DNA from: Bacteroidota bacterium
Lineage (GTDB): Bacteria > Bacteroidota > Bacteroidia > AKYH767-A > JAHEYN01
Assembly: GCA_023251555.1 (NCBI GenBank)
Contig: JAHEYN010000004.1
Location: 74,670 to 138,669, forward strand
Length of the DNA: 64,000 nt
Direction: 5' to 3'
Part shown: positions 1-64,000 of the stretch, piece by piece
How positions within the stretch are numbered: position 1 is the stretch's first letter
Layout of the letters: each line of letters opens with the position of its first letter
Notes under the pieces: generated by a model
Database searches by the model: none
Told to the model about the DNA's origin: nothing
What the model saw: the letters and a program-made list of their open reading frames with translations, nothing else
Made by a program: the position numbers and the translations under genes

Positions 1-902
1 CTGTTCTTCCCATCGGTCTTGGTATGAAATATAAAATCAACAATCAGTTTGATCTCGGCCTCGAAATAACACTGCGTAACGTAAACAGCGACAAACTTGA
101 TGCTTCTGTTGTCAATAAAACAGCCAGGGATAAATACGGTTATACTAACCTTAACCTTACTTATAAACTTGGTGCAGGTGATGAATCTATTGACTGGGTC
201 AACCCCTTCGACCAGATGTGGACAGAAATGTCTAACGTAAAAGACCGCATGGATAAAATGTCAGCTGACAAAGACCATGACGGTGTTTCTGATGTGTTTG
301 ACAAAGACAACGCTACTCCCGACAGTGTGAAAGTATATGGTGATGGCACCTCTGTTGATTCTGATTTTGACGGAGTTCCTGATTCAAAAGACGCTGATCC
401 GTTCTCGGCAAAAGGCGCAAAAGTTGATGCCAATGGTAAAGAGATGGATTCTGATGGTGATGGCGTTACTGACGGAAAAGACCTTGAGCCCAATACTGAA
501 AAAGGTAAACTCGTAAACTTCCAGGGTATTACTATTAAAGTATCTGAATCTACCGGATATGATACTTACATGCCCGTTGTGTTCTTTGATTTCAATAAGG
601 ACAATATTAAAGATACATACCATGAAGGGCTTGCCGCTCTTGCACGCCTCATGTATGCACACCCTGAAACCAAAATATCTCTCTACGGCAACTGTGATGC
701 TGTTGGAACCGAAGCTGTAAACAAAGAGCTCGGCCAGAAGCGTGCAGATGCAGTTAAGAAGTATCTCATGGATGTGTATGGTCTTGATGGCAGCAGAATT
801 GAAGCTATCAGCAAAGGCAAAGGCGAACCAATGGCTAATGTGAAAAATGCCAAAGACAAAGATCCTCTTAACAGGAGGGTTGATTACAAAGTTGTTAAGT
901 AA
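1..902 (+). CDS. OmpA family outer membrane protein, C-terminal part
   Basis: The reading frame is open from the first base of the window, so this is the 3' part of a longer gene; the first Met at position 24 is probably internal. The opening residues look like the last strands of a beta-barrel. A stretch of about 80 residues follows with Asp-rich calcium-binding repeats (DKDHDGVSD, DSDFDGVPD, DSDGDGVTD) of the thrombospondin type 3 kind. The last ~110 residues are an OmpA-like peptidoglycan-binding domain (VVFFDFNKDNIKD, NKELGQKRADAVKKYL, NRRVDY). The protein probably sits in the outer membrane with the C-terminal domain holding the cell wall. It ends at a strong terminator. Specific role unknown. 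Confidence 0.9.
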   Translation, partial: VLPIGLGMKYKINNQFDLGLEITLRNVNSDKLDASVVNKTARDKYGYTNLNLTYKLGAGDESIDWVNPFDQMWTEMSNVKDRMDKMSADKDHDGVSDVFDKDNATPDSVKVYGDGTSVDSDFDGVPDSKDADPFSAKGAKVDANGKEMDSDGDGVTDGKDLEPNTEKGKLVNFQGITIKVSESTGYDTYMPVVFFDFNKDNIKDTYHEGLAALARLMYAHPETKISLYGNCDAVGTEAVNKELGQKRADAVKKYLMDVYGLDGSRIEAISKGKGEPMANVKNAKDKDPLNRRVDYKVVK

Positions 903-917
903 ATAACTTTTAATTGC

Positions 918-953
918 TAAAAAAGCCCCGGAGATTTCTCCGGGGCTTTTTTG
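918..953. terminator. Bidirectional rho-independent terminator
   Basis: A perfect 10-bp stem (AGCCCCGGAG with CTCCGGGGCT, 924-933 and 938-947) has a 4-base loop, with an A tract on its left and a T tract on its right. It lies between the convergent OmpA and mqnD genes and can stop transcription from both sides. Confidence 0.9.
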
Positions 954-973
954 TTTGACTCATTTTCCTGGCT

Positions 974-1813
974 TCAGACAAAGTTTACTTTCTTTACAGG
1001 AGGTGTTATTTTTCTTTCAGCAGTTTTTTCAAATAAAAGGCTGATAGCTTTTTTCCCGTCTTTCCCAAGGTTCACAGAGAAGCGGTTTACATAGAGATTG
1101 ATATGCTGAAACATCACATATTCGTCCATTGCTTTTGCGTATTCACGAACAAAGGATAGAGACGAACCCGGGTTTGAAAGAGCATACTCCACACTTTTTC
1201 GGATAGAATCATTCACGGCTTCTTTAATCTTCTTTTCGAGCTCTTTCCTGATAATTATTCCTCCAAGGGGAATGGGGGAATGATACTTGTTTGTCCAGTA
1301 TTCTCCCAGGTCAAGGATTTTAAGCAACCCCTTTTTCTCATATGTAAACCTGTTTTCATGGATGATTACACCGGCATCAATTCTTTGCCCGAGAATGGCA
1401 TCTTCTATTTCAGAGAATTCCATCTCAACCTTTTGTATTGCCAGAGGGAAAGCAACAGAAAGGAGGAGATTGGCCGTAGTATATTTCCCGGGAATTCCGA
1501 TGCGCAGTTTTTCTGTTACTGCACTGTACGGGTATTTCTTTGCGGCGATCAGGATGGGGCCGCAGTTGTCCCCGAGTGCGGAGCCCGAGGTCAGCAGGTC
1601 ATAATGATCGGCAATGTAGGGGTACATCCCGAAACTGATTTTGCTTATATCGGGAATTCCTTTTAGTGCATCCCTGTTAAGATTTTCTACGTCTGCAATT
1701 ACAGGATTATAGGAAATCCCATGGGTGTTTATTTTGCGATGAAGTAAAGCATCAAAAATGAAAGTGTCATTTGGGCAGGGGGAAAGGCTGATGTTTAAAG
1801 AAAGGTTGTTCAT
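974..1813 (-). CDS. mqnD: 1,4-dihydroxy-6-naphthoate synthase (MqnD)
   Basis: A 279-residue protein of the MqnA/MqnD periplasmic-binding-protein-like fold. The N-terminal SPCPNDTFIF motif and the PGKYTTANLL segment are typical of MqnD, which converts cyclic dehypoxanthine futalosine to 1,4-dihydroxy-6-naphthoate in the futalosine route to menaquinone. The IHENRF segment (near residue 150) holds the conserved His region of the family. Full length. It follows mqnB by 14 bp on the same strand and is the last gene of the purL-mtgA-mqnB-mqnD run. MqnA is the closest alternative, but the neighbouring futalosine hydrolase and the SPCPNDTF signature favour MqnD. Confidence 0.9.
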   Translation of the reverse strand: MNNLSLNISLSPCPNDTFIFDALLHRKINTHGISYNPVIADVENLNRDALKGIPDISKISFGMYPYIADHYDLLTSGSALGDNCGPILIAAKKYPYSAVTEKLRIGIPGKYTTANLLLSVAFPLAIQKVEMEFSEIEDAILGQRIDAGVIIHENRFTYEKKGLLKILDLGEYWTNKYHSPIPLGGIIIRKELEKKIKEAVNDSIRKSVEYALSNPGSSLSFVREYAKAMDEYVMFQHINLYVNRFSVNLGKDGKKAISLLFEKTAERKITPPVKKVNFV

Positions 1814-1827
1814 ATACCGGGATCCCG

Positions 1828-2529
1828 TTATTCAAAACAATCTATAATCTCTTTTAGTTTTTCGTTAAGCCTATCAATTGCAAGCGGGATCTTCCATGCA
1901 CTTTTGTTTCTCTTTTCCACGTAATTAGAAATGCTGCGAACCTGTGCAAATGGTATGTTTTCAATGATGCACACGAACATGAAGGCAGCGCCCTCCATGG
2001 TTTCAACCTGGGGAGAAAACAGTTTCATTGTTTTCTTTATGCTTTGTTCGTTGCCATGAACGGTATTTACGGTAATACCGCACGCTTCAGGGAGGCCGGC
2101 AAGAACCTTACTTTTTATCAGGCGGGAACTATGCAGTTGTCCTTTATTGAATGGCAATGTATCCGGGTTGAGCAAATTGATTTCATGGGCAGGTAAAAAT
2201 TTATCATCATCTTCGGCTCCCAGTTCCGGAAACATGTCGGAAACCACATGAACTACAGTGCCGTACTGAAGGTTTTTGTCAAAACTACCGGCGATACCGG
2301 CATTAATGGCAAAGTCATATTTCTTTTTCAGGAGAGCCTTTGTCAGGTGATAGGACGTTGTAACCATTCCTGCTCCTGTGCAGAGGGCGTCAATCTCCAT
2401 ACCTTTATAATAAAAAGATTTAAGCACATTGTTTTCTTGAGATGGAGTGGGAATAAGTAAGCTGAGAAATGGCCTGATCTCTTCTTCAGTGGCTGATACC
2501 AGGAGTATCTTAGTCTTTGTAGCCGGCAT
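1828..2529 (-). CDS. mqnB: Futalosine hydrolase (MqnB)
   Basis: A 233-residue nucleoside phosphorylase-fold protein (PNP/UDP superfamily). It has an N-terminal LVSATEEEI segment, NAGIAGSF (glycine-rich nucleoside site) and ETMEGAAFMFVC, the conserved E-x-E-AA region of this hydrolase group. MqnB cleaves futalosine to hypoxanthine and dehypoxanthine futalosine. MTA/SAH nucleosidase is a related alternative, but its position directly upstream of mqnD makes futalosine hydrolase the better call. The start ATG lies 7 bp after the mtgA stop, so co-transcription is likely. Confidence 0.88.
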   Translation of the reverse strand: MPATKTKILLVSATEEEIRPFLSLLIPTPSQENNVLKSFYYKGMEIDALCTGAGMVTTSYHLTKALLKKKYDFAINAGIAGSFDKNLQYGTVVHVVSDMFPELGAEDDDKFLPAHEINLLNPDTLPFNKGQLHSSRLIKSKVLAGLPEACGITVNTVHGNEQSIKKTMKLFSPQVETMEGAAFMFVCIIENIPFAQVRSISNYVEKRNKSAWKIPLAIDRLNEKLKEIIDCFE

Positions 2530-2536
2530 GTTTTGC

Positions 2537-3229
2537 TTATTTCAGGTCAACCGGACCAATGTTGTTCATGTTCCGGAGAATAAAATTTTGCCTTTTAAGG
2601 AGGAATGAGCCGGGACGGACGGGAGACCATTTTCTCGGGCTTGGAAGGATAGCGGCAATAAGTGCAGATTCGCTTTGGGTAAGTCCGGAGGCTGTCTTGC
2701 CGAAATATTTCCCGGCAGCGGCATGCACCCCATAGATGCCGTCTCCCATTTCAATGACATTAAGGTAAACCTCCATAATTCTTTTTTTGCTCCATACCAG
2801 TTCAATCGCCAGGGTGAAATAAACTTCAAATCCCTTTCTTATCCAGCTTCTGCCCGGCCACAGGAAGACATTTTTTGCTGTTTGCTGGGAGATGGTGCTT
2901 GCGCCGATTTTCTTTTTTGCCGTTTCATTACGCTTCAAGGCTTTCTCAATGGCTTCAAAGTCAAATCCCCAGTGGGACATGAAATTATTATCTTCCGAGG
3001 CAACAACAGCCTGAACTATAGCGGGAGAAATATTTTCAACCGGGATCCATTTTTTTTCGAGGTGCATGGATTTCCCGTTCATTTTTTGTTCAACACATCT
3101 CTGCAGCATGAGCCAGGTGAATGGAACAGGCACAAAGCGGTATAATACAACCAACAGCAGGCTGAAGCAAAAAAAGATGAATAAGATTTTCCATAAAAAC
3201 CTCCAGATTTTAAAGATAAATTCTTTCAT
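2537..3229 (-). CDS. mtgA: Monofunctional peptidoglycan transglycosylase (MtgA)
   Basis: A 230-residue GT51 enzyme that polymerises lipid II into glycan strands at the outer face of the inner membrane. A single N-terminal membrane anchor (about residues 10-35) precedes the GT51 domain. Visible motifs are EDNNFMSHWGFD with the catalytic Glu, GASTISQQTAKNVFLW, RKGFEVYFTLAIE and KKRIMEVYLNVIEMG. There is no transpeptidase domain, so it is monofunctional. It lies 18 bp after purL and 7 bp before mqnB, an operon mixing cell-wall, purine and quinone genes. Confidence 0.93.
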   Translation of the reverse strand: MKEFIFKIWRFLWKILFIFFCFSLLLVVLYRFVPVPFTWLMLQRCVEQKMNGKSMHLEKKWIPVENISPAIVQAVVASEDNNFMSHWGFDFEAIEKALKRNETAKKKIGASTISQQTAKNVFLWPGRSWIRKGFEVYFTLAIELVWSKKRIMEVYLNVIEMGDGIYGVHAAAGKYFGKTASGLTQSESALIAAILPSPRKWSPVRPGSFLLKRQNFILRNMNNIGPVDLK

Positions 3230-3247
3230 TCCGGTTGGAGCTGCGGT

Positions 3248-5500
3248 TTATTTTAAATAACCGGCAAGGGCATTGTTGTATTTTTTCTTTATCTCGGCAA
3301 TGGCTCCAAAATCTTCTTCATCAACAGCCACTGTGCCGGGCGTGACTTCTCCGATTGCAGAAATAGCAATATCATTTTCTGCTGCGAGTTTCAAAATAAC
3401 TTCTTCCTGTTCCGGGCCGGCGGTAACAACGATTCTTCCCTGGGCTTCCCCGAAGAGAAAAGAATCTTTCCTTGTTTCGCTGTCTGTGTATATGCTGAAC
3501 CCAAGCATCCCGGGCATGGCAGATTCAGAGAGGGTTATATAGAGTCCGCCGTCGGAAACATCATGTGCTGATTTCAGCAGTTTTGCCCTGATAAGTTTTT
3601 TTACAAACTGCTGAACATTGAATTCTTCATCCAGATCGAAATAAGGAGGAGGAGAATTTTTAAAACAGTGATAAGAGTATAGATATTCAGAGCATGCAAT
3701 GTCGTTGACAGATTCGCCGATGAGGAAAATAATATCCCCGGCTTTTTTGAAATCCAGTGTCATCCGGTCTGCTTTATTTTTAAGAATTCCAAGCATTCCG
3801 ATGGTGGGAGTTGGAAATACGGGACCTTCGTCGGATGACTGGTTGTAAAAACTCACATTACCTCCTGTAACAGGAGTCTGGAATTTCGTGCAGGCTTTTC
3901 CCATTCCTTTGATAGCATGAACAAACTGCCAGTAAACTTCAGGGTTGTAGGGGTTTCCGAAATTCAGGCAGTTGGTGATTGCCGAAGGCTCTCCGCCCGA
4001 GCAAATGATGTTCCTTGCCGCCTCGGCCACAGCAATGGCGCATCCTGTTTCAGGATGTGCATATACATAGCGGGAGTTACAATCTACGGTAAGCGCAATG
4101 GCCATATCTGTTGTCTTTATGTTCACGATCGCTGCATCGGAAGGTTTGTTGGTACTCATGTTCACGGTTCCCACCATGGAGTCATATTGTTCATAAATCC
4201 ATTTCCGTGAGCAGATGTTGGGGTGGGTAAGAAGGAAATCTGCAACGTCCCGCAGGTTTTTCGGGATAGGAATCCTTCCGATGTCATAATTCTTACACAG
4301 TGCGATGTATGCAGGTTCTTTATATTCTCTTTTGTAAACGGGCGCTCCTCCGCCGAGCACCAGTGTTTCGGCGGGAACATCGGCTACCAGTTCTCCATGC
4401 ATAAAGAAGTGCAGGCGGTTACCTTCAGCTACTTCTCCTATAATTGTACAGTGAAGATCCCACTTGTCAAAAATCTGTTCCACCTCTTTCTCTCTGCCTT
4501 TTTTAACCACAACGAGCATTCTTTCCTGAGATTCGGAGAGAAGTATTTCAAATGGCTGCATGTTTGCCTGGCGGGTGGGAACCTTATCAAGATTGATAAC
4601 CATCCCGTGCTTCCCTTTGGCAGACATTTCGGAAGTGGAACATATAATTCCTGCTGCCCCCATGTCCTGCATGCCAATCACTGCCCCGCTTGCAATTACC
4701 TCGAGTGAGGCTTCGAGAAGAAGTTTTTCCTGGAAGGGGTCGCCGACCTGCACTGCGGGAAGGTCCTTGGCAGAGTCTTCGGTGATATCTGCTGATGCAA
4801 AAGTGGCACCGTGAATTCCATCTTTCCCTGTTGCAGAACCTACGATGTACACGGGGTTTCCTGTTCCATAGGAGATGGCAGAAGCAGTTTTTCCCGCCTC
4901 CACGATACCTGCGGACATTGCATTAACAAGGGGGTTGATGTTATAACAGTCATCAAAGTAGACTTCGCCTCCCACCGTGGGGACTCCGAATGCATTTCCA
5001 TAGTCACCGATACCTTTAACCACGCCTTTCACCAGCCATCTTGTTTTTTCAGAGTTGATGTTTCCGAAGCGGAGAGAGTTAAGCTGTGCGATGGGCCGGG
5101 CCCCCATTGTGAAGATATCCCTGTTAATTCCTCCCACGCCTGTGGCAGCCCCCTGGTAGGGCTCAATGGCAGAAGGGTGGTTGTGGGATTCTATCTTGAA
5201 AGCACATCCAAGCCCGTTGCCGATTGCCACCAGGCCTGCATTTTCTTCTCCGGCTTTGGCGAGCATATGCGGGCCGTCTTTGGGAAGTGTTTTCAGCCAT
5301 AGTATGGAATTTTTATAGGAGCAATGCTCCGACCACATTACTGAATAAATACTGAGTTCGGTGAAATTCGGGACCCGCCCGAGTATTTTTTTAATCTGCC
5401 CGTATTCGTCATCAGACAGGCCGAGTTTTTTTGCTGTTTCTACCGTGGTGAGTTGTTCATGCAGAGAGGTTTGCATATATTTAATACAGTAATTTGTCAA
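3248..5500 (-). CDS. purL: Phosphoribosylformylglycinamidine synthase, PurL subunit
   Basis: About 750 residues, the length of the small (three-subunit) PurL, which works with PurS and PurQ to make FGAM in purine synthesis. N-terminal motifs include [39 protein letters not shown] and [20 protein letters not shown]. The C-terminal half repeats the AIRS-type fold, with [17 protein letters not shown]. No glutaminase domain is fused. The longest frame starts at 5500; a Met eight codons later (5476, MQTSLHEQ) may be the real start. A TATTTTTG box on this strand at 5526-5533 could drive the whole purL-mtgA-mqnB-mqnD run. Confidence 0.95.
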
Positions 5501-5525
5501 TAAATAAATGGGAAAAATCCCTTAA

Positions 5526-5533
5526 CAAAAATA
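5526..5533 (-). promoter_or_regulatory. Putative -7 box of the purL operon
   Basis: On the minus strand the sequence reads TATTTTTG, matching the Bacteroidota -7 consensus TAnnTTTG, about 26 bp before the first possible purL start. No clear -33 TTG is seen at the usual distance, so the assignment rests on the -7 element alone. Confidence 0.4.
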
Positions 5534-5610
5534 CATATCCCCCGTGATTATCCTGAGAATTTACATGTGAAGTTATTAACAAAGCCATGGCATGGCTGCG
5601 TTGATTTTAT

Positions 5611-5618
5611 TATTTTTG
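5611..5618 (+). promoter_or_regulatory. Putative -7 box before the membrane protein gene
   Basis: TATTTTTG matches TAnnTTTG and lies 22 bp before the TTG start at 5641. The 140-bp gap between divergent genes carries one such box for each direction. Confidence 0.4.
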
Positions 5619-5640
5619 AACTCAATTAAGTCCCTGCACG

Positions 5641-7194
5641 TTGGAAATAGTTCTCTGCCTGTTTTACGGTCTCGTTTTCATTTTGATCATTCGCAGAGCC
5701 GGCTTTTTTAAGGTTGAAGGACTGGGGCGGTGGTTTATTGCTACTGTTTTTATCCTGAAGATTTTTGCAGGACTTCTTCTCTGGGCGGTGTATACTTTTT
5801 ATTATACGGACAGGTTGTCGGCCGATATATACAAGTATTTTGATGACAGCAGGTATATGTTTGAAGCCCTGAAAAGCAACCCCGCGGATTTTTTAGGGAT
5901 GCTTTCCGGCCTCGGGGATCAGTCGTATTACTTTACCCGCTATTACCTGCACATGAATAACTGGGATTCTCCTTTTTACAGCAGCCTGTACAATGACAGC
6001 CACCTGATGATACGCTTCAACGCCATTGTAAGAATATTTTCGTTCGGGTATTTTAATGTTCATACTGTGTTTATGTGTTTTATTTCGCTTAGCGGTCTGA
6101 CTGCTGTCTATAAATCTTTTGTTCCTTTTATCCGGGATAAGAGCAGGGAACTCGCTGCCGTGATTTTTTTACTGCCTTCGGTTTTGTTCTGGTCATCCGG
6201 AGTGCTTAAGGAGGGCTTCCTGTTTTTTTCCGCCGGGATGTTGATTTATCATGTTTTTTGTATTTCTGCCGGCCGTATGAGTTTACGTTCCCTTTACTGG
6301 ATAGTGTTTTCCGCCACTCTTCTTGCAATCGTTAAATTCTATGTTCTTATTTCATTGCTCCCGGGATTGACTTTGTTTTATATACTTAAAAAGACATCCC
6401 CGCGGTTTGTTTTGGCAAAAGCCGCTTTGGTGATGACAGCATATGCCGCTATCGGGTTAAACACACATCACTTTTTACCCCTTCATTCCCCTCTTGAGGT
6501 TTTGAGGATGAAACAGCGTGACTTTGTCGGGCTGGCCAATGGGGGCACTTATCTTATAAATGACAGCCTCTTTGCGTACATTTCCCCGGAGAATCATGAT
6601 GCAGTGCTGCCGGCTGGTGGCGGGAAATTCCATATACGCCAGGGTTCTGCGTATTATTACTGGAAAAATAACAATACGAAAGACACCATCTTTGTTTATG
6701 CTTCAACTGATACTGTGCGGTATTCTTTATTTTCTGATCATCCCAGGGCGGGAAGTGTAATAAAGATACCCCCCCTGGACGGCTCTTTCCTGGACGCACT
6801 GGGAAACACACCTTCTGCGATACTTAATAGTCTTTTCAGGCCATATCCATGGGAGGCCCGTTCAATTCTTCTTCTCCTGCCTGTGTTTGAAAATATTCTC
6901 GTTACCGCTGCTCTTATTGCCTGTATTTTCTTTTTCAGGTGGAAGAGGGAAATCAGTGCACCGTTTCTTCTCTGTCTTTCATTTGTCCTAATACTTGCGG
7001 CAATATCAGGCCTTGTAACACCTGTGTTAGGTGCGCTCGTTCGTTACCGCACGCCAGCGCTGCCATTCCTGCTGATTACCATCCTGTTTATTTTTGACAA
7101 AGAAAAATTTCTAAAAAAAATCACCATGTTTTCCGGGAAAAGAAAAAGAACTCAGGAGAAAGAGCCGGTATATTTTTCGGCCCACGCGGAGTAA
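5641..7194 (+). CDS. Polytopic membrane protein of unknown function
   Basis: A 517-residue hydrophobic protein with about ten predicted membrane helices, for example residues 3-18, 31-55, 170-205, 215-245 and 420-475. A soluble or extracytoplasmic loop spans about residues 285-390. I do not recognise a catalytic motif. The conserved-looking segment PSVLFWSSGVLKEGFLFF sits at the start of a helix, and the overall shape resembles Bacteroidota membrane glycosyltransferases or polymerases. It faces the polysaccharide block and its 3' end overlaps the convergent deacetylase-like gene by 43 bp. The start is TTG, because no ATG occurs in frame until deep inside the first loop. A role in surface polysaccharide assembly is inferred from context only. 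Confidence 0.7.
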   Translation: MEIVLCLFYGLVFILIIRRAGFFKVEGLGRWFIATVFILKIFAGLLLWAVYTFYYTDRLSADIYKYFDDSRYMFEALKSNPADFLGMLSGLGDQSYYFTRYYLHMNNWDSPFYSSLYNDSHLMIRFNAIVRIFSFGYFNVHTVFMCFISLSGLTAVYKSFVPFIRDKSRELAAVIFLLPSVLFWSSGVLKEGFLFFSAGMLIYHVFCISAGRMSLRSLYWIVFSATLLAIVKFYVLISLLPGLTLFYILKKTSPRFVLAKAALVMTAYAAIGLNTHHFLPLHSPLEVLRMKQRDFVGLANGGTYLINDSLFAYISPENHDAVLPAGGGKFHIRQGSAYYYWKNNNTKDTIFVYASTDTVRYSLFSDHPRAGSVIKIPPLDGSFLDALGNTPSAILNSLFRPYPWEARSILLLLPVFENILVTAALIACIFFFRWKREISAPFLLCLSFVLILAAISGLVTPVLGALVRYRTPALPFLLITILFIFDKEKFLKKITMFSGKRKRTQEKEPVYFSAHAE

Positions 7195-8162
7195 GTGATA
7201 AAACGGTGTTCTTGTTTGTGCTTATCAATAAACTTATCCAGGGCTCGGAGCGAGAACCTTGAAAGTGCTTTGGGGTGGCCGATTACCACCATATGATTTG
7301 TACTTTTCTTATTTTTTGTTTCTGAAAGACCCCGGTTGAGGAGCCTTGCATTGTACCCGTCAAGTGAGAGCGGCTGCACAGTGAAACTGGTGAGCAACTT
7401 TTTTCTGTAACCCGGCGCAGGCATGGGATTCCCGTCGCCAATGGGTTTGTGAAGGCGGGGGTTTATCCTTCCAAGGAGGAACAGTTTCCAGTAAAACCAT
7501 GGTGAAACGTTTAACGGGGTAATGGGCAGTTCCGTGAAAAACCCGTTCTCCGAAGGTTTTAAAGGGTCATCTGAAAATCTCCAGCAGGCATCCTGAGGAG
7601 CGTTTCTGAAATCGTAATAATAGTTTCCTGAGAAAAAATAACCTCCTTTGAAGACAGTGCTGTCAAGCCATACTCCGTTGTCTTTCATTGCCCGTCCTGT
7701 TTCCATGAAAGGCTGAATGCACCATCCTCCGGCCCTGTTTACGAAAACCTGCCTGCCTGAAATTTCTTCAAGAGTCTTCCGGTAAAGAGCTACAATCCTG
7801 TCAATGCTTTCCGCCGGGAAATCAGACAGCTTATATCTTCCCGTGTTAAAAACCCATTCCTTTCCGTTATAGCTGCTGTCTTCCCAGTGTGGGTGGATGT
7901 GCAATTGCAGGTCATGTCCTGAAGCTGACAATTGCCGGAGCTGGGCAATGATTTTTCGGTAATCATTATCAAGTGTAGGATATTCATTCATGTATTCGCG
8001 GAGTTTTACGAGATAACCGCAATCCACAAAAAATGAGAACCGGGCGTCATGCTTCTCCGCAATTTGCATCAGCTCGCCGGTTGGAGAGAGAATACATTTC
8101 TCTGCGCTGCCTGAAGGGCTGCCGAAATATAATTCATAATCGAAGGTTAGCAGGATATTCAT
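7152..8162 (-). CDS. Polysaccharide deacetylase-like protein
   Basis: A 336-residue protein of the NodB/CE4-like superfamily. The N-terminus LLTFDYELYFG replaces the usual TFDDG metal motif, and the second metal motif appears as LHIHPHW (about residues 120-126). This pattern is known in bacterial deacetylase-like proteins of polysaccharide clusters. The likely job is removal of an acetyl group from a cell-surface glycan or lipid-linked sugar; the substrate is unknown. It starts 1 bp after the stop of the acetyltransferase-like gene, the last member of a tightly packed leftward operon. Its 3' end overlaps the convergent membrane protein gene. Confidence 0.75.
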   Translation of the reverse strand: MNILLTFDYELYFGSPSGSAEKCILSPTGELMQIAEKHDARFSFFVDCGYLVKLREYMNEYPTLDNDYRKIIAQLRQLSASGHDLQLHIHPHWEDSSYNGKEWVFNTGRYKLSDFPAESIDRIVALYRKTLEEISGRQVFVNRAGGWCIQPFMETGRAMKDNGVWLDSTVFKGGYFFSGNYYYDFRNAPQDACWRFSDDPLKPSENGFFTELPITPLNVSPWFYWKLFLLGRINPRLHKPIGDGNPMPAPGYRKKLLTSFTVQPLSLDGYNARLLNRGLSETKNKKSTNHMVVIGHPKALSRFSLRALDKFIDKHKQEHRFITYSAWAEKYTGSFS

Positions 8163-8163
8163 A

Positions 8164-9072
8164 TCAACTGCCGTGAGGCGTGTACATGGTCACGCCTTTT
8201 TCTTTATAATATTTCAGCATTACTTTCAGCATACCTGTTGCGTCAATAAGCATGGAGAGAGCTTTCCCTACTGTTCCTTTTTGCAGCACTTCTTCTTTCT
8301 CAAACAGGGGAATGAGTTCATCACATTTTCTTTTCAGAGAATATTCCGGGTTGTGGACTTTTGTTTTCATGGAACAGGTTTTCCCGTTTTCATCCACCAT
8401 TTTAACGTCAAAGACCTGTTCGTCGTACACAGGAAATTTAAAATCCTCTACGGCGTCTTCAAGAAGATGCAGATTCGTTCCGGCATTGTCAAGCGTTACT
8501 CCAAGCATGAGTATTTTACCCTTCTTTTCACAAAGTTTATAGAAAGGAGAAAATTTGTTATAAGGAGTGAGTTGCCCGAAATGTCCGGATGTAAAGTAGT
8601 CTGCCAAAGGCCCGAATGCACATACCGGGTCCGTAGGATGAAAACTCCTCTGTACCTCCTTCATTTTCCTGAAACATTCAGATATGGCGCCGCTGTTTGA
8701 AGGAGTGTTCCTGATATCAAACAGAGGGCTTCGGCGGAGGTATTCCTTATGAAAGGTATCGGCAGGAAAGGATGGCATGAGGAGCGTTCCTCCCGGGTTT
8801 AACGCTTCAAGCAGAGCATTGACAACTGTTTCGGCACCCCCGTTTACAAACCCTATTTTGCTGAGGCTGCTGTGCACCAGGAGGGAGTCCCCTTCCCTGA
8901 CATTCATTTTTTTAAGATCCCTTACAATATCCGATTGCTGAATAGCGCACCCTTTCCGCTGATCATTGATGAGCTTTTTCCTCGTTCGCTGCTTTTTAAA
9001 TTTTTTTATGTAAACAGTCAGTTGCGGGAAATATCTTCCGATAAGACTATAAATCAGGTGCTTCATGGGCAA
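8164..9072 (-). CDS. AAC(3)-fold N-acetyltransferase, probably for a surface sugar
   Basis: A 302-residue member of the aminoglycoside 3-N-acetyltransferase family. Recognisable parts are GDSLLVHSSLSKIGF, NPGGTLLMPSF, a FHPTDPVCAFG segment and MLGVTLDNAGTNLHLLED, which form the acetyl-CoA and substrate clefts of the family. The setting between two deacetylase-like genes and a UDP-GlcNAc epimerase suggests acetylation of an amino sugar in an exopolysaccharide or O-antigen. I see no sign that it confers drug resistance. It starts 10 bp inside the upstream gene (alternative Met two codons later), so translation is probably coupled. Confidence 0.8.
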   Translation of the reverse strand: MPMKHLIYSLIGRYFPQLTVYIKKFKKQRTRKKLINDQRKGCAIQQSDIVRDLKKMNVREGDSLLVHSSLSKIGFVNGGAETVVNALLEALNPGGTLLMPSFPADTFHKEYLRRSPLFDIRNTPSNSGAISECFRKMKEVQRSFHPTDPVCAFGPLADYFTSGHFGQLTPYNKFSPFYKLCEKKGKILMLGVTLDNAGTNLHLLEDAVEDFKFPVYDEQVFDVKMVDENGKTCSMKTKVHNPEYSLKRKCDELIPLFEKEEVLQKGTVGKALSMLIDATGMLKVMLKYYKEKGVTMYTPHGS

Positions 9073-10373
9073 GCAGCGTATTTAATAATTTCTTCATAAA
9101 CAGGAAGCCACCCTTCCCAATCTCCCTGGTTACTGAGCGTATGATTATGCCAGAGGGAAATAAACATACCGTTCACTTTTTTTACTTCATCAATAAGGCT
9201 TTTTGCTTTATCGGTTGCTTCTCCTGGTGATAATTTCATGTATTCACGCAGCGTTCCATCCATCAAAGCAAAAGGAAATACCTTTAGCTTGCATTCGGTT
9301 TCAAGGTCAAGGTCATAAAAGAAAAAGGGAGTACAGGTGCTGGCGCGGAAGCCAACCTGGGAAGCGTATCCCATAGTGTAATCTTCCGTGATATCTGCGG
9401 CAGTCAGCCGGCGGTATGTTTCAGGGAGGTTAAGTTTCAGATAATGCTGGCGGCTTTTTGTCACTTCGCGCTTGAGGATTTTCGACAGCCGGTTAATTTC
9501 TTTTATCAAAATACCGGAGTGCTGGTTTGAGGCATATGAAGGATGTATTCCAACCTGTGCATAATCTGATACTGACTTCATCAGCACCTGAAAACGCGCA
9601 CTGGTGAAGGGAACATTTTTATCATTTCTGCCGTAATCCCCCAGAAGAAAAAAATAAAGTTGGGGAAACTTATATTTCTGCATCATGCTGAGTTGCATGG
9701 CATAGGTGTCATATGGATCTTCCCGCATACCTGCGAGAACTTTTACGCGTTCTGCAATTTCGCTGAAATCAGCATTGATGAGCGACCGGAGTCCTGCAGC
9801 CGCATTTCTCATGAGGCCTTTCCCCCTGTATGCATAAGCACTGTCAACATCAATGGTAGAGAGGAATCGGAAAGAACGGGGACTGAATGTGAAACGGGGA
9901 AACCTCTCCGAAATAATTTTTTTTATCATTTGCACCCAGATGTCAATGAGCGGTTTCTGAAGAAATTTTTTTTCAAAAGCGAGACTCCCCGAGGGGCTGA
10001 AGCGGTTGTGTTCATCGCGAAGCTGCGGAAGATATTCTTCATAACGGCTCACGAGATAGAAACTTGCGGCAAACACATCAAAAGGAAATGCGTAACGGGG
10101 ATGTGTGGCATAGAAAGCTTTGGTATCATTCCATTCAAAAACATTAATCTGCTGGTCACGGATCCCTTTCTCGAACAGGAGGCGGGTTGCGTAAAGAAAG
10201 ATTTCATCCCCGAAAGGATGGTCGGAATAATTGATTTTTGGCCCGCTGTATTCCATGAAAATGACTTTGTCGGAAGTCAGGTTAAAGGCTGCACCCATTA
10301 TTTCCCCGAACAGGAACTTTGTGATGTAACGCAGGCGGGGCGTAAGCTGTGGCGAGTAGAGAAGGATACTCAT
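9063..10373 (-). CDS. Polysaccharide deacetylase family protein with N-terminal extension
   Basis: A 436-residue protein. Residues 1 to about 160 form an extension common in Bacteroidota proteins of this type (LPQLRDEHNRFSPSGS). A NodB-like domain follows (FLSTIDVDSAYAYRGKG, YFFLLGDYGRNDKN, GIHPSYASN, and near the end ISLWHNHTLSN). The metal-binding Asp and His positions are thus represented by IDVDSA and GIHPS. Predicted to act on a polysaccharide or lipid-linked sugar. Its ATG overlaps the wecB stop by 4 bp (10370-10373), and its stop overlaps the start of the acetyltransferase gene. Confidence 0.78.
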   Translation of the reverse strand: MSILLYSPQLTPRLRYITKFLFGEIMGAAFNLTSDKVIFMEYSGPKINYSDHPFGDEIFLYATRLLFEKGIRDQQINVFEWNDTKAFYATHPRYAFPFDVFAASFYLVSRYEEYLPQLRDEHNRFSPSGSLAFEKKFLQKPLIDIWVQMIKKIISERFPRFTFSPRSFRFLSTIDVDSAYAYRGKGLMRNAAAGLRSLINADFSEIAERVKVLAGMREDPYDTYAMQLSMMQKYKFPQLYFFLLGDYGRNDKNVPFTSARFQVLMKSVSDYAQVGIHPSYASNQHSGILIKEINRLSKILKREVTKSRQHYLKLNLPETYRRLTAADITEDYTMGYASQVGFRASTCTPFFFYDLDLETECKLKVFPFALMDGTLREYMKLSPGEATDKAKSLIDEVKKVNGMFISLWHNHTLSNQGDWEGWLPVYEEIIKYAACP

Positions 10374-11527
10374 GGTTTTCCTGAGAAGTTGCGGACAATT
10401 TCATTGCAGATGAATTCTGCCGCATGCCCGTCGCCGTATATTGGCGGATACCCGAGCCCCTTTATGTTCCTGAAATGTTTGAAGGCTTCCATAATTTTCC
10501 TTTCATCGGCGTCAGCGATGACAGCGTTTCCGTTTTCAACCAGCTCAACCCATTCTGTTTCGGACCGGAGTATAATACATGGTTTGCCGAAAAAGTAAGC
10601 CTCTTTCTGAACTCCCCCTGAATCCGTCATAATAAGCATTGCATTTTTTTCAAGTTCGATCATTTCCAGGAAAGAAACAGGCTTGGTGATTATTATTAAC
10701 GGATTTTCCCTTATTCGCTGAAGTAAATCCTTCTCCAGCGAAGATTCCATCATCTTCGAAGTTCTGGGGTGAAGAGGAAGCAGAATCTTCGTATTGGTTT
10801 CCGAGGCGATCCCGCAGAGTGCCCGGAACAGGCTGCTGAGCCTTTCCGGGACATCAGTGTTATACCCCCGGTGGATAGTTGAGAGGACATATTTTCCTTC
10901 CTCAAGCTGCATACGCTCAATAATGGTTGTTCTCTTTCCGGACAGGGAAGAGAAGTAAAGGCTGTTGTCGTACATTATATCCCCGCAGTGGAATACTCCC
11001 GGTTGATTTTTATTGAAGGGAGGAAGCGCTTGTGCTGAGAACCCCTCCTTCATGAGATTTTCTACCCCTTGCCTCGTTGGTACAAACAGGAGTGTCGACA
11101 CATGGTCGCATACTATACGGTTAATTTCTTCCGGCATAGATTTGTTGTACGACCGGAGGCCGGCTTCTATGTGTATGACCGGAATATTCAGTCCGGATGA
11201 GGTGAGCGATCCGGCAAGGGTAGAGTTGGTGTCGCCATATAGAATTACGGCCTGAGGCTTTTCCTTTAAAAGGATTTCCTCGATGCCATTCATCATTTGG
11301 GAAACCTGCTGTGCCGGGGAGGCGGACCGGGTATTCAGGTTATAGTGAGGCCGGGGTATGCCCAGCTCCTTAAAAAACACTTCTGACATCTCTTCATCAT
11401 AATGTTGGCCGGTATGAATTATAACTTCTGCTATGCAGTCCCGGAATAATGTGTTGATCGCCCTGCTGATTGCAGCAGCCTTAATAATCTGGGGCCTCGC
11501 ACCTATGATGGTTGCAACTTTTATCAT
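10370..11527 (-). CDS. wecB: UDP-N-acetylglucosamine 2-epimerase (non-hydrolysing)
   Basis: A 385-residue cytoplasmic enzyme interconverting UDP-GlcNAc and UDP-ManNAc. Motifs include GARPQIIKAAA, HTGQHYDEEMSEVFF, ILYGDTNSTLAG, HIEAGLRSYNKSMPEEINR and MTDSGGVQKEA. The GDTNST, HIEAG and MPEEINR residues make up the family active site. Length is standard. It is the first gene of the polysaccharide operon (wecB, deacetylase, acetyltransferase, deacetylase) and supplies a ManNAc-type precursor. It lies 52 bp after msrB on the same strand. Confidence 0.93.
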   Translation of the reverse strand: MIKVATIIGARPQIIKAAAISRAINTLFRDCIAEVIIHTGQHYDEEMSEVFFKELGIPRPHYNLNTRSASPAQQVSQMMNGIEEILLKEKPQAVILYGDTNSTLAGSLTSSGLNIPVIHIEAGLRSYNKSMPEEINRIVCDHVSTLLFVPTRQGVENLMKEGFSAQALPPFNKNQPGVFHCGDIMYDNSLYFSSLSGKRTTIIERMQLEEGKYVLSTIHRGYNTDVPERLSSLFRALCGIASETNTKILLPLHPRTSKMMESSLEKDLLQRIRENPLIIITKPVSFLEMIELEKNAMLIMTDSGGVQKEAYFFGKPCIILRSETEWVELVENGNAVIADADERKIMEAFKHFRNIKGLGYPPIYGDGHAAEFICNEIVRNFSGKP

Positions 11528-11579
11528 CAGGGCATCTCAATAATTGAGGTGGTTAGCATAAACGGGGTACTGGAGAGGT

Positions 11580-12101
11580 TTATTTTTTCTCTTTGAAATC
11601 AAGGGAGATAGAGTTGACGCAATATCTCAAGCCTGTGGGCTGGGGGCCGTCATTGAATACGTGTCCGAGGTGCCCCCCGCAGCGGGCGCATAATATCTCT
11701 GTGCGGATCATCCCATGACTGGAATCGGGATGTTCAATGATTTTGCTTTTATCCAGTGCTTCGTAAAAACTTGGCCAGCCGCAGCCGGCATCAAACTTTG
11801 TACCGGATGAAAACAGTTCATTTCCGCAGGCTGCACATACATATGTTCCGTTTCCGTAGAAATTTTCGAACTTCCCGGAAAACGGCTGCTCCGTACTTTT
11901 TTGTCTGAGCACTTCATATTGTTCCCGTGAAAGAATATTCTTCCATTCGTCTTCTGTTTTATTTAATTTATCATCCATAGATTTCGGGGTTGTATGATTG
12001 ATTTGGGGTGATGCCTGGATTGAATTTCCCATTGGCGGCTGTTGTGCGCAACTGCTTATGGCAACAATAGGGGCGAGGATGAGAAGGGATCTCTTCAGCA
12101 T
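11580..12101 (-). CDS. msrB: Peptide-methionine (R)-S-oxide reductase, lipoprotein form
   Basis: A 173-residue protein repairing methionine-R-sulfoxide. The N-terminus has a lipoprotein signal ([10 protein letters not shown], Cys at 18), so the enzyme is probably anchored in the periplasm rather than cytoplasmic. The MsrB domain starts near residue 50 ([19 protein letters not shown]). Zinc-binding CAACG and CARCGG pairs and the catalytic Cys in [13 protein letters not shown] are all present. It lies between aconitase and wecB on the same strand. Confidence 0.93.
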
Positions 12102-12233
12102 GGTATTTTTATCGCATAATTATTTTCTGAATATGCCATCCCTGATATTCCTTGTATAAATTCCGGGACAGGAGAATTGTTCTTGTATATGTCTTTCATG
12201 CGGGGATCAGATTCCCGGAATCTATACCCGGCA

Positions 12234-14501
12234 TCACGCGCTGATATTGGCCCGTATGATATTGAGCGCACCGCCGGCTTTGAACCACTCTATCTGATTT
12301 CCGTTGTAGGAGTGGGTTACAGTAAAATCCTCCGTACTTCCGTCCTTATGGTGTAGTATTACCTTCAGCGGCACCCCTGGGTTAAAGGAAGAAAGGCCGC
12401 TGATGTCAATCGTGTCATCCTCCAGGATTTTATTGTAATCTGCCTTATCCGAAAAGGTGAGTGCAAGCATACCCTGTTTCTTGAGGTTTGTTTCATGAAT
12501 TCTGGCGAAGGATTTGACAAGGATCACCCGTACTCCCAGGTGCCTTGGTTCCATTGCAGCATGTTCCCTGGAAGAACCTTCACCGTAATTTTCATCTCCC
12601 ACTACGATTGACCCTTCCCGCGCTGCTTTATAAGATCTCTGTACCTTCGGTACTGAGTCATATTGCCCGGTGAGCTGGTTTTTCACCGAGTCTGTTTTCC
12701 CGTTAAATGCATTAACCGCTCCAATGAGCATGTTGTTGGAAATGTTATCGAGGTGTCCCCTGTACTTGAGCCACGGACCCGCCATTGAGATATGGTCAGT
12801 AGTACATTTTCCTTTTGCTTTTATGAGAAGCCTGAGCCCTTTGATATCCGCGCCTTCCCATGCCGGGAAAGGGTCAAGGATCTGCAGCCGGTCTGAACCG
12901 GGGGATACCTGTACCTGTACTTTGCTCCCGTCTTCGGCAGGGGGCTGGTAGCCTGCGTCTTTTACGGAAAATCCTTTCAGGGGAAGTTCTATGCCAAGGG
13001 GTTCATCAAGCTTCACTTTTTCCCCTTTGCTGTTCGTGAGATAGTCTGTAACAGGGTTGAATGTAAGCTTTCCTGCTATGGCTAAGGCTGTGACTATTTC
13101 CGGGGAAGCGACAAAAGCATGGGTATTGGGGTTTCCGTCATTTCGCTTGGCAAAGTTTCTGTTAAAGGAGGTGATGATAGAATTCTTTCTCTGGGGGTCA
13201 TCAAGATGCCTTGCCCATTGGCCTATACAGGGCCCGCATGCATTTGCAAGAACCACTCCTCCCATTTTTTCGAAGGTGTCGAGGTACCCGTCCCTTTCGA
13301 CAGTATAGCGAACCAACTCGGATCCCGGGGTGATGGTAAACTCTGAATTTGCACTTAACCCTTTTCCGGTAGCCTGTTTGGCGATGGAGGCTGAGCGGGT
13401 TATATCCTCATAGGAAGAATTTGTGCAGGATCCGATTAATCCCACATCCAGTTTTTCCGGCCAGCCGTTTTCTTTTACGGCCTGTGCAAATTTTGACAGG
13501 GGCCATGCGAGGTCAGGAGTAAAAGGTCCGTTGATATGGGGCTCCAGTTCGGATAAATTAATGGATATTACTTCATCAAAGTATTTTTCAGGATTTTCAT
13601 AGACCTCTTTGTCGCCTGCAAGGTGTCCGGCAATAGTGTCTGCGAGGTCTGCAACCTCATCCCGGCCAGTACCTTTCAGGTAATCTGCCATTTTCCTGTC
13701 ATAGCAGAACAAAGAAGTGGTGGCGCCGATCTCTGCTCCCATATTGCATATTGTTGCTTTCCCTGTACAGGAGAGGGACTCAGCTCCCGGGCCGAAATAT
13801 TCAAGAATCTTATCTGTACCTCCTTTTACTGTAAGGATGCCCGCCACTTTAAGGATCACATCTTTTGCGGAAGCCCACCCGCTGAGCTTCCCGGTGAGTT
13901 TTACACCTATAAGTTTCGGAAATTTGAGCTCCCATGGAAGTCCGGCCATCACGTCACATGCATCCGCACCCCCGACCCCGATGGCAATCATTCCAAGTCC
14001 GCCGGCGTTTACAGTGTGGGAATCGGTGCCGATCATCATTCCTCCGGGGAATGCATAATTTTCGAGTATCACCTGGTGAATAATACCGGCCCCGGGCCTC
14101 CAGAAACCGATCCCATACTTGTTGGATACCGAAGAGAGAAAGTCATACACTTCCCTGTTTTTGTTTTTCGCTTTTTCAAGATCTGCGGAAGCGCCTGTTT
14201 CCGCCTGTATAAGGTGATCGCAGTGAACGGTGGAAGGGACAGCAACTTTAGGTCTTCCTGCCTGCATGAACTGCAGCAGTGCCATCTGGGCAGTGGCATC
14301 CTGCATGGCTACGCGGTCGGGGTTGAAATCTACATAGGATACACCTCTCCCGAAAGCCGAAGAAGGAGTCTTTCCTGCGAGATGGGAATAGAGAATTTTT
14401 TCTGTCAGCGTCAGGGGTTTTCCCGTAAGTCTCCTGGCAGCTTCAATTTTCAGGGGGAGTGCTTTATACACTTCACGGATCATATTGATATCAAAGGTCA
14501 T
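12234..14501 (-). CDS. acn: Aconitate hydratase, mitochondrial-type
   Basis: A 755-residue [4Fe-4S] TCA-cycle enzyme interconverting citrate and isocitrate. Cluster ligands lie in [13 protein letters not shown] and in [11 protein letters not shown]. Other motifs are [40 protein letters not shown] and, in the swivelling C-terminal domain, [15 protein letters not shown]. Length and the [17 protein letters not shown] segment match the mitochondrial/Bacteroidota type (AcnA-like superfamily) rather than AcnB. Start ATG at 14501. Confidence 0.95.
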
Positions 14502-14803
14502 GGTATTGTTTTTTAGGATTTACACACAGTTTTAACCGGGTATTTTTATGTAATACTCAGGTAAGCAAATTACAAATAAAATTTTACCTGTAAAAGATGA
14601 AAGTGCTTGGTATGCAGCGGATAAGCTGTAAAAGCTGCAAAAACAATGAAAAAGAGAGATGTGAAAACCCTATTTTATATTAACGAAAACTACTTCAGGG
14701 ATGTTACCTGTTTTGCTTACAACTTTCATTAATTTTAATCGTAATAATAGATATAAAGTTCTTTCAATTTAGGTGAAGTTAAAAAAGGAAAGTGAGGAGA
14801 GTC
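14502..14803. other. Divergent intergenic region
   Basis: About 300 bp between aconitase and a T9SS cargo gene. It is AT-rich and must carry both promoters, but I find no full TTG-N(17-23)-TAnnTTTG match, RNA gene or repeat in it. Confidence 0.5.
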
Positions 14804-16708
14804 ATGAAAACGTTGAAATGTGTCAGAGAAAAATTCATGTGTGCAGCGATGGTTCTGCTTGGTCTAGGGGGCGGGGTGCTGGCAGAGGGATCAAAAGAGT
14901 TCATGCCGGCTTCAACCAGTTATGGTTGTATACAGTTTAACGATGTAGGAAGACCTTTTGCACTTACTACCAATACCGACTCCCTGCACAGGCTTTTCTT
15001 TCATATATCCGATGTTAGCGAAAAGGTATATTTCGGCTTCAAGCGTCATACCTCTTCAACGGCTGTTTCGGGTTCATTCCAGCTTAAAGACCCTTCCGCA
15101 AATATTGTGTATCCGCTTACTGCAATTCCTGCTTCTGGGGCAGGTTACATAAGTTCCTATTCCCAGGCGGTTGCAGGACCCGTCATAGGCGGTGTGCCGG
15201 CCGGGGGCTATACCCCTCTTACATACACTCCTGTTGCCACAGGCGATTTTTACATTGAATTTTCTTCCAATGCCAACAGCAATTACAGATTTGAATTTTT
15301 TGATCTTACAGTCACAGATGCTGCAGGTACCGTTATTCCCGGCCGTCTCTGGTCTTATGCATGGGATATGAACACCTGGGCCTCGGCCAATGGTTTTAAT
15401 GGCTCGTTCTATGTATATACGAGTGAGGGCTATGTTTCAAAAGTTGATATGGATGGTATCCAGGCCTATGGTTTCGTGGTATCTTGCAACAACACAGGCC
15501 CCCTGAACACGGGCAACATCGTGAATGACCGAAAGTCTATCAGCGGTAATTCCACGCTTCCGCTATTTAAGGTCTTTATCAATAACCCTGATATTTCAGT
15601 TTACGCTTCCGCTTCACCTCCCAACCTTAACAATCCTGTGAGCGTGGTGGGCGGTGCCATCTATTATGGGTCTCCCGTTCAATTCAGCGCAGATGTAACA
15701 GGTTCAGGCACCATACAGCTTATCATCAGTATTAATGGTGTTTCGGGCTACCAGGCGGGCACAAGCGACCTGATTGTTGCGGCTAATGTTGTTACAGGAA
15801 GTAACATTATCAACTGGGATGGGAAAGATGCTTTTGGGGTTTATCCTGGTTCTGGTACGCAGATTGAGGTAAGCACCGGATTCTCTGCAGGGGATACACA
15901 CCTCCCCATCTATGACCCCGAAACACATGCCAACGGATTTATTGTGAACCGCATTCGCCCTATCACCGGTGCTGCTCCCATAAGGTGGGACGACAGCAAC
16001 TTCGGCGGAGGTACCGTTAACATCAGCGGCGGCTCCGGGAACGGCCATGCCTGGGCACTGAACTTCGGTGACGTGAGAACCATGAACACCTGGTGGAACG
16101 GCTACGAGATAGAGAATATCAGTGCGTTCACCATCATTGTACAGGCTCCCATGCCTGTGGAACTGGTCAGCTTCACAGGTGAACAATCAGGCAGGATTGT
16201 GAATCTTGCATGGAGTACTGCTTCTGAAAAAAATAATCACTGTTATTCGGTTGAGCGCTCTGCCGACGGAATTGTTTTCTGCGCCATAGGGAGGGTGATG
16301 GGAGCAGGCAACTCGGATCATAACAGGTCATACTCCTTTGCCGACACGTATCCCTTCCGCGGATACAATTATTACCGCCTGCGCCAGGTTGACTACAACG
16401 GCAAGGAGAACCTGAGTTCTGTTATATCAGTATCGTACCGGGTCCCGGGAGGTTCATTCACAATATTCCCGAATCCTTCTGTAAAGGGTAACCCTTTGTA
16501 CTTGCGTCTTACTGAATGCGGAGAGAGGGAGATCCTTGTGCTTGTGCAGGATAACCTTGGAAGGGAATTATATGCAACTGTTATTGCTGTAAACAACAAT
16601 GAGGTGATAGAAGCGGTGGATCCCGAAGGAAAGCTTCTTCCCGGTATTTATTTTGTGACTGCTTCAGCTAAGGAGATGTTGTTCAGGCAAAAAATTGTTG
16701 TTCGTTAA
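14804..16708 (+). CDS. T9SS-secreted protein with type A sorting domain
   Basis: About 634 residues: a signal peptide (hydrophobic AAMVLLGLGGGVLA), a beta-rich N-terminal body of about 430 residues without a recognised enzyme motif, then MPVELVSFTGEQSGR, a fibronectin-like linker typical of Bacteroidota cargo (NLAWSTASEKNNHCYSVERS), and a C-terminal T9SS sorting domain (FTIFPNPSVKGNPLYLRL to FRQKIVVR). Such proteins cross the outer membrane through the PorU/PorV system and are usually anchored to the surface or released. A GTG four codons upstream (14792) would lengthen the signal peptide; the ATG at 14804 is preferred because it gives a canonical n-region. Tandem paralogue of the next gene. 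Confidence 0.85.
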   Translation: MKTLKCVREKFMCAAMVLLGLGGGVLAEGSKEFMPASTSYGCIQFNDVGRPFALTTNTDSLHRLFFHISDVSEKVYFGFKRHTSSTAVSGSFQLKDPSANIVYPLTAIPASGAGYISSYSQAVAGPVIGGVPAGGYTPLTYTPVATGDFYIEFSSNANSNYRFEFFDLTVTDAAGTVIPGRLWSYAWDMNTWASANGFNGSFYVYTSEGYVSKVDMDGIQAYGFVVSCNNTGPLNTGNIVNDRKSISGNSTLPLFKVFINNPDISVYASASPPNLNNPVSVVGGAIYYGSPVQFSADVTGSGTIQLIISINGVSGYQAGTSDLIVAANVVTGSNIINWDGKDAFGVYPGSGTQIEVSTGFSAGDTHLPIYDPETHANGFIVNRIRPITGAAPIRWDDSNFGGGTVNISGGSGNGHAWALNFGDVRTMNTWWNGYEIENISAFTIIVQAPMPVELVSFTGEQSGRIVNLAWSTASEKNNHCYSVERSADGIVFCAIGRVMGAGNSDHNRSYSFADTYPFRGYNYYRLRQVDYNGKENLSSVISVSYRVPGGSFTIFPNPSVKGNPLYLRLTECGEREILVLVQDNLGRELYATVIAVNNNEVIEAVDPEGKLLPGIYFVTASAKEMLFRQKIVVR

Positions 16709-16789
16709 AACCTTTTCCGGGAGCGAACTTTATTGAAGTTTGTTCGTTTAATATACTAACAGGATCAATAGTGAAAGGAGTGCAGAATC

Positions 16790-17956
16790 ATGTATCCGAT
16801 GAAGTTCGAAAGTGCAGCCGGAAAAATAATTTCTCTCTTGCTTATAGTTCTTTCTCCGTATGTTTTCTCGCAAACCCAGGGGCCGAACAGCGGGGGCGCT
16901 TTTCAGAATACTTCCCTCGCGGGGTCTTCCTCTTCCTGGTCTAATCCGTCTAATGCCGCTTCCTTCGATGGCGCCAATGCCACTGCAGGTCCTGTTACCA
17001 CTCATACAGATTATCTTGTGGTCACCGGTTTCGGCTTCTCTGTCCCGGCCGGAAGAGTCATCACGGGTATAGAAGTGCAGGTATATAAAAATTCTGATGA
17101 TCCCTCAAAAACCAAGGATCACAGCGTGATGATTGTAAAGAATGGGGTGATCGGCGGATCTGTTTCTGAGGAGAAAGCCTTAAGTTCATCCTGGCAGGGA
17201 CAGGGTGTTCCTTCCTGGGTGACATATGGTGGGCCTTATGATACATGGGGAGAAAGCTGGACGGATGCGGACATCAATTCCGGGAATTTCGGACTGGCTT
17301 TTTCTGCGGAGCAGAGTGGAAACGGGACACCTAATATTTCTGTTGATCAGGTTACAATAAAAGTATATTATACTGATGTTGTTCTCCCGGTAGCATTGCT
17401 CAATTTCTCATGTGCCGATCTGAACAACTCTGAAGTGGAGATCAGGTGGAGTACTGCTATGGAAAAAGAAAATAATTTTTTTGTGATAGAGCGCTCTGCC
17501 GATATGGCCAGAAATTATGAAATGATCGGAAAGGTGATTGGGGCAGGAAACTCTTCATCAAGGACCAACTATACGTATACAGATCAGTCTCCTCTTGCCG
17601 GCCTCTCATACTACAGGCTTAAACAGGTGTCCATGAGCGGAATTGAATCCGGCATCGGGAAGGTTATAGCTGTAAGCCGTTCTTCCTCCGGTACAACAAC
17701 CCTGGTCGTTTATCCCAATCCCTCATCCCGGAATAATATGGTTTATGTATGTCTGAATAATTTTGTACCCGGTAAGGAAGTCCTTGTGGTGGTTACGGAT
17801 ATGCTTGGCAAGGAATACTTCTCAAAAGTGATTCTCACCTGCCAGGGGCGTACGATAGAGGCGGTGGATCCCAGCCGCACCCTTGCTCCCGGCATCTATA
17901 TTGTCACCGGGTCAAGCGATAACCAGCTTTACAAACAGAGAATAGTTATTCGCTAA
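16790..17956 (+). CDS. T9SS-secreted protein with type A sorting domain
   Basis: A 388-residue protein with signal peptide ([16 protein letters not shown]), a ~180-residue beta-sandwich-like body ([29 protein letters not shown]), then the linker [20 protein letters not shown] and the sorting domain ([20 protein letters not shown] to YKQRIVIR). The last ~190 residues are closely similar to those of the preceding gene (shared W-S-T-A-x-E-K-x-N-N, [14 protein letters not shown]), so the two share their C-terminal module and differ in their bodies. 81 bp separate the genes. Function of the body unknown. Confidence 0.85.
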
Positions 17957-17983
17957 GGCAATCCTTCCTTATTCCCTTTTCTT

Positions 17984-17991
17984 TACTTTTG
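17984..17991 (+). promoter_or_regulatory. -7 box overlapping the start region of the permease gene
   Basis: TACTTTTG matches TAnnTTTG. It overlaps the first possible TTG codon of the permease (17989), which would place transcription start near 17997. The GTG at 17998 is therefore a better start, with almost no leader. Confidence 0.4.
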
Positions 17992-17997
17992 TTGCCG

Positions 17998-19230
17998 GTG
18001 ATACTCCTTGAAAACATAAGGGTTGCAATGCAGTCGGTTCGGATGCATATGCTGCGTACCAGCCTTACGGTTCTTATCATTGCTTTCGGGATCATGTCCC
18101 TGGTGGGGATGCTTACCGCTGTTGAGGCTATCAAGGCTTCCATCAACAGCAGCTTCACCGAAATGGGGGCGAATACTTTTTCCATCCAGAATGTGGCTGT
18201 GTCCATACGGCTTGGCCGTATGGGAAGGCGTCCCAAGAGGTATGCACCCCTGAGTTATTATGAAACAAAGCGTTTCAGGGAGATGTTCCGTTTCCCCGGG
18301 ACCTGTTCTGTTTCAGCCTCTGCTATGGAGGAAGTAACCGTCAGGTATATGAATATAAAAACCAATCCCAACATCAGTGTCATGGGCTGTGATCAGGATT
18401 ATGTTACCATAGCCGGCTTGTCCATAGAATCCGGGCGTAACTTTTCTCTTTATGAGGAAAAATACGGTGCCCAGTCTCTGATTATCGGGAAGGAAATAGC
18501 CACAGTTCTTTTCCGAGGTGCTGATCCTATAGGGGCATCTGTTTCCATAGGCAGCAGGAAGTACCGGGTTATCGGTGTGCTTAAGGAAAGGGGAGCTACT
18601 GCCGGGATGAATGCCGACCGGACATGCCTTATTCCGCTCATGCATGCGCGACAGGCATACCTGAGCCGGGATAACTCTTTCGTGATAAGCTTCATGGCAG
18701 AAAATGTATACCAGCTTGACCATGCGATAAGTGAGGCCACAGGCCTGATGAGGCAGATTAGGAGAGTGCCTGCCGGACAGGAAAATGATTTCGGAGTTCT
18801 GCGCAGCGACAGCATCTCAATGATGCTGATGGAGAACAGCGCCGTTGCAACCATAGCAGCCTTCATTATCGGAATTATTACCCTTTCTGGCGCTGCCATA
18901 GGAGTGATGAATATTATGCTGGTTTCTGTAACAGAGAGAACCCGTGAAATAGGGACAAGGAAAGCGCTTGGAGCAACATCTGCCTATATCAGGGAACAGT
19001 TCCTTACGGAAGCGATTTTTATATGTCAGGCAGGAGGTATCCTTGGAATCATGCTGGGCATTGTCATTGGTAATGTTGTGAGTGTTGCCACCGGGGTAGG
19101 CTTTATTATTCCATGGGCATGGATGGGAGTAGGAGTGGCAATGTGTTTTCTGGTGGGTGTGATTTCCGGCTATTATCCTGCTGCCAAGGCTGCACGCCTT
19201 GACCCTATTGAATCTCTCAGGTATGAGTAA
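17998..19230 (+). CDS. ABC transporter permease, MacB/FtsX type
   Basis: About 410 residues with the standard order: helix 1 ([20 protein letters not shown]), a MacB periplasmic core domain of ~230 residues ([36 protein letters not shown]), then three helices in the FtsX domain with the coupling segment [17 protein letters not shown]. Proteins of this kind use ATP hydrolysis by a partner to move lipids, peptides or macrolides or to drive periplasmic change. No ATPase gene lies beside it, so the partner is elsewhere. The open frame begins with TTG at 17989, but a promoter box covers that codon, so GTG 17998 ([13 protein letters not shown]) is chosen. Confidence 0.85.
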
Positions 19231-19300
19231 TACCTGTTCTGAATGGAATTACATGAGGGCGTATTCAGAGCATTGCGAAAAGACTACTGATATTCAATAA

Positions 19301-19334
19301 AAAAACGGCTTAAAGAAATCCTCCAGCCGTTTTT
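19301..19334. terminator. Bidirectional rho-independent terminator
   Basis: AAAAACGGCT (19301-19310) pairs with AGCCGTTTTT (19325-19334) around a 14-base loop. It lies between the convergent permease and rplI genes. Confidence 0.8.
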
Positions 19335-19351
19335 CTGTATAGCATTAATGC

Positions 19352-19798
19352 TTATTCTTTTACAACGTCAAAACTGACGGTTACCTTTATGTCCTTGTGA
19401 AGACTGATAGTGGCGGTATAAGTTCCCAGCTCCTTTATGTGCTCGTCGGCAAGTGAAATCAGCTTGCGGTCAATGTTGTAGCCGGCTTTCTTTATGGCAT
19501 CGGCAATCTGTATGGTTGTTACCGATCCGAAAATCTTTCCGCTTTCCCCGACTTTCATTCCCACTCTGAAGGTTTTGTTTTTAATCGTCTCTGCAAGGGT
19601 TTCTGCTTCTTTCCGCAGTTTATCTTCTTTGAAAGCCCGCTGCTTCATCGTTTCATTATGAACCTTCATATTGGACTCGCTGGCAACCACTGCCACTCCT
19701 TTCGGGATGAGGAAATTAAGGCCATAGCCGTTCCTCACTTTTACAACCTGGTCCTTGTGCCCGAGGTTTTTGACGTCTTGTTTTAAAATGATTTCCAT
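19352..19798 (-). CDS. rplI: 50S ribosomal protein bL9
   Basis: A 148-residue protein. The N-terminal MEIILKQDVKNLGHKDQVVKV and GYGLNFLIPKGVA segments are the L9 signature. A long connecting helix (residues ~45-75) and a C-terminal domain with GESGKIFGSVTT follow. It binds 23S rRNA near L1. Last gene of the rpsF-rpsR-rplI operon, 16 bp after rpsR, ending before a terminator. Confidence 0.98.
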   Translation of the reverse strand: MEIILKQDVKNLGHKDQVVKVRNGYGLNFLIPKGVAVVASESNMKVHNETMKQRAFKEDKLRKEAETLAETIKNKTFRVGMKVGESGKIFGSVTTIQIADAIKKAGYNIDRKLISLADEHIKELGTYTATISLHKDIKVTVSFDVVKE

Positions 19799-19814
19799 AG
19801 TGGCTGAAGGTATT

Positions 19815-20084
19815 TTATTTCAGAAGGTCTGCAACGTAAGGAAGCAAAGCAAGATGCCGGGCTCTTTTAACAGCCGTAGCGACTTTCCTCTGGTACTTGA
19901 GCGAAGTGCCTGTGATTCTCCTCGGGAGAACTTTGCCCTGCTCATTGATGAAGCGCATCAGGAATTTCTCGTCCTTGTAGTCAATGTATTTGATACCGTT
20001 CTTTTTGAAACGGCAGAACTTTTTGCGGTTGACTTCCACCGCAGGAGGGTTCAGGTACCTGATTTGTTCAGCGTTTGATGCCAT
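19815..20084 (-). CDS. rpsR: 30S ribosomal protein bS18
   Basis: An 89-residue basic protein with the S18 core: [40 protein letters not shown] in pieces, followed by [20 protein letters not shown]. It binds 16S rRNA in the platform as a partner of bS6. It lies 6 bp after rpsF. Confidence 0.98.
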
Positions 20085-20090
20085 AAATTA

Positions 20091-20462
20091 TCAGTTGTTA
20101 GCGACTGCTGCTTCTTTTTTGGAAGCAGTATTTTTTCTCTTTTTCTCGTTGTATGCAACAGCGTGTTTGTCAAGCAGTATAGTCAGAAACCGCATGATAC
20201 GCTCGTCTCTTTTATATTCTACCTCAAGCTTCCCAATGAGATCCCCGGTAGAGGTGAACTCAATAAGGTAATAAAATCCGCTGTGCTTGTTCTGGATGGA
20301 ATAGGCAAGTTTACGGAGGCCCCAGTTGTGCTCATGGATAACAGATGCCCCGCTTTTTTTAATAATGCTTCTGAATTTGTCAATAGTTTCTTTTACCTGC
20401 TCTTCGGAAAGCACAGGATTCATGATAAAGGTGGTTTCGTACTGCTTTACGGCGTCACTCAT
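20091..20462 (-). CDS. rpsF: 30S ribosomal protein bS6
   Basis: A 123-residue protein with the bS6 fold: YETTFIMNPVLSEEQVKETI, HEHNWGLRKLAYSI and GFYYLIEFTS. A Lys-rich tail extends beyond the core, as is usual in this phylum. First gene of the rpsF-rpsR-rplI operon. Confidence 0.98.
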   Translation of the reverse strand: MSDAVKQYETTFIMNPVLSEEQVKETIDKFRSIIKKSGASVIHEHNWGLRKLAYSIQNKHSGFYYLIEFTSTGDLIGKLEVEYKRDERIMRFLTILLDKHAVAYNEKKRKNTASKKEAAVANN

Positions 20463-20501
20463 TTTTATAACTTTTTTTGTTTAAATTTCTAAAAGGGAGG
20501 G

Positions 20502-20509
20502 CAAATGTA
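20502..20509 (-). promoter_or_regulatory. -7 box of the rpsF operon
   Basis: The minus strand reads TACATTTG, a match to TAnnTTTG, 39 bp upstream of the rpsF start. This leaves a short leader in which bS6/bS18 autoregulation could act; no S6:S18 leader motif was identified by eye. Confidence 0.5.
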
Positions 20510-20645
20510 AGAAAACATTTGAAAACATACAACAGGAAAACTTTTTCAAAATTCAGGCATAATATGTAGGGTTCCCCTTTGTCCGGTATATACCAGGTTG
20601 CGTTCTTATTTTATTGGCCTCCGGTGGGTTGTATGGGCATGCTGA

Positions 20646-20673
20646 TTTTGTGAATATATTTTTATTATTTTTG
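20646..20673 (+). promoter_or_regulatory. Putative promoter of the TPR/PD40 gene
   Basis: TATTTTTG at 20666-20673 matches the -7 consensus. TTTTG at 20646-20650 could serve as -33 element, although the 15-bp gap is shorter than usual. The start codon follows at 20705. Confidence 0.5.
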
Positions 20674-20704
20674 CCGTTAATATTTAAGAATCTTCAATTT
20701 TCAG

Positions 20705-22354
20705 ATGATTATGCCCCGAAAGCATATTTATTGTGTTCTGTTTGCAGGTATGTTTATCCTTGCAGGCTTCACCCTGAGACTTTTTGCCCAGCAACCTCCA
20801 GCCCGGAAAAGTGCCATGCAGCAGGTTGGGGCCGGTGCCGGGGGCGCTAATGCTACAAGTAAAAAAGATGCGAGCCTTGCATTCATTGCAGGGAATTATA
20901 ATGTTGCATTGCCGGGATATATAGATCTCCAAAAAAGAAAACCCAAAAATACTGAGAATAATTTCAGGCTTGGGGTGTGCTACCTTAACACAAATGTTGA
21001 TAAAACAAAGGCGATCTCCTATCTTGAATATACATACAAGCAGAAAGATGCACCCCGTGAAACCATCTATTACCTTGCAAAAGCCTACCATCTTGCCAAT
21101 CGTTTTGATGAAGCAATAGATCTTTACGAAAAATGCAAGGAAATATCAGGTCTGGGTAAGTTGCTCCCGAAAGAAGATATTGACAGGGAAATAGAAATGT
21201 GTGAGAACGGCAAGGACATGGTGAAAAACCCTGTCAGTGTGAAATTTGAAAATGCCGGTAAATTAATCAACTCCCCGTATGCAGATTATAATCCTTTTAT
21301 ATCCGCTGATGAGTCCATCCTGGTTTTTTCATCAAGGAGAAAAGGAAACCAGGGAAATGTGGTGGATGATGCCATAGGTAATTATACCTGTGATATATAC
21401 ATTTCGTATATGAGGGATGGAAAATGGACAAAAGCCAAAAGCATAGGTCCTGCCATCAACACAAGCTATGATGAATCCGTGGTGGGTATTTCTCCCGACG
21501 GGCAGAGGGTGATGATTTACATGGAAAACGAGATTGCCGATGCGGATATCTATATGTCAACACTAAAAGGAAAGTCATGGCAGAAACCGCTTTCGCTCGG
21601 GCCTAATGTAAATTCCGAAGAGGTGGAGTCCGGGGCATGTGTTTCTGCGGATGGCAAAACGTTGTACTTCTCCAGTTTTCTTAAAGGCCGCGGCATTGGC
21701 GGGGAGGACATCTATATGTCAAATCTCCTGCCTAACGGGAACTGGGGAGTGCCTATCAACCTCGGACCGACAGTGAACACCGCTGAAGATGAGCGTGCTC
21801 CGTATATCCATGCTGATGGAAAGACATTGTATTTCTCTTCCAAAGGTCATAACAGCATGGGAGGGTTTGATATTTTCAAAACAGAATATGATGAAAAGAC
21901 CAGGATGTGGTCGGACCCGGAAAATGTCGGCTATCCCATCAATACATCGGATGATAATCTCTATTTTTCTTTGTCTGTCCAGGGAAAATATTCTTATGTC
22001 TCTGCAGTAAGGCCTGAGGGTATGGGAGATCTGGACATCTATAAGGTTACCTTCGTGGATGTTCCGAAAAACAATTACATGACCTTAATCAAGGGAAACA
22101 TTGTTACTCCGGATAATTCTACAAACTTTAATATGACGGTACAGTACACCAATAAGCAAACCGGGGAAATGATTGGGCAGTATACTCCCGTTGCAACCAC
22201 CGGAAAGTTTATTATTGCAAGCCGTCCGGGTACTTATACTATCTCGGTAGAGTCCTCCAGTTATGCACCTTTTTCCGTTGATATTGTGATTCCGGAAGAC
22301 AATCAGCCGCAGCTTATAAGCCAGCCTGTCAATCTGGTATTGCCATCCAAATAA
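20705..22354 (+). CDS. TPR and PD40 beta-propeller envelope protein
   Basis: A 549-residue exported protein: signal peptide (VLFAGMFILAGFTLRLFAQ), TPR-like helices (about residues 55-165), then PD40/WD40-like blades with repeated xxLYFSS motifs (ADESILVFSSRRKGN, DGKTLYFSSFLKG, DGKTLYFSSKGHN). A C-terminal carboxypeptidase-regulatory-like beta domain (from ~residue 465) closes the protein. This is the order of PorE-type proteins, but the OmpA peptidoglycan-binding domain that normally ends them is absent. A scaffold role in the envelope, possibly linked to gliding or T9SS, is inferred. Met 3 is an alternative start. Confidence 0.8.
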   Translation: MIMPRKHIYCVLFAGMFILAGFTLRLFAQQPPARKSAMQQVGAGAGGANATSKKDASLAFIAGNYNVALPGYIDLQKRKPKNTENNFRLGVCYLNTNVDKTKAISYLEYTYKQKDAPRETIYYLAKAYHLANRFDEAIDLYEKCKEISGLGKLLPKEDIDREIEMCENGKDMVKNPVSVKFENAGKLINSPYADYNPFISADESILVFSSRRKGNQGNVVDDAIGNYTCDIYISYMRDGKWTKAKSIGPAINTSYDESVVGISPDGQRVMIYMENEIADADIYMSTLKGKSWQKPLSLGPNVNSEEVESGACVSADGKTLYFSSFLKGRGIGGEDIYMSNLLPNGNWGVPINLGPTVNTAEDERAPYIHADGKTLYFSSKGHNSMGGFDIFKTEYDEKTRMWSDPENVGYPINTSDDNLYFSLSVQGKYSYVSAVRPEGMGDLDIYKVTFVDVPKNNYMTLIKGNIVTPDNSTNFNMTVQYTNKQTGEMIGQYTPVATTGKFIIASRPGTYTISVESSSYAPFSVDIVIPEDNQPQLISQPVNLVLPSK

Positions 22355-22363
22355 AAAGTTTTC

Positions 22364-23134
22364 ATGCGCCTTGTTCTTCACCGGCCTCTTGCTTTTATAG
22401 ACACGGAAACAACAGGAGTAAATGTCGGAAGCGACAGGATTATTGATATTGCAATCCTCAAGCTGTTTCCGGATGAATCCCATGAGATGAAAACATTCAG
22501 GATAAACCCGGGCATTCCTATTCCGCCAGAGGCTTCAAGGGTCCATGGCATCTATGATAAAGATGTTAAGGATGCACCTGTGTTTGCTTCTCTTGCGAGG
22601 GAGATTGCGCATTGTATTGATGGCTGTGACCTCGCGGGTTACAATTCGAACAGGTTTGACATTCCTCTCCTTGCTGAGGAATTTCTCAGGGCGGATGTGG
22701 ATTTTGATATAAAGAACCGCAGGATGATTGATGTGCAGGGAATATTCCATAAGATGGAGCAGCGGACCCTTGCTGCAGCTTACAGGTTTTATTGCGGGAA
22801 GGAGATGAAGAATGCGCACACTGCCGATGCCGACATAACCGCCACTTTCGAGGTCTTTAAATCCCAGATGGAAAGATACAGCGAGCTTAAGCCTGACATG
22901 GATTTTCTTCATGAGTTTACGAACGGGAACAGCTATGCGGACCTTGCCGGAAGAATAGGAAAAAACAGTAAGGGTCAGGAAGTGTTTAATTTCGGAAAAC
23001 ATAAAGGAAAACTGCTGGAGGATGTTTTCAAATCGGAACCTTCTTATTATGACTGGATGATGAACGGTGATTTTCCCCTGTACACCAAAAAGGTGATTAC
23101 CGCCGTTCGCCTGAGGTCATTTAACAACTCCTGA
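22364..23134 (+). CDS. DnaQ-like 3'-5' exonuclease with C-terminal accessory domain
   Basis: A 256-residue protein with the DEDDh exonuclease core (residues ~8-170): Exo I FIDTETTG, Exo II YNSNRFDIPLL and Exo III HTADADITAT. It degrades DNA or RNA from the 3' end and may act as an epsilon-like proofreading or processing nuclease. The last ~50 residues (EVFNFGKHKGKLLEDVFKSE, YYDWMMNGDF) form a small domain seen after exonucleases in Bacteroidota. It starts 9 bp after the preceding gene and runs with the next two genes. Confidence 0.88.
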   Translation: MRLVLHRPLAFIDTETTGVNVGSDRIIDIAILKLFPDESHEMKTFRINPGIPIPPEASRVHGIYDKDVKDAPVFASLAREIAHCIDGCDLAGYNSNRFDIPLLAEEFLRADVDFDIKNRRMIDVQGIFHKMEQRTLAAAYRFYCGKEMKNAHTADADITATFEVFKSQMERYSELKPDMDFLHEFTNGNSYADLAGRIGKNSKGQEVFNFGKHKGKLLEDVFKSEPSYYDWMMNGDFPLYTKKVITAVRLRSFNNS

Positions 23135-23140
23135 CCGGCT

Positions 23141-23752
23141 GTGAAGATAATCTGCGTTGGAAAAAATTATGGAGATCATGTGAAGGAGATGAGGGGAGAT
23201 CTCCCTTCGGAGCCGGTTATCTTTATGAAACCCGATACCGCTCTTCTTTCCGCCGGCAGACCATTTTATATTCCGGATTTTTCTGCAGAAATACACCATG
23301 AGATAGAAGTAGTTGTTAAAATATGCAGGGATGGGAAAAACATTGGTGAGAAGTTTTCTTCAGGGTATTATAATGAATTGTCGGTTGGAATTGATTTTAC
23401 GGCACGTGATCTCCAGCACAGATTTAAGTCTGCCGGCCATCCCTGGGAACTGTCAAAAGCTTTTGACGGCTCCGCTGCAGTAGGGGAGATGCTGCCGGTT
23501 GCTGCTGAAAGTAATATATATGCACTTCAGTTTATGCTGAAAAAAAACGGTTTGGTTGTCCAGGGGGGAAACACAAAGGATATGATTTTTTCTGTAGAAA
23601 AAATTATTGCATTCGTTTCCCGGTACATTACACTGAGAAAGGGCGACATACTTTTTACGGGAACTCCTGCCGGGGTGGGGCCTGTTCAGCCCGGTGATTT
23701 TCTGGAGGGATTTATAGGGAGTAAAAAATTACTTGAAATAAAAATAAAATGA
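23141..23752 (+). CDS. Fumarylacetoacetate hydrolase family protein
   Basis: A 203-residue FAH-fold enzyme starting with GTG (MKIICVGKNYGDHVKEM). Metal ligands appear as HHEIEVVV (two Glu) and GIDFTARDLQ (Asp). LFTGTPAGVGPVQPGD is the conserved C-terminal loop. Small FAH proteins of this length are usually acylpyruvate hydrolases or oxaloacetate decarboxylases acting in the cytoplasm; the substrate is not known here. The stop overlaps the ATG of the LysM gene (ATGA at 23749-23752). Confidence 0.87.
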   Translation: MKIICVGKNYGDHVKEMRGDLPSEPVIFMKPDTALLSAGRPFYIPDFSAEIHHEIEVVVKICRDGKNIGEKFSSGYYNELSVGIDFTARDLQHRFKSAGHPWELSKAFDGSAAVGEMLPVAAESNIYALQFMLKKNGLVVQGGNTKDMIFSVEKIIAFVSRYITLRKGDILFTGTPAGVGPVQPGDFLEGFIGSKKLLEIKIK

Positions 23753-24390
23753 AAACAAGCCTGAGACTCGTTCTTCTTGTATTTGTACTACCTGTTGCCT
23801 GTATACTACCCGTATATGCGCAGGATAAAGATCCTCTTGTGCTTGTAAATGGCCGGAAATGTTTTACCCATAAGGTTCTGCCTGGCGAATACTGGTATGC
23901 ACTTTCCAAAAAGTACAACATCTCTTACGGGGAACTGAGGGCTCTTAATTCTTCTGTTACAGGGGATCTTTCTGTGGGGCAGGCTATTTATCTTCCTTAC
24001 CAGGGAGAGAAGCCAATGGGAGGCATGAAAAAGGATACTTTAGTTCCTGCAGCAAAAAAAGCGAATTCAAAAATTACAGGGGCTGCTGCAAGAAAACCGA
24101 TCCAGGTAAAGGTGCAGGAAGAATCCGGTCTGGCAGCACTTGCCGAAGAAGAAGACAAACTTCCTGCCGACAAATACTATGCTTTGCACAAGACAGCTCC
24201 GGCAGGCGGTATAATCAGGATAACTAACCCCGACAACGGCAAAACCGTTTTTGTCAAAGTGGTGGGGATGTTGGAAGATACGGATGAGAATGTAAATGTA
24301 ATAATCAGGATAACTCCTCTTTCCGCCCGGAAGATCGACTTCACCGGGGAACGGTGCAGAGTTGAACTTAATTACTCAGCCGCAGAGTAA
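23749..24390 (+). CDS. Exported LysM domain protein
   Basis: A 213-residue protein with signal peptide (VLLVFVLPVACILPVYAQ) and one LysM domain (residues ~40-85: HKVLPGEYWYALSKKYNISY, GQAIYLPY), which binds peptidoglycan or chitin-like glycan. A Lys/Ala-rich linker and a C-terminal globular domain follow (YYALHKTAPAGGIIRITNPD, VKVVGMLEDTDENVNVIIRI), resembling a double-psi beta-barrel of RlpA-type proteins, though the catalytic Asp is not obvious. Coupled to the FAH gene by a 4-bp overlap. Confidence 0.8.
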   Translation: MKTSLRLVLLVFVLPVACILPVYAQDKDPLVLVNGRKCFTHKVLPGEYWYALSKKYNISYGELRALNSSVTGDLSVGQAIYLPYQGEKPMGGMKKDTLVPAAKKANSKITGAAARKPIQVKVQEESGLAALAEEEDKLPADKYYALHKTAPAGGIIRITNPDNGKTVFVKVVGMLEDTDENVNVIIRITPLSARKIDFTGERCRVELNYSAAE

Positions 24391-24409
24391 TGCCGCAGCG
24401 TATCCATGC

Positions 24410-27199
24410 TTAATGGATCACCAGCAGCTTTTGTGACTTTGTAAAATTTTCTCCCCGGAGAATAAAAAAATAAACTCCATCCGGGAGACCGGATGCATCC
24501 AAAGAAAGAGATTTTTTTCCTGCGCTTAACACTACAGGCTCCCTCTGTACGACCATTTTCCCGTTTTTATCTGCTACAGCAGTAGATATCCATTGCGGTT
24601 CGGGTATATAAAACTCAATAGTGCTGATATTCCCGAATGGGTTCGGGTAGCTGTAAATATTCGTTTTTTCTTCACGAAAAACATTTTTGTATCCGCTTAT
24701 TTGCGAGATGTCCGTGATGTTTGCAGTGTAGATGCCGCTTCCGTGCGTAGCCACGGCAACGAGCCCGTCAGAGAGACGGGTTTCCACCATATCCACCACT
24801 ACATTGCCAAAGGCATCTGTACCCTGCTGCACCCACTGGGTATTCAACCCCTGCAGGCTGTCTGTTGCAAACAAACCTATACTTGTTCCAATGAAATATA
24901 CTTTCCCGTTGCTTACCGGCAATATGGATGCCCACCTGACAGAAGGGCCGTTCCCGGAGCCGGTGGGAGTTTGCTCAATATTTCCTCCGCATTTTTCCCA
25001 GGAAGTTCCGGCATCTTTGCTGTAGAACAGGCTGTAGCAGTTATAATTTGAAAAAATAGCCATTACATTATCACCGTTGTCCGGGTCAACAGCAACACAA
25101 CTTACATATCCGCTCGGGAAGTTAACGGCATAGCTGGAAGAAGTAATGTCAACAGGGGAGGGAGTTCCATTATTTGCATTGTCGATACGGTACACTTTCT
25201 TGACGCTTGTACCGAAATACAGGCGGTTTGCAGGGGTCCGGCACACAGCCATCGCTGTAATTTTAGAGCCGGTGATCGGGAGAGAGTCCTGAAATTTAAC
25301 CCATCCGGTGCTGATGGAGTCGTATTCGTTAGTGAGGTTTATCTGAGAGAGAGAATCATTGCGCCATATTCTGTTTCCGCCGGCGAGGTACATGATGTTG
25401 TTATTATTAGGGTCAATTACGAAAGGATTGATGAAGATGTATCCTTTGCCCCCAATGGGATCAATCCTCCTGAAGGCGGTTTTATTTCCGTTGGCATCAA
25501 GGGTTACTTTGCGGATCTTTGAATTTTGTGATGAGAAATAATAAGTGTTCCCGTTGTCTGCAATTGCACAAAAGGATCCATCTCCTCCCGAAGGAGTTAC
25601 CCATGGATCCGTGAGCGCTGCCGAGTTTGTGAAGTAGCTTCCGTTATCCTGGAGCCCTCCGATGAGAATATTACTTCCTGCAGCTGTGACATCAAAAGCA
25701 ACGGTATAAAAGAGGGATGTAATATATCCATCGTTAAGGGATACCCATGAAACGCTGTCGGCCATTCCGTTTGTAGTTTTCCAGATACCGCCGTCATTGG
25801 CCGAAAACATAACGTAAGGGTTTGAAGGAAGAAAGAGCAGTTGGTGCTGATCAGGATGGTGGTTGGGATAGCTTTCAACTACGGGGAGTGCCGTGCCGGG
25901 GAGATAGCCGCCAATATATGCGGTGTTTGTGTCGGTTGCAAATCCGTCGCCAGAGCGGAAAAGATTGGTTCCACCTATAAAAACCACATTAGAGTTATCC
26001 GGCTTTACTTTCACGAGCAGGTCATATCCTCCCTGTATATCGAATTTCCCGAATTGTGTGGAGTCGGCAGGGATATTGGCGGAACGGTCTTCCCAACTGC
26101 CTCCTGTCCCCGATCCATCTCCGGAGAGGTATGTGTATTTCCACAGGCTTACATAAGAACTGTCGTTATCGAAATTAATAATAAGCTTACCGGTACCGGG
26201 GGTTTCCCCGAGAAAGTATACCTCGTTTTCATTGGCCGGGGCAATGCCTATGACTATCCTGTTATACGATACCGGCCAGCCGGAGGGCGTGATGTCTGTC
26301 CAGCTGACTCCGTCGGCCGACCGCCACAGACCTTTCTGTCCTGAGGCTTCGCTGCTGAGGGTTGCATAAACCACCCCGGCTGAGGTGATTGCAACATCTG
26401 TAAAATAAGAGTCCGGGTTAGAGAACCCGAGCACATTGCTCCAGGAGGCTCCTCCGTCTGTACTTTTGGAAATACCTGAAACACTTGCCAGGTATAAAAC
26501 GTCCATGCTGTCGGAGGGGTCGGTTACAAGGTTCCAGTTAATGTCGAAGTAACTGTCGTAAGTGGCAGGGGTGTTGCTTGCGGTGGAGGGAATGGAATCC
26601 CAGGTAACTCCTCCGTCAACGGATTTATATATGCCGTTACCCAGGTAGAAAGCACCCCCTCCGCTTGCCGAAGCCCCGTAGGGCTCCCCGGATGCATAGT
26701 ACCATGTATTTGTTTTTCCGGGTCTTGTATCCTGGACGATGCTTACTGCTCCCGGAAACGAAGCCGTGGTTTTTAACCAGGTGCTGCCTCCGTCAGCGGA
26801 TCTCCACACTCCTCCTGACACACATCCTGCAAGAATAATATTTTCATTTGTGGCATCAATGGCCAGCGCTCTTGTTCTTCCCCCTACATTCCATGGTCCC
26901 CGGTGGTTCCAGGAGAGAGATTGTTTACCAAAGGCATCCGCATATTTATCGGAGGGGAGGGTACGGGCAAAAAGCATTTCCTTTTCCCGTGCGGACCGGG
27001 GTATTTCGCCGGTAGCAGGATCGGCAAGCCGCATCTGTTCCCAATGCTTCCGGCCGGCCGTTTCTGTTAGTTCTCCTTGAGACGCTACCGGTCTTTTTCC
27101 GGTTAACAGGAGGTTTTCTCCCTTTGGCCGTTCTGTAATAAGAACAGCAGCAGCAACAACGGCCGCTGCTGACAGTATAGAGATAATCCTTGGGTACAT
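24410..27199 (-). CDS. Large T9SS-secreted BNR/VPS10-like beta-propeller protein
   Basis: A 929-residue secreted protein: N-terminal signal anchor (AAAVVAAAVLITE), then many blades with the sialidase-type Asp-box (SADGGSTW, SVDGGVTWD, STDGGASW, SKDAGTSW), and a C-terminal T9SS type A sorting domain (IYSYPNPFGNISTIEFYI to KSQKLLVIH). The opening WNHRGPWNVGGRTRALAID is typical of large Bacteroidota propellers. No sialidase catalytic set is visible, so an adhesin or matrix function is as likely as hydrolase activity. The start codon is only 14-15 bp from the end of a degenerate insertion element, which must have replaced its original upstream region. Confidence 0.85.
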   Translation of the reverse strand: MYPRIISILSAAAVVAAAVLITERPKGENLLLTGKRPVASQGELTETAGRKHWEQMRLADPATGEIPRSAREKEMLFARTLPSDKYADAFGKQSLSWNHRGPWNVGGRTRALAIDATNENIILAGCVSGGVWRSADGGSTWLKTTASFPGAVSIVQDTRPGKTNTWYYASGEPYGASASGGGAFYLGNGIYKSVDGGVTWDSIPSTASNTPATYDSYFDINWNLVTDPSDSMDVLYLASVSGISKSTDGGASWSNVLGFSNPDSYFTDVAITSAGVVYATLSSEASGQKGLWRSADGVSWTDITPSGWPVSYNRIVIGIAPANENEVYFLGETPGTGKLIINFDNDSSYVSLWKYTYLSGDGSGTGGSWEDRSANIPADSTQFGKFDIQGGYDLLVKVKPDNSNVVFIGGTNLFRSGDGFATDTNTAYIGGYLPGTALPVVESYPNHHPDQHQLLFLPSNPYVMFSANDGGIWKTTNGMADSVSWVSLNDGYITSLFYTVAFDVTAAGSNILIGGLQDNGSYFTNSAALTDPWVTPSGGDGSFCAIADNGNTYYFSSQNSKIRKVTLDANGNKTAFRRIDPIGGKGYIFINPFVIDPNNNNIMYLAGGNRIWRNDSLSQINLTNEYDSISTGWVKFQDSLPITGSKITAMAVCRTPANRLYFGTSVKKVYRIDNANNGTPSPVDITSSSYAVNFPSGYVSCVAVDPDNGDNVMAIFSNYNCYSLFYSKDAGTSWEKCGGNIEQTPTGSGNGPSVRWASILPVSNGKVYFIGTSIGLFATDSLQGLNTQWVQQGTDAFGNVVVDMVETRLSDGLVAVATHGSGIYTANITDISQISGYKNVFREEKTNIYSYPNPFGNISTIEFYIPEPQWISTAVADKNGKMVVQREPVVLSAGKKSLSLDASGLPDGVYFFILRGENFTKSQKLLVIH

Positions 27200-27212
27200 G
27201 ATGTTAACTTAG

Positions 27213-27755
27213 GTAGTGTCTGAAAATTCACAATGAGATGCTGGAAAGAATCTTTCCAGAAGGTACAAAGGTAGCGATAAAAGAGGAATTCTGCTACGAA
27301 TCAGCTACCGGGAAAAAGGACGAGACGCGATTTGTTTCCGGCCTTCAAAAGTGTATGTGGTCAACCCTGTCCGGTTACAATATTAAATATTCAACAGTCT
27401 TCAATTTTTACACACTTTATCCTGACTCTTTAAACTGAAGAGAGGATGAACTCCTGTCTTAGAGTTATATTAACGGTCCGCTTAGGGCTTCCCGTCCAAA
27501 CGAAAAGTCCCTGGTATGATGCAAGCCATGTCAGGCAATACCTCAGAGGAGGAAATGTACAGGTCAGTATTTTCCAAACGTTTGGCCGAGGTTCAGCAGG
27601 AAGAAATACAAATGAAACGCAATAGAGCGTTTAACCGGATGGCTTAAGTTCAGGGGGGTATCAAACAGGTACGAGGAGTACCATTGCGCAAACTTGCGCA
27701 ATGGTACTCCTCGTGTTCATAAAACTATACCTGGAAAATTATTTTCAGATACTAT
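27213..27755. mobile_element. Degenerate insertion element with terminal inverted repeats
   Basis: TAGTGTCTGAAAAT at 27214-27227 is repeated inverted at 27741-27754 with 13 of 14 bases matching, enclosing about 540 bp. TTAG occurs on both flanks (27209-27212 and 27756-27759) and may be the target duplication. Inside there is a 9-1-9 palindrome (27241-27259), short coding remnants (27238-27438 and 27516-27647) that I cannot match to a transposase, and a long perfect hairpin near the right end. No intact transposase remains. It fills the gap between the RRM gene stop and the start of the T9SS propeller gene. Confidence 0.6.
27671..27714. repeat. Perfect 21-bp inverted repeat (44-bp palindrome)
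   Basis: The arms at 27671-27691 and 27694-27714 are exact reverse complements with only two bases (AC) between them. Arm motifs include GAGGAGTACCATTGCGC. The stem is GC-mixed and has no T tract, so a plain terminator is unlikely. It lies near the right end of the degenerate element. Confidence 0.95.
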
Positions 27756-28055
27756 TTAGTACCTGTTTTCGCCTCCGGATCTGTTAAATCCTCCGGGGTT
27801 TCTCGGGCGGTCTGTTTTTGGTCTTGCTTTGTTTACTATCAGTTTTCTTTCTTTGAAAGAAGTTTCATTGAGAGACTCAATAGCTTTGTTGCCTGATTCT
27901 TCATCAGCCATTTCAACGAAAGCAAACCCCCTGGGGCGCCCGGTGAAATTGTCCTTGATGATTTTTACTGATTTTACTTCTCCGAACCCTGAGAAAAGTT
28001 CATTGAGATCATTTTCGCTCGCCTGGTGGCTGAGATTTCCTACGTAAATTGTCAT
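27756..28055 (-). CDS. RRM RNA-binding protein
   Basis: A 99-residue protein with one RNA recognition motif: RNP2 IYVGNL at the N-terminus and RNP1 RGFAFVEM near residue 45. The tail (RPKTDRPRNPGGFNRSGGEN) is Arg/Gly-rich. Single-RRM proteins of this type are common in Bacteroidota and cyanobacteria and bind RNA, with proposed cold-stress or post-transcriptional roles. The stop codon directly touches the inserted element. A clear promoter lies upstream. Confidence 0.93.
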   Translation of the reverse strand: MTIYVGNLSHQASENDLNELFSGFGEVKSVKIIKDNFTGRPRGFAFVEMADEESGNKAIESLNETSFKERKLIVNKARPKTDRPRNPGGFNRSGGENRY

Positions 28056-28117
28056 TTTTTTGATTATTAATTGTTTAATTTGTGAAACTTCGGGTTACCG
28101 AAACCCAAATTGAACGG

Positions 28118-28147
28118 CAAAGGTAACAAAAAATAAGACAGATGCAA
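28118..28147 (-). promoter_or_regulatory. Promoter of the RRM gene
   Basis: On the minus strand TTG (28145-28147), 19 bases, then TACCTTTG (28118-28125), an excellent fit to TTG-N(17-23)-TAnnTTTG. The 60-base leader contains a small GGGTT/AACCC hairpin (28092-28106) that could affect translation. Confidence 0.6.
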
Positions 28148-28206
28148 CAGAAATGTTTTTTTTGCTCCCTTACCCCCTATCAGGTTGTAGTACGAAAACT
28201 GATTTT

Positions 28207-29454
28207 ATGCAATACATTTTACCGGCTTTAACGGTCATTGTTTCCACAGCCCTGATAGATTTATACATTTTTACTGCCTTAAAATCAGTGTTCGGCAAAT
28301 TCCGGATAAAGAAAGTGTTATACAATGTGTATTGGGCAGCCTCTCTTTTTTGTTACATTATAGTGCTGCTGGCATTGTATACAAATGAGCCTATATGGTA
28401 TAAGCCTTTACGGGTGTATGGTTTCGGATTTGTTTTTATTGTATACTTCTCAAAAATACTTGCTGTTCCATTTCTGCTAATTGATGAGATAAGAAGACTT
28501 TTCTCATTCATCAGCCGGCTTTTATTCCGGGCCAGGAAAGATCATGCCACTGAATCAGGGGGAATCCCGCGTTCACGCTTCCTGAGTATGCTGGGTATAG
28601 CAGGGGCAGCGATCCCTTTTGCATCGCTCCTTTATGGGATGGCGGGCAGTGCGTTTGATTATCGCGTAAGAAAGGTGAGGCTCTCATTTTCAAACCTGCC
28701 GCGTGCTTTTAACGGGTTGAAAATAGTCCAGGTATCAGATATTCATGCGGGCAGTTTTGTTTCTTCCCGCCCGCTTGAGAAAGCTGTGGATATGATATTG
28801 TTGCAGGGTGCAGATTTGATATTTTTCACCGGAGACCTTGTCAATGACAGGGTAACGGAGCTGGAAGGCTTAACGGATATTCTTGGGAAACTGAGTGCCC
28901 CGCTCGGTGTTTTTTCCATTCTGGGTAACCACGACTATGGAGATTATTATCAATGGAAGAGCCCTGTACTTAAACGGCATAACCTGGACCTGCTGAAGCG
29001 CTTACAAAGAGATCTTGGATGGAATCTTTTGCTGAATGAAAATCACATATTTGAAAAGGACGGTGAAAAAATAGGACTGATTGGTGTTGAGAACTGGAGC
29101 CGTTTTTCGCATTTCAGAAAGTACGGTGACCTGGAGAAAGCGCTAAAAGGGACGGAGGAACTTTCCTTCAGGATATTGCTTTCCCACGACCCGTCTCACT
29201 GGAAAGCCGAGGTGGTGGAAAAACATCCCGGCGTTGATCTTACGCTTTCAGGCCATACGCATGGGATGCAGTTTGGCGTGGAGATTCCCGGGTTCAGATG
29301 GAGTCCCGTAAAATATTTTTATCCTGAATGGGCAGATCTTTATAAAGAAAAGAAACAGTACCTGTATGTAAACAGAGGCCTGGGTTTTCTGGGTTATCCG
29401 GGGAGGGTGGGTATTTTGCCCGAAATTACTGTAATAGAGCTATTTGCTTCCTGA
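28207..29454 (+). CDS. Membrane-anchored metallophosphoesterase
   Basis: About 415 residues. Four N-terminal membrane helices (residues ~1-100) are followed by a charged linker and a calcineurin-like phosphoesterase domain with all metal motifs: VSDIHAGS, FTGDLVND, LGNHDYGDY, LLSHDPSHW and SGHTHGMQFG. This is the YkuE/LpxH-like group; the substrate may be a phospholipid or lipid A precursor. The frame is open to 28153, but the sequence before Met at 28207 (MQYILPALTVIVS) is unlike a signal, so the later ATG is chosen. Confidence 0.9.
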   Translation: MQYILPALTVIVSTALIDLYIFTALKSVFGKFRIKKVLYNVYWAASLFCYIIVLLALYTNEPIWYKPLRVYGFGFVFIVYFSKILAVPFLLIDEIRRLFSFISRLLFRARKDHATESGGIPRSRFLSMLGIAGAAIPFASLLYGMAGSAFDYRVRKVRLSFSNLPRAFNGLKIVQVSDIHAGSFVSSRPLEKAVDMILLQGADLIFFTGDLVNDRVTELEGLTDILGKLSAPLGVFSILGNHDYGDYYQWKSPVLKRHNLDLLKRLQRDLGWNLLLNENHIFEKDGEKIGLIGVENWSRFSHFRKYGDLEKALKGTEELSFRILLSHDPSHWKAEVVEKHPGVDLTLSGHTHGMQFGVEIPGFRWSPVKYFYPEWADLYKEKKQYLYVNRGLGFLGYPGRVGILPEITVIELFAS

Positions 29455-29473
29455 AAAAAAATCCGTTCAGGAA
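29448..29473. terminator. Weak convergent hairpin
   Basis: TTCCTGAA (29448-29455) and TTCAGGAA (29466-29473) can pair around a short A-rich loop. They overlap the stop codons of two convergent genes. The stem is short, so termination here is only possible. Confidence 0.35.
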
Positions 29474-30402
29474 ATCTTCATCTTGTCGAGCACATCGCAG
29501 ACTTCCTTTACCGCTTTGGCAGAGGCATTCAGGAGCCCTGACTCTTCGCTGTTCAGTTTTAATTCAATTACTTTTTCTATTCCTTTTTTCCCAAGTTTCA
29601 CGGGCACTCCGAGGTAAATATTTTTAAGTCCGTATTCTCCCTGGAGCCATGCACAGCAAGGATATATCCTTTTCTGGTCGCGCAGAACGGCTTCAACCAT
29701 CTGGGCTGCGGCCGCACCGGGGGCGTACCATGCGGAAGTTCCGAGCAGGTTTACTATTTCCCCTCCTCCTTTTTTGGTTCTGTCAACGATAGCATCGAGA
29801 TGGTCTTTTTCTATCAGCTCCGTAACCGGGATCCCGGCCACTGTGGTATAGCGGGGAAGAGGTACCATTGTATCTCCGTGTCCACCCATAAGCACAGCCT
29901 GTATGTCTTTGGGCGAGCAGTTGAGCGCTTCTGCAAGAAAAGCCCTGTAGCGCGCGGTATCAAGAATACCTGCCATCCCGAAAACTCTCGCCGGATCTGT
30001 CTTTGCGGTGAGGTATGCACAGTAGGTCATCACATCGAGCGGGTTGGAAACAATGATAATCACGGTGCCGGGAGAATACTTCATAATATTTTCGGTTACA
30101 CCCTTTACGATCCCTGCATTAGTGGCGATAAGGTCATCCCTGCTCATCCCCGGTTTCCGGGGGAGGCCGCTGGTAATTACCACCACATCCGAGCCTGCTG
30201 TTTTTGCATAATCATTTGTGGATCCTTTAATCCTTGAGTCATACAGGTTAATAGGTGCCGTTTGCCAGATGTCAAGAGCTTTGCCCTCGGCAACACCTTC
30301 TTTAATGTCAAGAAGCACTACTTCATTGGCTAGTTCTTTGTGTGCTATTACATTGGCACAGGTAGCACCTACATTTCCGGCGCCTACAACGGTTACTTTC
30401 AT
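29467..30402 (-). CDS. mdh: Malate dehydrogenase
   Basis: A 311-residue NAD-dependent enzyme of the lactate/malate dehydrogenase family (LDH-like MDH). The Rossmann motif VVGAGNVGATCANVIA opens the protein. The substrate loop has GLPRKPGMSRDDL with both Arg residues, IIIVSNPLDVMTY follows, and the catalytic His lies in LMGGHGDTMVPL. It converts malate to oxaloacetate in the TCA cycle. Full length, single gene. Confidence 0.96.
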   Translation of the reverse strand: MKVTVVGAGNVGATCANVIAHKELANEVVLLDIKEGVAEGKALDIWQTAPINLYDSRIKGSTNDYAKTAGSDVVVITSGLPRKPGMSRDDLIATNAGIVKGVTENIMKYSPGTVIIIVSNPLDVMTYCAYLTAKTDPARVFGMAGILDTARYRAFLAEALNCSPKDIQAVLMGGHGDTMVPLPRYTTVAGIPVTELIEKDHLDAIVDRTKKGGGEIVNLLGTSAWYAPGAAAAQMVEAVLRDQKRIYPCCAWLQGEYGLKNIYLGVPVKLGKKGIEKVIELKLNSEESGLLNASAKAVKEVCDVLDKMKIS

Positions 30403-30583
30403 GAGATGTGATATTAATTTTAATAATGCAGCTAAATTAGGAAAGGCATTACTAAAAGAAAAATTAATCTCTGAAAATTTCCGAAAATGTAATCATGCAG
30501 TTCTGATCTTTGTTCTCGCGTGAGAAAATACATTCCTGTTTCCGGCCGGATCTGTGTTTCCGGAGCATAGGCGGATAAAAAAG

Positions 30584-30591
30584 TATATTTG
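30584..30591 (+). promoter_or_regulatory. -7 box of the TMTC-like gene
   Basis: TATATTTG matches TAnnTTTG and covers the TTG at 30589 that begins the longest open frame, so translation must start downstream, most likely at the ATG at 30628. Confidence 0.5.
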
Positions 30592-30627
30592 TCATACGGC
30601 AGTAATAAACAATTATCACGGACGGAG

Positions 30628-32607
30628 ATGAACATGAAAAATAAACGGGGTCGTGCTGCAGTAACCCTTCCCGGCGGGCATGAAGAAATGCAGTATAAAA
30701 AGCAGACGAGGATATATGCCTGGATTATATTTTTTTCCGGGTTCCTGTTGTATGCCAATACTCTTCATCACACCTATGTTATTGATGACAATATTGCCAT
30801 TTACGGGAATAAGCTGGTGCAGAAAGGGATTGCCGGTATTCCTGAAATATTCACCAAATCTTTTTATTATGGAAGCGACGGGCGGAATTACGGGAACTAC
30901 CGCCCGCTGACTTCTGCAGTTTTTGCAGCGGAGACAGAATTTTTCGGAAAAAATGGCTACCACCAGGAACATTTCCTGCAGGTGCTTTTTTATGCTCTTT
31001 CCGGGCTTCTTCTATTTAATTTCCTGCGAAAGATCTTCAGGCACAGATCTCCCGTGACATCCTTGCTTATCACCCTTTTGTTTATAGCTCATCCCCTGCA
31101 TACTGAGGTGGTGGCAAACATTAAAAGCCTTGATGAAATCCTGTGTCTTGCTCTGGGATATCTTCTGCCTGTTATATATCTGCTTAAATACCTGGAATCG
31201 GGAAAAACAGTGCAGTTGCTGTTCGGTTACTTATTTTTTCTTGCAGGCCTTTTTTCCAAAGAATCGGCTATTACTTTTACTGCTGCCATTCCCTGCACTC
31301 TTTACTTTTTCAGGGAAGTTAAGTGGAAAAAAATACTCTACCTCACAGCACCGTTAATTGTTCTGAGTGGTTTTTACATGCTTATAAGGCTTCTGGTACT
31401 TGATGAGGGAAGAGATGACCTGTATGGCATCCTCGACAATGTGCTGTTTGCGGCCGGCAGCCTGTCAGAGAGGTATGCAACGACCTTCGTGTTTTTACTG
31501 AAGGATATCCGGCTCCTGTTTTTCCCGCACCCTTTGACCTGGGATTATTCATACAATCAGGTTCCTCTCACCACATGGGCAGATGCGGGGAGTTTAATCT
31601 CTTTGCTGCTTCATCTTTTCCTGCTGGGTTATGCCCTGTATGGGTTCAGGAAGAAGAATGTTTACTCATTCTGCATTTTGTTTTATTTCATTACTCTCTC
31701 AGTTTCCTCCAGCTTATTTGTCATCATCGGAGGATATTCGGAAAGATTTCTTTTTACTCCTTCCCTGGTGTTCTCGGTATTTTCAGTATTCGTGATGATG
31801 AATACCGCAAAGATGCAGGTGTCATTCCCCCGGCTTATATTAAATTCTTCCTTTGGAGGGGTCTTTGCTCTGATTCTTCTTCTGTATTCAGTCAAAACAA
31901 TTTCCCGCAATGCCGACTGGAAAGACCAGTACAGCATCATGTCATCTGGTGTGGAGGTATCTCCCAACAGCGCCAAGGCTCACGGCGGCCTGGGCTCTTA
32001 TTATGCTGCGGTTGCCATGCAGGAGAGCAATCCGGAGATTCGCAGGGATCTGCTTGGGAAAGCGGTGCATGAGTACGAAACGATTCTCTCTATCTATGCG
32101 GGGGATGCTTCACTCTGGTACCAGGCAGCCACCCTGTATTTTCAATACGGCGACTATGCAAAGGCAGAACAGGCATACAAAAAAAATCTTGAACTTCATC
32201 CCAAAGACCTTCGCGCCTATAACAACATCGCCGGGTTGTACTATTTCAGGAAGGACTATGCCATGGCGTTCCGCTACTTTGAAGAATTTGTTGCACATAA
32301 CCCCGACGACAGGGATGCTGTTGCAAATCTTGGCGTGGTGTGTATGGATAACCTGCATGACACACTCAGGGCGCAGGAGTATTTTAAGAGAGCCGTTGAG
32401 ATAGATTCTTCCTATGCCATGGCCTATGAACGGATGGGAGTTATCAGTTACAGTTTTAAAAAATATCCTGAGGCTCTTGAAAATTTTTCACGGGCATACC
32501 GGCTCAGTTCCTCCCAAAAAATCCTTACCCGAATTGCTGACAGCTACCATGCTATGGGCGACGAAGCCAAGGCAGCGGAATATTACAGCAGGGCAGGGGA
32601 GCGGTAA
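30628..32607 (+). CDS. TMTC-like membrane glycosyltransferase with TPR repeats
   Basis: About 659 residues. The N-terminal ~400 residues form a polytopic GT-C-like membrane domain with motifs shared with TMTC/PMT proteins: VIDDNIAIYGN, NYRPLTSAVF, HPLHTEVVANIKSLDEIL and LAGLFSKESAIT. The C-terminal ~220 residues are TPR repeats (GDYAKAEQAYKKNLELHPKD, AYNNIAGLYYFRKDYAMAF). TMTC proteins transfer mannose to proteins; here transfer of a sugar from a lipid carrier to a periplasmic protein or glycan is inferred. An earlier TTG (30589) is rejected because a promoter box covers it; ATG 30634 is an alternative. Confidence 0.85.
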   Translation: MNMKNKRGRAAVTLPGGHEEMQYKKQTRIYAWIIFFSGFLLYANTLHHTYVIDDNIAIYGNKLVQKGIAGIPEIFTKSFYYGSDGRNYGNYRPLTSAVFAAETEFFGKNGYHQEHFLQVLFYALSGLLLFNFLRKIFRHRSPVTSLLITLLFIAHPLHTEVVANIKSLDEILCLALGYLLPVIYLLKYLESGKTVQLLFGYLFFLAGLFSKESAITFTAAIPCTLYFFREVKWKKILYLTAPLIVLSGFYMLIRLLVLDEGRDDLYGILDNVLFAAGSLSERYATTFVFLLKDIRLLFFPHPLTWDYSYNQVPLTTWADAGSLISLLLHLFLLGYALYGFRKKNVYSFCILFYFITLSVSSSLFVIIGGYSERFLFTPSLVFSVFSVFVMMNTAKMQVSFPRLILNSSFGGVFALILLLYSVKTISRNADWKDQYSIMSSGVEVSPNSAKAHGGLGSYYAAVAMQESNPEIRRDLLGKAVHEYETILSIYAGDASLWYQAATLYFQYGDYAKAEQAYKKNLELHPKDLRAYNNIAGLYYFRKDYAMAFRYFEEFVAHNPDDRDAVANLGVVCMDNLHDTLRAQEYFKRAVEIDSSYAMAYERMGVISYSFKKYPEALENFSRAYRLSSSQKILTRIADSYHAMGDEAKAAEYYSRAGER

Positions 32608-32627
32608 AAGCGAAAAAGTAATTGATA

Positions 32628-35546
32628 TTATTGCTTTACAAATTTTATTTGTTTTTGTTCTGTTCCACTATTTATCTTCAGAAAATAGAGTCCTCGTGAA
32701 AGATTTTCGATATTAAGTTTAAATTTATTAATTCCTTTAACTGATATTATTGTTTCTTTCTTTACAATATTCCCGAATACATCCGTAACTGAAATAGTTG
32801 CATCAACATTGTCTTCATGAAAAAGATATAATTCACAATTCAAAATATTTCTTGCAGGATTCGGAAATATATTAATTATTGGCTGTTCTGTTTTAGTTAT
32901 TATCGGAATGGTTTTAGAATAAGTAAAATTACCATCATAATCAGTTTGTTTTAAACGATAATAAAGAATTGAAGATTCCAATAGAGTATCTTTAAAGCTA
33001 TAATTATTAATTTTATTGCTGTTGCCCGAACCCTTCACTATGCCTATTGCTTCAAATAGTTCTCTGTCTTTGCTTTGCTCGATGGTAAAGTAATCGTTAT
33101 TTGTCTCACTGGAAGTACTCCATTCAATAACATTAGTTTCTCCTTGATTTTCCCCATAAAATGAAAGAAGATTTATTGGAGTAACAATGGCACTGGAAAA
33201 TTTCAATATAAATCCATCATCAGCCGTTGTGCCAGCTATACTTGGATTAGTTGGTTGGTAATAACCGCCAATATTAACCATAGCAGCACCTGAATAAGAT
33301 CTCAATTCACCGATAGCATAAAGAGAAGAGGAGGCAGATTCATAAATCAATTCGTTACCCCAATCATCCCCGGGTCCTCCATAATAAGTTGACCAGAATT
33401 GTACGCCTGATGGATCGAATGCCGAAATAAAAACATCGCCTATTGCTTGTCCAAGGGCTGACTCAGCACCCCCAAAAGATCCCTGATAAAATGCGCCCGA
33501 AAGGTTCAGCAAGGGAAAACTAGTGGAGGGGGAAGAGGTATGTCCGGTAACATATAAATTATTCGAAGCATCCACACACAAGCCATAAATCCTGTCTTGC
33601 CCGCTGCCTCCAAAATAAGTTGACCACAACCAGACTCCTGTACTTGAAAATTTCACAATCACGCCATCCGTATAGTCCCATACACTTCCGCTGCCACCTC
33701 CAAAAGTCATTTGATTATAAGCTCCTGCCAGGCTAATGGTTGGGAAGTTGGTATTATTAGTACCGCCAACCAGATAGATATTACCTGATGCATCTGATGT
33801 AATTCCATTAAAATAATCTGTGTATTGCACGGTAGCATTATTGTATACACCATTGCCTCCTCCGTAATAAGTTCCCCACTGGCGTGTACCCGCACTATTG
33901 AATTTAAGAATAAAAGCATCAAACCAACCCCCTCCATGGACAGTTTGATTATATTGCCCTGCAGTTGCAGGGGTATAACTTTGTAAAGGCATATTACTTG
34001 AACCTGCACCTACTGTAACATAAAGATTCCTTGAAGGGTCTACTGTAACAGAACCACCCTCTTCCCAGTCGCTTCCTCCGTAATATGTTCCCCATCCCCA
34101 TGCTCCTGCACTATTGAATTCTAGTATAAATGCATCTTTGCCGCCACCGAGGGAAGCATCAATATATTGTGCCCCACTTCCTAAAGTAGGAAAGTGGTTC
34201 CCTCCTCCACTCGAAGGAGAGGTAGTAACTCCGGTAACAAATAAATTTCCCAAGTTGTCTAATGTTACATCCGTCGCTTCTTCCCATCCACTGCCTCCAA
34301 AATAGGTTGCCCAGGTAATTGTTCCGGCACTGTTAAACTTAGAAATAAAAACATCCTCCGTACCGCCACCCCAGGTTTGATTATAAGCTCCTGCCAATGT
34401 TTGAAGGGGAAGATCGGAAACACTTGCATAACCAACCACATAAATATTACCTGACGCATCAGCAGTAATTGAATTACCATAGTCAGTTCCGCTACTACCG
34501 TAATAGGTAGCCCACTGCCTTACTCCGGCACTGTTAAATTTTAATATCATTGCATCATAAGTACTATTTATAGTGCCACTATAGTAAGTTGGCAATCCGG
34601 GGTTTTGTAAAGGCAAGTCTGTAGACCTTGTGTAACCGGTAATGAAAATATTCCCAACATTATCATATGTGATTTTTTTTGGGCCATCGTTGGTAGTACC
34701 ACCGTAATAGGTAGCCCAGACCAATTGCAAAGGAGGATCAATAATCAATGTTTTCTTTGAGTCGTAAGGGTCAATCAAAAAAGTAACCTCATTACCCACC
34801 AGATTATAGTCTGCATTTATTTTTATTTGTTCATGGGCAATATATGCTGATAAAGTTCCTTCCATCACTTCTCCTAAACGGCTTTTGATATGTATACTTT
34901 TTCCATTATCTGCTTTTTCAATATTCTCTGCACCATGATATTTGAATCTGATATTATTTACATCAGCACCCGGATGAATCACAAAATCATATTTAATGGT
35001 TTGCCTATCTTGAGTATATAATACCCAGTCAATCCCGGGATAAATATTCTTTATGGTAACTTGATGATAAGTTTTTACATTCAGAATGCCCTTTGGACAA
35101 TGAGGGTAATAATAATTGGCATATCCTTGATTGCTTATACATTCCGGAAAAACATTCCTGCTTAAAATGTTTGCACCTATAATTTCCATATCCACTTTGT
35201 TCCATTCCATTTTCAATTCCTCTTCCTTATCTTTTCCTCTTGACCCCGAGGGATTGCGGAAATTAGTTTCATTTTCACTCTCAATGAAGTTTTTAAAAAG
35301 ATAAGTTAATCCCTTTGTTGTAACCACAATGCTCATGCTTTTTACAGAAGCAGTAAACAATACATCAGGTATGGGATTGCCTTTATCATCAGCAATCTGC
35401 CCTTTGTTTTCTGTAAACCCTAACTCTTGCTGCAGAGTTGGATTATACAAACATTCTTCTATCGGAGAATCATTATTTTTTGACTTTAAATCATTTGAGA
35501 GAGTTCCCAATATCAAAAAAGTCATTAATGGCAGAAGTGGTTTCAT
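32628..35546 (-). CDS. T9SS-secreted SBBP-repeat protein
   Basis: A 972-residue protein with signal peptide, an N-terminal domain typical of SBBP proteins (ELGFTENKGQIADDKGNPIPD), at least eight beta-propeller (SBBP) repeats with recurring WATYYGGS, DASGNIYVVG and KFNSAG motifs, and a C-terminal T9SS type A sorting domain (INIFPNPARNILNCELYLF to EQKQIKFVKQ). Likely surface-exposed; ligand unknown. Base composition is visibly richer in A and T than the genes to its left, and this gene marks the start of the AT-rich half of the window. Confidence 0.88.
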   Translation of the reverse strand: MKPLLPLMTFLILGTLSNDLKSKNNDSPIEECLYNPTLQQELGFTENKGQIADDKGNPIPDVLFTASVKSMSIVVTTKGLTYLFKNFIESENETNFRNPSGSRGKDKEEELKMEWNKVDMEIIGANILSRNVFPECISNQGYANYYYPHCPKGILNVKTYHQVTIKNIYPGIDWVLYTQDRQTIKYDFVIHPGADVNNIRFKYHGAENIEKADNGKSIHIKSRLGEVMEGTLSAYIAHEQIKINADYNLVGNEVTFLIDPYDSKKTLIIDPPLQLVWATYYGGTTNDGPKKITYDNVGNIFITGYTRSTDLPLQNPGLPTYYSGTINSTYDAMILKFNSAGVRQWATYYGSSGTDYGNSITADASGNIYVVGYASVSDLPLQTLAGAYNQTWGGGTEDVFISKFNSAGTITWATYFGGSGWEEATDVTLDNLGNLFVTGVTTSPSSGGGNHFPTLGSGAQYIDASLGGGKDAFILEFNSAGAWGWGTYYGGSDWEEGGSVTVDPSRNLYVTVGAGSSNMPLQSYTPATAGQYNQTVHGGGWFDAFILKFNSAGTRQWGTYYGGGNGVYNNATVQYTDYFNGITSDASGNIYLVGGTNNTNFPTISLAGAYNQMTFGGGSGSVWDYTDGVIVKFSSTGVWLWSTYFGGSGQDRIYGLCVDASNNLYVTGHTSSPSTSFPLLNLSGAFYQGSFGGAESALGQAIGDVFISAFDPSGVQFWSTYYGGPGDDWGNELIYESASSSLYAIGELRSYSGAAMVNIGGYYQPTNPSIAGTTADDGFILKFSSAIVTPINLLSFYGENQGETNVIEWSTSSETNNDYFTIEQSKDRELFEAIGIVKGSGNSNKINNYSFKDTLLESSILYYRLKQTDYDGNFTYSKTIPIITKTEQPIINIFPNPARNILNCELYLFHEDNVDATISVTDVFGNIVKKETIISVKGINKFKLNIENLSRGLYFLKINSGTEQKQIKFVKQ

Positions 35547-35800
35547 TGACTTTAAGATTTTCTATTAACTTACAAAGTTTATTCGCATTTATCCCCTTCA
35601 GTGCAGTATTCTGAATAGATGCCAATTTTGTTAACAAATTTAGAAAAATCTTATGATTAATAATCCTACCAGGGGGAATAAGATAAAACATGAGATTTGT
35701 TTATAAAGGAAGCTTTTGAATCTGCCTTCGCGTTCCGCTATGGCAGACAAGAGGGTATCGTGCTTGCTCCGGAGTTAATATCAATTTATGAGAACTTCTA

Positions 35801-35808
35801 TATCTTTG
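35801..35808 (+). promoter_or_regulatory. -7 box of the tRNA-Met gene
   Basis: TATCTTTG matches TAnnTTTG, 55 bp before the tRNA. The rest of the gap from 35547 to 35800 shows no gene or RNA that I can support; a short open frame there looks spurious. Confidence 0.45.
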
Positions 35809-35832
35809 CAACCCGTTTTCAGAGGAAGCGGA

Positions 35833-35860
35833 TGTTCCCTTACGGTATCGTAAGGGAACA
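35833..35860 (+). other. Hairpin immediately upstream of the tRNA
   Basis: TGTTCCCTTACG (35833-35844) and CGTAAGGGAACA (35849-35860) are exact reverse complements around a GTAT loop. The hairpin ends two bases before the tRNA and would lie in the precursor transcript, where it could affect 5' processing by RNase P. Confidence 0.7.
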
Positions 35861-35862
35861 AT

Positions 35863-35936
35863 GGCGAGGTAGCTCAGGTGGTTAGAGCGCGGGATTCATA
35901 ACCCCGAGGTGGAGGGTTCGATTCCCTCCCTCGCTA
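35863..35936 (+). tRNA. tRNA-Met (CAT anticodon)
   Basis: A full cloverleaf: acceptor GGCGAGG with CCTCGCT (one G-T pair at the end), D stem GCTC/GAGC, anticodon CAT at 35897-35899 in a TTCATAA loop, and T stem GAGGG/CCCTC with loop TTCGATT. The anticodon stem has an A-C mismatch at its top. CCA is not encoded. The acceptor is paired at position 1, so it is not a typical initiator; an isoleucine (modified CAT) tRNA cannot be excluded. The 3' half is antisense to the C-terminal codons of the serine recombinase gene and is the attachment site of the element to its right. Confidence 0.93.
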
Positions 35937-37497
35937 CTAAACGGGATATTTCAGATAAATCATCTGGTATCCCGTTTTTCTTTTCCTTCAAAACCTTTGA
36001 CAGATAAGAAGTTACAACGATTGGAGAAATCCATCTCGGAGTTAGATATTGGTCATTTTCAATATTGTACCGAAGTCCATTGGGAAACAGCATTTTTTGA
36101 ACATTCTGTTTTTGAGAATAATCGTTAAAATCCCATGTAGTAGAGAGTTTCGAGGATAAATCTACTATAAAATTAATGGTTTTTTCAGGGTTAGATAATT
36201 TTAGGTTCGATTTTTCAATGCTTTCCTCAATGGCCCTTATTTCTGACTTAAATTTTTCAGATACCTTGTTATAAATATCCCTGTCAATTTCTCCACAGGC
36301 AAATCGCTCTTCTGTTTTATATAATTTTTCTTTGATCTCATTTAGCTGTTTAGAAAAAACTTCCTGCTTGGTTTTACTTGATGAAGTCTCTTTCTTGTAT
36401 ATGTATTCTAACGCTTTTTTATAAATATTGCTATAAGTTGAATCGGCTGATTTGTTATTAAGAAGATGAACAAAATTATTGTGCATGGTTTTTACGCTCC
36501 TGTTGCAATGGCATTTTATTTCATTGCATTTGTAATAATAAAGACCCTTCTTTTTTACAATATATCCTGAAAATGGTGATCCGCATTTTTCACATTTCAC
36601 GAATAATTTCAATGGAAGATGCTCATTTTCTTTTTTCTGTTTGTACCCACCTTTTTTATTGAGTTGGTGTACTTTTAAGAATACTTCCTTTGAAACAAGT
36701 GCAGGATGCTTTCCATCTACTATTTCTCCGTTTAGCATGTTATGAGAAATCAATCCGCAGTAAAAGGGATTTCTAAAAATTTCACTGATCCTTTGAAAAG
36801 GAAGGGTTAAACCTAATACCTTCAGCTTTTCGACAATCTGCGGATTGGAATTCCCCTCCAGCCTCCAATGAAAAGCTTTTTGAAGCACTTTCCCATTTTC
36901 GTTGATGATTATTTTCTGTTCTTTTCCTCCGTGAGTGCGATCATAAGAATATCCGGTAGGCGCTGCTCCAAGCCATTCTCCTCTTTTTAGTTTTTCCCGC
37001 ATACCATCTACACACTTCTGCATTCTTAGATCATTATCGTACTTGCTAAATATGAATTGGATGTTTTGCTGCAATACTCCGGCATGTGTGGAAACATCAA
37101 TGGGCTGTGTTACGGAAACAATGGTAACCCCTTCTTTCTTTAGCTGTGAAGAAATATAAATAGCATTCTCTCCTGAACGGCTGAAACGGTCAAGGCTATA
37201 TACAAGAATACACGAAGTTTTTTCCTTTGAATTTTTTAGAAATTTTATCATCCGGTTAAACTCATTCCGCTCATCTGTCTTTGCACTTTCATAAGTACCT
37301 CCGAAAAATCCCAATATGTGCAGGTTGTTTTTTATACCATACTCTGTACAATATTTTCTCTGAGTTTCAAGGCTCTGATTAGTGTCAGCCTGCTCTTTGG
37401 ATGAAACACGGGTATAGATCACCGCATTATTATTGCTTTTGAGATCTTGTGTGATTTTCCCTTTGGCAAATTGCTGGAATTGGTGAAAGTTTTTCAT
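35896..37497 (-). CDS. Large serine recombinase (integrase) at the tRNA
   Basis: A 533-residue serine integrase. Resolvase catalytic domain (residues ~24-165: VIYTRVSSKEQ with the nucleophile Ser, YSLDRFSRSGENA), Recombinase domain (EIFRNPFYCGLISHNML), zinc ribbon (CEKCGSPFSGY, later C-x-C pairs) and a coiled coil (~370-430). It should insert and excise the element. The last 14 codons (LVAREGIEPSTSGL) are the antisense of the tRNA-Met 3' part, and the TGA stop overlaps the anticodon. The gene therefore ends at the att site, as expected for an integrase at the element edge. It starts 9 bp after the Fic gene. A paralogue lies at 38778-40265. Confidence 0.92.
   Translation of the reverse strand: MKNFHQFQQFAKGKITQDLKSNNNAVIYTRVSSKEQADTNQSLETQRKYCTEYGIKNNLHILGFFGGTYESAKTDERNEFNRMIKFLKNSKEKTSCILVYSLDRFSRSGENAIYISSQLKKEGVTIVSVTQPIDVSTHAGVLQQNIQFIFSKYDNDLRMQKCVDGMREKLKRGEWLGAAPTGYSYDRTHGGKEQKIIINENGKVLQKAFHWRLEGNSNPQIVEKLKVLGLTLPFQRISEIFRNPFYCGLISHNMLNGEIVDGKHPALVSKEVFLKVHQLNKKGGYKQKKENEHLPLKLFVKCEKCGSPFSGYIVKKKGLYYYKCNEIKCHCNRSVKTMHNNFVHLLNNKSADSTYSNIYKKALEYIYKKETSSSKTKQEVFSKQLNEIKEKLYKTEERFACGEIDRDIYNKVSEKFKSEIRAIEESIEKSNLKLSNPEKTINFIVDLSSKLSTTWDFNDYSQKQNVQKMLFPNGLRYNIENDQYLTPRWISPIVVTSYLSKVLKEKKNGIPDDLSEISRLVAREGIEPSTSGL
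35939..35977 (+). terminator. Terminator downstream of tRNA-Met
   Basis: AAACGGGATA (35939-35948) pairs with TATCCCGTTT (35968-35977), with a nested CAGAT/ATCTG stem in the loop and a T tract behind. It ends the tRNA transcript but lies inside the recombinase coding region, so it was probably brought by the element. Confidence 0.75.
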
Positions 37498-37506
37498 GTT
37501 ATGTTT

Positions 37507-38652
37507 TTATTTATGCCTGGTTTGGAACAGATCGAGATATTTTTCAAATATAAATACCCTGTTGCGCTTATAACCCGTTTTTTCTTTCAATATATCCAAT
37601 CTTTCAAATTCATCAATAAGTCTATGAGAGGTTGCAATATTTACTTTTAATACTTTTGCCACTTCGTTAGTATCAACCAATGGTTTGCTGTATAAATAGT
37701 TCAGCAGCTCTTTTGCCAATGGAGCCCTTTTCCCCATTTGGATTATTTTCTTTTCTTCTACTTCCTGTCTTAGTTTTATGATAGCATTGAATGTTTCGAT
37801 AGAATTTTGTGCTGTTTCCTTAACACCTACTAAAAAGAACTTAAGCCATTGAATAAGATTATTCTTTGTTCTCACTGTCGTGAGATTATCGTAATAATAA
37901 TTACGATTTCGCTCAAAAAAATCCGATAAGTATAAGGATGGTTTGTGAAGAATGTTATTACTTACCAAATAAAGGGTAATCATCAATCGCCCTAACCTGC
38001 CATTACCATCTAAAAACGGGTGAATGGATTCAAACTGGTAATGGGCTATTCCCACTCGAATGAGATGTGGTACTTCTAACTCGGTATTATTTAGGAACTT
38101 TTCAAGATCGCTCATTAAATCAGAGACCTCATCATGGTGTGGTGGTATATACACAGCATCATTCAAAGAAGCTCCGCCAATCCAGTTTTGAGAGGAACGA
38201 AACTCCCCTGGTAATTTATGTTTACCTCGTACACCTTGTAAAAGTCTTTTATGCGTCTGTTTAAACAAACGATTACTTAAGGGTAATTTATCCAATTGTG
38301 CAATGGCATAATTCATTGCATCAATATAGTTATGCACTTCTTTCCAATCGTCCCGTTTTTCAGGATTGATCTGTTCCTCGCTTTGAAAGGCTTCTTCAAT
38401 AGTGGTTTGCGTTCCTTCTATCTTGCTGCTTTGCGTGGCTTCCTTGGTGATGTGCATACGGATAAAGAAATCCACGTCAGGTATGAGTATGGAAAAAGCA
38501 TTCAGCTCTCCCAATTTCCTGTCTGCTTCACTCAGCAGTTGGCTTACTTTAGAATCATTTACCAGCCAGGCATGATTAATAGGATCCGGTGAAAAGCTTT
38601 TGTAGTTATACTGCTTCTTGTATGTACCCGATTTATATTGGTTAATGTCCAT
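37507..38652 (-). CDS. Fic family protein with C-terminal winged helix
   Basis: A 381-residue Fic protein. The core motif IHPFLDGNGRLGRL (~residues 205-218) has the catalytic His and the ATP loop; such enzymes usually transfer AMP to a protein. The N-terminal SSKIEGT fits the (S/T)xxxE(G/N) inhibitory motif, so activity may be self-restrained (class II). The C-terminal ~60 residues (NEVAKVLKVNIATSHRLIDE, ILKEKTGYKRNRVFIF) resemble a winged helix-turn-helix, suggesting DNA binding. Inverted GCGAAT repeats sit just before its start. Co-oriented with both recombinases. Confidence 0.92.
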   Translation of the reverse strand: MDINQYKSGTYKKQYNYKSFSPDPINHAWLVNDSKVSQLLSEADRKLGELNAFSILIPDVDFFIRMHITKEATQSSKIEGTQTTIEEAFQSEEQINPEKRDDWKEVHNYIDAMNYAIAQLDKLPLSNRLFKQTHKRLLQGVRGKHKLPGEFRSSQNWIGGASLNDAVYIPPHHDEVSDLMSDLEKFLNNTELEVPHLIRVGIAHYQFESIHPFLDGNGRLGRLMITLYLVSNNILHKPSLYLSDFFERNRNYYYDNLTTVRTKNNLIQWLKFFLVGVKETAQNSIETFNAIIKLRQEVEEKKIIQMGKRAPLAKELLNYLYSKPLVDTNEVAKVLKVNIATSHRLIDEFERLDILKEKTGYKRNRVFIFEKYLDLFQTRHK

Positions 38653-38667
38653 AATACTTTCTTAACA

Positions 38668-38715
38668 CTGCGAATATAGCAATTTATATTCGCAGATAAC
38701 AATTTATATGCGAAT
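38668..38715. promoter_or_regulatory. GCGAAT operator-like repeats before the Fic gene
   Basis: CTGCGAATATA (38668-38678) and its exact reverse complement (38685-38695) are spaced by six bases. A third half-site, TGCGAAT, follows at 38709-38715. They lie 15-63 bp upstream of the Fic start codon, where a repressor would act; the winged helix of Fic itself is a candidate binder. Confidence 0.6.
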
Positions 38716-38777
38716 TAATAAAACTATTTTAGCAGTGCTTGAATTGCAATAAAAATGGACTATTTGAGAAGTATCAA

Positions 38778-40265
38778 TTATGGTTTATGCACAATAATGC
38801 TATTTATTTTCAATACATCAACTAAATTATCTTCTTTGCTATACAACAATCCATCAGGGAACAAGAAATACTGCAAGCGTTGTTTTTGCTCATAGCTTCC
38901 CTTTTCCCATAGCATGAACAGATTTTGGCAAACTTCTTTAGCATAAGCCATAAAATCTGCAAGATCATCACCTCCATTTAAAGAGTTGATTGTTTTGGCA
39001 ACGGATTCTTTTTCTTCTGTGAATTTCTCCATGAATTGTTCGTACAATGTTTTATCCAGTTCACCAATAGCAAAACGTTCTTTTAGCTTTTGTATTTTAT
39101 TTTCTATTTCACAAAACCTTTTCCTAAGCACGGCATATTCACTGGTATCCACTTTACAAAAGTGTTCAAACACATATTGCAATTGATTTTTCAATGGCTC
39201 GATAAGACTTTCATCTATTCTGAAATCATTCAGCAATTGCCTGAAATGTTCATGCAGTTTATCCTTGCTTATGTTCGACTTACAATGTGGATTATTGCAT
39301 TTGTAATAATGCTTACCCTTGTTCTTTACAAAGTACCCAGTGAAAGGCACTCCACATTGCTTGCATTTTATAAAACGCTTCAAGGGCAGGTCATCATTCA
39401 CCACCTGGTGTTTGTAATCATGCGGAACTTTGTTTACAATTTGATTGGCTTTCAGAAAAATCTCCTGGGATACCAAGGGTTCATGCGATCCCATAACGGG
39501 TTCACTGAGCAGCCCATGAGTGATTATACCGCAGTAAAATGGATTCCGGAATACTTCTGTCAGTCGTTGCTTACTTACGCTTAGCCCAAGCGCTTTTAGG
39601 CGTTTTGTTATTTCGGTATTGGTCAGGTGTTCATGTACCTTCCATAAAAAAGATTTTTGCAACAGTTCGCCCTGTTTACTAATGGCAACCACTGGTTTGT
39701 TGTTCGCATCGTGTACGTGGCAATACCCCAATGGAGCTTTGCCAACCCAATTACCTCTGCTTAAACGTTCTTTCATCCCGGTGATACACTTCGCCCGTCT
39801 TTGTTCATTGTCGTATTGGCTGAACACGAGCTGGATGTTCTGATAGAACACACCCATTGATGTTTTTGTATCCGTAGGCTGTGTTACCGAAAGAACTGAA
39901 ATACCTTTCTTGCTCAACTCTGCGATGATACCAATTGCACCGGTTCCTGAACGGGAGAAACGATCGATACTGTAAACTACGATATTGGAAACGTTGTGCT
40001 TTTTAACGAAGGCCAGCATGTTTTTAAACTCTCTGCGCTCATCCGTTTGGGCACTCTCATAGGTCCCCCCGAAACACTCCCGGATTATTAATTTTTGTCT
40101 TTCCGCAAATTCCTGGCAGTATTTTTTCTGGGTATCTAAACTCAGGTTGTTTTCTGCCTGTTCTTTGGTTGAAACACGTGTATAGATGACAGCATGGTTA
40201 TTGCTCTCTTTGCTCTGTGTACTGCCTTTCCTGAGAAAGGGCTGAAAGTTTTTTAATGTTCCCAT
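38778..40265 (-). CDS. Second large serine recombinase
   Basis: A 495-residue paralogue of the recombinase at the tRNA, sharing VIYTRVSTKEQ (catalytic Ser), YSIDRFSRSGTGA, EVFRNPFYCGIITHGLL and a zinc ribbon (CKQCGVPFTGYFVKNKG, CNNPHCKSN). A C-terminal coiled coil follows. It does not end in tRNA antisense. It could be a second integrase, an inversion or resolution enzyme, or the integrase of another element nested here. Its first 23 codons overlap the end of a small gene. Confidence 0.92.
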   Translation of the reverse strand: MGTLKNFQPFLRKGSTQSKESNNHAVIYTRVSTKEQAENNLSLDTQKKYCQEFAERQKLIIRECFGGTYESAQTDERREFKNMLAFVKKHNVSNIVVYSIDRFSRSGTGAIGIIAELSKKGISVLSVTQPTDTKTSMGVFYQNIQLVFSQYDNEQRRAKCITGMKERLSRGNWVGKAPLGYCHVHDANNKPVVAISKQGELLQKSFLWKVHEHLTNTEITKRLKALGLSVSKQRLTEVFRNPFYCGIITHGLLSEPVMGSHEPLVSQEIFLKANQIVNKVPHDYKHQVVNDDLPLKRFIKCKQCGVPFTGYFVKNKGKHYYKCNNPHCKSNISKDKLHEHFRQLLNDFRIDESLIEPLKNQLQYVFEHFCKVDTSEYAVLRKRFCEIENKIQKLKERFAIGELDKTLYEQFMEKFTEEKESVAKTINSLNGGDDLADFMAYAKEVCQNLFMLWEKGSYEQKQRLQYFLFPDGLLYSKEDNLVDVLKINSIIVHKP

Positions 40266-40452
40266 TTTCTGACACTTTACCTTTTTTCCCTTGCGGGAAG
40301 GTTTGTTGATAGTGCCGGAATAGAATGATCGAGAACGTGTTTAAACTTTCTGACAGCATTTGAGCCCGTGAATCACTTAATCCGTCTAATCCGCTGAACT
40401 GCCTTAGCTCAGCGGTTGTTATTGTTTTTATTTCAGCATTGTCATTACTCAT
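40198..40452 (-). CDS. Small protein overlapping the recombinase start
   Basis: An 84-residue protein from the Met at 40452 (MSNDNAEIKTITTAELRQFS, LSDSRAQMLSESLNTFSIIL). It has no recognised domain and is polar and helix-prone. Its 3' end overlaps the recombinase start by 68 bp in another frame, and its start overlaps the stop of the upstream small gene by 8 bp. Both overlaps point to a translationally coupled operon, which is the main support for the gene being real. Possibly an accessory or directionality protein. Confidence 0.6.
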   Translation of the reverse strand: MSNDNAEIKTITTAELRQFSGLDGLSDSRAQMLSESLNTFSIILFRHYQQTFPQGKKGKVSENGNIKKLSALSQERQYTEQREQ

Positions 40453-40654
40453 GGATGCTTTTTCTAAGGTTTTTAAACTCCCGGATAGCTCCAGCGAAAG
40501 CAGAGAACACATACTTGGAAACCCATACAACAACCACTGCACCTGCGATGTAAAGAATACCTTTCACATAGGGATTTAACTCTTGCGAATAAAGCTCTGA
40601 ACTATCGATTTGCAATGCTTCTTGCAGTTTTTCTTTTCGTGTTTTCTCTTCCAT
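40445..40654 (-). CDS. Small membrane protein of the recombinase operon
   Basis: A 69-residue protein: a polar N-terminus (MEEKTRKEKLQEALQ), one hydrophobic helix (GILYIAGAVVVVWVSKYVF, ~residues 32-50) and a basic C-terminus (REFKNLRKSIHE). First gene of the three-gene run ending in the second recombinase. No family recognised. A TACATTTG box lies 23 bp upstream. Confidence 0.6.
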   Translation of the reverse strand: MEEKTRKEKLQEALQIDSSELYSQELNPYVKGILYIAGAVVVVWVSKYVFSAFAGAIREFKNLRKSIHE

Positions 40655-40676
40655 ACCGTGATGAAATATTCAACAG

Positions 40677-40684
40677 CAAATGTA
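40677..40684 (-). promoter_or_regulatory. -7 box of the recombinase operon
   Basis: The minus strand reads TACATTTG (TAnnTTTG), with a TTG 16 bases upstream (40701-40703). The stretch from 40685 to 41020 has no gene that I can support. Confidence 0.5.
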
Positions 40685-41020
40685 AAACAGGCTAATGCTT
40701 CAAGGCAAGAAAATCAGGGAGAATCTTCGTGGCTTGTTTGTGGCATGGAACAAAAAAAGTTGTAAAGAATTGAAAATCAAGATCATTTTTTCAAAAAACG
40801 GTACAATTTTTACAAAACTAAGACAACATCAGGTATGAAAACGTTTCATAAAGGCTAATTCAGACTGATCTGGTCAGCATGAGAAAGAACGTACAAACAG
40901 TTTTTACTTTTTTGTTCTGTTTTTCATAGAAAATTTTTTGCCGAAAGCATTTAAACTTTCGTTACAATTTTTTCAGTCCATTTTTATCTTCAACATTTTT
41001 TTACAATAATCATTTTAAAA

Positions 41021-41927
41021 AGCTCCTTAAGAAACTTTTTTTCACGCAGGCCTAACAGGACAATTTTTGTAAAACGATCCTTTAAGATGCTTTTTTGTAA
41101 AACAAGTCCTTAAGGAACTTTTTTGCAGAATGTCCCCTATAGGATCAATTTTATAAAAGCGGCCCTTAAGGGCCATTTCTATACAACAGCTCCTTAAGGA
41201 GCGATTTTCTACACGAACTCCTATAGGGCTTTCTACACAGGCTCTTAGGACTTTTTTCTGCAAATGCCTTATACGGCATTTCTACACGGGTCTTATAGGA
41301 ACTTTCTGCACAATCCCTTAAGGAAAAAATACGAGGGCCTTAAGGACGTTCGTCCGCAAGCTGTAAGGAGAAAAATACAAAAGTCTTAAAGACATTTCTA
41401 CACCGGCCCTAAGGACTTTTGTCCACAGGCCCTTAAGAGAAAAACACGAAGGTCTTAAAAAGATTTGTACACCGGCCTTAAAGAGAAAAATGTGAAGGCC
41501 TTATAAGACATTTCTCCACGGCCCTTAAGAACATTTCTATGAGGGTCCTTAAGAGAAAAACCCCAAGGCCTTATAAGAGATTTCCCTGAAGGCCTTAAGG
41601 ACTTTCGTCCGCGAGCCGTAAAGAAAATATTTTTAAAGCTCTTATAGGACATCGTTTATTTTAGTCCTTAAGAACATTTATTTTCTCAGCTCCTATAAGG
41701 CCTGAATTTTCTCAGGTTGTAAAGAGCTGAATTTATTCCGGCCCTTAAGGGAAAATTTTCAGGGTTCCTTAAGAACATTTATTTTCTCAGCTCCTATAGG
41801 GCCTGAATTTTCTCAGGCTGTTAAGAGCTGAATTTATTTCGGCTCTTAAGAACAAAAGTTTTCGAACTCCTTAAGGACAAATTTTTCGAGGTCTTTAAAG
41901 AGCTTTGTTTTTCGGGCTGTAGGATTT
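41021..41927. repeat. Array of about 37 short palindromes with TTAA/TATA core
   Basis: Roughly 37 imperfect copies of a dyad-symmetric site, core YCTTAAGR or CCTATAGG, recur every 21-30 bp (about 28 bp at the left end, 22-24 bp in the middle, 24-27 bp at the right end). Several are perfect palindromes with different arms: GGCCCTTAAGGGCC (41161-41174), GCTCCTTAAGGAGC (41189-41202), CCCTTAAGGG (41742-41751), TCCTTAAGGA (41107-41116, 41868-41877) and TCTTTAAAGA (41892-41901). The arms change in matched pairs while symmetry is kept. Spacers are often similar (TTTCTACAC, GAAAAA, TTTATTTTCTCAG). No coding frame spans it. Confidence 0.9.
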
Positions 41928-42000
41928 TTTTATTGGGATTTTAGAAAAAACTATTTTTAGTGCTCTCTTGTTTGTAGCAAATTTTAAAAAAACGGATCAA

Positions 42001-42062
42001 TTTTACTCGAGTAAATGTGCATAAATTACTCGAGTTATTACAACTCTTTTACTCGGGTAAAT
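42001..42062. repeat. Three ACTCGAGT palindromes spaced exactly 23 bp
   Basis: TTTACTCGAGTAAA (42002-42015), ACTCGAGT (42028-42035) and TTTACTCGGGTAAA (42048-42061, one central mismatch) have centres 23 bp apart. This is iteron-like spacing and is close to the spacing of the neighbouring array, but the sequence is different. Confidence 0.85.
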
Positions 42063-42130
42063 TGAATTTATTTTTTAAAAACCGCTGGGTTTCTCTTTAT
42101 ATATTTTTTTGAAATATCGGTAAAGTAAGC

Positions 42131-42268
42131 TACTAAGTTTACTTCGTTACTAAGTGAAAAATGATGATGAAGTAATGAAGTAAGGACTTAGTAAGGATAA
42201 AAATAAAATCATTACTAAGTTATATACACTGTAAAATCAACCATTACAGAAGAATTTAGTAACGAAGT
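42131..42268. repeat. TACTAAGT repeats and 13-bp inverted repeat
   Basis: TACTAAGT occurs at 42131, 42148 and 42213, and inverted at 42186. ACTTCGTTACTAA (42141-42153) has an exact reverse complement at 42256-42268, next to the primase stop codon. The cluster is a third repeat family in the same gene-free region. Confidence 0.8.
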
Positions 42269-42282
42269 AATGTATCGTAGAA

Positions 42283-44325
42283 TTATTCTGTTATAAAATT
42301 GGTGTAATAACCCTTGATCGGATAATGGCCGTTATATTTTTGGCTTTTCAAAAAGCCCAACACCTTAAGGGCTTTCCCAATGTTATTCGTGTTCAATCGT
42401 ATGTGGGGATATTTTTCTGAGAGATTATTTTGAAATTCAGAAGATGTATAAAATATTTCATGTTTTTCTTTGGTGGCAGGTGTATAATGCTTTTGTATCA
42501 GTTCTATTTCTGATGTAGTGATCTGATAATCTTTATTAGCGGTTTCATTCTCCATGATTTCATCTGCGGTTAATTCATACTTAAATCCCGTTTTAAAAAG
42601 TGAATAGGCCTGGCTCCATACTAAATCAAGATCAATGACTTTATTGTAATTCCAGTCTATACTCTCAATTTCAAAGCAAAGCCAGCGTACTGATCCGGTT
42701 TCATCCGTTAAAAATTCTGCCTTATTTGTTGATCCCACAAAATTTGCTCTCCGGGGCATATTGGACATCGTTCTATCAAATGGCCTTCGCTGGCGGATAT
42801 TAACTCTGCTGAAGGAACTTTTTAGGGCATTAATGTCCTGTTTGCTTAAGGTAGATAATTCATCCAGGTTGATAAACATATTATCGGATAAACTCATTTC
42901 TCCGTCTTTCCCGACAATAAATGTGTCTGTATAATATTCCTTAAGAGTAGGAGGACATAACCATCGCAGAAAAGTTGTTTTACCTGTGCTTTGTTTTTCA
43001 TGGACAAGAATAAATGCGTGTTTATTGAATACATCTTCTAATAAGGCGCAGGCAATACAACGCACCAGCATTTTTTTGAAGTGCCTTTTAAAACGTTCTG
43101 GATCTTTCGCTTTGATGTGGCCTGATAATTTATCTATGTAATTCTCGCTTGTTTCTTCATTCCATTTCGGCAAGCTATCGAAGTAATCTTTAAATGGGTT
43201 ATGCACCGGAACAAAGTCGGAGCGTAACAAGGCTGAAATATTAGTGAGTGAAAATCTAATATTATTGTGTTGCAGGAGCCGGTAAATATTGTTTTCGTTG
43301 ATCTTTTTAAACTCGCTTTCTTCTTTAGCCTTACACTCTATTTCATTGGAAACCTCGTTATAGCGTATGTCATATAACTCCTGCAAATATTTTTCTACTT
43401 TCTCAAAGGTTGAAATTTTCTTATGAGGTATTTCCATTACTGGAACCGGATCATAGCTTACAATATTGGCTTCTGCCAAAAGCTTTATTTCCGGTTGTAT
43501 TCCGTCAATAATGGCATCTGCAATATCATAACCATCATTCCGCTCTGGAAATAAATTAACCTTCTTAAAATTGAGCTGATAAGCTTTTAACTTATCAATG
43601 GTGCTATTTTTATTTCCTGCCTGATCAGCATCATTGAGGTAGTAGATTTCACGATTAAATAGTACCTGAATTTTTTCATCGGTTAATCCACTTTTACCTC
43701 CGGTGGCTAACCAATCGAAATCAGGATAATAGAAACTTGCGATAACCGCTGTCTTTTCGCTTTCAACCAGACAAATGATTTTATCCTTGTTTAGCAAGTG
43801 TTCTCCATACAGACAAATGGAATATTTACTGTTAGTATCGGGAGCTTTTAATGAATAAGGTCTTTGAACCTTGTTCCTTTTACAATTGCTGGAATATTCA
43901 AAATACCGGATGTTTACATATTTTTGATGTATGTTTTGATACACATAAGCGGTTTCAAAAATATTAGTCCGCCCATTTAACCTACTGCCGACATTCCATT
44001 TCTCCAAATGTTCTTTCGGAATATTTAATTTCTCTCCTATACAGAAAATATGAAAGCTGGACATTTGATTGTTAATAGCAAGCCGGCATAATTCAGGATC
44101 CGGGAAAATAATTTGCGGCTCCAATTTTTTTGGTGACATTTCATTATTAACCTTAATAGATTCATCGGGCTTTTTATGATAGCCGCAATTGTTTACACGT
44201 TCGCATATACCGTACTCACGAGGTAAGTCAATGTAGTAGCGAAATTCGCCTTTGTGTTCACAGCTGGGGCAAGTACCCTTTTTAGCAGGCGCTTTCTCAA
44301 ATTCGTGTTTATAATCTGTTTTCAT
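42283..44325 (-). CDS. Toprim primase with VapE-type helicase domain
   Basis: A 680-residue replication protein of mobile elements. The N-terminus has zinc-finger cysteines (CPSCEHKGEF, CERVNNCGYH), then a Toprim-like domain (IICLVESEKTAVIASF, EIYYLNDADQAGN, ~200-265). The second half is a virulence-associated-E (VapE) P-loop ATPase: EKQSTGKTTFLRWL (Walker A), FINLDELSTL (Walker B), RRANFVGSTNKAEFL and SVRWLCFEIE. It likely primes and unwinds DNA when the element replicates. Its ATG overlaps the stop of the HTH gene by 4 bp. Downstream lie the three repeat families, a plausible place for its origin. Confidence 0.88.
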   Translation of the reverse strand: MKTDYKHEFEKAPAKKGTCPSCEHKGEFRYYIDLPREYGICERVNNCGYHKKPDESIKVNNEMSPKKLEPQIIFPDPELCRLAINNQMSSFHIFCIGEKLNIPKEHLEKWNVGSRLNGRTNIFETAYVYQNIHQKYVNIRYFEYSSNCKRNKVQRPYSLKAPDTNSKYSICLYGEHLLNKDKIICLVESEKTAVIASFYYPDFDWLATGGKSGLTDEKIQVLFNREIYYLNDADQAGNKNSTIDKLKAYQLNFKKVNLFPERNDGYDIADAIIDGIQPEIKLLAEANIVSYDPVPVMEIPHKKISTFEKVEKYLQELYDIRYNEVSNEIECKAKEESEFKKINENNIYRLLQHNNIRFSLTNISALLRSDFVPVHNPFKDYFDSLPKWNEETSENYIDKLSGHIKAKDPERFKRHFKKMLVRCIACALLEDVFNKHAFILVHEKQSTGKTTFLRWLCPPTLKEYYTDTFIVGKDGEMSLSDNMFINLDELSTLSKQDINALKSSFSRVNIRQRRPFDRTMSNMPRRANFVGSTNKAEFLTDETGSVRWLCFEIESIDWNYNKVIDLDLVWSQAYSLFKTGFKYELTADEIMENETANKDYQITTSEIELIQKHYTPATKEKHEIFYTSSEFQNNLSEKYPHIRLNTNNIGKALKVLGFLKSQKYNGHYPIKGYYTNFITE

Positions 44326-44606
44326 TTTCTGCCGTATTTTTTTACTGTACTGTTTAATGCATCCATTACCTCGCTGCGTTTAAAGAATATCCTGCTGTTA
44401 ATACGATGGTAGAGAATGCGCCCATCCCGCATCCACTGATTAAGTGTAACAAGTGAAACACCAAATAGCTTGGCTACATCTATCCGCTTTAGGAGAGTTT
44501 CTTCTTCCGGTTTTTGTGGGACTTTGGTAAGAGCATTAGTGATACTTTCATCTATAATGTCTTTAAGTTCACCAACTTTCAGGGTAACAATTAATCGTTC
44601 GTTCAT
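44322..44606 (-). CDS. Excisionase-like helix-turn-helix protein
   Basis: A 94-residue protein whose C-terminal half is a MerR/excisionase-type HTH_17 domain (LLKRIDVAKLFGVSLVTLNQ, WMRDGRILYHRINSRIFFKR). The N-terminal ~35 residues are a separate short helix region. In Bacteroidota elements such proteins regulate excision or replication genes. The stop overlaps the primase start (ATGA), so the two are coupled. Confidence 0.88.
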   Translation of the reverse strand: MNERLIVTLKVGELKDIIDESITNALTKVPQKPEEETLLKRIDVAKLFGVSLVTLNQWMRDGRILYHRINSRIFFKRSEVMDALNSTVKKYGRK

Positions 44607-44722
44607 TTTGACAAAGTTTTTAAGTTTACTTTGCCAAAATTGTTAAATGAGGATTGCCAGCGATTGCCGTTATTGCCGAACGGGAATAGTTGGCAATAAA
44701 TTCAGGCAAGAGAGAGTAATAA

Positions 44723-45601
44723 TCAGGGGTTCAGGTCGGGAATAATCTTTTTGTATTCGTCAAGATTATCATAGTAAGTCTGAGTTTTGGTACGTAGAGA
44801 ACGATCACTCAGGTTCAACTCAAATTTTTCACAGAAGAGTTTTGCTGTTAATGTCTGCGGATGCTTTTTTATATAGCGTTTTTCCCTCAGCACATCTATC
44901 AAAGCCAACACTTCCGAATTTTTGTTTGTTATTCCGTTCCAGGTTCCGTCTTTGTTTGCTATATCATGCTTCTTAAGTATTTTGATTATGCTTTCAATCT
45001 GGGATTTATCTCCAAATAAATCTTCAAATATTTTAATTTCTGTCGGTTTGGGCTTTTTGGTTTTATTATCGGCAGCAGTCCTTTTAGACGGGCTTTTTTC
45101 CTGTTTTATACTTTGCTCTTCAACCCATTCCATTACAAGCGCCTGCCGGTCTTTTATGTCTTCAAAAGGTGAATTGTTAACCATGATGAAATAAGCTCCG
45201 AATTCAACAATCTTAGTAAAATTGTCCTCTCCAAGATATTTTTCCTTCTGATGATTTAAGAATGCCCGGATTTTATAAAAATCCCAGCAAATAAGAGCCA
45301 TGCCCAAACAATTCACATAATATTCCTCCGTAGAAGGGACGATAACATAACCGGTATTGAAATGAAAATCAAAATCAATCTTCCTGGCTTTGCAATAGTA
45401 TTCAATGCCATATTTGAAATTTTTTAAATATTCTGCTTTATCAATATGAGGTTTTAAATTAGAAGAATTGTTTAATAACTTTTCCAGTTTCCGATATACT
45501 TCAATAATATCAAGATCATATTCATGTTCTTCAAATATCCATTCATTCGGATTTTCGCCAATCTTTATAGGCTCTTTCCTTATTTTTCTTTTTACAGACA
45601 T
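44723..45601 (-). CDS. Unknown protein following the AbiE pair
   Basis: A 292-residue protein without a recognised family. The N-terminal ~150 residues look globular (YLKNFKYGIEYYCKARKIDF, NCLGMALICWDFYKIRAFLN). A charged linker follows (KQEKSPSKRTAADNKTKKPK), then a C-terminal ~100-residue region (LALIDVLREKRYIKKHPQTL, SDRSLRTKTQTYYDNLDEYK) resembling tails of regulatory proteins of Bacteroides mobile elements, a weak impression only. Its ATG is directly adjacent to the stop of the AbiEii gene, so it is probably the third gene of the AbiE operon. Confidence 0.7.
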   Translation of the reverse strand: MSVKRKIRKEPIKIGENPNEWIFEEHEYDLDIIEVYRKLEKLLNNSSNLKPHIDKAEYLKNFKYGIEYYCKARKIDFDFHFNTGYVIVPSTEEYYVNCLGMALICWDFYKIRAFLNHQKEKYLGEDNFTKIVEFGAYFIMVNNSPFEDIKDRQALVMEWVEEQSIKQEKSPSKRTAADNKTKKPKPTEIKIFEDLFGDKSQIESIIKILKKHDIANKDGTWNGITNKNSEVLALIDVLREKRYIKKHPQTLTAKLFCEKFELNLSDRSLRTKTQTYYDNLDEYKKIIPDLNP

Positions 45602-46465
45602 CTACTTTCCAAAAATCATATTAAAATATTCTCTGACATCAGAAACAACTACTGTGTAATCCACTAACTTTTCTTTAGCAATCTGATGGCCCAAACTGTT
45701 CTTCCAGTTATGGGCAAGTATTCTTTCGTGCTTTGGATTGATTAACTGCTCAATTCCTGTAAACTCAAGCTCTTTATACTTTACCTTTTTATAAAAGGCT
45801 TTCACAATCTTGTCGTTATCCAGGTCTTTAAAATTTCTGCTCAGATACCATATATCGTAATAATCACGTGGAGCAGTATATTTCCTTTGCATTAATGCTC
45901 TTATCTTTTCTGCCATAACTTCTTCAATGGAGTAGCAAGGAATTTTATTTGCTTTCTTAGATAGCTTATCGGAATAGAGATGGCTCACCTTTTTATTTTT
46001 AGTGGGAAATAACATCAATTCATAAAGAATAATTTCAATCTTAATATTTGTCTGCCATCTTTCAGGTGGTGGTATCGGCTGATTCTTCGGATGATCAGCT
46101 CCCCAATATTTGATAATGGTTTGGTAGCCTGTTTTCTTATTTTTAAAGATCAAATCCTTTAATAAAACAGCATGGCAAGCCATGCCACTGCGTTTGGTAA
46201 CAAGTGCTATTACTGTATTTAGCAGTTCCTCACTGAAAATAAAATTTTCATCAGTAGTAGTAAAGTCTAAATCTTCAGAAAAACGGTAATCGGGTAAGTA
46301 ACATTTCTTAAGGCACGTACCTCCTTTAAATATCAGCTTTTCATTGAGTTCCTCTATCGAGTATATAGCATCAATAAAATGACCTAATACCCAATCTTTG
46401 TCAACAGTAGTTTTTGAAACGCCCGTCTCAGCTGATATTTTTGTGACCTCGCTTTGTAAAATCAT
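45602..46465 (-). CDS. AbiEii/AbiGii family nucleotidyltransferase toxin
   Basis: A 287-residue type IV toxin. The signature IFKGGTCLKKCYLPDYRFSE then DLDF (about residues 42-66) is the DNA polymerase beta-like nucleotidyltransferase motif (GGTxLxK, SEDLDF). YSIEEVMAEKIRALMQRK and APRDYYDIWYL are the conserved C-terminal parts. AbiEii toxins transfer nucleotides to a cellular target such as tRNA and halt growth, giving phage defence or stabilising the element. Directly follows its antitoxin. Confidence 0.92.
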   Translation of the reverse strand: MILQSEVTKISAETGVSKTTVDKDWVLGHFIDAIYSIEELNEKLIFKGGTCLKKCYLPDYRFSEDLDFTTTDENFIFSEELLNTVIALVTKRSGMACHAVLLKDLIFKNKKTGYQTIIKYWGADHPKNQPIPPPERWQTNIKIEIILYELMLFPTKNKKVSHLYSDKLSKKANKIPCYSIEEVMAEKIRALMQRKYTAPRDYYDIWYLSRNFKDLDNDKIVKAFYKKVKYKELEFTGIEQLINPKHERILAHNWKNSLGHQIAKEKLVDYTVVVSDVREYFNMIFGK

Positions 46466-47254
46466 TTAATAAATTTTGTTACATATTTCTAAAATTTCTT
46501 CTTTGCTTACATTCAGGCGTAGCTTCCACTCGTTAACAAATTCGCCCGATTCCATTCCGATAGGATCAAAAAGATTGTATTTTTTATTGACCACCTCTTT
46601 GGCATACTTCAAAAAGACATCAAAATTGGGCTTCTGTAAAAGCTCTGCTAAAAAAGCGATACGTTTAGTAGCAGCTATATTATTATTCACTCTACAAATC
46701 CTGACCATTTTTTTGGGATTCAGTTGTGCAGTATTAAACGCTCTTATTAATTCAGCATATCCACCTGAATATTCCGGCAGGTCGAAACAATCCACAATCG
46801 TTTTCTCCACAGTGGTCATTCGATAGCGGTTATTACCGTATCCGTGCATTTCGTAACTGATACGCTTTCTTTTAGCAACCTTCACAAACTTGTATTGTAC
46901 TCCAAAAACAGTCTTGTCGCTTTTTAGCTTGGTTGTTTGCACAAATACCGTATTTGGAAACTGTTCCGTTAATCCGTGCCTGTTAAGAGCAGACCAGTAG
47001 GCAACAACGCCATCATCTGCCAGGTAGTTGCTGATCACAAATTCGTCCCGGAAGTTATGACGACAGTATTTCCCTCTCTCAATCCGGGTTAGAAGCCCTT
47101 TTTTCGTGAGTTTCTCTATCGTATTCACTAAATCCTTGAAAGATTTCCCAGCCTTTTTTTTAATGTCTTCGAGTTTGAAAATATCTATCTCAAGCTCATC
47201 AAGCAATTTGATAAACTCCAGCTGGTGCTTAGTTATGTTATTTTTTTCTTTCAT
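46466..47254 (-). CDS. AbiEi family antitoxin
   Basis: A 262-residue antitoxin and repressor. The N-terminal winged helix (~10-60: FKDLVNTIEKLTKKGLLTRI, ERGKYCRHNF) binds DNA; the C-terminal part (VVAYWSALNRHGLTEQFPN, RMTTVEKTIVDCFDLPEYSG) is the AbiEi domain. Known AbiEi proteins repress their own promoter, and direct and inverted repeats lie just upstream here. The stop is adjacent to the toxin start, as in typical AbiE operons. Confidence 0.9.
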   Translation of the reverse strand: MKEKNNITKHQLEFIKLLDELEIDIFKLEDIKKKAGKSFKDLVNTIEKLTKKGLLTRIERGKYCRHNFRDEFVISNYLADDGVVAYWSALNRHGLTEQFPNTVFVQTTKLKSDKTVFGVQYKFVKVAKRKRISYEMHGYGNNRYRMTTVEKTIVDCFDLPEYSGGYAELIRAFNTAQLNPKKMVRICRVNNNIAATKRIAFLAELLQKPNFDVFLKYAKEVVNKKYNLFDPIGMESGEFVNEWKLRLNVSKEEILEICNKIY

Positions 47255-47319
47255 TACCTTTTAGTATGTCAAAACATCGAAAACGAACCTTATCTTATGT
47301 CAAAAGGTAAACAAAGATA
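47255..47319 (-). promoter_or_regulatory. AbiE promoter and operator-like repeats
   Basis: The minus strand carries a TATCTTTG -7 box (47312-47319). Downstream of it are two direct copies of TTTTGACATA (47296-47305 and 47265-47274, 31 bp apart) and an outer inverted pair TACCTTTT/AAAAGGTA (47255-47262, 47302-47309). Position between promoter and start codon suits binding by AbiEi. Confidence 0.55.
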
Positions 47320-47479
47320 AGTATTTTACTGTTAATGGAAGAAATTATAGCTTTTTAATTAGGTGGGGGGGTATTCCGAATGTAAGGTAATGTATGAAGA
47401 AACAGATAAAGCTTTGAAGAGATTGCTTTTGTCGTGACTAATTTTTAATTGATTGAAATAGGGTTTTTACAGCTCCAAA

Positions 47480-47641
47480 TTATTTTTGACTTCCCAAGTC
47501 AACCAAAAACAACAATAGCTGCAAACTTACTCTGATCCTTGCAAAAAAGTGAGTTCTGCCTTTTATCAATAATTCTATTGCAATCAATGGCAGAAAGAGC
47601 ATGAAAACTGCGGTTACCAATATTTGTTTTAGTTTCTTCAT
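47480..47641 (-). CDS. Small membrane protein, 53 residues
   Basis: The frame MKKLKQILVTAVFMLFLPLI continues to a second hydrophobic stretch (SLQLLLFLVDL), giving a basic N-terminus and one or two membrane segments. Its ATG overlaps the stop of the upstream gene (ATGA, 47638-47641), the mark of coupled translation and the main reason to call it. No family recognised. Confidence 0.5.
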   Translation of the reverse strand: MKKLKQILVTAVFMLFLPLIAIELLIKGRTHFFARIRVSLQLLLFLVDLGSQK

Positions 47642-47949
47642 GTATATTTTGATTTATATTCTTCTATAAGTTTATTATATAGGCTAAGAGCCAAGCTGTT
47701 TAATAATTCGGGGTGTTTAAAGATGTCTATGTTATTTACCGTCCGGCATTCATCCATGTACTCCTCAAAAAAATCTTCATCATCTATTGTTATTCCTATT
47801 AGTTTAAAAATGGTCTCGCTCAAATTCAGGTAATAATTGCCCGAATCCATTCCAAGTAAATCCAGTCCATTTACCAGGCGGGTGTTTGTCAGGTTGTCTT
47901 TGATGAGGCTGATGATTAGCTCTTTTTGTGATATCAAATTATTACTCAT
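47638..47949 (-). CDS. Small acidic protein of unknown function
   Basis: A 103-residue acidic, probably all-helical protein (SQKELIISLIKDNLTNTRLV, ISLNLSET-like middle, DDEDFFEEYMDECRTVNN). I do not recognise it. Divergent from the XRE regulator and overlapping the following small membrane-protein gene, so the two form a two-gene unit in the element. Confidence 0.65.
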   Translation of the reverse strand: MSNNLISQKELIISLIKDNLTNTRLVNGLDLLGMDSGNYYLNLSETIFKLIGITIDDEDFFEEYMDECRTVNNIDIFKHPELLNSLALSLYNKLIEEYKSKYT

Positions 47950-48098
47950 TTTTAACTTATTATCTTTTCTTAATAATTAATTATAATAAAACAATACATA
48001 AAAGTATAATATTTAATTGCATTATTATGATAAATTAGTATTATTTTGTAATACTTACTATAAATATTATTGCAACTGATGGTGGATTTTGTGTATTA

Positions 48099-48134
48099 TA
48101 TATTTGTGCCAAACCAACAAGAAAAATGGCACAA
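48099..48134 (+). promoter_or_regulatory. Promoter and operator of the XRE gene
   Basis: TATATTTG (48099-48106) is a -7 match 20 bp before the start. TTGTGCCA (48104-48111) and its exact reverse complement TGGCACAA (48127-48134) flank the transcription start and run into the start codon, as expected for an autorepressor site. Confidence 0.6.
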
Positions 48135-48356
48135 ACGAATAAGAAACCTCTTAACAGGATCAAAGTTGTATTAGTTGAAAAAGACAAAACCAATAAGTGG
48201 CTGGCTAAGCAGGTAAAGAAAACACCCGTTACTGTTTCTAAATGGTGCACTAACAGTATTCAGCCTTCATTAGAGACACTTTCTGAAATCGCCAGGGCAT
48301 TGGGTGTAGATATTCGGGATTTGCTTAATCCCTCAATTTCAGGAAACGAGAGATAA
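48126..48356 (+). CDS. XRE family transcriptional regulator
   Basis: A 76-residue Cro/CI-type helix-turn-helix protein: NRIKVVLVEKDKTNKWLAKQ, then VTVSKWCTNSIQPSLETLSE and IARALGVDIRDLL, the full five-helix HTH_3 domain. It probably represses itself through the palindrome that overlaps its start and may also control the divergent small genes. Confidence 0.92.
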   Translation: MAQTNKKPLNRIKVVLVEKDKTNKWLAKQVKKTPVTVSKWCTNSIQPSLETLSEIARALGVDIRDLLNPSISGNER

Positions 48357-48526
48357 GAATATAACCTAAATCTCCTAAGAAGCTGTCTAAAAACGATTCA
48401 ACATAATTCTTATGGCCGATAATTGCACCATTGCCACACTTGTTTGATTAAGAGAGGCGCTTACAAGGAGATTCCAAAAAAATCATTCTTTGCAGATGAT
48501 CCTGTGCTAATAAGATTCCTGCATAT

Positions 48527-48934
48527 TCATTTGTTGATGATAATATCATCAAGAGTAATTGTTTGTTTTTTATCGGTGATCTCAAATTCACGAATTACAG
48601 GAATTTGAGTATCATTTCCCTTAAGTTTATATGTTGTATCAAGTGAATTGACAAAGACTTTATAATGTCCTTTATTAAGGTATGTAAATTCGAAAGAGCC
48701 ATCGATTGAGGTGCGAACATCGTCTCCAATAGTTGTATTATCCCCATAAAGTACATAAACCTTTTCTCCTGAAGAATATCCTTCTGAAATCAGGTACAAC
48801 TGTGTATTATCCCAATCATAAGCATAAACTTTACCTTTAATAGTAGCTTTTCCGTCCTCTCCCGCTTCTTTTTTACAGCTTGTGAAAACAAACAACAGGA
48901 CAAATATATTTAAGCTCAGATTAACATTTTTCAT
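48527..48934 (-). CDS. Lipoprotein with carboxypeptidase-regulatory-like domain
   Basis: A 135-residue protein with a lipoprotein signal (IFVLLFVFTSC, Cys at ~20). The mature part has a beta-sandwich of CarboxypepD_reg type (GKATIKGKVYAYDWDNTQLY, SIDGSFEFTYLNKGHYKVFV). Likely attached to the outer membrane; function unknown. It follows the T9SS gene by 11 bp on the same strand, so the two are probably transcribed together. Confidence 0.8.
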   Translation of the reverse strand: MKNVNLSLNIFVLLFVFTSCKKEAGEDGKATIKGKVYAYDWDNTQLYLISEGYSSGEKVYVLYGDNTTIGDDVRTSIDGSFEFTYLNKGHYKVFVNSLDTTYKLKGNDTQIPVIREFEITDKKQTITLDDIIINK

Positions 48935-48945
48935 ATTCGCTGTAC

Positions 48946-50370
48946 TTAATTAACTATGAACTTGGCCGAAAAACTTCCTGATGTGGATTCCCCCAATAAG
49001 AAATACACTCCCGGCTTTTGACCTTTCAGATCCAACGTGAGGTCATTAGGAATGACACTGTTTAAATATATTTCCTCTCCCAAAATATTTTTAATTGAAA
49101 TTTTAGAAGGGTAAATGTCTCCTATATCTAATTTAATTAAACCATTGGTAGGATTGGGATATACTTTAATATTGGTTTTTGAAACTGCCAATTCATTAAT
49201 ACCTACTGCTAATGTGCCATTGGGATTTAGTTTAAGAAATATCGGATCGAAATCAGGGCCAAAACTGGCAGTTTTACCTGTTGCGATATAACTTCCATCA
49301 GGCAATTCTCTTATTGCATAACAGTGTTCGTTTTGTGATCCACCATAATGCCTTGTCCAGGTAGTATCTCCAGTATTATTCAGCTTCAGGATCCACATGT
49401 CAGGATTAACCCACCCAAAGCTCCGGCTGATAGCTCCAACGATATAACCACCGTCTGAGGTAGGTTGAATCATTTTCGGAGTATCCTTTTGATTTCCACC
49501 ATAAACCTTGTTCCATATAACATTTCCAATGCTATCAGTTTTTATAATTCTTACATCAATATCTTTTCCGGCTGTACTGCTATCACGAACCAAAAACACG
49601 TAACTGCCGTCAGGATTTACAGTGATATAATAACCCTCATCCGAATATGCTCCCCCAAAGCGTTTTGTCCAAGTAGTATCACCATTTGCATTAGTTTTAA
49701 CTAAGTAAGCATCGCCACCGGGGGAGCCAAAACTAAAGGTTTGACCTACCATGATAAAGCCTCCGTCACTTGTTTGTTTCACACAATTCCCGTAATCATT
49801 CGCTGAGCCACCGTAAAGTTTGCTCCAAATAACAGTTCCGGCAGGATCAATTTTAATTAAGTTAGCATTTTGGTCGGCAAGTCCTGGACTATTTGACCAG
49901 CCTACAATCATATAATTTCCGTCTGAGGTAGATATTACGTCTCTTGCCATATCATTTCCATTTCCACCATACGTTTTTGTCCAAAGTAAATTTCCGGCTG
50001 TATCAATTTTAATTAGTAAAATATCATAATCACCTCCACCATAACTTTGAGAATATCCAACCAGGAAATAATTGCCATCATTGGTAGCAAGCATGTGATA
50101 AGGAAAATCGGGTTTATTTCCACCGTAAGTCTTTGTCCATACTAAATTCCCCAAAGCATCAGTTTTTATAACATATACGTCACAATCATTAATAGTACTA
50201 TTGGAAGTATAACCAGCGATTAAATAGCCACCATCTGTCATAGGTAAAACATCTTGTCCTTCCTGATTGTAAGGTGAACTTTGATAGACTTTTTGGAAAT
50301 AGGTCTGGCTAAAAATCAGAGACGGGTAAACCAAAAATATTGAGGCAAATAATGATAAAAGTTTTTTCAT
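48946..50370 (-). CDS. T9SS-secreted beta-propeller protein
   Basis: A 474-residue protein with signal peptide (LLSLFASIFLVYPSLIFSQ). About seven propeller blades repeat DGGYLIAGYT, IKTDALGNLVWTKTYGG and similar segments. It ends in a T9SS type A sorting domain (IKVYPNPTNGLIKLDIG to SGSFSAKFIVN). Surface or secreted protein of unknown target. Start ATG at 50370. Confidence 0.87.
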   Translation of the reverse strand: MKKLLSLFASIFLVYPSLIFSQTYFQKVYQSSPYNQEGQDVLPMTDGGYLIAGYTSNSTINDCDVYVIKTDALGNLVWTKTYGGNKPDFPYHMLATNDGNYFLVGYSQSYGGGDYDILLIKIDTAGNLLWTKTYGGNGNDMARDVISTSDGNYMIVGWSNSPGLADQNANLIKIDPAGTVIWSKLYGGSANDYGNCVKQTSDGGFIMVGQTFSFGSPGGDAYLVKTNANGDTTWTKRFGGAYSDEGYYITVNPDGSYVFLVRDSSTAGKDIDVRIIKTDSIGNVIWNKVYGGNQKDTPKMIQPTSDGGYIVGAISRSFGWVNPDMWILKLNNTGDTTWTRHYGGSQNEHCYAIRELPDGSYIATGKTASFGPDFDPIFLKLNPNGTLAVGINELAVSKTNIKVYPNPTNGLIKLDIGDIYPSKISIKNILGEEIYLNSVIPNDLTLDLKGQKPGVYFLLGESTSGSFSAKFIVN

Positions 50371-50809
50371 GCACTTATTAATTGATTGAAAAATCGGTCA
50401 AAAAGCATACCAGCAATGCTCATTGGCTATGTGATTAACTCCACGTCTCACCGGTTATAGAGCAACGAAGGTATTAAGCTTTTAAACGATTTTTATAGTA
50501 TTCGTCAAAGAGGTCTTTTGAATAGCCAGAATGGGGAAAACAATCCCCACGTGGTGACAAAAATGTATGATTCCCCATTACATTCATAATTAAAAATTTG
50601 GCTATGGAATAATTCCCTTGAACGAAATTTTTTCAGTCTTTAAGATGTAGTACAGTAATTTTACCCACTGGTGCAAAAATTGTTTCAATTTAATTAATGG
50701 TACATCCTTTGAATAAAATTTCATCTTACGAATGCGAAAAAAAATGTATAGTTCCCCTCACATCAATAATAAAAAAGTACAGTACTGTACAGTACAATAA
50801 TAACTCAAA
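50371..50809. other. Gene-free region with an imperfect direct repeat
   Basis: About 440 bp between two minus-strand genes. A ~39-bp segment at 50558-50596 (AAATGTATGATTCCCC) recurs imperfectly at 50738-50776 (AAATGTATAGTTCCCC), about 180 bp apart. Otherwise no gene or RNA is recognised; it must contain the promoter of the T9SS gene. Confidence 0.5.
50771..50795 (-). terminator. Putative terminator of the TonB receptor
   Basis: On the minus strand the palindrome GTACAGTACTGTAC (50777-50790) is followed by TTTTTT, 20 bp after the receptor stop. The stem is AT-balanced and short, so strength is uncertain. Confidence 0.4.
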
Positions 50810-53023
50810 TTAGAATTTCGCTCCAATACTTACAAAAGCAGTTCTTCCATTGGCGGGCATTAGTCCGGGACCTGGATAGCCTCCCGCCCTTCGTGTAAAA
50901 TAATGCTCATCGGCAATATTATTTATTCCGGCTTTGAAATTATATTTTTTCGCAAATATATACGTAAGTGAAACATCCATTACTGTATAACCCGGTATCT
51001 TACCAATTGTTGCTGTGGCATTTGGTACTTCTGTGTTGACCGCATCCGTGAATACTTCAGCAACCTGATTCATTTGAAAAGTAGCGGACAAATTCTTAAA
51101 AAGATAAGTTACTCCGTATCGCCCGATAGTTTGCGGTGCGTTTTCCATTTGCTTGTCTTCAATAGATTTTGCAGGATCATTGGCAATTAGGGGATTATCC
51201 CACCGGGTATATTTAGCATCCACATAAGCAAAGGATGCGTACAAACGAATGTAACCAACGCGTGAGCTATCAGTAAAAATTCTGATGGGATCAACTTCCA
51301 CAAAGCTTTCGACACCTTTGCTTACAGACGTTCCAATGTTAGTGCGGAAGGGTAGGTTATTTTGAGTGATAGTTCCGATACGATTATCATAGTTCAAATA
51401 AAATCCGCCAATATCAAAACTCAGGAAGTTTTTAATTTTTCCCCTGAAACCAAAATCGGTGTTGTATCCGCTGGCATCTTTTAAATTGGGATCAATAACA
51501 TCTGTTGTTGCAGAAGGAGTGAGTTCAGAATAAGTAACAGGACGATACGACTGACTAAAATTGGCATAAAAATTAGTTGTTTTCGTTGTCTGAAACTCAG
51601 CTCCACATCCTAATAAAAAAATATTTCTTCGCTGCTTATTTTCCTGTATTGCCCCGGTTGATGTAGTGTTAATATATCCCTTAGCTATTGAATTGATGAC
51701 TTCATAACGCAATCCGGGAGTTATGCTTAGTCGCTTTCCAATTTTAAAAATATTTTCAGCAAAAAGAGCATAATTTTCTGTAATAAAATTCAAATCCCTT
51801 CCCCATTCTTTACCGTTTGAAGTGGCAGAAATGGTGAGATCAAAATCACTTCCCGTTGTACCTGTTCCAAGTTGCTTTCGGATGGTTGTACCTTTATAAA
51901 CACGCACTCCGGCAGCAAGGGTGCTTTTCTGTTTTAATAAATTGTAAGATTTCAAAAAACGGATTTCACTTCCAATATTGTTGTATGAATCACGATCAAC
52001 CTGACGTGGATTGTATGAGTTTAATGTGGTATTGAAATTATCTGCAACATTTATTGCTTTGGTATAACCAACACTGTTTCGCTCCGCAATGGTGCTGAAG
52101 GCTTTTAGGCTGACCTTTGTATTTTCATTGAATGTATAATCAACCGTAAGAGCTGACACGTTCCAGGGAGTACTAAACCAATTGCGACTGCGAAGCGATT
52201 GTTTGGGATTGATTGCAAATAGTGAATCGGTAAGTCCTCCAGGTTGCTGGCTTTGATAATCCATTCGGGTATATTGCAAACCTATATTAAGTTTTGATGT
52301 TAATGCAAAATTAACTGAGGCATATCCCGTATTGATGTTGTATCGGCTGTTTTCTCTCCATCCGTCAGCACTGCGGTGGTGAAAATAACCATAATAGGAT
52401 ACTTTTTTGTAAGTACCACCAATGGCATTATAAGAATTGAATAATCCGTAAGAGCCGGTTGTTTGCTGTGCTTCAAAAACAAAAGGTTTGTAAGCCGAAC
52501 CTTTTTTAATTTCATAGTTGAGCAATCCGCCAAACTGCGGGCCATATTGTAAAGAAGCTGCTCCTCTCACTATTTCAATTTTTTCAACCGCTTCCATCGG
52601 AGGGCTGAAATAAGATTCAGGATAACCATAAACTTCAGAAGAAATATCGTAACCATTTTGTCGCACATTAAACTCCCACGAACGGTTTGGACTTAACCCT
52701 CTTGTTGAAATACCTACCTGAATGCCCGACCCGTCATTTTCCCAAATACTCACACCCGGTACTTTTCCAAATACCTGACGGGTATTATTCGTGGAGAGAT
52801 CCGCATCCAGTAAACTTACTTTTATCACTTCATTTTTTTTTCCGGAATAAATAACAGTTCCCTGAATTTCAGGAAGGCGCTCTATTTCATTTTTGGAGAG
52901 TTTTTCATTTATTTCTATCTCCTGGAGATTTATCACTTTAGATGTGTCGGTCTCTTGTCCATAAGAAACGAAGGAAGATATTAAAATCACAAAGCAGATT
53001 AATTTAATTGTATAGTTGTTCAT
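50810..53023 (-). CDS. TonB-dependent receptor, FecA-like
   Basis: A 737-residue outer membrane receptor: signal peptide (LICFVILISSFVSYGQ), plug domain (DLSTNNTRQVFGKVPGVSIW, GISTRGLSPNRSWEFNVRQN, VEKIEIVRGAASLQYGPQFG) and a 22-strand barrel ending in an aromatic residue (GRTAFVSIGAKF). The plug and C-terminal GINNIADEHYFTRRAGGYPG resemble FecA-type siderophore or iron-citrate receptors. A perfect Fur-box-like palindrome lies ~83 bp upstream, which supports iron uptake. No carboxypeptidase-like N-terminal domain, so not a SusC-type protein. Confidence 0.9.
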   Translation of the reverse strand: MNNYTIKLICFVILISSFVSYGQETDTSKVINLQEIEINEKLSKNEIERLPEIQGTVIYSGKKNEVIKVSLLDADLSTNNTRQVFGKVPGVSIWENDGSGIQVGISTRGLSPNRSWEFNVRQNGYDISSEVYGYPESYFSPPMEAVEKIEIVRGAASLQYGPQFGGLLNYEIKKGSAYKPFVFEAQQTTGSYGLFNSYNAIGGTYKKVSYYGYFHHRSADGWRENSRYNINTGYASVNFALTSKLNIGLQYTRMDYQSQQPGGLTDSLFAINPKQSLRSRNWFSTPWNVSALTVDYTFNENTKVSLKAFSTIAERNSVGYTKAINVADNFNTTLNSYNPRQVDRDSYNNIGSEIRFLKSYNLLKQKSTLAAGVRVYKGTTIRKQLGTGTTGSDFDLTISATSNGKEWGRDLNFITENYALFAENIFKIGKRLSITPGLRYEVINSIAKGYINTTSTGAIQENKQRRNIFLLGCGAEFQTTKTTNFYANFSQSYRPVTYSELTPSATTDVIDPNLKDASGYNTDFGFRGKIKNFLSFDIGGFYLNYDNRIGTITQNNLPFRTNIGTSVSKGVESFVEVDPIRIFTDSSRVGYIRLYASFAYVDAKYTRWDNPLIANDPAKSIEDKQMENAPQTIGRYGVTYLFKNLSATFQMNQVAEVFTDAVNTEVPNATATIGKIPGYTVMDVSLTYIFAKKYNFKAGINNIADEHYFTRRAGGYPGPGLMPANGRTAFVSIGAKF

Positions 53024-53105
53024 AGAATAGTTTTTTGTGAAGGATTAAAAAATAATGGCACAAAGTAATGGCGGGATAAGTACGAACGCAATACCTCAAA
53101 CAAGG

Positions 53106-53126
53106 TATTTAGAATCATTCTAAATA
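53106..53126. promoter_or_regulatory. Fur-box-like perfect palindrome
   Basis: TATTTAGAAT (53106-53115), one base, then ATTCTAAATA (53117-53126), exact reverse complements. The pattern agrees with Fur sites described in Bacteroidota. It lies in the upstream region of the FecA-like receptor. Confidence 0.7.
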
Positions 53127-53192
53127 AATTTATATACCTCGGCAATGGAAAGCGAGGTAGATTATATGATCTGTAGTAGTTAGTTAATGTGA

Positions 53193-53438
53193 GAAAACAG
53201 CACTATTAATCCTGATTTCCGAACAGAGTATTCGGATGATTATAATGTTGGTAAGTTTAATGAAACCAGAAAAAAAATATACGACAATGTTATTGCAATA
53301 GTACCTGGTATTAGTTTTCGTCCATCACCTCAGACAGTTATTCGTGGCAATTACCGATACCATTGGAGGAGAGATCTGTTAGGTAATGCTGCATCACGTA
53401 CCGCAGGTTTTCAATTTGGGTTTTCAACGTATTTTTGA
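53193..53438 (+). pseudogene. C-terminal fragment of an outer membrane beta-barrel protein
   Basis: An open frame of 81 codons without a start codon encodes NPDFRTEYSDDYNVGKFNET, NVIAIVPGISFRPSPQTVIR and FQFGFSTYF, ending in the aromatic residue typical of outer membrane barrels. It reads like the last strands of a porin or metal-related barrel protein. The N-terminal part is missing, so this is a leftover of a larger gene between the receptor and the metal island. Confidence 0.6.
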
Positions 53439-53501
53439 TGTATTATTACGAAAAGAAGGATTCACAATAAACAGTTATATTTTAATGTTTATATTTGTCC
53501 C

Positions 53502-53837
53502 GTGAAATACATCAGTATCATATTATTCTTTTGTTTCATTGCATTAACTGTTATCCCTTGTCCGGAACTGCCTATGGATTCAGAGAAAGCGACTTCGTGT
53601 TGCTCTCCCTCTAAGAATGAGCAGAGTAAAAATGATTCCAATAATCAACATTCTGATAATGACTGTAATGGTTGTAACCCCTTAGCCTCCTGTCATTGTT
53701 GTTCAATAGCTTTTTCTCTTATGCAGCCTCTTGGCATTACCCGCATTGCAACATACGAAGCTAAAAACATAAACTATTCTGAATTTATCCCTCCTGCTGT
53801 GATTTTTTCCATTTGGCAACCGCCTAAGATTTCCTGA
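53502..53837 (+). CDS. Small Cys/His-rich secreted protein of the metal island (copy 1)
   Basis: A 111-residue protein with GTG start and signal-like N-terminus (ISIILFFCFIALTVIPC). A middle of Cys, His, Asn and Asp (NNQHSDNDCNGCNPLASCHC) and a C-terminus FSIWQPPKIS follow. The second copy at 59449 shares the CxPLxxCxCC core and the ending, defining a small family found next to Bacteroidota metal pumps. Probably periplasmic metal binding or sensing; no proven function known to me. A TATATTTG box lies only 4 bp before the GTG. Confidence 0.7.
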   Translation: MKYISIILFFCFIALTVIPCPELPMDSEKATSCCSPSKNEQSKNDSNNQHSDNDCNGCNPLASCHCCSIAFSLMQPLGITRIATYEAKNINYSEFIPPAVIFSIWQPPKIS

Positions 53838-53931
53838 TTTTTTCTTTTAACGACCATGCATGAAGCTCATTGTAGCCTTTTTGGTTGTTCTCATTAAGTA
53901 AAAATTAGTTAAATCATCAAAAATTTTAAAA

Positions 53932-54147
53932 ATGAAAAAGATATTTTTTTCCACTATCATATTTGGATCAATCCTTATTTCTTCCTGCGGGCCAAAAGCC
54001 GATTTTACCACCTGCGAGGCGCACCTAAAAAATTGTCCAATCTCTGAAGACTGCCCTGAACACCCAATTTGCGAGGCGCACGAAAAATGTGAGAAAGACA
54101 AGGACTGCAAGGAGCATCCGAATTGCGAAGCATTTGAGCATCGTTAA
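53932..54147 (+). CDS. Cys/His hexad-repeat lipoprotein
   Basis: A 71-residue lipoprotein (signal FFSTIIFGSILISSC, lipidated Cys at 19). The mature chain has eight Cys and five His in 53 residues. Six Cys in its second half follow each other at a strict 6-residue period (CPISED, CPEHPI, CEAHEK, CEKDKD, CKEHPN, CEAFEH), many with His at the fourth position. This looks like a metal-chelating chain facing the periplasm. Located between a small Cys-rich protein and the CzcA pump, so a role in trapping or delivering metal ions is inferred. Confidence 0.75.
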   Translation: MKKIFFSTIIFGSILISSCGPKADFTTCEAHLKNCPISEDCPEHPICEAHEKCEKDKDCKEHPNCEAFEHR

Positions 54148-54164
54148 TCAAAACAAGTATTAGA

Positions 54165-54277
54165 AGAATCGCACAGTTACTCTGAACATTAACAGGGCTT
54201 GTATTTTCATTGGTTAATGAACCGTGAATTTATTTGCCACATTGTTATATAGAGTTCAGAGTACCTGTGCGGATTCT
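54165..54277. repeat. Long imperfect inverted repeat before czcA
   Basis: Arms at 54165-54187 and 54254-54277 are reverse complements apart from one mismatch and one extra base (shared GCACAG/CTGTGC and ACTCTGAAC/GTTCAGAGT). The 66-bp interior contains a nested CATTAAC/GTTAATG pair (54187-54193, 54213-54219). It ends 40 bp before the CzcA start and could be a structured leader RNA or a tiny MITE-like element. Confidence 0.8.
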
Positions 54278-54317
54278 CCTTTGCACAACAATTCTGTATT
54301 TATAAAAAAGCAAAATT

Positions 54318-57300
54318 ATGTTTGATAAAATCATTCGATTTTCAATCTACAATAAATTTATTGTAGGAATATTTGTCTTAGCAATGATGGCCTGGGGCGC
54401 ATATTCGTTGTCCCATTTGCCCATTGATGCTGTACCGGACATCACCAATAACCAGGTACAAGTCATTACCGTTGCGCCTACTCTTGCTGCACAGGAAGTG
54501 GAACAATATGTAACCGCTCCTATCGAATTTGCCTGTCTGAACCTGCCTGACATGATTGAGTTCCGATCAATATCCCGTTTGGGATTATCCGTTATCACCA
54601 TCGTTCTAAAAGATGAAGTGGATATCTACAAAGCCCGGCAAATGATTAACGAACGCTTAAAGCAAGCAGAGGAAAATATCCCTAAAGGAGTGGGTACACC
54701 CGAACTTGCTCCTGTATCAACTGGTTTGAGTGATGTTTATCAGTATGTCGTACACACAAAACCCGGATACGATTCCGTTTATACCGCTATGGAGCTACGC
54801 ACTATTCAAGACTGGATTATTAGAAAACAATTGTTAGGAGTGTCTGGAGTTGCTGAAATAAACACATTAGGCGGGTATCTGAAACAATATGAAATAGCTA
54901 TTAATACCGACAAACTTAAATCATTGAATATAACCATACCGGAAGTGTTCACAGCCCTTGAAAATAACAATGAAAATGCCGGAGGAAGTTACATTGAAAA
55001 GAATACAACCTCTTATTTTATCAGGGGAGTAGGAATGGTTAAAAGTCTGGAAGACATTGGAGAAATTGTTGTAAAAAATGTGAATGGAATTCCCGTTCTC
55101 ATAAGGGATATTGCAAATGTTCAGTACGGAAGCGCTACAAGATATGGTGCTGCTACCCGTAATGCACAGGGAGAGGTAGTGGTTGGAGTAGTAATGATGC
55201 TAAAGGGACAGAACTCAGCAGACGTTACTAAACGTGTAAAAGAAAAGATAGAGGTGATACAAAAAACATTGCCCGAAGGAGTAGTCATTGAACCATTTCT
55301 TGATAGAAGTACATTAATTGACAGAGCAATCCATACCGTAAGCACTAACCTTGTTGAAGGGGCGCTTATTGTCATTTTTATTTTGGTGTTGCTGCTTGGA
55401 AATTTCAGGGCAGGTATGGTAGTGGCATCGGTAATTCCTCTTTCTATGCTTTTTGCTATTTGTATGATGAAACTGTTTGGTGTGAGCGGAAACCTGATGA
55501 GCTTAGGAGCAATTGATTTTGGGTTAATTGTAGATGGAGCAGTAATTATAGTGGAAAGCATTGTCCACCGGATAAGTATGAGCAAGCATCATCATGTGGG
55601 TATTAAAAAATTATCGCAGGATCAAATGAATAACGAGGTATTTCAGGCTTCGTCCAAGATTCGTAAATCAGCTGCTTTTGGGGAACTGATTATTTTAATC
55701 GTTTACCTGCCCATTTTAACCCTAACCGGAATCGAAGGAAAAATGTTTGGGCCAATGGCTCAAACCGTTGGCTTTGCTATTTTCGGAGCTTTCCTTCTCT
55801 CATTCACTTATGTGCCAATGATGTCAGCATTGTTTCTTAGCAAGCGTACAACACACAAACGCAATATTTCAGATCGAATAATTGATGCCTGCCAGTGGAT
55901 ATATAACCCCATCATTCGCTTTTCTCTGAAAAGAAAATTTACGGTTGTAATTACCGCTTTTGTAATTTTTGTGGCAAGCCTCTTTGTTTTTAAAAGCCTT
56001 GGAGGGGAATTCATTCCTACGCTGGAAGAAGGTGATCTTGCAATAAACACGAAGATTATGGCTGGCAGTTCCTTGTCGCAGAATATCACGATGCTTACCC
56101 AGCTGGAAGAAATGTTGAAAAAGAATTTCCCGGAAGTGAAGGAGGTGGTTTCACGGATTGGATCATCAGAAATCCCTACTGATCCTATGTCCTTTGAAGT
56201 GGCGGATATGATTGTGGTACTGAAAGATAAAAGTGAATGGACAACCGCAAAAAACCGTGACGAACTTTCGGATATGATTAAAAGTGAACTATCAACCCTG
56301 CCGGGTGTAAGCATGGAAATATCACAACCTGTTCAGCTTCGTTTTAATGAGCTGATGACAGGTGTTAGATCAGATGTAGCGGTAAAAATTTATGGCGAAG
56401 ATCTGAACCTTCTTGCTGAAAAATCGAAAGAGGCTATAAAGCTGATTGAAAATGTTGAAGGCATTGCCGATTTGCGGGCAGAACAAGTAACAGGATTACC
56501 ACAGATAAGTGTCAATTACAATCGCTCCAAAATCGCTCAGTTCGGACTTGATATTTATAATGTAAACCGTGTACTCAGAACAGCTTTCGCAGGAGAAGTT
56601 GCAGGCGTTGTGTTTGAAGGTGACCGGAGATTTAATATGGTTGTACGTCTTCAAAAGGAATTGCGAACAGATATTGATAATATAAGATCATTGCTGGTTC
56701 CACTTCCCAATGGAGGACAAATTCCTTTAGACCAATTAGCAACCATACAATACGAAGAAGGCCCCATGCAAATTTCAAGAGATGACGGAAACCGAAGAGT
56801 AACACTTGGATTAAATGTCCGCAACCGTGATGTATTATCAGTAGTAAAAGACATACAGGAAAAATTAGATAAAGAGCTTATGCTTCCTGCCGGGTATTAC
56901 ATTACGTATGGCGGGCAGTTTAAAAATCTGATAGAAGCAAATAAGCGCTTAAGCATAACGCTGCCCATCGCTTTATTTCTCATTCTCATACTTCTGTTTT
57001 TTACCTTTCATTCTTTTAAACAAACCCTTTTAATTTTAACCGCTGTTCCGCTTTCCGCAATAGGTGGAGTATTTGCTTTATGGATTCGCGATATGCCCTT
57101 TAGTATTTCGGCAGGTGTTGGTTTTATTGCTTTATTCGGTGTGGCTGTACTAAACGGTATTGTTCTTATTGCCGAATTTAACAGGTTAAAACTGGAAGGC
57201 ATAACAGATGCTTATGAACGGGTAATCACAGGCACAAAAGTCAGATTACGCCCTGTAATTATGACCGCTGCGGTGGCTTCACTCGGATTTTTACCAATGG

Positions 57301-57461
57301 CGCTTTCCACCGGAGCGGGAGCGGAAGTACAAAAGCCACTGGCAACGGTTGTTGTTGGAGGATTAATCACAGCAACACTTCTCACATTAGTGGTATTGCC
57401 GGCATTGTATATTTTATTTTCAGGAAAAGAAAAAAAGCAAGAAATAAGGATTGAAAATTAA
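54318..57461 (+). CDS. czcA: Heavy-metal efflux RND pump (CzcA family)
   Basis: A 1047-residue inner-membrane RND transporter with 12 helices and two large periplasmic loops. The N-terminus (LPIDAVPDITNNQVQVITVA) and helix 4 (AIDFGLIVDGAVIIVES, about residues 400-415) carry the Asp/Asp/Glu proton-relay pattern of CzcA-type pumps for Co, Zn and Cd rather than the copper/silver CusA pattern. GEFIPTLEEGDLAI and FGVAVLNGIVLIAEF are further signatures. With CzcB it exports metal to the outside through a TolC-type channel. Its stop overlaps the czcB ATG by one base. Confidence 0.92.
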   Translation: MFDKIIRFSIYNKFIVGIFVLAMMAWGAYSLSHLPIDAVPDITNNQVQVITVAPTLAAQEVEQYVTAPIEFACLNLPDMIEFRSISRLGLSVITIVLKDEVDIYKARQMINERLKQAEENIPKGVGTPELAPVSTGLSDVYQYVVHTKPGYDSVYTAMELRTIQDWIIRKQLLGVSGVAEINTLGGYLKQYEIAINTDKLKSLNITIPEVFTALENNNENAGGSYIEKNTTSYFIRGVGMVKSLEDIGEIVVKNVNGIPVLIRDIANVQYGSATRYGAATRNAQGEVVVGVVMMLKGQNSADVTKRVKEKIEVIQKTLPEGVVIEPFLDRSTLIDRAIHTVSTNLVEGALIVIFILVLLLGNFRAGMVVASVIPLSMLFAICMMKLFGVSGNLMSLGAIDFGLIVDGAVIIVESIVHRISMSKHHHVGIKKLSQDQMNNEVFQASSKIRKSAAFGELIILIVYLPILTLTGIEGKMFGPMAQTVGFAIFGAFLLSFTYVPMMSALFLSKRTTHKRNISDRIIDACQWIYNPIIRFSLKRKFTVVITAFVIFVASLFVFKSLGGEFIPTLEEGDLAINTKIMAGSSLSQNITMLTQLEEMLKKNFPEVKEVVSRIGSSEIPTDPMSFEVADMIVVLKDKSEWTTAKNRDELSDMIKSELSTLPGVSMEISQPVQLRFNELMTGVRSDVAVKIYGEDLNLLAEKSKEAIKLIENVEGIADLRAEQVTGLPQISVNYNRSKIAQFGLDIYNVNRVLRTAFAGEVAGVVFEGDRRFNMVVRLQKELRTDIDNIRSLLVPLPNGGQIPLDQLATIQYEEGPMQISRDDGNRRVTLGLNVRNRDVLSVVKDIQEKLDKELMLPAGYYITYGGQFKNLIEANKRLSITLPIALFLILILLFFTFHSFKQTLLILTAVPLSAIGGVFALWIRDMPFSISAGVGFIALFGVAVLNGIVLIAEFNRLKLEGITDAYERVITGTKVRLRPVIMTAAVASLGFLPMALSTGAGAEVQKPLATVVVGGLITATLLTLVVLPALYILFSGKEKKQEIRIEN

Positions 57462-58756
57462 TGATTAAAAAATTTAAGAAAATGAAAAAATATATCAAAT
57501 TAAATATGCTGATAGCCCTTATTGTTATCGCATTGGGAAGTTGCAGCAGTGAAAAGGAACCAGGCGAAAAGGCTAATTCCGAAGTAAAACCATCTTCTGA
57601 TTCCCTTGTTACATCTATAACTATAACCGCAGCGCAATTCAGAAATGCAGGAATAAAATTAGGATACCTGGGTGATAAGCAATTATCCGAAACAATAAAG
57701 ACTTCGGGTTCTGTTGATGTGCCTCCGCAAAATTACGCCCAGGTTTCAACCTATTTAGGAGGGGTTGTAAAATCAATTTTAGCTCAGGAAGGCGACTTTG
57801 TGAAAAAAGGCCAAACGGTTATCACGCTGGAGCATCCTGATTTTATTAAGTTACAGCAGGAATACATTGCCGGAAAAAATAATCTCTTGTTCCTTGAAAA
57901 AGACTATAAACGACAAAAGGATCTTGCTGAAGGAAATGCGGGCACTGGAAAAATATTTCAGGAAGTGGAATCAAAATATAACTCAGAAAAAGGCAATGTC
58001 GCTTCGCTGGAAAACCAATTATCCATGCTTTCTATTTCTACGGATGCTCTTGATAAAGGGGAAATAATTAAAACAGTTGCATTAAAAGCACCAATTGACG
58101 GCTATATGGGACATCTTAATATCAGTTTGGGTGCTTATGCTGAACCAAATAAAGCATTATTCGATATAACAAATAATAGTAATTTGATCGTGCATCTAAA
58201 CGTTTTTGAAAAAGATATTATTAAAATATCCAAGGGCCAAAAAGTAGTAGTTAGTTTGCCGAATCAAAACACGGTAGCAATTGAAGGTGAAATTTTTTCC
58301 ATTGGAAAGACTGTGGACAATGAAACGAAAACTGTTTCAGTAAGAGCTTCCATAAAGGACGACAAACACATTCTGATTCCCGGAATGTTTGTGAATGTTT
58401 TTATCAGCATGGCCGAAATGTCTTCGCAGATTATTCCTACTGATGGAGTTGTTCGCACCGGTGAAAAACAATACGTTTTTATGGCCACTGATGAATGGTG
58501 TTCCAACCCCAATGTGAAAAATGAAGCAGCCAAAGTAAATACACCTATAAAGGAAATGAGTAAAGATAGTGTTGCCCTTACGTACAAAATGGTGGAAGTA
58601 AAAACGGGGCCATCAACTAATGGCTATGTTGGTATTACTCCACTTGAAAAAATATCAGATTGTATAGTGGTAGTAAAAGGAGCTTATTACATCATGTCGC
58701 AATTAAAAAGCGGACAAATGGTAGGTTGTTGCGAAGCTGAAGAACCTAAAAAATAA
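57461..58756 (+). CDS. czcB: Periplasmic adaptor of the metal efflux pump (CzcB/CusB family)
   Basis: About 431 residues. A lipoprotein signal (LIALIVIALGSC) is followed by an HlyD-type membrane fusion protein: lipoyl half-motifs (GGVVKSILAQEGDFVKKGQT, KAPIDGYMGHLNISLGAYAE), a helical hairpin (FLEKDYKRQKDLAEGNAGTG) and a beta-barrel (GQKVVVSLPNQNTVAIEGEI). The C-terminus has extra Cys residues (DEWCSNPN and MVGCCEAEEPKK), possible metal contacts. ATG at 57482 is an alternative start. It links the CzcA pump to an outer membrane channel. Confidence 0.88.
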   Translation: MIKKFKKMKKYIKLNMLIALIVIALGSCSSEKEPGEKANSEVKPSSDSLVTSITITAAQFRNAGIKLGYLGDKQLSETIKTSGSVDVPPQNYAQVSTYLGGVVKSILAQEGDFVKKGQTVITLEHPDFIKLQQEYIAGKNNLLFLEKDYKRQKDLAEGNAGTGKIFQEVESKYNSEKGNVASLENQLSMLSISTDALDKGEIIKTVALKAPIDGYMGHLNISLGAYAEPNKALFDITNNSNLIVHLNVFEKDIIKISKGQKVVVSLPNQNTVAIEGEIFSIGKTVDNETKTVSVRASIKDDKHILIPGMFVNVFISMAEMSSQIIPTDGVVRTGEKQYVFMATDEWCSNPNVKNEAAKVNTPIKEMSKDSVALTYKMVEVKTGPSTNGYVGITPLEKISDCIVVVKGAYYIMSQLKSGQMVGCCEAEEPKK

Positions 58757-58757
58757 C

Positions 58758-58831
58758 GAACATAGTAAAAGCACGATTAATGTCATCTGTTTAAATGATA
58801 TGCATCATTTTAATATCATGCACATATGTTC
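58758..58831. promoter_or_regulatory. Nested palindromes after czcB
   Basis: A perfect 18-bp palindrome AAATGATATGCATCATTT (58793-58810) lies inside an outer pair GAACATA/TATGTTC (58758-58764, 58825-58831). There is no T tract. It sits between czcB and the SHOCT gene and may be an operator for a metal-responsive regulator. Confidence 0.45.
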
Positions 58832-58911
58832 ACTTTTGTACTAAGACATTGGTAAGAAATAAAATATATAGGTTATTTCTTAACAAAGCCTAACCTTTAA
58901 AACTCAAAATT

Positions 58912-59271
58912 ATGAATTATCATTTCAGTAAAACAATTGAAAGCAGTATGGAAAGTGCAATGAAACAAATCAAAACAATTGCCATAACAGCCACCATGGT
59001 GGTTGTGGGCACAACAATGGCTTTTGCGCAAGACGGTCACGCTCATGCGAATGACTGGCATATGTACCCTTATCACTTCGGAGGAATGCACATGGTATGG
59101 TGGATTATTTGGATTGTATTTATTTTCATAATCTTCGGATTGTATGAACCCGTTCCAAGAAAAAAGAATAAAGAAAATGCTCCCTTTACCATTTTACAGA
59201 AAAGATTTGCATCTGGCGAAATCACTAAAGAGGAATATGAAGAACGAAAAAAAATATTGGAAAAACATTGA
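58912..59271 (+). CDS. SHOCT domain membrane protein with DUF302-like N-terminal relic
   Basis: 119 residues as read. Residues 1-16 (MNYHFSKTIESSMESA) look like the start of a DUF302 protein. The rest is a secretion signal (TIAITATMVVVGTTMAFAQ), a His/Met-rich segment (DGHAHANDWHMYPYHFGGMH), one membrane helix (WWIIWIVFIFIIFGLY) and a C-terminal SHOCT motif (LQKRFASGEITKEEYEERKK). The real start may be Met 17 at 58960. The His/Met segment suggests metal contact in the periplasm. The fusion suggests a deletion joining two neighbouring metal-resistance genes. Confidence 0.8.
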   Translation: MNYHFSKTIESSMESAMKQIKTIAITATMVVVGTTMAFAQDGHAHANDWHMYPYHFGGMHMVWWIIWIVFIFIIFGLYEPVPRKKNKENAPFTILQKRFASGEITKEEYEERKKILEKH

Positions 59272-59293
59272 ACATCTCAAAAACTCAAAATTT

Positions 59294-59315
59294 CACGGAG
59301 AATTCTCCGTGTTTT
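59294..59315 (+). terminator. Terminator after the SHOCT gene
   Basis: CACGGAG (59294-59300) pairs with CTCCGTG (59305-59311) around AATT and is followed by TTTTC, 22 bp after the stop codon. Confidence 0.7.
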
Positions 59316-59448
59316 CATATTGTCCTGTGGTGTTTTCAATTCGGTGGTTAGTTTTTAGAGATGTCTTTTTCACAAAATTTTTGTTAAAAAATGATAAATT
59401 TTGATTAAAAACCTCAAAACCGATTTTAATTTCCTATATTTGCCGCAA

Positions 59449-59763
59449 GTGAAAAAAATCGTAAGTCTCATATTAGCTATGTATTTTTTCGGTTTGTCAG
59501 CTAAGACATGCAGTGATATTGCTATGGATATTGGCGACTGTCAAATCGCCTCCTGTGTACATTTGGAAAGTGGTCATGCGGATCATCATTCTGCCGATTC
59601 ATGTTCACCTCTTTGCACTTGTAGTTGCTGCGGTGGTGTAACACTTGTGTATGAATCTTCGCATGGTTTTAAAACAAATTTCACTCCACTTCAAATGCCT
59701 TTATATTCTGAAAATTCATTTTCAGAAATTTCCTTTTCCATCTGGCAACCGCCTAAAATCTAA
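59449..59763 (+). CDS. Small Cys/His-rich secreted protein of the metal island (copy 2)
   Basis: About 104 residues from the GTG at 59449 (MKKIVSLILAMYFFGLSAKT). A signal peptide is followed by HADHHSADSCSPLCTCSCCG and the ending SFSIWQPPKI. The longer frame from TTG 59401 is unlikely because a TATATTTG promoter box (59435-59442) sits just before the GTG. Paralogue of the gene at 53502; each copy precedes a CzcA unit. Predicted periplasmic metal-binding protein, function unproven. Confidence 0.7.
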   Translation: MKKIVSLILAMYFFGLSAKTCSDIAMDIGDCQIASCVHLESGHADHHSADSCSPLCTCSCCGGVTLVYESSHGFKTNFTPLQMPLYSENSFSEISFSIWQPPKI

Positions 59764-59876
59764 AATCTGTTTTTCTCTGTAATTCTCTACTTAAGGCTTA
59801 ATCGCCTTTGAGCTATTACGCATTTACTGTTATCTATTCGCATAGACAAATATTAAATGCCGTTTCAACAGATTTA

Positions 59877-60032
59877 ATGATAAAATCAAAAAAAAATAAA
59901 AAGAAAGGCAAAAAGCCATTAACCTTAATAGCTGTTCTCCGAGGAATCGGGATAGCTATTGCATCTATCGTTTTACTATTCGCAATAGCAGAAAGGATAT
60001 GGCATTACTACCATCATCATTTAACTAAATAA
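59877..60032 (+). CDS. Very small His-tailed membrane protein
   Basis: 51 residues from ATG 59877: a Lys-rich cytoplasmic start (MIKSKKNKKKGKKP), one membrane helix (GIGIAIASIVLLFAIAERIW) and a His-rich end (HYYHHHLTK). The frame is open to 59808 but this shorter form has the better membrane topology. It ends 4 bp before the second CzcA gene and might be a small accessory subunit of that pump. No family recognised. Confidence 0.55.
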   Translation: MIKSKKNKKKGKKPLTLIAVLRGIGIAIASIVLLFAIAERIWHYYHHHLTK

Positions 60033-60036
60033 TATT

Positions 60037-63000
60037 ATGCTCGATAAAATCATTTCATTCAGTATTAAAAACAAATTCATCATTGGATTGATGACTTTTG
60101 CGCTCGTTATTTGGGGAGTATGGAGCGCCAGCAAACTACCTATTGATGCCCTTCCCGACATTACCAATAACCAAGTACAGATCATTACACTTTGCCCAAC
60201 ATTGGCAGGCCAGGAAGTGGAACAATTGGTAACATATCCCATTGAACAAAGTATTGCAAACCTTCCTGATTTAGAAGAGTTACGAAGCATTTCACGTTTC
60301 GGGCTTTCAGTAATTACGGTTGTGTTTGATGATAAAGTAAATATTTACTTTGCCCGACAATTGATCAATGAAAGATTAAAGGAGGCTGAAAGCAAAATAC
60401 CAAAAGGTATTGGCACTCCTGAATTAGCTCCTGTAAGCACAGGTTTAGGTGAGGTGTACCAATACATTATTCATCCGGCAAAAGGAAGCGAAGCTAAATA
60501 CACAGCTATGGACCTTAGAACCATGCAGGATTGGATTGTGGCAAGACAACTTTACGGCACAGCCGGTATAGCGGAAATTAACAGTTTTGGTGGCCAGTTA
60601 AAACAATACGAAGTGGCAGTAAATCCTGACCGTCTTGTTGCAATGAATATTTCAATTCCAGAAATATTTACCGCTCTTGAAAAGAATAATGAAAATACGG
60701 GTGGTGCGTACATCGACAAAAAACCGAATGCCTATTTTATTCGTGGTGTAGGTTTGATAGGTTCATTTGATGATATAAAAAATATCGTTGTAAAAAACAG
60801 CCCGAATGGTATTCCTATATTAATTAAAGACGTTGGTGATGTAAGATTAGGAAGTGCGGTAAGATACGGTGCGCTCACCTACAATGGTGAAGTGGATGCC
60901 GTTGGAGGTGTTGTAATGATGCTAAAAGGGGCGAACAGTGCCGATGTAGTTAGCCGTGTCAAAGAAAAGATGGTAACTATTCAGAAATCATTACCTGCCG
61001 ATGTAGTAATAGAGCCATATCTGGACAGGACAGATTTGGTAAATCGTGCTATTGATACAGTTAAATCAAACTTGATAGAAGGTGCCTTGATTGTGATTCT
61101 TGTATTGGTGTTGTTTCTCGGCAATTTAAGAGCAGGATTAATTGTTGCTTCCGCAATTCCACTTTCCCTATTGTTTGCTCTTGGCATGATGAACCTGTTT
61201 GGCGTAAGTGCTAACCTAATGAGTTTGGGTGCAATTGATTTCGGTTTGATTGTGGATGGTGCGGTTATTATAGTCGAAGCTACATTACATCATTTATCAT
61301 TAAGAAAAGGCATTGGCAGATTAACTCAAAACGAAATGGATGAAGAGGTTTTTGTCTCTGCATCAAAAATACGTAGCAGTGCGGCTTTCGGAGAAATAAT
61401 TATCCTGATAGTTTATATTCCAATTCTTACACTTATTGGTATTGAGGGGAAAATGTTTGGTCCGATGGCTCAAACAGTTGGGTTCGCAATTTTTGGCGCA
61501 TTGATATTATCACTAACCTATATCCCTATGATGTGCGCTTTATTTTTACCAAAAAATATATCACACAAAGAAACTTTTAGTGATAAACTAATGAATTTCT
61601 TTAAACGTGTATATGCGCCACTTTTGGAAAAAGTGATTCGTTTTAAAAAAATTGTGGTACTGGCTACTGTGTCAGTTTTCCTAATTGCTGTTTTTATCTT
61701 TTCAAGAATGGGTGGAGAATTTATACCTACTTTACAAGAAGGGGATTTTGCTTTTCACTGCATCCTTTCCCAAGGTACATCCTTGTCGCAAAGTATAGAA
61801 ACATCCATGCAGGCATCCCGCCTCATCAAAGAATTTGATGAGGTAAAAATGGTAGTGGGTAAAACCGGGAGCGCTGAAGTGCCAACCGACCCCATGCCTC
61901 CTGAAGCGACCGATATGATGATAATTTTGAAGCCACAAAGCGAATGGAAACGGGATATTACTTATGAAAAACTGGCGGATGAAATCAATGAGAAATTAGA
62001 AAATATCCCAGGTGTTTTCTTTGAAAAAAGTCAGCCTATACAAATGCGTTTTAATGAGCTGATGACCGGTATCCGGCAGGATGTAGCGGTAAAAATATTT
62101 GGAGAAAATATGGATACTCTTCTTGCATACGCAAACAAAGTTGGTTCAATCGTTCAAAGTATAGACGGTGCAACCGAACCCGCTGTTGAACGTGTTGCAG
62201 GATTACCGCAAATTGTAATTAAGTACAACCGCACTCAAATCGCCAATTACGGATTAAACATTGAAGACATCAACCATATTGTAAGTACCGCCTTTGCAGG
62301 TGGCAGCGCAGGAGTGGTGTATGAAAACGAGCGCAAATTTGATTTGGTAGTTCGTTTGGACAGCACACACCGCAACAACATTGACGATGTTAGCCATTTG
62401 TATATTCCTGCGGCCAACGGAACTCAGATTCCGCTTTCACAAGTTGCAGACATCAAAATGGAGTTAGGTCCCGCACAAATCAGCCGTGAAGGAGGGAAAC
62501 GCAGAATTGTAATTGGTTTTAATGTGAAAGGGAGAGATGTTGCAAGTGTGGTAAAAGACATTCAAAAAGAATTGAATGAAGTAAAATTACCATCAGGTTA
62601 CTATTTTACGTATGGTGGCACATTTGAAAACTTGCAGGCTGCATCAGCTCGCTTAATGATAGCCGTACCTGTTGCACTGGCGCTTATTTTCATGTTGCTT
62701 TACTTTACGTTTACATCTATAAAACAAGCCACACTTATTTTTACAGCCATACCAATGGCGGCTATTGGCGGGGTGTTTGCATTGCTCATTCGCGATATGC
62801 CATTCAGTATTTCCGCAGGCATTGGTTTTATTGCATTGTTCGGTGTAGCAGTACTAAACGGTATTGTGCTTATAGGAACTTTTAATCAATTAGAAAAGGA
62901 CGGTATGACTAATATTTTAGACAGGGTAAGAGAGGGCACTAAAATTCGTTTAAGGCCCGTATTAATGACAGCGGTGGTTGCTTCACTTGGTTTTTTACCA

Positions 63001-64000
63001 ATGGCACTTTCACATGGAGCCGGTGCAGAAGTGCAAAAACCTTTAGCCACCGTTGTAATTGGCGGACTGATTACCGCAACATTCCTTACACTTTTTGTAT
63101 TGCCATTGCTCTACATTTTGTTTTCAGGAAAAAGAAAAATCAAACCAACTATTTCAGCGGTGATTGTATTGTTGATGATTGGTTCTTTCAGCAATGCAAA
63201 TGCTCAAACAGCAACTACGGCTAAACAAATAACTGTTGAAGATGCAATCAGTATAGCGTTGAAAAATAATTTGCAATCACAATCGCAACAATTAAATGTA
63301 AAGTCATACGATAAGTTGAGTAAATCTTATTTTGAACTGCCTAAAACAGACCTCACTTATCAATATGGTCAGTTTAACAGTATTCAAAAGGACAACTCTT
63401 TTCAAATTTCACAAGGTATTCCCTTTCCAACGTACTACTCTTCAAAGGCAGGCTTATACAATGCACAATTGAAGGGAAGCGAATTGCGGAAGCAGGCTAC
63501 GGAAAGTGAAATTAAAGCACAGGTACAATTGTATTATTACCAGTTGCTTTATTTGGAAAACAACAAGAAGCAGTTGTTACACTTAGATAGTTTGTATGTA
63601 GACTTTGTAAATGCAGCAGGGCTTCGTTATAAAACAGGAGAAACAAACCTGCTGGAAAAAACAACGGCTGAAACAAAGCGGGGTGAAATCTCGCTCTTGG
63701 TCAAACAAAATGAAACGGATATGTTATTGACCTATACTTCACTAAAGGCATGGATGAATGCAAGCGAAGATTTTACCATTAACAATAGTGGAGATTTTCA
63801 ACCACTTACAATGAGTACAATTGATACTTCGCTTATTGCCAATAACCCTTCACTGAAATCGCTTTATCAGGATGCGGTAATTGCAGAGCGCACTAAAAAA
63901 TTGGAAACAGCACAAACGCTGCCCGATTTTAAAGTTGGGTACTTCAATCAGAGTATTATTGGTTTTCAGAATACAGAAGGAAACGATGTTTATTTTGATG
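60037..64000 (+). CDS. CzcA-type RND pump fused to TolC-like outer membrane channel, partial
   Basis: The frame is open from ATG 60037 to the window end (1321 codons). Residues 1 to ~1035 form a full CzcA-type RND pump (LPIDALPDITNNQVQIITLC, helix 4 AIDFGLIVDGAVIIVEA). Then, in frame at about 63121-63200, a hydrophobic segment ending in NANAQ resembles a signal peptide. A TolC/CzcC-like alpha-barrel domain follows (VEDAISIALKNNLQSQSQQL, FQISQGIPFPTYYSSKAGLY). Such CzcA-CzcC fusions occur in Bacteroidota. The inner-membrane pump and the outer-membrane channel would have to be separated or span the periplasm. The gene continues beyond the window, and an adaptor may follow. Confidence 0.9.
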   Translation, partial: MLDKIISFSIKNKFIIGLMTFALVIWGVWSASKLPIDALPDITNNQVQIITLCPTLAGQEVEQLVTYPIEQSIANLPDLEELRSISRFGLSVITVVFDDKVNIYFARQLINERLKEAESKIPKGIGTPELAPVSTGLGEVYQYIIHPAKGSEAKYTAMDLRTMQDWIVARQLYGTAGIAEINSFGGQLKQYEVAVNPDRLVAMNISIPEIFTALEKNNENTGGAYIDKKPNAYFIRGVGLIGSFDDIKNIVVKNSPNGIPILIKDVGDVRLGSAVRYGALTYNGEVDAVGGVVMMLKGANSADVVSRVKEKMVTIQKSLPADVVIEPYLDRTDLVNRAIDTVKSNLIEGALIVILVLVLFLGNLRAGLIVASAIPLSLLFALGMMNLFGVSANLMSLGAIDFGLIVDGAVIIVEATLHHLSLRKGIGRLTQNEMDEEVFVSASKIRSSAAFGEIIILIVYIPILTLIGIEGKMFGPMAQTVGFAIFGALILSLTYIPMMCALFLPKNISHKETFSDKLMNFFKRVYAPLLEKVIRFKKIVVLATVSVFLIAVFIFSRMGGEFIPTLQEGDFAFHCILSQGTSLSQSIETSMQASRLIKEFDEVKMVVGKTGSAEVPTDPMPPEATDMMIILKPQSEWKRDITYEKLADEINEKLENIPGVFFEKSQPIQMRFNELMTGIRQDVAVKIFGENMDTLLAYANKVGSIVQSIDGATEPAVERVAGLPQIVIKYNRTQIANYGLNIEDINHIVSTAFAGGSAGVVYENERKFDLVVRLDSTHRNNIDDVSHLYIPAANGTQIPLSQVADIKMELGPAQISREGGKRRIVIGFNVKGRDVASVVKDIQKELNEVKLPSGYYFTYGGTFENLQAASARLMIAVPVALALIFMLLYFTFTSIKQATLIFTAIPMAAIGGVFALLIRDMPFSISAGIGFIALFGVAVLNGIVLIGTFNQLEKDGMTNILDRVREGTKIRLRPVLMTAVVASLGFLPMALSHGAGAEVQKPLATVVIGGLITATFLTLFVLPLLYILFSGKRKIKPTISAVIVLLMIGSFSNANAQTATTAKQITVEDAISIALKNNLQSQSQQLNVKSYDKLSKSYFELPKTDLTYQYGQFNSIQKDNSFQISQGIPFPTYYSSKAGLYNAQLKGSELRKQATESEIKAQVQLYYYQLLYLENNKKQLLHLDSLYVDFVNAAGLRYKTGETNLLEKTTAETKRGEISLLVKQNETDMLLTYTSLKAWMNASEDFTINNSGDFQPLTMSTIDTSLIANNPSLKSLYQDAVIAERTKKLETAQTLPDFKVGYFNQSIIGFQNTEGNDVYFD

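Follow-up and report, generated by a model that had tools for sequence, protein, structure and literature searches.

The window analyzed here, a 64,000-nucleotide stretch of contig JAHEYN010000004.1 from a Bacteroidota bacterium, carries, within an integrative element, an array of approximately 37 degenerate dyad units at 41022..41927, between the gene for a VapE-like primase/helicase (42283..44325, minus strand) and an operon of two small open reading frames and a serine recombinase. No convincing gene was found between the VapE-like gene and this operon. The array unit is a near-symmetric 14-base site whose consensus is about AAGTCCTTAAGGACCT when read on the minus strand, which is the sense of the recombinase operon, and whose core, YCYTWWARGR, is mostly centered on TTAA or TATA. 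Many of the units are imperfect palindromes. Successive units are 22 to 29 bp apart, with a mean spacing of 24.7 to 24.8 bp, and the array also contains higher-order duplications with lengths near 70, 101, and 116 bp. No second array was detected by DNA similarity in the rest of the source genome.

A first-pass annotation of this DNA had described about 37 dyad sites recurring every ~25 bp, a description that the unit count and spacing bear out. With a site threshold of at least 7 bits, a motif model whose training set was limited to arrays from four other loci (L153, G045, G312, and G424) identified 33 sites in 41000-41950; in 30 dinucleotide-type shuffles of this interval, it found 3.5 sites on average and never more than 7. 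The count of strong palindromes was barely above that of shuffled sequences (13 versus 7.8; P = 0.03), and some of the other arrays had no excess at all. The comparison with shuffled sequences, which the annotation had named as a possible refutation, was clear for the motif and hardly so for strong palindromes. A generic palindrome-density detector likewise failed to discriminate arrays, whereas the motif model does.

The operon and the elements that precede it are on the minus strand. Motif A, TTTTGTAAAAATTGT (40803..40817), adjoins the array in other elements too. A putative Bacteroidota-type promoter, TTG-N21-TACATTTG (40676..40707), recognized by its match to the consensus, lies between the array and the operon. 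The first gene of the operon encodes a small hydrophobic, membrane-like protein of 69 amino acids (40445..40654) that is 77 to 80% identical in two related elements, the second a conserved protein of ~83 amino acids with no assigned function (40201..40452), and the third large serine recombinase 2 (38778..40265). Large serine recombinase 1 (35896..37497, minus strand) is at the end of the element. Its 3' end overlaps a tRNA-Met gene (35863-35937), so that its last codons, specifying the C terminus VAREGIEPSTSGL, are read from the antisense of the tRNA. This overlap is probably the attachment site of the element; a shared-word search found no second att repeat. The slot between the two recombinases is variable, with a Fic gene in the window (37507-38652), an AbiEi-type gene in G254 (L153, 1767-2663), and, as judged by eye, a HipA-like gene in L027 (12533-13513).

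Three TTACTCGAGTAA-type palindromes (42003..42060, no strand assigned), exactly 23 bp apart, are found at the end of the array that is nearer to VapE. Such CTCGAG palindromes are conserved beside the array at 23- to 24-bp spacing in L027 (8278-8336) and L153 (5724-5781). AT-rich repeats of the TTACTAAGT and TTACTTCGTTACTAAG type were observed at 42120-42280, just after the VapE stop codon, and are also present in L027. Farther along the element, a gene for a 103-amino-acid helical protein of the p110 family (47638..47949, minus strand) is divergent from a gene for a small Cro/C1-type helix-turn-helix (HTH) protein (48126..48356, plus strand).

Recurrence in two classes of elements

Searching related Bacteroidota elements for the same array, as the first-pass annotation had advised, recovered homologous arrays, also heading the main operon in mobile elements that are otherwise unrelated. 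The VapE-like protein has one close relative in the genome collection, in L027, from an uncultured Bacteroidetes metagenome-assembled genome, where the array occupies the corresponding position; G488 is the same locus as L027. A search of 395 genomes of the class with a pattern of three consecutive cores revealed arrays in G254, G045, and G312, and runs over three families together with a phylum-wide draw added G424, G433, G465, G466, G488, G496, and G500. The other sampled members of the phylum had no further array by the core pattern. The arrays comprise 11 to 37 sites each, and the genomes that were tested had a single array, in both of the element types described below. Array loci scored 9 to 13 motif-model sites per 300 bp, compared with 1 to 3 for p110 loci without arrays and 7 for one unrelated viral contig. 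Phage and plasmid records yielded no real match to the array, and the viral contigs that matched the core pattern contained other, unrelated repeats where inspected. Two viral contigs, L068 (5670-6302) and L098 (3655-4287), have clustered palindromes with the same site counts, such as AGCCCTTAAGGGCT in L068, that are apparently not related to the array.

In the recombinase class, which consists of the window, L027/G488, and G254, the array is followed in turn by motif A (TTTTGTAAAARTTGT), a promoter of the form TTG...TAnnTTTG, and the genes for the 69-amino-acid hydrophobic protein, the ~83-amino-acid protein, and serine recombinase 2. Other members of this serine recombinase family, about 40 to 47% identical, had no array in the loci fetched. 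In the second class (G045, G312, G424, G433, G465, G466, and G500), the array directly precedes the ATG of a gene for a giant DarB-like N6-methyltransferase of 1,400 to 1,930 amino acids with DUF6908 and N6-methyltransferase domains; the methyltransferase that was analyzed most closely here has a further match in PHROGs, to DarB-like anti-restriction proteins. Two of these seven close loci are nearly identical. The array is weaker in G496 and diverged in G481, and G467 has scattered dyads only. In six of the methyltransferase loci (G312, G433, G466, G424, G500, and G045), motif A is upstream of the array and is followed exactly 59 bp further on by a TAnnTTTA box. Relative to the putative promoter, the array is between promoter and ATG in the methyltransferase class but upstream of the promoter in the recombinase class. 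For the orientation of the array relative to the gene, leave-one-group-out scoring showed no clear preference overall. In L027 and G254, the spacing of the units grows from ~23 bp to 26 to 29 bp as the promoter is approached (Spearman coefficients of 0.78 and 0.89, respectively), and this trend is less clear in the window.

VapE is outside the shared module. It neighbors the array only in the window element and L027, was not found within the 15 kb fetched around the G254 array, and was absent from all of the methyltransferase-type elements fetched. The first-pass annotation had suggested, from the proximity of VapE, that the array is a replication origin or partition site of the element. An origin linked to VapE was rejected because arrays occur without VapE; the constant neighbor is the downstream operon. 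In the place of VapE, G254 has a cluster (L153, 7924-14404) that includes a 905-amino-acid probable ATP-binding protein and, by eye, an SbcD-like nuclease. The 905-amino-acid protein had no Pfam or PADLOC match, and the next two proteins had no PADLOC match.

The arrays diverge quickly. Alignment identity between arrays was only 58 to 64%, compared with 82 to 87% for the flanking DNA (blastn), and the motif was still retained. In pairwise alignments of close pairs, the dyad cores diverged less than the spacers (9.5% versus 21.6%, P = 0.007, and 14.8% versus 23.5%, P = 0.046), a difference that is less clear in more distant pairs. G424 and G465, which are assigned to different families, are 99.97% identical over 5.9 kb (L169 and L172), reflecting either recent transfer or a binning error.

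Symmetry of the sites

It had been proposed from the window alone that the arms of the dyads vary yet remain complementary, and hence that symmetry rather than sequence is selected. Covariation was evaluated by aligning the units and permuting each alignment column across them. For the window, pairs 3 to 8 were complementary 106 times versus 94 expected (P = 0.015), and for 150 units drawn from six arrays, with shuffling confined to each array, arm complementarity was 408 versus 386 (P = 0.03); when the pairing in the 150 units was slid by 1 to 3 columns, nothing positive appeared beyond a z score of about 1. Only the central pair was strongly linked in the window (31 versus 19.5 expected). 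The central dinucleotide in the 150 units was TA or AT in 120 and TT or AA in 30 (P = 4e-15), with center counts of 63 for TTAA, 50 for TATA, 15 for TTTA, and 3 for TAAA, so that TTTA and TAAA are avoided. Among orthologous units in the close pairs G312/G433 and G424/G500, there were 28 one-sided arm changes and 1 compensated change.

The first part of the proposal does not hold, and the second is not supported. The excess of complementary arms is almost nil, and it is the sequence that is conserved, with arm compensation nearly absent; the covariation that the first-pass annotation expected holds strongly for the central pair and hardly for the arms. The consensus is symmetric and the center is held self-complementary, but the arms are not kept symmetric by compensation. 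The signal at the central pair could in part mirror two ancestral unit types. A center of TTAA or TATA, with avoidance of TTTA and TAAA, is what a two-fold symmetric site in duplex DNA needs and a hairpin loop does not. In a hairpin, the arms must pair and the four bases at the center are unconstrained; since the data are the opposite, they point to duplex DNA. Half-sites that change singly fit operators with additive half-sites.

Possible roles of the array

The possibility of hairpins in RNA, raised by the first-pass annotation, would make the array a transcribed element with serial hairpins acting as a leader or noncoding RNA. This appears improbable. The position of the TAnnTTTA box upstream of the array in six methyltransferase loci is compatible with it, as the array there may be a 5' leader, and the window array folded better than its shuffles on both strands (z scores of -7.3 and -9.5). 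However, good folding is expected of any palindromic array, and the sense strand of the G312 array folded no better than shuffles (z score of -0.8), with a z score of -2.7 for the antisense strand. The sense strand of the methyltransferase arrays had 58 A-C versus 16 G-U arm mismatches, the reverse of RNA conservation, and in the recombinase class the array is upstream of the recognized putative promoter. Neither compensatory stem changes, given that arm covariation is almost absent, nor a described RNA family (Rfam had no match at the gathering score) was found, and RNA hairpins were therefore set aside.

Among roles in DNA, it is very unlikely that the array serves as the element's replication origin through iteron-like sites. 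Plasmid iterons have a spacing close to the 22 to 24 bp seen in much of the array, and AT-rich repeats and CTCGAG palindromes adjoin the array. Iteron origins such as RK2 oriV and F oriS are similar in that their tandem sites, with a spacing of ~22 to 23 bp, also occupy AT-rich DNA of a mobile element where genes are absent. However, iterons are few asymmetric direct repeats beside a rep gene, whereas the sites here are two-fold symmetric, lie beside different genes, and at 37 far exceed the number in known iteron origins, and arrays are present without VapE in G254 (15 kb fetched) and in all of the methyltransferase-type elements fetched. A centromere-like site for partition or maintenance, which would anchor a partition complex and so retain the excised or replicating element in the cell, is unlikely as well. 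In its favor are a single array per genome, where tested, in two element types, tandem repeats that carry an inverted-repeat motif, and a position relative to the promoter that differs, as would be expected if mere presence of the site were enough. The F-plasmid sopC/parS_F site consists of 12 copies of a 43-bp repeat next to sopAB (PMC6238139). Like the array, sopC is a single set per element of tandem repeats with a short inverted repeat, which in sopC is dimer bound (PMC6238139), but the array has 11 to 37 very degenerate copies at 23 to 28 bp and no partition genes found nearby. There was no ParA/ParB-, ParM/ParR-, or TubZ-type gene among the annotated neighbors, no Pfam match to Par genes among the neighbors examined (which included part of the small open reading frames), and known centromere repeats are much less degenerate than these sites. 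It is also rather unlikely that the array is a neutral or selfish degenerate tandem repeat, a minisatellite with no role for the element. The higher-order duplications, the fast divergence, and the lack of an excess of strong palindromes in some arrays would be expected of such a repeat, but motif and place are kept in many loci from several families and two element types, and the cores are better conserved than the spacers in close pairs. A CRISPR array was rejected because the units are degenerate, the spacers are interrelated, and no cas genes were present among the tested neighbors.

The explanation that we favor, and to which we give roughly even chances, is that the array is a cis-acting set, operator- or iteron-like, of 11 to 37 tandem, degenerate putative sites for a two-fold symmetric (dimeric) protein, heading the main operon of the element. 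Sites for such a protein were among the options in the initial annotation; the consensus is two-fold symmetric, and this option is the best of them. We infer that each site would bind one dimer of a homodimeric or otherwise two-fold symmetric protein, and that many bound dimers would assemble into an extended nucleoprotein complex, which would control the operon or else the element's state (silencing, induction, or maintenance). The operon under control would be that of the recombinase in the window class and that of the DarB-like methyltransferase in the other elements. The symmetric consensus, the independently varying half-sites, and the location before an operon are those of dyad operators, and the CTCGAG palindromes beside the array share its 23-bp spacing. 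MetJ met boxes and tandem ArgR ARG boxes are also serial, degenerate dyad sites before operons, but those sites are few and abutting or phased, whereas here there are up to 37 with drifting, unphased spacing. A spacing of 22 to 29 bp does not hold the sites on one face of the helix, which counts against protein binding of this kind, and since array and promoter differ in order between the classes, the elements do not share one simple operator geometry.

The family of arrays is new, although arrays of dyad sites are known as a general kind; as the first-pass annotation had supposed, no published description of such an array was found in the open-access literature, with subscription papers outside the search. 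More tentatively, we suggest a horizontally shared, previously undescribed cis-acting module, a long unphased dyad array, on which one host or element reader protein would build a nucleoprotein structure that controls or segregates elements of diverse gene content. A fast-diverging array that keeps its motif while heading a recombinase operon in one class and an anti-restriction methyltransferase operon in the other points to a regulator or maintenance factor shared across these Bacteroidota elements. The protein that reads the array, once found, would reveal a common control point for mobility and anti-restriction.

The Cro/C1-type HTH protein is a candidate binder by association only, as no other DNA-binding protein was observed in both classes of elements; the binder could equally well be a host protein. 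Its gene and a p110 gene of about 105 codons form a divergent pair that occurs with the array in the window, L027, G254, G312, G424, G433, G465, G466, and G500, and in G045 p110 is on the same contig about 60 kb from the array. Regions between the HTH and p110 genes had no clear array-type site. The HTH protein was rejected as a proven binder, its own promoter region having no clear motif copy, and kept as a candidate. Within the 395-genome set, p110 was present in 4 of 4 array-bearing genomes and in 17 of 395 overall. It is found in most array-bearing elements and is ruled out as an obligate partner by 13 sampled genomes that have p110 and no array by the core pattern, with the loci fetched also negative by the motif model. 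The p110 structure has four helices, with no Pfam relative and no convincing PDB fold or sequence match.

One further repeat was observed in G482, where the region upstream of a diverged methyltransferase (L241, about 1160-1400) has, in place of the array motif, a different hairpin repeat with three copies of GGTAGAG...GTTTCAAGA...TTTTCCGGG. The copies have paired arm changes and G-U pairs, and this is possibly an RNA hairpin repeat that stands in for the array.
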